Below, piece after piece: positions 1 through 24,978 of a DNA stretch of 24,978 bases. The stretch comes from a virus. The stretch is from positions 1 to 24,978 of the IMG/VR virus record IMGVR_UViG_3300035183_000925, one strand, 5' to 3'. Under the pieces are notes generated by a model. It was not told where the DNA came from. It was given only the letters and a program-made list of their open reading frames with translations, and ran no database searches. Position numbers and translations under genes: made by a program. Numbering within the stretch: position 1 is the first letter of the stretch; each line of letters begins with the position of its first letter.

Positions 1-3000
1 CCGACCAGCACCTGCAACCGATCGTACAGATCGGGATGGGACTTCAGGTCCACCCCGCCGACCCCCCGAATCATCGGCGCGAGGGCGACTTTATCGTGGA
101 TCATCGCCTCGAGCACCGGGTGTCCTTTGTATTCCGACGAGTAAAACGGACTCACGAGATCCGGCCCGAGGCCCGGCGCGTACCGTCTCGGATTCCCGAA
201 CAGATCGCGGTCCGGCGCGACGTCCGTCGAGAACGGCCAAACCCGTGCCCGCATCCCGTCGACGATGCGCTGGGTATCCCGGACCGTCGGGTCGATCTCC
301 CGCGTCACCGCGCCGACGGCGCCCGACATCGGAATCAACGTTCCCGCTTCGTGGATCATCCACCGTTCGAAATTGTTGTCGGGGTCCGCCAAGGCGTTCG
401 TCAATCCCGCGACGCCTTTCACGAAGGTCTTGCTGGCGAAGTTCTTCGAGAACGCCGTCCCCAGCACGACGGCCAGCCCCGCCGCGTCCCGGTCCGATTC
501 GGATAACTGCCCCCAGGATTCCGCGATGTCCGCGGACATCCCCAACAGCATCCCCAACGGTTCGAGCTTGTCGAATTGGATCAGCCGATCGCCGGGTCTC
601 GGCATCGCGTCCTCGTCCCCGCCGCGTTTCAGCTTCGATACGTTGATCGAATGGGGTTGCCATCCGTTTTGTATCCAGCGTGCCCGTTCGGCCGGATCTT
701 TCGGCCCTTGGCCGGTGATGTACCCCGAGGCGGCCCAGGTCGCCATCATCGCGACGGTCATCGACCCCAGCGCCATTTTGGCCATGGCGAGATCCGCGTC
801 CGCGCCGCCTTTTTCGATCGTCTCGCGGACCTGCTTCGACAGCAACCCGAGCGGCGTCCGCTCGACCAACCCCGTTTTGAACAGGTTGATCGGCGCCCGC
901 ACGAACGGCAGCGCGATGCGGCCCAGCGGACTCGAATTCGCCAAGTCCTGCAACGCTTTTCCTCCGGCGCCGAGCTCTTTCGTGAACGTCGCATACGCCG
1001 CGAATTGCCGTGCGTTCTCCGCGATATCGGAACTCGGATTCCGGATGATGTTGTTGAAGGTGGTTTCGTAGATTTCCTGCGCTTTTTTCCCGGTCGCGTG
1101 TTGCGCGGCGATTTCCGCCGTCGCTTCGCGTACCGCCTGCGCGTGCAATTCCATGTTGAACGCCATCGACCGGAAGAACTCGTCGGACGCCAACAACGCC
1201 CGGCCCGGCGCACGGAAGAACCACGACGCGAGTCCGTCGATCGCCCGACCGATCACGCCGGTTTCGTCGATCTTCGCCCCGAGTTTTTGCATGAACCCGA
1301 GATGATTGATGTTCTCGACGGTCACCGCCCTCGTCGGGCCTTCGAGTTTTCCGTCGACCACCGCCGCGTCGGTCTTGAACGCGTGCCATGCGAGACGCAG
1401 CGAGTCCTGAAACGACGCCAACCCGGCTTGGAGCATCGCGCTGGCTTCGCCCGGCGCGATATTCCCCGTCCCCATGAGCCTCGCGATTCCCCGCTCGGCG
1501 GTGTTCAACGCCAAGAACCCGGCGTTCCCGAGCGTATTCACGACGTGGGTCTTGGGCCCCGACAACAACCCGTTGACCCACAATTCCGTGAACATATCGC
1601 CCATTCCGGGACGGGTGACGTTCTTCGCGAAGTTCATCAACTCGTCTTGGGTTTTCATGTTCTTGACGAGTTCGACGATACGCTCTTTGCTCTGGCCGAA
1701 CTTCAACCGACTCATCACCCCGGTGTACTGATCGAGAAACGCTTTCTCCCCGGCGAGTTCCTGCTCCATCCGCAGAACGCGACCTTCCTCGGAGGCCGTG
1801 CCCAACCGCCGGGCGTCCAACTGCCCGTGTCGATACAGCTGGCGGATGAACTCGTCATAGGATTCGGGAAACTCCGGGTTCACCGACTCCGCGAGTTTCT
1901 TGAGTTGCGCTCCGGATTTCGCGACGACATTGACGAGCGCCGTTTTCTCGGCGTCGTTCAGAATCGTCCCCGGATGCATGTCCAGTATCGTTTGTTCGCT
2001 GACCTTCCCGTACTTGTTGAGCAATTCCGCTTCTTCTTTGATCTGCGGAATCGTCCGGGATTCGGTAAACGCGTTCACCGCCTTCCGGTACTCGGCGGCC
2101 AGTTCGGACGGCGGCAGCGCTTTTTCCATCTTGGCGAGTTGCGCGAACCGTTGGCCCTCCGCGGTCTCGAGGAACCGCGGACCGGCGATCTTCGGGTTCT
2201 CGGCGAAGACCGAGACGAGGCGACGGACTAAGGCGGGGCTCGTAGCGGCGCCTAACCCGGCCCCCACAAGCATGTTCCTTAGTCGGTCTTCCTCGTCCCC
2301 GACCAGTGCGCCAGCAGTGCCGCCGACGGCCGCACGCGTGACGGCCAGCATCAGCGGGAGCTGTGCCCGACCTTTTTCGTCGAGCAACCCGGCGAACACT
2401 GGGTCGTTCGTCAGTTCATGTGCCGTTTGTACCAACACCGGATCTTTCGCCGCATCACGACTGATCGACAACGTCGCGGGCACGGACTCGGCCCCTTCGG
2501 CCTTCATCGCTTCCAGACGATGACGGCCGTCCCGTAAACGGATCTCCCCCGTCTTGTCCATATGGAGTTCGACGGCGGGAAGACTGTCGGGTTTCTTTTT
2601 GAGTTTTTCCCGGATCTGCGCGACCTTCTCGGGATTCACCGGGTCCGGATGATCTTCGGGACGAATCGTGATCCTGTCGATCGGAACCTGACCGATCTTC
2701 GACACCGCCGCTTCGTCGGTCGAGATCCGCGACCCGCTCACGACCGACTTGGACGTGAACACCGGAGCGGGCTTTTCGGCCGCGCCAGCGGGCTTTTCGG
2801 CCGCGCCGATTACGTTCTTCGCTACGTCGACCCCTGCGGTTCGGGCGCCTACGGCTCCGGCTTCGGCTGTCGCTTTGGCTGCCGCTTTGGCTGCCGCTTT
2901 CGCCGGACCCCCGCCGGGAACCGCATTCAACGGGTCGGTCACGAGCGTCAACGCCACGGCCGGTAACGTCAACATCGCCGCGATCGTGTTGTCCCCCAGT

Positions 3001-3527
3001 CCTTTGGACTTGAGGAATCGTATCGCCGTCTCCGACCCTCCGGGAATGTAACTATCGATCAGGTGCTCGACGTCATTCGGACGACCGGGTTGCTTATATG
3101 GACCCAGGCCCGCCTTGATGACGTCCTGTTGCGGTATCCCGATGGCGCTGAACAACGCCTCCGCGATGTTCTGCGGCGGACGCTGCGTCTCTCGGATCTG
3201 CCGCGCTTGCGCCTCGTCTTGATGTCGTTTGAACTCTTCCAAGAACGAATTCGCCTCACGGAATTTCCGCGACCAGCCTTTGTACTGCGGGTCCAATACC
3301 TCGACCGGGGCGTTCATCGGCGTCCCTTTCGGGAGCTTCACGATGTCGCCGCCCTGCCCGACGTTGCTCTGCCACTCTTGTCCGGGACCTTGAACCGGAC
3401 CTTGACCCTGACCTTGACCCTGACCTTGACCCTGGCTTGTGACTTGGCCCGATCGGCCAGGTTGTATCCGTTGTGTCTCTCCGACGGGCTGCCCGTCGAG
3501 TGGTCCGGTTTTTTCGACGATCGCCAT
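1..3527 (-). CDS. gp16-like large internal virion protein with ParB-like domain (C-terminus cut by window edge)
   Basis: An open frame of 1175 codons runs off the left edge. It starts at ATG 3527, which overlaps the stop of the gp15-like gene (TAATG). By position and size it is the T7 gp16 counterpart, a large internal-core protein probably ejected into the cell. Visible from the N-terminus: a Q/G-repeat stretch near residues 30-45; a hydrophobic segment near 182-202; Ala/Lys repeats; a ParB/sulfiredoxin-like domain near 275-354 with the RDGRHR motif at 332-337; a Gly/Ala-rich hydrophobic stretch near 385-430; and LWVNGLLSGPKTHVVN near 649-664, a motif I know from large podophage ejection or polyvalent proteins. 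Another hydrophobic stretch lies near 920. No lytic transglycosylase motif is visible in the part present. The virion role is inferred from context; the ParB-like call rests on motif and predicted fold order. Confidence 0.85.
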   Translation of the reverse strand, partial: MAIVEKTGPLDGQPVGETQRIQPGRSGQVTSQGQGQGQGQGQGPVQGPGQEWQSNVGQGGDIVKLPKGTPMNAPVEVLDPQYKGWSRKFREANSFLEEFKRHQDEAQARQIRETQRPPQNIAEALFSAIGIPQQDVIKAGLGPYKQPGRPNDVEHLIDSYIPGGSETAIRFLKSKGLGDNTIAAMLTLPAVALTLVTDPLNAVPGGGPAKAAAKAAAKATAEAGAVGARTAGVDVAKNVIGAAEKPAGAAEKPAPVFTSKSVVSGSRISTDEAAVSKIGQVPIDRITIRPEDHPDPVNPEKVAQIREKLKKKPDSLPAVELHMDKTGEIRLRDGRHRLEAMKAEGAESVPATLSISRDAAKDPVLVQTAHELTNDPVFAGLLDEKGRAQLPLMLAVTRAAVGGTAGALVGDEEDRLRNMLVGAGLGAATSPALVRRLVSVFAENPKIAGPRFLETAEGQRFAQLAKMEKALPPSELAAEYRKAVNAFTESRTIPQIKEEAELLNKYGKVSEQTILDMHPGTILNDAEKTALVNVVAKSGAQLKKLAESVNPEFPESYDEFIRQLYRHGQLDARRLGTASEEGRVLRMEQELAGEKAFLDQYTGVMSRLKFGQSKERIVELVKNMKTQDELMNFAKNVTRPGMGDMFTELWVNGLLSGPKTHVVNTLGNAGFLALNTAERGIARLMGTGNIAPGEASAMLQAGLASFQDSLRLAWHAFKTDAAVVDGKLEGPTRAVTVENINHLGFMQKLGAKIDETGVIGRAIDGLASWFFRAPGRALLASDEFFRSMAFNMELHAQAVREATAEIAAQHATGKKAQEIYETTFNNIIRNPSSDIAENARQFAAYATFTKELGAGGKALQDLANSSPLGRIALPFVRAPINLFKTGLVERTPLGLLSKQVRETIEKGGADADLAMAKMALGSMTVAMMATWAASGYITGQGPKDPAERARWIQNGWQPHSINVSKLKRGGDEDAMPRPGDRLIQFDKLEPLGMLLGMSADIAESWGQLSESDRDAAGLAVVLGTAFSKNFASKTFVKGVAGLTNALADPDNNFERWMIHEAGTLIPMSGAVGAVTREIDPTVRDTQRIVDGMRARVWPFSTDVAPDRDLFGNPRRYAPGLGPDLVSPFYSSEYKGHPVLEAMIHDKVALAPMIRGVGGVDLKSHPDLYDRLQVLV
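2767..2808 (-). repeat. 21-bp direct repeat, 2 units, inside the gp16-like gene
   Basis: Two 21-bp copies, differing only in the last base, encode GAAEKPA-type peptides in the linker just before the ParB-like domain. A 12-bp Ala/Lys-encoding repeat (gctttggctgcc type) lies close by at about 2866-2904. Both are in-frame linker expansions. Confidence 0.85.
3388..3435 (-). repeat. 12-bp tandem repeat, 4 units, inside the gp16-like gene
   Basis: Four 12-bp units (plus strand ccttgaccctga and close variants) encode alternating Gln-Gly near the N-terminus of the gp16-like protein. The period is a multiple of three, so copy-number changes keep the frame. Confidence 0.9.
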
Positions 3528-5365
3528 TACTCAACCATCCTCTCGAATTTACGACCGATGTTCTTGTCGGACTTCGGCTTCACGATCGGCCGGTTGACGA
3601 CACCCGGCTCGTGCGCTTGGATGTCGATGTAATCTTTCGCCCGCTTGGCTTCGAGTTCGCTGATGATGTTTTCGCTGCGGAGCTCGGCGACTTTCGCGTA
3701 CGACGCTTTGCCTTCCGAGTCGAAGATCCTGTACTTCCGGATGATCTGACTCCCTTCGCTGGCCGCTTTCCGTTTGAGGTCCTCGATCGCCTGTTTCTTC
3801 AGCCAATCCAGGTGGTGCTGCAGTTCAGGCCCGACGGTATTCGTGTTATCCGGGTCGAACATCAACTCCCGTAAAATCTGGACGTACCGTCGCTTGACTT
3901 CCAACGCGACGGGGTCGGTTTCCGTCGACCCGCCCCCGACGGTCTTCAACGCGTCGTCGAGATCATGAATCGCGGCGACGTACTGCGCATGGGTATCGGC
4001 CGTCCGTTTGTCCTTGAGCTTCTCGAGATGCGACGACCGGAGCTTCAACAGTTCTTTCGCGTCTTGGGGACTCAACGTCTTCCCGACGGTCCCGAGGACG
4101 GCGTCCCGAACCTGTTCCGGATCTTCGTACGCCAACGCCAATATCCGCTCGAACGTCGCCGGGTCGCTTTTCACGGTATCGAGGGACTCCCGGAAGGCGC
4201 TTTGGAACGCGAAGACCCGCTTCCGCTCTTCCTCGCGCATCTGATAAAACTTCGACCGGTCCGCCATTTCCGACGCGAACGAAAACCCAGGTTCGTTCAG
4301 AATCCGAAGCTCATACGCATCCGCGAGGGTTTTCGACCGTTGTTCCGCGAACCGATCGTTTTCCTTGAACGCGAGATCGGCGATCTCGTTCCGCGCACGC
4401 ATCCCGTCGACTTGCGCGCCGTAGAGGTTCTTCGGGTCCAGTCCGTAATCTTTCGCGACCAGTAACGCCTGATCGATCGGCATGATCCCGAGCTCGAGGT
4501 TCCGTTGAAGCTGCCGCTCGATCTCGCCTTTCGCGTTGAGCTCCCCTTTCCGACGCGCTTCGTCCAAGCCGTTTTGATGCGTCGCATCGAGCAACGGCGT
4601 GATTTTCTCCATCTCGGCGGCGACTCTCGAATCCGCGTGCAACGGGTCCTCCCGGTAGATCCGGGACTGACGGGCGAGGACCGTGGACACCAGCGTGTCC
4701 TGCAGGTGCTTCGTCCCTTCCCCGAGACTCAACACGCCGCTGCGGACGGCCGCGTGGACACGATCGCGTAACCCGAGATAGTCGTTCACGAGATCCTCGA
4801 CTCCGTACGGCGTTCCCCACGGGGTCTCCAACATCGTACCGTTCGTGCTGAACTGGGTCGTCGCGGCATCGATTCCGTCTTTCGTTTGCTTGACGGTTTC
4901 TTGGACCCACTCGGTCAACAACTTTTCCTTGAGCGGGTGAAACCGGTTGATGATCTGTTTTTGGAAGACATCCGCCGCTTGGGTCTCGGCGGGTCTCGAC
5001 CCGTGACGCGCCGTCGCGTCCGAAATCGCCTTCGCGATGATTCCGCCTTCGGGCGAGAGGACGTCGTGGAAGAACCCCCGCGTGTCCTTGATCCCGTCGG
5101 CGACGTCCCGCTTGTACGAGGCGATATCTTCGAGGGCCCGGAAGTACGCGTCATCGGCGTCCTTCACGGCCCCCGCGTCGTTCATCGCTTTTTGCGTCGC
5201 GTTGTTGAGCGCCTCGGACCGGAACATCGACGCCGCGAGGCCAGCCAGATCGCGACTCATCTGATGCCCGACGTTCGCGAGGGTCTGCCCGACCGGACCG
5301 ACCGGCGCGGTTGCGTGCTGCTGTTGAACCGGCGCGCTCACTTGATCGAACCGAATCACCGCCAT
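3527..5365 (-). CDS. gp15-like internal virion (core) protein
   Basis: This 612-residue protein sits between gp14-like and gp16-like genes, as in T7, where gp14-gp15-gp16 form the ejected core and trans-envelope channel. It is mostly helical and charged with no clear membrane segment. The N-terminus (MAVIRFDQVSAP) is a typical start for podophage gp15-like proteins, followed by Ala/Gly-rich helices (LANVGHQMSRDLAGLAAS). ATG 5365 overlaps the previous stop (TAATG) and lies behind GGAGGG in the end of the upstream gene. The stop at 3527 overlaps the next ATG in the same way, so the trio is probably translationally coupled. Assignment is mainly by size, order and composition; no catalytic motif is visible. 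Confidence 0.75.
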   Translation of the reverse strand: MAVIRFDQVSAPVQQQHATAPVGPVGQTLANVGHQMSRDLAGLAASMFRSEALNNATQKAMNDAGAVKDADDAYFRALEDIASYKRDVADGIKDTRGFFHDVLSPEGGIIAKAISDATARHGSRPAETQAADVFQKQIINRFHPLKEKLLTEWVQETVKQTKDGIDAATTQFSTNGTMLETPWGTPYGVEDLVNDYLGLRDRVHAAVRSGVLSLGEGTKHLQDTLVSTVLARQSRIYREDPLHADSRVAAEMEKITPLLDATHQNGLDEARRKGELNAKGEIERQLQRNLELGIMPIDQALLVAKDYGLDPKNLYGAQVDGMRARNEIADLAFKENDRFAEQRSKTLADAYELRILNEPGFSFASEMADRSKFYQMREEERKRVFAFQSAFRESLDTVKSDPATFERILALAYEDPEQVRDAVLGTVGKTLSPQDAKELLKLRSSHLEKLKDKRTADTHAQYVAAIHDLDDALKTVGGGSTETDPVALEVKRRYVQILRELMFDPDNTNTVGPELQHHLDWLKKQAIEDLKRKAASEGSQIIRKYRIFDSEGKASYAKVAELRSENIISELEAKRAKDYIDIQAHEPGVVNRPIVKPKSDKNIGRKFERMVE

Positions 5366-5844
5366 TACAGCCCTCCATACAGTCCGCCCGCATCGGCCCC
5401 GGTGAGTAACGTGCGGGACTTGGACGACCCGCCGATACTCAACGCCTGACCGACGTTCGCTCCGGCCCCGACCAACGACCCTAACGCGTTCAAGTACCCC
5501 GATGTCTGCGCTTGCTTCCCGTACCGGCGGAGTTCGTACGACTGGAAGTTCACGTCGCTCCGGATTCTCGACGCGTCCCGTTCGGCTAACGCCGCCGTTT
5601 CCGCGGCCAGCAACAACGGAGACCCGCTCAACGCCACGCCACGAGCCGCGAAGCTCTGACGCTGTGTCGCGATCGTCAGCTCTTTTCGACGTGCCAAATC
5701 GGCGAGTTGATCGCGTCCGAATTGCTCGAGTCTGGACGCTTGGGCGTACGCCGACCGTTTCGCTTCTTCTCCGGCCATCAGAGACCCGAACGCCCCTATC
5801 GAGCCGGAAACGGCCGAAGCCGTGATTGCTGCTGCGGCACCCAT
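5365..5844 (-). CDS. gp14-like internal virion protein
   Basis: A 159-residue Ala/Gly-rich protein with a hydrophobic N-terminus (about residues 2-24), then a helical segment (YAQASRLEQFGRDQLADLAR) and a motif-like stretch RQSFAARGVALSGSP near 62-76. Small podophage core proteins of the gp14 type share this build: a hydrophobic start, an 'ARGV.LSGSP'-like segment, and a Gly-rich tail. T7 gp14 is thought to insert into the outer membrane during ejection. The start ATG 5844 follows GAGG with good spacing, and that site borders the repeat array ending the upstream gene. The stop overlaps the gp15-like ATG. Confidence 0.75.
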   Translation of the reverse strand: MGAAAAITASAVSGSIGAFGSLMAGEEAKRSAYAQASRLEQFGRDQLADLARRKELTIATQRQSFAARGVALSGSPLLLAAETAALAERDASRIRSDVNFQSYELRRYGKQAQTSGYLNALGSLVGAGANVGQALSIGGSSKSRTLLTGADAGGLYGGL

Positions 5845-5846
5845 GC

Positions 5847-6341
5847 TTACCTCTTTGTCTCTGTCTTTGTCTCTGTCTTTGTCTCTGTCTTTGTCTCTTC
5901 TCCCGTATGAAACTGCTCAGGGGGAAACCACACCATCCTGGCGTATGTCTCGCGGGACGGCCCGTACAACGGCATCACCGACTCGCAAACGAACCCGAGA
6001 TGCTCGGCGAAATTACGGAACTGTTCCGCCCGTGGCGACGTCAGATCGATCACCGTATCGACCCGATGAAGCTTGTGCTTCATCGTGATCCGGAGGAGCC
6101 CGATCTTGACCGCTTTGAATAATCCCGGAACCTTCGTGGAATGCTCGTTGATCACCGCCCACGCTTGCCCGTACCCGTGCCACTGCATGACGATACCCGC
6201 ACAGACGACCGGACACCCGTCGACCAGTCCCGTATACGCGGGATGGTCGAACACCGCATCGTTGAAGACGACTCTCGACTCCGTCGTCGGGAGCCGATAA
6301 ATCTCGATAAGATCCTGCGGGCGCGCGCGCCGTACTTCCAT
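5847..6341 (-). CDS. gp13-like protein, GNAT acetyltransferase fold
   Basis: This 164-residue protein resembles the GNAT-like gp13 family found just before the gp14-16 core genes of T7-like phages. It has MEVRRARPQDLIEIYR at the N-terminus (GNAT beta1-alpha1 type), a central strand pair (GCPVVCAGIVMQWHGYGQAW), and a C-terminal EQFRNFAEHLGFVCESVMPLYG resembling the GNAT alpha4-beta7 end. No clear acetyl-CoA loop (RxxGxG/A) is seen, so activity is doubtful. T7 gp13 is needed for virion assembly. The C-terminus is an odd tail of TKTETKTETKTETK made by a 12-bp DNA repeat. The ribosome site is modest (AAGGGG, rather distant). Confidence 0.7.
   Translation of the reverse strand: MEVRRARPQDLIEIYRLPTTESRVVFNDAVFDHPAYTGLVDGCPVVCAGIVMQWHGYGQAWAVINEHSTKVPGLFKAVKIGLLRITMKHKLHRVDTVIDLTSPRAEQFRNFAEHLGFVCESVMPLYGPSRETYARMVWFPPEQFHTGEETKTETKTETKTETKR
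5854..5901 (-). repeat. 12-bp tandem repeat, 4 units, at the 3' end of the gp13-like gene
   Basis: Four 12-bp units (plus strand tttgtctctgtc; each is two related 6-mers) encode a Thr-Lys-Thr-Glu tail. The last AGG of the gene next to the array is part of the ribosome-binding site of the gp14-like gene. Confidence 0.92.
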
Positions 6342-6365
6342 ATCGCTCTTTTCCCCTTGTGTCCC

Positions 6366-8306
6366 TTATTCCCCCAGATTGACGACGGGAAACGCCCCGA
6401 GTACCGTGAACGGGAGCGGAAGACGCTGGCGTATCGTATACGTCGCTTCTTCGCCCCAGCCGAGATTCGCGAGTTTCTTGATGCCGGTAAACGCCGGAGG
6501 CGCTTCGTCCATGTTGTCGTTTCCTGTCCGGAACGCGATTTTCTCGTCTTCGAACTCGGCCCCGAGTGTTTCGTAGAACTTGATCCGGACAGGACCGAGT
6601 CTCCGAGGCCGTCCTAATGACGTCCCTTCCTGCGCATTCACTTCGGGATGGACGGGCGTAACCGTCGACGTATACGCGAGTCCGACTTGGATCTCGCTTG
6701 CGGGCAATCCGTCCAACGTCACGGACCCGCCGGTGACGACTTTGTCGGGATACACCGCACCGTCCCCGACGATATTGACCGTCCGTCCTTCGAGATGCCC
6801 GAGGCCGGACACGGTATTGACGGGAGCGCCGGAGTACGTCAAACACGAGTCCGTCAGAACACCGGGGTCGTAGTATTCGACATACCGCTTCGTGACGCCA
6901 TTGATCACCCGTTTCACGATCGCCCACGTTTGGTCCCGTCCCGTGCCCGGAATCGTACAAATCGACTCGACCGAATCCGACGCCGACCCTTCCGGATGAC
7001 GGAACCACGCGAAGACTTGTTGTTTCGGGTGGTACGTCATCGTCAACGGTACCCCGTCTCCACGGACCGCCCAGACGAGAAAGTCCGGGTCGTTCGCGTA
7101 CGACAGCTCGACGATACCCGGCGTCCCTAAATGTTCCGACAACAACAACAAGTCTTCGGCCCCATAGGAATCGTTCTCGAGCGAAAACAACGCTTGATAG
7201 AGTTTCTTCGCCGATTTCTGAACGAACAATACATATTGATCGGCCAGCACCGGCATGATCCGAACCGACCCGATCGCGGCTTGATGTTTGATGTACACGT
7301 TGCTCGGCGTGATCCCGACGTTGTCGCCGCCGAAGACCTTGAACAACGCGGTCGACGTCCCGACCAACAGCGAACTGCTCGGCGCCAACCATCGAATCGT
7401 CGAGGAGGTTTGGCTTCCGATCGTGTACACGTACGAATCGTCATCGGCGGTCCCCGCCGTCATGTTTTCGTAATCGCCCGACACGCTGGCGGCGATCGTT
7501 TGCGGATTATCCGGAGACCCTCCCGCCACCAACCGCTGCTCGAAAATCGTCCCCGTCGCGGGGTACCCCCGCTCGTCGCTCCACATGCCTTCCCGCCATT
7601 CAACCGTGGGAGTATTTCCGTGCAGCGTCTTCACCACCGTCATGTTGACCAACGTCGGCGAAGTAAACCCGGTGATCTGCACGTACCCCGTACCGCCCGG
7701 GTACGTAAACTCCCACAACGCCCCGACATGACCCGTCGTGAAAATCGCGCCGTTCGCGGATAACGTTCCGTTGCCGGTCGTGACGCTCGGGGTAATCGAA
7801 ATCGTATTCGTGCTGTCCCGAAACGGACCGCCGACGAAGTTCACCGGATTGATCGCCCACGACGTATGACTCGTTCTCGTGATCTTCCGCGTCCGGTAGT
7901 CTTGGTGAAACAAGTACAACGTATCGAACGACTGGACGTAATGAATCCCGAACAAGTCCGCTTCGGCGTAAGGCGTCGCGATCTCGACCGGCGTTCCCGG
8001 CGGGCTTTCGATACGCCCGCCGTTCATGTAAAACCGGGCGTAAAACTCGCCGAACTCGATGACGTACGCCTGTTCATCGGAAAAGACGAACGGAATACAT
8101 CGCGTCTTCTTCGAAGACGTTTTGACTTCGGCGACGAACCGTTTCCCGTATCGACGCGTCAACGGCCCTTGAATCTTGAGGAAAACGTTTTCTCCCGTCT
8201 TGAGTCCGTTGTTATATTTCTCGTAATCGACCCGCGCCCCCAGAAAAGGACTGACTTCTCCGGTCGAGAAGTTGTTGTGCATGTGATACACGCGCGACTC
8301 AGCCAC
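6366..8306 (-). CDS. tail tubular protein B-like (tail nozzle) protein
   Basis: A 646-residue protein directly downstream of tail tubular protein A, as in T7 (gp11-gp12). The N-terminus has the family signature seen in podophage tail nozzle proteins: HNNFSTGEVSPFLGARVDYEKYNNGL, then GPLTRRYGKRFVAE, then FVFSDEQAYVIEFGEFYARFY. The rest is beta-rich, as expected for the nozzle propeller. It is shorter than T7 gp12 (about 790 residues). The start is GTG at 8306, with GGAGG five bases upstream; no in-frame ATG nearby is better placed. The protein forms the distal tube that conducts DNA during ejection. Confidence 0.88.
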   Translation of the reverse strand: MAESRVYHMHNNFSTGEVSPFLGARVDYEKYNNGLKTGENVFLKIQGPLTRRYGKRFVAEVKTSSKKTRCIPFVFSDEQAYVIEFGEFYARFYMNGGRIESPPGTPVEIATPYAEADLFGIHYVQSFDTLYLFHQDYRTRKITRTSHTSWAINPVNFVGGPFRDSTNTISITPSVTTGNGTLSANGAIFTTGHVGALWEFTYPGGTGYVQITGFTSPTLVNMTVVKTLHGNTPTVEWREGMWSDERGYPATGTIFEQRLVAGGSPDNPQTIAASVSGDYENMTAGTADDDSYVYTIGSQTSSTIRWLAPSSSLLVGTSTALFKVFGGDNVGITPSNVYIKHQAAIGSVRIMPVLADQYVLFVQKSAKKLYQALFSLENDSYGAEDLLLLSEHLGTPGIVELSYANDPDFLVWAVRGDGVPLTMTYHPKQQVFAWFRHPEGSASDSVESICTIPGTGRDQTWAIVKRVINGVTKRYVEYYDPGVLTDSCLTYSGAPVNTVSGLGHLEGRTVNIVGDGAVYPDKVVTGGSVTLDGLPASEIQVGLAYTSTVTPVHPEVNAQEGTSLGRPRRLGPVRIKFYETLGAEFEDEKIAFRTGNDNMDEAPPAFTGIKKLANLGWGEEATYTIRQRLPLPFTVLGAFPVVNLGE

Positions 8307-8325
8307 GTTGCCTCCAACGACGTCA

Positions 8326-8363
8326 ATACGGAATGTCGATACGGAATGTCGATACGGAACGTC
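8326..8363 (-). repeat. 13-bp tandem repeat, 3 units, between tail tube A and B genes
   Basis: Three units of atacggaatgtcg (third copy with one change and clipped) fill the 62-bp gap between the tail A stop and the tail B start. The period is not a multiple of three and the array is untranslated. Confidence 0.92.
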
Positions 8364-8368
8364 AAAAA

Positions 8369-8935
8369 CTAATACCGGACGTCCAACAGCCCGGTGTATT
8401 CGTACGTAATCCGGGACTGCTCAAGCCCGTCCCGTGTCCGCGCTTCCCTGAGTTTATCTCTGTACTCTTGCGTCATCCGGTCATGAATCGATTGCTGGCC
8501 GGTGATCGGAATCGCGATCTCCAGCGCGAGTTTCGCCTCGAGCGCCTCGACGAATAATGCGTCCATATCGGCGTCCGACGTCGTCTTGACGATGTACTGA
8601 ATCGACAACGTCGCGACGTCGCACAGGATCTTACGGCCCTCGACGGACCACTTCTCGTCTTTATCGAGGCTGGTCCCGATGACGAACAGACAATCACTCG
8701 GAAGCTGGTACTCGTATTTGAATCCGAACTCGGGCGTCGAGGTCAGCAACGCCAATGTTTTTCGTGCGGTCCCGAACTTCCACGGATGGGCACGAAGCAC
8801 CGCTTCGAGACATTTCCCGTAAAACCGGTTACAGATGTCCGCACGCGTCGACCCGTCGTTGAGACTCGTGATCGCCTTGTCGCCGATCTTGATCAACGCG
8901 TTGGAACAGATGCTGATCTTTGTCGAAGAAGCCAT
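8369..8935 (-). CDS. tail tubular protein A (gp11-like adaptor)
   Basis: A 188-residue protein with the classic gp11/TTPA layout: an N-terminal SKxxICNxAL-type segment (ISICSNALIKIGDKAITSL), ADICNRFYGKCLEAVLRAHPW near 32-52, FEYQLPSDC-type residues (YEYQLPSDCLFVIG) near 74-87, and a C-terminal helical pair ending in an Arg-rich segment. TTPA forms the ring joining the portal to the nozzle. Length is close to T7 gp11 (196). The start ATG 8935 is preceded by an 11-bp repeat array whose unit on the coding strand contains GGAAGGAA, supplying the ribosome site. Confidence 0.92.
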   Translation of the reverse strand: MASSTKISICSNALIKIGDKAITSLNDGSTRADICNRFYGKCLEAVLRAHPWKFGTARKTLALLTSTPEFGFKYEYQLPSDCLFVIGTSLDKDEKWSVEGRKILCDVATLSIQYIVKTTSDADMDALFVEALEAKLALEIAIPITGQQSIHDRMTQEYRDKLREARTRDGLEQSRITYEYTGLLDVRY

Positions 8936-8938
8936 GCC

Positions 8939-9014
8939 GGTTCCTTCCTGTTTCCTTCCTGTTTCCTTCCTGGTTCCTTCCGGGTTCCTTCCGGGTTCCT
9001 TCCGGGCTCCGTCC
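8939..9014 (-). repeat. 11-bp tandem repeat, 7 units, upstream of tail tube A
   Basis: Seven 11-bp units (ggttccttcct, gtttccttcct, ggttccttccg types on the plus strand) fill the whole gap before the TTPA start. On the coding strand each unit reads as a purine-rich GGAAGGAA, so the array is a ladder of Shine-Dalgarno-like sites. The last base touches the stop of the repeat-protein gene. Confidence 0.93.
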
Positions 9015-9784
9015 TATCGCTTGCGCCGCCTGATGGACACCACGAAATTCGTGTCGCCCTCCGACCCGCTCGTCGTCAAGGTCGCGAGGCCGGTCAACGA
9101 GAGCGTCGCCCCGGCCGACAACCGAATCGCGGTCGTCAACCCGGCCGCGCCGGTCAACACGAGCGAACCGGTTCCGACCAGCTGAATCCCGGTCGTCAAC
9201 GCCCCGATCGCCGAGAGCTCCAGAACCGAGGTCCCTTCGAGAGCGGCGGGAGTCCCCGCCAAATCCCCCGCGGTCGTGATGACCAGCGTCGCTACCCCGC
9301 TGAGCGGAATCGCCGTGGTTAACCCGGCCGCCGTCGTGATCACCAACGACGACGTGCCTACGAGCTGAATCGCCGTCGTCAAGTCCGACGCGGTCGTCAC
9401 CACGAGATTCGAGACCCCGCCGAGCGGAATCGCGGTCGTCAGTCCCGCGGCGGTCGTGATCACCAACGACGACGCACCGGCCAACTGAATCGCGGTCGTC
9501 AAGTCCGCCGAGCCGGACACCGTCAACGTACACGACCCGTTAATCGCCTGAGTCGACGCGACGAATTTGAACGGCATCGGACGGTGCTTTCCGGTCTGGT
9601 CCGTCCAATGTCCCGTAAACGACTTCGCGGTTCCTCGTCCCCGTAATCGCCGAACCGCCCCGAACAGCGTATGATGCTGGTACGCGTAAGACGTACCGGC
9701 TGCCGCGAGGACACCGTTCAATACGGTGATCCCTCCTTGGGTCGGTGCGTGATCAGCCGTTTGAGCGGTTGTCGCGTATAACAT
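9014..9784 (-). CDS. virion protein with about eight 20-residue LTTAI repeats
   Basis: A 256-residue protein. Residues about 1-88 are non-repetitive (HTLFGAVRRLRGRGTAKSF, then DQTGKHRPMPFKFVA). The remainder is tandem 20-residue repeats of the form L-T-T-A-I-x-L-x-G-x-x-x-L-V-I-T-T, with alternate copies differing (AIQL versus AIPL), so the larger unit is 40 residues. The repeats probably stack as a beta-structure; such repeats occur in phage tail or capsid-fibre proteins. It ends in a basic IRRRKR. The start ATG 9784 follows AGGA in an 8-bp repeat array with five-base spacing. It lies between a 394-residue virion protein and tail tube A, so a head or tail appendage is likely. I do not recognise a specific family. 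Confidence 0.72.
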   Translation of the reverse strand: MLYATTAQTADHAPTQGGITVLNGVLAAAGTSYAYQHHTLFGAVRRLRGRGTAKSFTGHWTDQTGKHRPMPFKFVASTQAINGSCTLTVSGSADLTTAIQLAGASSLVITTAAGLTTAIPLGGVSNLVVTTASDLTTAIQLVGTSSLVITTAAGLTTAIPLSGVATLVITTAGDLAGTPAALEGTSVLELSAIGALTTGIQLVGTGSLVLTGAAGLTTAIRLSAGATLSLTGLATLTTSGSEGDTNFVVSIRRRKR

Positions 9785-9790
9785 GATTAT

Positions 9791-9830
9791 CCTGGAGTCC
9801 TGGAGTCCTGGAGTACTAGAGTCCTGGATT
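9791..9830 (-). repeat. 8-bp tandem repeat, 5 units, upstream of the LTTAI-repeat gene
   Basis: Five 8-bp units (cctggagt three times, then actagagt and cctggatt on the plus strand). The coding strand reads CCAGGACT, and the unit nearest the gene supplies AGGA five bases before ATG 9784. Confidence 0.93.
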
Positions 9831-9850
9831 AGCCCGGAATCGCGTCGCCG

Positions 9851-11035
9851 TTATCCCGAGCAGGTCCGGAAGAACCCGTTCATGACCCCGGTCGACGTCG
9901 TATTCGGCAGCATCAACATCGTCAACGCTCCGATGACCTGCGACACGTTCACGAGTTCCGTCAGCCCGTCGACTTGTACCGTCGAATCGCGTTCGATGTA
10001 CGTATTCGCCCCGATTCCCGGCAAGAACATCAGCGGATAGACGATCAACCCCGCGACGGCGCCCGCCGCCAGAGCCGTGTTGACCTGTGTTTGACTTAAC
10101 GACCGGACGCCGTAATCCCCCGCGGCCAGCGGAAAAAACGGCATCGGTGTCGTGGACGTCGTATCCGGCCACAACTGTTCGGCGATCGTCGCGGTCGCCG
10201 GACCGGCGATCGTCGTGGTCCGTCCCGCGGTCCCGTCCTGGTTGACGTACGTCACCGTCATCGTGGTTGCCGTCGCCGACGCGCCGGTTGTCGTCACGAA
10301 CACGATATAATTCCCGGCTCCGAGCGGGGAACCGTACGTCCGCGGAATCGTCACGGGCGCCGCGACCGTTTCGGCGGTCGCCACCGTCAATCGGAATGAT
10401 CCGCCTTGGACTTGGAGATCGCAGAGAATCCCCATGTTGATCTGCTGAGCCGCGCCCCACCCCATCGTCAGCAGGTATTTCTTGTCCGTTCCGCCGGGAT
10501 TGAACAACGGAAACGCGAGATTGCCCGCCGTACTCCGGTCGCACGCGGTTTGCGTCGGGGGAGTCGCCGAGTTGAACGTCATCGCTCCCGGCATGCCCGC
10601 GATGCGGGCGTTACAGTACCAGTCACTCGCGGTCGTCGTGAACGATGACTTCGTCCAGCACTTGTCGTCCGCTTTGCCTCCGGCACGGGCGTTGATGATC
10701 CCGTCGTACGTCGTGATCGCTCCCCGCTCGGGGTCGATGACTTGCTGGAGATCGGTCCGGAAATGCTTCTCCGGTCTCACCAGACAATCGTAAATCCTAT
10801 TGAGCAGCGTCCGTTCGTACACATGCGGAATCGGTTTCGTGATCCCGAGATACTTCAGATCCATATCGAGCTGAAACCCGCGACCGGGCAGCATGTACCC
10901 GAGATAGCCGCCGGTCACCGGCGACTTCACGACGGTTCGGACTTTCGCCCCGTCCCATGCCGGAGGCATGTTCTTCGCCAGTCGACCCATAAAGGCCAAT
11001 TCCGACGCTAATCGATCGACGTTACAGACGGGCAT
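9851..11035 (-). CDS. 394-residue virion-associated protein, unknown function
   Basis: I do not recognise this protein by family. It starts at ATG 11035 behind AAGGAG and sits only nine bases after the Gp80-like gene. The N-terminal ~100 residues (NVDRLASELAFMGRLAK, AKVRTVVKSPVTGGYLGY, IPHVYERTLLNRIYDCLVRP) look globular and mixed. The middle (about 200-290) is Thr/Ala/Gly/Val-rich beta structure with an accessory beta-sandwich look. The C-terminal part has a hydrophobic segment, VNTALAAGAVAGLIVYPLMF, near 333-352. Position in the late block argues for a structural role, perhaps a head-tail or fibre component. Confidence 0.7.
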   Translation of the reverse strand: MPVCNVDRLASELAFMGRLAKNMPPAWDGAKVRTVVKSPVTGGYLGYMLPGRGFQLDMDLKYLGITKPIPHVYERTLLNRIYDCLVRPEKHFRTDLQQVIDPERGAITTYDGIINARAGGKADDKCWTKSSFTTTASDWYCNARIAGMPGAMTFNSATPPTQTACDRSTAGNLAFPLFNPGGTDKKYLLTMGWGAAQQINMGILCDLQVQGGSFRLTVATAETVAAPVTIPRTYGSPLGAGNYIVFVTTTGASATATTMTVTYVNQDGTAGRTTTIAGPATATIAEQLWPDTTSTTPMPFFPLAAGDYGVRSLSQTQVNTALAAGAVAGLIVYPLMFLPGIGANTYIERDSTVQVDGLTELVNVSQVIGALTMLMLPNTTSTGVMNGFFRTCSG

Positions 11036-11044
11036 GGGATCTCC

Positions 11045-11455
11045 TTATGCGAACGTAATATCCAACGCGCCCGCCGCGAAACTCGGCGCCGCGTCGCCGT
11101 TGTTGATGGTCTTCGGCGTCGTCAACGCGCCGTAACACAGGAGATTGCCTCCCGACGTCGCGTCCCAAATACCGAAATGCGTCACCGTTCCCCAATTCGC
11201 GGTCGGCGCCGGGAACGTAATGGCCGCGGCGTTATCCGTGACGCCGTCCGTCGCCGACACCGCGGTCCAGTTCGAATCCGACGGATTCCGCTGGACGCGG
11301 GCATACGACCCGCCGGAGACTTCCGTACCCGACGCGTCGTCGGACGGATTCGCGGTATGCAACGACACCGCGAGGACCGTCGGTTTCGAAAACGACGCGG
11401 TTCTGAAAATGTGCGCCCGAAGTTGACCTTCGAGATAATCGGACATCTGCGACAT
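11045..11455 (-). CDS. Gp80-like / tail-fibre-associated small virion protein
   Basis: A 136-residue protein with the pattern HIFRTASFSKPTVLAVSLHT at the N-terminus, GTEVSGGSYARVQR in the middle, and ITFPAPTANWGTVTHFGIWD then GNLLCYGAL. This series is one I know from a widespread phage beta-sandwich domain (often annotated as tail-fibre or Gp80-like). It probably decorates the virion. ATG 11455 follows AGGAG with seven-base spacing. Neighbours are a coiled-coil protein upstream and the 394-residue protein downstream, all closely packed. Confidence 0.78.
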   Translation of the reverse strand: MSQMSDYLEGQLRAHIFRTASFSKPTVLAVSLHTANPSDDASGTEVSGGSYARVQRNPSDSNWTAVSATDGVTDNAAAITFPAPTANWGTVTHFGIWDATSGGNLLCYGALTTPKTINNGDAAPSFAAGALDITFA

Positions 11456-11464
11456 GATACGCTC

Positions 11465-11935
11465 CTATATCCCCTTCAATTCGCGGATCTTCGCTTGGAT
11501 CAGGTCGAGACGCGCCTGCTCGGCCTCGATCGTCACCTTCAGCGAGTGCATCATCGCGTCGAACTCCGCTTTCGCGTCCGCCATGCTGCGCTCATGCGCT
11601 TTCCGCGCTTCATCCTCGGCACGCTGACACGCGTCGACCGCTTCGAGAAAGCGGGCTTGTTCCTCGGCGAGTTTCCGCTCGGCTTCGGCGGCTTCGCGCT
11701 CGGCGGATTCCTTCCGGTCCTTCAGCTTCGCGATGTCCTTCCCGATCGTCGCCACCTGATCGGTATAGGTCTCGTTCAACCGCTCGAGCTCGGCTTTCGC
11801 CTGCTCGACCTTGTCGAACAACGCGTCCGCGTCCTTCACGAAATCCAGGACGTCTTGCGCCTGAACGAACACGTTCAGGAACCGCTGAAGGCCCTTCATC
11901 GCTTCCGTAATCTCGTGTTTCCGTTCTTGACTCAT
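11465..11935 (-). CDS. coiled-coil virion-block protein
   Basis: A 156-residue protein dominated by a long charged coiled coil from about residue 30 onward (KVEQAKAELERLNETY, KLKDRKESAEREAAEAERK, then more heptads). I do not recognise a family. The start ATG 11935 overlaps the stop of the upstream gene (TAATG) behind GGAGG, which decides the start over a longer upstream reading. It could be a fibre stalk, a chaperone or a structural rod. It is followed after nine bases by the Gp80-like gene, which is consistent with a fibre or appendage role. Confidence 0.75.
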   Translation of the reverse strand: MSQERKHEITEAMKGLQRFLNVFVQAQDVLDFVKDADALFDKVEQAKAELERLNETYTDQVATIGKDIAKLKDRKESAEREAAEAERKLAEEQARFLEAVDACQRAEDEARKAHERSMADAKAEFDAMMHSLKVTIEAEQARLDLIQAKIRELKGI

Positions 11936-12297
11936 TACGGCCTCCGTACGAACTTGAGATACACCGTAGCGTTGGCGCCGCCGGTGCCTGCGGTCGCGAC
12001 CACTCTGATCCATTCGGTATTCTCGAGAATCTGCACCAAATCGGGTGCGGTGAGCGCGATCACCGTCTCGTTGGAATCACGGAGCGGAATCCCGGAAGTC
12101 GGGATATCCTGATCCGCTTCGTTGGACCCTTGCACCTGCAAGCTGATCGAACCGGCGAACGTCCCCAACGCGTGGACGTTCCGGTCGCTATGCTTCGGGA
12201 CTCTGATCCAGGACGACGCATCACCGCTTGTCGCGAATCCCGATAACTTCCAAATCTCGTTCGCGCCTTCCTTCAGTTTCGTTGTCGTCACAGCCAT
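11935..12297 (-). CDS. small beta-sandwich virion accessory protein
   Basis: A 120-residue protein. Its layout (SISLQVQGSNEADQDIP, then ETVIALTAPDLVQILENTEWIR, then GGANATVYLKFVRR) matches small phage head or tail accessory proteins with a 'V.leGSnD' strand, a mid helix/strand with 'I.e.t.wiR', and a C-terminal 'v.l..rR' strand. It may be a cement or decoration protein. The start ATG 12297 overlaps the stop of the 64-residue gene (TAATG) with AAGGAG upstream, so coupling is likely; a longer reading upstream is rejected for that reason. Confidence 0.75.
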   Translation of the reverse strand: MAVTTTKLKEGANEIWKLSGFATSGDASSWIRVPKHSDRNVHALGTFAGSISLQVQGSNEADQDIPTSGIPLRDSNETVIALTAPDLVQILENTEWIRVVATAGTGGANATVYLKFVRRP

Positions 12298-12491
12298 TAT
12301 GCTCTCCTTAAACGGACGCGGCTGGGGTCGTCGAAGTCGCTCAAGACGTATCCTTCGTTTTCCCGGAAGTACCGCTTGATCCGTTCGGCTTCTTTCCAAT
12401 CGCCCGCTTCTTGCGCTTGATCGTGTTGGAAGACGCGATGGGCGAGTTCGTACTCCCGACGCCACGCTCTCCCTATCCTGATTTCCGGCAT
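12297..12491 (-). CDS. small basic hypothetical protein (64 residues)
   Basis: A short helical protein rich in Arg and Glu (RRAWRREYELAHRVFQHD type), with Glu-Arg-Ile-Lys-Arg near the middle and Ser-Asp-Phe-Asp-Asp near the end. It begins at ATG 12491 behind GGGAGG and its stop overlaps the next ATG, so the gene is well supported by its signals even though short. Function is unknown. It lies just after a long-loop inverted repeat (12509-12549), which separates it from the two genes nearer the capsid gene. Confidence 0.7.
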   Translation of the reverse strand: MPEIRIGRAWRREYELAHRVFQHDQAQEAGDWKEAERIKRYFRENEGYVLSDFDDPSRVRLRRA

Positions 12492-12508
12492 CGTTCCTCC
12501 CGCAAATA

Positions 12509-12549
12509 GGGAGGGAACCCGCTGAAACCCGCTACACGGATTCCCTCCC
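12509..12549 (-). terminator. 9-bp inverted repeat in a gene gap (possible hairpin)
   Basis: GGGAGGGAA and TTCCCTCCC form perfect 9-bp arms with a 23-base spacer that itself holds a direct repeat (acccgctgaa, acccgct). On the leftward strand it is followed by TATTTGC, a poor U-run, so efficient termination is doubtful. It could be an attenuator, an RNA-processing hairpin, or a structure that modulates the 64-residue gene just downstream. Confidence 0.4.
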
Positions 12550-12563
12550 GTTTTCCCGTATCC

Positions 12564-12887
12564 TCAGATCGACTCACCGAACGCCAGCACGGACACGACC
12601 CGCGTGTTGTTCGTACTCGCGACCAGCGTCGGATTGGCGCTCGACGTATGCGCCCATGCGTACACGTCGACCACGTTATTCGACCCGGAATAGTTCACGG
12701 TACACTCGGCTTCGAGACCGGGCGCCGCGGTGCCTTTGAACGTCGCGACCGCGAACTTCACGGTCCTGAGTTGATCCATCGTCACGCTGGAGGGATTGCT
12801 CCCGTCCAGCGTCAACTCTTTCACTTGAAACGCGAGGTCGGTCCGACCGGCGAGGACCGTCTTGATGGTGTTCTTGAATCGAGACAT
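12564..12887 (-). CDS. small virion-block protein (107 residues), unknown
   Basis: Begins at ATG 12887 behind GAGGAGGGG, nine bases after the previous gene. The N-terminal half (VKELTLDGSNPSSVTMDQLRTVKFAVATFKG region) and the C-terminal half (WAHTSSANPTLVASTN, then TRVVSVLAFGE) are beta-rich. No family recognised. Its place two genes after the major capsid gene suggests a head decoration, head-completion or tail-accessory protein. Confidence 0.7.
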   Translation of the reverse strand: MSRFKNTIKTVLAGRTDLAFQVKELTLDGSNPSSVTMDQLRTVKFAVATFKGTAAPGLEAECTVNYSGSNNVVDVYAWAHTSSANPTLVASTNNTRVVSVLAFGESI

Positions 12888-12896
12888 GTCCCCTCC

Positions 12897-13400
12897 TCAG
12901 TCGTTCGACGTGTACGCGATCCAACCTTCCGTCACCGTACCGGACGGAATCGTCGCACCGGCCTGCAGCGTCGCGACGATATCGATCGGCGTCTTGCTGT
13001 CGTACTTGAAATATTGCGACGTCGCGGCGTTCGTCCCCGTTCCCAAAGCGACACCCGCGAGGTTCGCGGCCGACACGTCGATTCCGTCGGCGATGACATC
13101 CGACCCCGCCGCGACGGCGGTCCCGTCGCGCTTGGTATGGGCGGCATACCCGATATCCAACACGCGACCGGCTCCGTACGCGGTAAACCCGACACGGCTC
13201 ATCGCCTTCACGATGTACCCCTGTCCTGCGGGAATCCGGCCCAACAGAATCGTGGACCCGGTATCACCGGCGGCCGAGCCCTGCGTATGCTTGAAGAACA
13301 TCAACTTCAGTTTCGCCTGAATCTCATACGCGGGATTGTCGACAATCGGCGTCGCATCCGCGTTGGAAACCTGAACAGATTTCTCGTTCGTAATAGCCAT
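12897..13400 (-). CDS. virion protein next to major capsid (167 residues)
   Basis: A beta-rich protein read directly after the major capsid gene (gap 42 bases, AAGGAG before ATG 13400). The pattern LLGRIPAGQGYIVKAMSRV, then GRVLDIGYAAHT, then KTPIDIVATLQAG resembles small phage structural proteins placed beside capsid genes, where a strand with 'IPaG..i......' is followed by 'a..DiGy'. A decoration or head-stabilising role is plausible from position; not proven by motif. Confidence 0.72.
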   Translation of the reverse strand: MAITNEKSVQVSNADATPIVDNPAYEIQAKLKLMFFKHTQGSAAGDTGSTILLGRIPAGQGYIVKAMSRVGFTAYGAGRVLDIGYAAHTKRDGTAVAAGSDVIADGIDVSAANLAGVALGTGTNAATSQYFKYDSKTPIDIVATLQAGATIPSGTVTEGWIAYTSND

Positions 13401-13442
13401 AGTTTCTCCTTATGCCGGAAGTACGTCCGAATCGGCACCCGA

Positions 13443-14294
13443 TTACTGGTACGCCACCTCGACGACGCCTTCCTCTTGGACGCGTACGTAATTCTTGCTG
13501 TGCGACGCGTAAACCTGCGTCAGATAATGCTTGGTCGGGAGTCGGTCGACTTCGACGGTCGGCTCCTGGTTGGACCCGACGGCCATCGAATCCGCATGAC
13601 ACAACACCCCGTAGTTCACGTTGGACTCCGCCGGGAAATTGTACAACACCCAGTTGTATCCCATGAACATCGACATCTGACCCGTCACCAACGGCTGCAT
13701 GGGATTGAAATCCCGGCTGGTGATCTCGGCTTCCCGCAACAAATCGTCGAACCCGGCGCTGTTGATGATCGCGTATCGGGACTCGAACGGGACGTTCGCG
13801 TTGTTCAGGATCAAGGTCCCGTCCAACAGTTTCTCGAACGTCAACCCGATCGAACCGTGCGCGATTTTCTGACTGGCGGGAAGTGCCGTCACCGTCGTGC
13901 CGTCCTTCCCTTCGAGCGCGTTCCCGCGCATCGCGGAATAATTCAAGCTATCGGACTTCCGACGCAGCGCGTTCAGCGCGTTCCTGACGTACGCGCTCTG
14001 CGGGTCGGCCAGCAACCGGAGACGGTCTTCCTTGTCGATGTAATCCGCCCAGTAAAAGAACCGGGGGAAGAGCACCCGACGCGTATGGAGACTGTCGACG
14101 ATCGTGGTTTCGGAGTGCCGGGTCGTCCGCTCGAGAGCGTCGGCCTCGCGCACCCGTTCGAAAGAATAGGACTCGGCCGTGCCCGCTTCCCGTTGAGAAG
14201 GGATCATGTCGAGCTTTCCACCTTGCTCGACGTACTGGACTTGGATGATGTTCCGGTACGACCGAACAAACGAAACAGGAATAGAGTTAGCCAT
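13443..14294 (-). CDS. major capsid protein
   Basis: A 283-residue HK97-fold-type capsid protein of the podophage family I know by the N-terminal pattern 'MANS.P.SFV..Y...' then RTTRHSETTIVDS, RRVLFPRFFYWADYIDKEDR and LLADPQSAYVRNALNALRRK, with ALPASQKIAHGSIGLTFEKL later. It directly follows the scaffold gene. The start is ATG 14294, seven bases behind AAGGAG; an upstream in-frame ATG at 14315 lacks a ribosome site. The untranslated 220-bp gap upstream carries a 10-bp repeat. It forms the capsid shell. Confidence 0.88.
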   Translation of the reverse strand: MANSIPVSFVRSYRNIIQVQYVEQGGKLDMIPSQREAGTAESYSFERVREADALERTTRHSETTIVDSLHTRRVLFPRFFYWADYIDKEDRLRLLADPQSAYVRNALNALRRKSDSLNYSAMRGNALEGKDGTTVTALPASQKIAHGSIGLTFEKLLDGTLILNNANVPFESRYAIINSAGFDDLLREAEITSRDFNPMQPLVTGQMSMFMGYNWVLYNFPAESNVNYGVLCHADSMAVGSNQEPTVEVDRLPTKHYLTQVYASHSKNYVRVQEEGVVEVAYQ

Positions 14295-14514
14295 TGCTGT
14301 ACTCCTTACGTACAAAACCGTGAAACCTTATCGGCGGGTTACCCGTTACCGGACCCGGTCCTTCCCGTATCGTGGGATCACCGACGCCTGCTTGATCGGC
14401 TTGCGGAATCCGTGGCGAGTGGACTCCAGCCGTAATGAGTTCCGTAAATATCCTTAACTATCCCTAACTATCCTTACCCATCAGTATCTATCCGTATCTA
14501 CCCGTACCTCTACG
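14295..14514 (-). other. 220-bp gene-free leader of the major capsid gene
   Basis: The stretch between the scaffold stop and the capsid start holds a 10-bp repeat array (14449-14518) and the capsid ribosome site. The rest has no clear hairpin with a U-run and no convincing sigma70 promoter. A phage-specific promoter for capsid expression could sit here but cannot be recognised. Confidence 0.5.
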
Positions 14515-14518
14515 CTAC
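14449..14518 (-). repeat. 10-bp degenerate tandem repeat, 7 units
   Basis: Seven degenerate 10-bp units (tatccttaac, tatccctaac, tatccttacc, catcagtatc, tatccgtatc, tacccgtacc, tctacgctac on the plus strand). The array abuts the scaffold stop. On the leftward strand most units contain GGATA. Confidence 0.88.
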
Positions 14519-15372
14519 TCGTCCTCATAATCCATCAGGGAGTTGACGTACTTCACCCGCTCGGCGTGATCGGCGTGTCGAGCGTTGTTGAAGGGGTCGT
14601 TCTTGTCGGCCATGATCTTCCTGGCTTCGAGTATCGCTTCCTTCGCGGTCTTCGCGCCCGGAAGATGCCCCTTATCGACCGACCCGTGTTCCACCATTTC
14701 CCTCCCGATCGCGCCGAAAATCCTGATGAACCGTTCGTCGTTGCCGATACCGCTGTCCTCCAACCACTTCGTGAACTCGCCGTCTTTGAATCCGGCTTTC
14801 CGTTCGAGCGTCAAGACGGCGGCCTGCGCCTCGCCGAGCATCCGCTTGAAGGTGTTCTCGCCGAGTTCTTTCGTCAACTTCTCGGACGTTTCCCGTGCGA
14901 CGACCGCGGGGTCCTTGTACATCCCGCCCAGCTCTTCGGCGTACACGCCGAGTACGCCTTTCAGTTGCTCCGACGTCAAGTTGAGCTTGTGCGCGGCTTC
15001 CTTGAATTTCGTCAGTTTCGCGTCGTCCCACTCCATCCCGTTCGGGAGTACCGGTTTCTCTCCGAGGTCGTACGCGTCCGGCTTCTCGGGGCGACCGAGT
15101 TTTCCCCAGACCTTGTTCCACTTCTCGACCTTGACGTTGTCGGGGTCCTTCTCGTCCGGCAACAAGATCGCCCGACCGAGGGCTTTCTGCCCCTCGACGG
15201 CCATCTTGAACACGTCGTCGTACGATTTTACGGTCGACAGACTCTTCTCGGCTTTGAATGCTTCGGGGATCACGAACGACGGGGCGGACTGGCCGCTCGG
15301 GTTCCCCGAGCCGCCCTGATCCTGCACGTGCCCGTTGTCCGATGATTGCCCACCGTTGTCATTGATCGCCAT
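14515..15372 (-). CDS. capsid scaffold protein
   Basis: A 285-residue acidic, helical protein immediately before the major capsid gene. It has a disordered Gly/Ser/Gln-rich N-terminus (residues ~4-30), then PSFVIPEAFKAEKSLSTVKSYDD, KWNKVWGKLGRPEKPDAYDL and a coiled C-terminal half. Podophage scaffolds with 'W.k...klG.Pe.pd.Y.l' are familiar. The start is ATG 15372, nine bases behind AGGAGG; a TTG two codons upstream is too close to that site. The gene overlaps the Bbp19-like stop by 14 bases. Confidence 0.85.
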   Translation of the reverse strand: MAINDNGGQSSDNGHVQDQGGSGNPSGQSAPSFVIPEAFKAEKSLSTVKSYDDVFKMAVEGQKALGRAILLPDEKDPDNVKVEKWNKVWGKLGRPEKPDAYDLGEKPVLPNGMEWDDAKLTKFKEAAHKLNLTSEQLKGVLGVYAEELGGMYKDPAVVARETSEKLTKELGENTFKRMLGEAQAAVLTLERKAGFKDGEFTKWLEDSGIGNDERFIRIFGAIGREMVEHGSVDKGHLPGAKTAKEAILEARKIMADKNDPFNNARHADHAERVKYVNSLMDYEDE

Positions 15373-15670
15373 CGACAATTTCCTCCTCGTCGAGAGTTGA
15401 CGTAAACACGGTCTGCGTCTTGAGCGGCGCAGCCCGTCGAGCCAGTTCCTCGTAATCGGTGTCCACGTACGTCCTGCACTTCGTCACCAAGAACCGGATA
15501 CCTTCGTTGAAGGCGGTCGAGTACGGATCACCGGGAACATGAGACGACCGCCAGGTGTACCGCTTTTCCCACTCGGCGAGAAGCTTCGCCCCCGCGCCGT
15601 TTCCGAACACGTCTTTGTACAGACCGATGAGGTTCTTGAAGTCTTTCTGCGTCCGGGTGTCACCTATCAT
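15359..15670 (-). CDS. Bbp19-like small virion protein
   Basis: A 103-residue protein resembling the Bbp19-type phage domain: a helical FKNLIGLYKDVFGNGAGAK, then LAEWEKRYTWRSSH, then DPYSTAFNEGIRFLVTKC. Bbp19 is a virion-associated protein in the Bordetella phage BPP-1. The start is ATG 15670 just after AGGAGG; longer reads upstream lie inside the portal gene's end and are rejected. The 3' end overlaps the scaffold gene by 14 bases. Confidence 0.78.
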   Translation of the reverse strand: MIGDTRTQKDFKNLIGLYKDVFGNGAGAKLLAEWEKRYTWRSSHVPGDPYSTAFNEGIRFLVTKCRTYVDTDYEELARRAAPLKTQTVFTSTLDEEEIVDGDQ

Positions 15671-15698
15671 CGGACCTCCTGGATTCCTGCACGTCGGT

Positions 15699-22106: not shown

Positions 22107-22135
22107 TTGACAAGATTCGAGGGACCTGATATATT
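22107..22135 (+). promoter_or_regulatory. sigma70-like promoter of the rightward operon
   Basis: TTGACA at 22107-22112, a 17-bp spacer, TATATT at 22130-22135. Transcription would begin near 22142, just before the ribosome site of the macro-domain gene, giving a very short leader. This is the best promoter in the window. Confidence 0.7.
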
Positions 22136-22157
22136 CATCGAAAAGGGAGGTGAAATT

Positions 22158-22595
22158 ATGAAAGAAACCCTAGGGGATTTATGGGAGTATCATGATGCGG
22201 GATGGTGGGTCGGAATTCCGACGAACGGCCATATCCGCGCCGACGGGAAAGCGACCATGGGCGCCGGAATCGCGGCGCAAGCCGCGGCGCGGTACCCGGA
22301 GTTGCCGCGCCTTCTCGGGGCGCATTTGCGGGCGCTGGGAAACCGATTATTTACGGTGGAGTACTTACGTATCGCCACTATCCCCACCAAGCATCATTGG
22401 TGGGACCCGGCCGATCTTGATTTGATCGAGCAATCCGCGCTCGAGCTCCGGGATTGGCTCGATAAGCATCCGGATATCCGCATCGCCATCCCGCGATTAG
22501 GCTGCGGGTGCGGGCGGCTCGAGTGGAAAAATGTGCGGCCGATCTTATCCCCGATCTTGGATGATCGGGTGATCGTGGTAAATTTATCTAGATAA
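22158..22595 (+). CDS. macro-domain protein (ADP-ribose binding / hydrolase-like)
   Basis: A 145-residue stand-alone macro domain, first gene of the rightward operon. It shows the ADP-ribose-binding features of the ALC1/TARG1-like branch: PTNG near 21-24, DGKATMGAGIA near 29-39, PTKHHWWDPADLDLI near 76-90, and the loop RLGCGCGRLEW at 113-123. Such proteins bind or remove ADP-ribose, or process ADP-ribose 1''-phosphate. Phage versions may counter host ADP-ribosylation or NAD-based defences or serve in tRNA-end or NAD metabolism; which is unknown. The start ATG 22158 follows GGGAGG, and the sequence upstream in frame is the control region. GC is lower than in the late genes. Confidence 0.88.
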   Translation: MKETLGDLWEYHDAGWWVGIPTNGHIRADGKATMGAGIAAQAAARYPELPRLLGAHLRALGNRLFTVEYLRIATIPTKHHWWDPADLDLIEQSALELRDWLDKHPDIRIAIPRLGCGCGRLEWKNVRPILSPILDDRVIVVNLSR

Positions 22596-22614
22596 TATCA
22601 TATAAGGAGAAACG

Positions 22615-22872
22615 ATGAAAAGTTTGAAGGAAAAAATGCACCGCGCTTGGGTCCTGGCGATAAACGCTGATCCCGATCGTATCTCGGATCAGGATCTCCA
22701 AAATGATGTCTACGCGTACCAGGACGGGCTCTGGCATAAATACTTAAGTGATCGTCTGGAGGGTCGGTGTTCACTCGCCGAATTATTTTCATTCGATGTC
22801 GCCCAATTCGAATCAGAAATAGATAAATTCATCAATCGGTTAGAGGCCCTTGACAAGCATAAAGATCCGTGA
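22615..22872 (+). CDS. small hypothetical protein (85 residues)
   Basis: Begins at ATG 22615 behind AAGGAG, 19 bases after the macro gene. Helical, with MKSLKEKMHRAWVLAINADP at the N-terminus, YAYQDGLWHKYLSDRLEG in the middle and an acidic FESEIDKFINRLEALDKHKD at the end. No family recognised. The end of the gene contains a second sigma70-like promoter, so the gene may be read only from the operon promoter. Confidence 0.72.
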   Translation: MKSLKEKMHRAWVLAINADPDRISDQDLQNDVYAYQDGLWHKYLSDRLEGRCSLAELFSFDVAQFESEIDKFINRLEALDKHKDP

Positions 22873-22876
22873 TAAT
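22850..22876 (+). promoter_or_regulatory. possible internal sigma70-like promoter before the cysteine-rich genes
   Basis: TTGACA (22850-22855) followed by either GATAAT at 15-bp spacing or TAATCT (22873-22878) at 17-bp spacing. It lies at the end of the 85-residue gene, about 50-75 bases before the first cysteine-rich gene. Its -35 box and following AG match the strong operon promoter. Confidence 0.45.
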
Positions 22877-22925
22877 CTTATGATCGTGAGCGGTGATAAA
22901 TCATAATCAACCATAAGGAGGAATC

Positions 22926-23210
22926 ATGGAAAAAGGAGGAACCATGGAAATAGGCAACTGCAACCGATGCGGGGAATACGAATTGGGATGCGTCTGTCTC
23001 GAATGTGATGCGTGCCGGGTCCCGCATGCGCCCTGGGAAGATCCATCCTGCGACTGCTGGTTTTGCGAGAGATGCGATCGATATTACGAAAAATTCGAGA
23101 AATGTCCGTGTTGGTACGAAGAGCATGCGGAGGAGGCGAGGCTCGATGAGTTGGAGGCGTTGTACGGGAAATGGTATGATCTTAATGGTCTCAAGCGTCA
23201 TTGGTTATAA
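22926..23210 (+). CDS. cysteine-rich zinc-binding-type protein 1
   Basis: A 94-residue protein with 12 cysteines in a regular frame: C12xxC15, six residues, CxCxxCxxC at 22-30, 11 residues, CDCWxCxxC at 42-50, nine residues, CxC at 60-62, then an acidic helix and a basic end (LKRHWL). Twelve Cys would fit three four-Cys zinc sites, as in zinc-ribbon or treble-clef clusters. Two starts are possible: ATG 22926 behind AAGGAGG and ATG 22944 behind AAAGGAGG; the near-duplicated start regions (GGAGGAATCATGGA and GGAGGAACCATGGA) are notable. The same framework recurs in two further genes of the operon. Function unknown; protein- or nucleic-acid binding is likely. Confidence 0.8.
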   Translation: MEKGGTMEIGNCNRCGEYELGCVCLECDACRVPHAPWEDPSCDCWFCERCDRYYEKFEKCPCWYEEHAEEARLDELEALYGKWYDLNGLKRHWL

Positions 23211-23232
23211 TAATAATCACCTAGGAGGAATC

Positions 23233-23427
23233 ATGTACATCAAAAACATTACGCTGGCGCTGTTGTTATTATCGATCTTGACGGGATGCACACTATCGAA
23301 CGGAATCGTAAAAGATGTCCGCAAAAACGCTACCGGAGAGCTCATCATCACGAAATGCGATATCAAATATTTTTCTCTTTATGTCATGGTAGCGGACGAG
23401 CGGAATTGCCGCGAGGAGGTACGATAA
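23233..23427 (+). CDS. small lipoprotein
   Basis: A 64-residue protein with a lysine-bearing, then hydrophobic, signal (ITLALLLLSILTGC) and a clear lipobox LTGC at 16-19, so Cys19 should be lipidated and the mature part is about 46 residues, facing the periplasm or outer membrane. The start ATG 23233 follows AGGAGG. The stop overlaps the next ATG (TAATG), pairing it with a tiny membrane peptide. Phage lipoproteins of this size include outer spanins and superinfection-exclusion proteins; the mature part is not Pro-rich, which argues against a typical spanin. Confidence 0.82.
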   Translation: MYIKNITLALLLLSILTGCTLSNGIVKDVRKNATGELIITKCDIKYFSLYVMVADERNCREEVR

Positions 23428-23579
23428 TGCTGATTTTCATCATCATGATTCTCTTGGGGCTCGGATATTACGATAATCTGCAGCATGCGCGAGAAGCGGA
23501 GCGGAATAAGATTCTATCGGCATGCGAGTCGGATCATGAATATAAGGTCATAAAAAATGTGCTGGCCCGAGTACAATAA
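23427..23579 (+). CDS. tiny membrane protein (50 residues)
   Basis: Begins at ATG 23427 overlapping the lipoprotein stop, with GAGG a few bases upstream. Residues about 2-14 are hydrophobic (LIFIIMILLGLGYY), followed by a charged helix (NLQHAREAERNKILSACES). It would be a single-pass membrane peptide. With the lipoprotein it may form an envelope pair; a membrane-anchored helix next to a lipoprotein is the gene order of two-component spanins, though both are short. Confidence 0.68.
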   Translation: MLIFIIMILLGLGYYDNLQHAREAERNKILSACESDHEYKVIKNVLARVQ

Positions 23580-23608
23580 TAAAATAATCAATCGATAAAG
23601 GAGTCACC

Positions 23609-23896
23609 ATGTCTTGTAGAACCGTTAGCACCGGGGCTTATCATGCCCTCTATGATTGCCGTTGCATTACATGTTCGGATTGCGGAAAGGATCATGATCC
23701 GGATGATGATAAATCCATTAAGATATGCCACATCTGCGGCCTCGAGTACTGCGACGAGCATGGCAAGTGCGAGTGTATTATTTGTACCGCATGCGGCGAA
23801 TTATGCAATCCGATGGAAGGAGTCTCGTGCGATTGCTGGCATTGCGAGAGATGCGATGAGGTTTGTCGGGAGGGGGAGTCGTGCAGCTGTGGATAA
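23609..23896 (+). CDS. cysteine-rich zinc-binding-type protein 2
   Basis: A 95-residue protein with 20 cysteines. Its C-terminal half repeats the framework of protein 1: CxxC at 40-43, CxCxxCxxC at 54-62, 11 residues, CDCWxCxxC at 74-82, nine residues, CxC at 92-94. The N-terminal half has an extra CxCxxCxxC at 17-25 and an acidic stretch (HDPDDDKS), so it looks like an extended version. DNA coding CWxCERCD is almost identical to protein 1, pointing to duplication. ATG 23609 follows AAGGAG. No enzyme motif; a metal-binding adaptor or substrate peptide is possible. Confidence 0.8.
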   Translation: MSCRTVSTGAYHALYDCRCITCSDCGKDHDPDDDKSIKICHICGLEYCDEHGKCECIICTACGELCNPMEGVSCDCWHCERCDEVCREGESCSCG

Positions 23897-24010
23897 TTAT
23901 GTTACCGAAACGAAACTACGATACGGTACCTAAGTGGTACTGCGTGTTGCGTAAATGAGACATCTTACCGGTATGCCGCGGGTAGACGATATCGGCGGCT
24001 AGGAGGCCAT
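23897..24010 (+). other. 114-bp gap with a small hairpin
   Basis: CGGTACC and GGTACTG around loop TAAGT form a 7-bp hairpin (one G-U pair) near 23924-23942; the gap ends with the AGGAGG ribosome site of the amidoligase gene. No clear promoter or gene is seen. Confidence 0.4.
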
Positions 24011-24978
24011 ATGACACGGGATATGCGGGAGCCATGCGGGCTATGTGGTGATCCGTTCGCCGCGTGCCGGTGCGGAAATTGTGGCGGATGCGGTATGGCT
24101 TATGATCACGAGGAAGGCCCCCAATGTGATTGCTGGTATTGCCCTTATTGTGACGGTACCTATCGTGATGGAGCTTTATGTCTTTGTTACTACCGCGGAG
24201 ATTTGCTGCCGCATTCGGCGAGAGCCGAAGAGTTTTTGGAATTCCACCCTTCTCCATATGATGATACCGTACTTTACTTAGGCGTGGAGTTGGAGGTCGA
24301 ATGCGTCGGCAAAAATGGTCAAGACGACACGCTGGACGATCTGCAGGACAGCGGGGAGCTCAATAAGTGGATCATCGCAAAGCGTGACGACAGCTTGATC
24401 GACGGTGTCGAGGTCGTGTCCGCGCCGTCGACGCTCGATGTCCATCGGGACAAGTGGGGGACTGTCCTGAAGCATCTTCGGAGGCATGCCATTTCGTGGA
24501 CGACGCCGACCACGGGAATCCATATCCACTTATCCCGATCATTTTTCTCCAAGCTCGACATAGCCAAATTCGTGGCGTGCATCAACGCCATCGGGACCCG
24601 ACCGTACATCATCGGTCTTGCCGGGAGATCGTCACCGGAGTACGCGGCCTTATCCGGCAAACGCTTGATCGAGTTACTGGATCACTCCGATAGACATACC
24701 GCGGTAAACTTGCGCCGGGAGAATGTAATCGAAGTGCGGATCTTCAAGGGCACGTTGAACCTGCGGCATCTGCTGTCCGATCTTGAATTTTGCCACGCGT
24801 TGGCGCATTGGGTCAAACTCAATTCGCTGGCCGAATGCGGCGATTGGGGAGCCTTCATGCGGTACGTCGAATCCCAAGGAAATTCGTACGCGGAGTTTCT
24901 CGCGTACATGGAGAAAATCCGGCCGAAAATACTCGAATTGAAAGCCGTCGATCTGGAGGCGTTAAGCAAGCGCCCGTT
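24011..24978 (+). CDS. cysteine-rich module fused to amidoligase-like domain (C-terminus cut by window edge)
   Basis: A 322-codon frame runs off the right edge. Residues 9-59 repeat the cysteine framework of the two small proteins: C9xxC12, six residues, CxCxxCxxC 19-27, 11 residues, CDCWxCxxC 39-47, nine residues, CxC 57-59. The rest resembles the putative amidoligase family, a glutamine-synthetase-like fold predicted to form amide or peptide bonds with ATP: LGVELEVE 90-97, RDDSLIDGVEVVSAP 125-139, TGIHIHLS 168-175 and NLRRENVIEVRIFKGTL 233-249, covering the expected Glu, His and Arg active-site positions. ATG 24011 follows AGGAGG. Likely an enzyme that modifies a protein, peptide or cell-wall-like substrate, with the metal module recruiting partner or substrate. 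Confidence 0.85.
   Translation, partial: MTRDMREPCGLCGDPFAACRCGNCGGCGMAYDHEEGPQCDCWYCPYCDGTYRDGALCLCYYRGDLLPHSARAEEFLEFHPSPYDDTVLYLGVELEVECVGKNGQDDTLDDLQDSGELNKWIIAKRDDSLIDGVEVVSAPSTLDVHRDKWGTVLKHLRRHAISWTTPTTGIHIHLSRSFFSKLDIAKFVACINAIGTRPYIIGLAGRSSPEYAALSGKRLIELLDHSDRHTAVNLRRENVIEVRIFKGTLNLRHLLSDLEFCHALAHWVKLNSLAECGDWGAFMRYVESQGNSYAEFLAYMEKIRPKILELKAVDLEALSKRP

Follow-up and report, generated by a model that had tools for sequence, protein, structure and literature searches.

Two free copies of a cysteine-rich module beside a module-bearing amidoligase in a T7-like podovirus

A phage contig from IMG/VR carries, in a row of small genes, three copies of one cysteine-rich module, two as free small proteins and one fused to an amidoligase-like enzyme. 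Which system do these genes belong to, and what could a phage gain from making the module without the enzyme? We analyzed the entire virus record (24,978 b, hereafter the window) and compared the locus with its counterparts in other viral contigs.

The phage and its small-gene operon

The window comes from a T7-like podovirus. The head-tail connector, tail tubular, and internal virion proteins are coded on its minus strand, and a set of small genes runs rightward from 22158 to the contig end, 3' of a strong promoter-like site that is likely the start of a rightward early operon. No close relatives of the phage were present in the collections searched, and among its kin recovered through the portal protein (best, 43%), no amidoligase, module, or amidotransferase was found in any of 80 loci. 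The features discussed below are the following.

22107 to 22135, plus strand: putative sigma-70-like promoter (TTGACA-17-TATATT, TG before the -10), 11 of 12 consensus matches, predicted from the consensus
22926 to 23210, plus strand: gene 1, free 12-Cys module protein of 94 aa (alternative start at 22944 with its own ribosome-binding site), identified by ORF, ribosome-binding site, spacing, and paralogy
23233 to 23427, plus strand: small predicted lipoprotein of 64 aa with a signal-like N terminus ending in LTGC, from sequence (LPAM_1 below cut-off)
23427 to 23579, plus strand: protein of 50 aa with a single hydrophobic stretch at the N terminus, from sequence
23609 to 23896, plus strand: gene 2, free Cys module protein of 95 aa with 20 Cys, identified in the same way as gene 1
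24011 to 24978, plus strand: amidoligase gene, 322 aa read, truncated at its 3' end where the contig stops (PF12224, 25.5 bits, curated cut-off 22; PHROG 16683, E 2e-22)
24035 to 24187, plus strand: compact 12-Cys module, N-terminal part of the enzyme, identified by Cys spacing and paralogy
24260 to 24976, plus strand: predicted glutamine-synthetase-fold catalytic domain with conserved GxExE, DxS, GxHxH, N, and ExR, from alignments, an AlphaFold model, and structure matches

The first gene of the operon (22158 to 22595, plus strand) codes for a macro domain similar to the N-terminal region of the antitoxin DarG. It matches DarG in PADLOC (E 3e-15) and, below the cut-off, in NCBIfam (E 4e-14), as well as PHROG 335, named phosphatase (E 1e-28), and is a possible phage-borne anti-DarT factor. 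Between the divergent transcription units, at 21643 to 22000, lie A/T-rich short tandem repeats, one frame of which reads YRIPVYRIPVY. Two ATGs in the same frame, separated by 18 b, stand at the start of gene 1 (22914 to 22946), and a AAGGAGGA-like site precedes each of them. The predicted lipoprotein and the single-span protein (23233 to 23579, plus strand) separate the two free Cys genes, and a location of both in the envelope would be in keeping with an operon that serves superinfection exclusion.

Three paralogous modules, one of them on an amidoligase

The initial annotation had described three genes of one operon with an identical 12-Cys framework. The genes are there, with the ORFs of all three module copies intact and a good ribosome-binding site 5' of gene 1, gene 2, and the enzyme gene, and all three, on the same strand, share CxCxxCxxC-x11-CDCWxCxxC-x9-CxC. 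The identity is exact in gene 1 and the enzyme, where the Cys intervals (3, 7, 2, 3, 3, 12, 2, 3, 3, 10, 2) agree throughout, but for gene 2 it must be reduced to a conserved core: the spacing is exact from CxCxxCxxC onward, the leading CxxC is 10 residues away instead of 6, and there are eight Cys beyond the shared twelve. The Cys core of gene 1 (22959 to 23111) is followed by a charged helical tail, and that of gene 2 (23726 to 23890) is accompanied by extra N-terminal Cys-pair units and a C-terminal end SCSCG. The window holds no fourth copy.

We tested paralogy by keeping the Cys fixed and shuffling the other residues, scoring the 41-residue core of the three pairs with BLOSUM. The pair scores were 31, 12, and 24, against shuffle means near -30 (p = 5e-5, 8e-4, and <5e-5), and because the similarity outside the cysteines far exceeds that of the shuffles, the modules are paralogues, as their proposed grouping into one family of metal-binding look had implied. 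Core DNA identity among the copies is only 50 to 54%, so the duplications are old and a recent duplication is ruled out; all 12 Cys have been kept in the three copies despite this age.

The framework divides into CxxC-x6-CxC, CxxC-x11-CxC, and CxxC-x9-CxC, with two residues between the units. Four Cys are the usual ligand set of a structural zinc, and the modules are best read, from this pattern, as three tandem CxxC...CxC zinc-knuckle units. The structure model of the module (three sequences) is weak, with a mean pLDDT of 63.7 and short hairpins at the unit ends, and comparison with solved structures by sequence or fold gave no convincing match. The Pfam LIM and zinc ribbon profiles did not match the window modules, nor was any zinc domain matched, and PADLOC and NCBIfam had no match for the Cys proteins or the enzyme.

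The fusion of the third copy to an amidoligase is confirmed. The enzyme scores above the cut-off of the phage branch of Amidoligase_2 (PF12224), and its AlphaFold model (pLDDT of 79.5 overall and >90 over much of the core) finds its best PDB matches in the YbdK carboxylate-amine ligase family and glutamine synthetases (E about 3e-6). Among viral protein structures it matches "Amidoligase enzyme" entries (E 1e-18), together with one BFVD entry named "LIM domain containing protein". Alignments of 8 and 30 sequences show little or no variation in the motifs GxExE, DxS, GxHxH, N, and ExR, and the catalytic domain is nearly complete, its last conserved column being followed by 26 aa versus 9 to 75 in relatives. 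Phage amidoligases are covered by PF12224 and PHROG 16683, 22302, 2443, and 7469; the 30 aligned family members all match PHROG 16683 and 22302, and 29 of them match PF12224, as 29 also do PHROG 2443. The enzyme is thus by profile and model a glutamine-synthetase-fold phage amidoligase, of predicted activity. With YbdK and the other carboxylate-amine ligases of the glutamine synthetase superfamily it shares the fold and the metal/ATP-site residues, but identity is 14% and different substrates are expected. No characterized close homologue of the enzyme was found.

A widespread amidoligase-amidotransferase system

The initial annotation knew of no phage system described as having such a layout, and here it has to be corrected. 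For phiEco32, the pairing of a phage amidoligase with a class II glutamine amidotransferase is reported to have been proposed in Iyer et al. 2009. Such pairs have been annotated in LUZ24-like phages, Marvin-like mycobacteriophages, and the OM43 phages MEP401/402, and in a LUZ24-like phage the two genes are one gene apart (PMC3890496). Moreover, fusions of a Cys array to an amidoligase are common in viral contigs, as we saw in a survey of at least 120 viral loci fetched with a degenerate pattern for the ExR block.

A profile confirmed the amidoligase in nearly all of the 120 loci listed. From these, 77 of the 94 non-redundant N termini long enough to judge contain at least 6 Cys and at least two CxxC, so the Cys-rich N-terminal array of the window enzyme is ordinary for the family and not new. 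The arrays of the family are mostly of the form CxxC-x~19-CxxC and longer, with up to 29 Cys; the window enzyme has only 12 N-terminal Cys, versus 13 to 29 in most aligned relatives. Pfam LIM matches 3 of 30 family members and the zinc ribbon models 1 of 30 each. Like these LIM or double zinc ribbon arrays, the window module places tandem Cys-pair units before the same catalytic domain, but it matches neither LIM nor DZR, and each of its shorter units closes with CxC.

A class II glutamine amidotransferase, detected with an HMM built from four phage proteins, is coded at most 1 kb downstream on the same strand in 85 of 104 listed loci with at least 600 b of downstream sequence, and the two genes mostly overlap or lie 4 b apart. 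Several of these amidotransferases match GATase_4, mostly just below the cut-off, and annotators have named the downstream partners glutamine amidotransferase. The window ends inside the amidoligase gene and contains no amidotransferase gene.

The amidotransferases often carry a Cys-pair module too, at the C terminus (36 of 63 partners, versus 6 of 503 other ORFs). Among the 63 scorable pairs, the module is found on 52 amidoligases and on at least one partner in 62 pairs, leaving one without it on both. At 45% identity the 63 pairs group into 22 clusters, and a single cluster contains all 10 that have the module only on the amidotransferase, which limits the independent support for module swapping. 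By its sequence pattern, the Cys-pair module is a regular part of the amidoligase-amidotransferase system and appears able to sit on either partner.

Two groups in the survey deviate from this pattern. One amidoligase clade (L139, L142, L156, L172, L178, L182, L186, L200, L202, and L204) seems to have lost most Cys of the N-terminal array, and its neighboring amidotransferases keep the Cys-pair module. The C. difficile phage-type amidoligases (L005, L164, L203, L237, and L250) have no Cys array and, where downstream sequence exists, no amidotransferase either; the next gene in L005 codes for an unrelated protein.

The compact framework and the free modules gave a very different result. Matches listed for CxxC-x11-CxCxxCxxC-x9-CxC in viral_contigs were all low-complexity or Cys-rich non-genic frames, and CDCW-based scans gave one antisense match in IMG/VR and 15 in 84,980 species genomes, none of them a module. 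CDCWxCxxCD and a variant with relaxed W hit nothing but short frames without relation to the module or a Cys-rich segment within a different protein, and no amidoligase was present in the loci fetched by these viral scans among the matches listed. There was no match in tblastn of the free modules against 50,697 phage records, and none in a related-locus search with the enzyme as query. Recurrent co-occurrence, which the initial annotation had named as support for a system, was found for the Cys-rich module and the enzyme, often with the module on the amidotransferase too, but not for free modules: small free Cys-array proteins stood beside the enzyme in one possible other case among the 120 loci listed (at least 120 were fetched). 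There, on a contig with two amidoligases and an amidotransferase, a 94-aa Cys-array frame lies between these genes (L193:4229-4510, minus strand), possibly the only other candidate free module in these loci. The compact framework and the two free copies are therefore the new part, as no real framework match was seen among the matches listed or in the 84,980 genomes.

The locus is thus a variant of a known but uncharacterized phage system. It resembles the described pairs in enzyme family and fold, in the N-terminal Cys-rich region, and in its place in a small-gene operon of a tailed phage, and differs from them in its compact CxxC...CxC array in place of long CxxC-x~19-CxxC arrays, in the two free module copies, and in that no amidotransferase is visible before the contig ends.

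What the free modules may do

Our preferred reading, to which we give a probability of about 0.45, is that this variant uses its zinc module in trans as well, in the role of adaptor or scaffold. The locus would be the start of an amidoligase-amidotransferase operon, with the amidotransferase gene probably beyond the contig end. The enzyme would use ATP to activate a carboxylate, which would then be joined to an amine or to ammonia, the latter supplied in relatives by the amidotransferase coded just downstream. As a three-zinc-knuckle array, the module may bind a protein, such as a substrate carrier, the amidotransferase, or neighboring enzyme molecules, and so bring enzyme, partner, and target together. 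Free copies would address this binding partner too, whether as adaptors, as subunits of a scaffold, or as competitors, and would set the place and strength of enzyme action. As for the target, passages of PMC10580990, PMC11318856, and PMC11253131 state, after Iyer et al. 2009, that in phiEco32 the two enzymes may alter the cell wall as protection against other phages, and a host cell-wall carboxylate changed to exclude other phages is the proposal most cited in the literature.

That the module belongs to the system and can sit on either protein fits working copies in trans. Several observations weigh against this reading: the window has no amidotransferase gene before the contig ends; free modules are almost never found beside the other family members listed, which leaves a general need for trans copies without support; the compact framework is unlike the long CxxC-x~19-CxxC arrays of the family and may not be homologous to them; the module model is weak and resembles no solved structure; the either-partner pattern comes from 22 clusters; and some members, those of the C. 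difficile phage group, have neither array nor amidotransferase.

The free modules could also be functionally unlinked to the enzyme. Phages commonly make small zinc proteins early, and genes 1 and 2 might be independent takeover proteins of this kind, for instance regulators binding host polymerase or nucleic acid, whose module reached the enzyme by domain shuffling. The array type, unlike that of other amidoligases, speaks for it, and the module region weakly matches an antitermination Q-like PHROG, but at E 0.044 that match is below significance. Since most members of the enzyme family carry a Cys array, the module on this enzyme is no accident, and the exact spacing kept in all three copies also argues against this alternative, which we regard as unlikely while taking it seriously.

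The free modules might instead be substrates, with the amidoligase recognizing its own module type and modifying them at the C terminus or on an acidic side chain, whether by amidation, aminoacylation, or conjugation. They share operon and framework with the enzyme's module, the positions E38, D43, and D51 of gene 1 are invariably acidic, and gene 2 ends with Gly directly after its last CxC. PafA and similar ligases with a glutamine-synthetase fold conjugate small proteins, which provides a precedent. The invariant acids may, however, simply belong to the fold, the C termini share no motif (HWL in gene 1, SCSCG in gene 2), and most relatives listed have no free module protein in reach, so the family needs no such substrate. 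Because most systems have no free module, this reading is less likely than an adaptor, scaffold, or competitor, and we consider it improbable.

Up to 20 Cys in 95 residues could also suggest metal stores, or thiol redox or iron-sulfur proteins, and not protein binders, and Fer4_3 gives a sub-threshold 4Fe-4S match (E 0.096). Its score of 14 bits against a cut-off of 27 rejects a 4Fe-4S ferredoxin identity, the Cys pattern resolves neatly into CxxC...CxC units, with Gly, Asp, and Trp conserved between them, and LIM and zinc ribbon models match some family arrays, all of which makes this option quite improbable. Least probable of all is a zinc-knuckle protein-conjugation or carrier-protein system, in which the free modules would be dedicated tags or carriers found by the amidoligase through its own module copy. 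As in Pup-PafA tagging, a glutamine-synthetase-fold ligase is coded near small proteins, but the window has no Pup-like protein or C-terminal motif and PafA is absent from the 50 best structural matches listed. The Pup system itself is rejected, as neither free module ends in GGE or GGQ.

In the literature, we found no paper establishing what the phage amidoligase-amidotransferase pairs modify, widespread as they are and named in many genomes. The survey adds to the two enzymes the Cys-pair module as a regular part of the system, and a phage that makes this module as free small proteins offers a handle on it, with the free modules as bait for the partner or substrate of the enzyme family.
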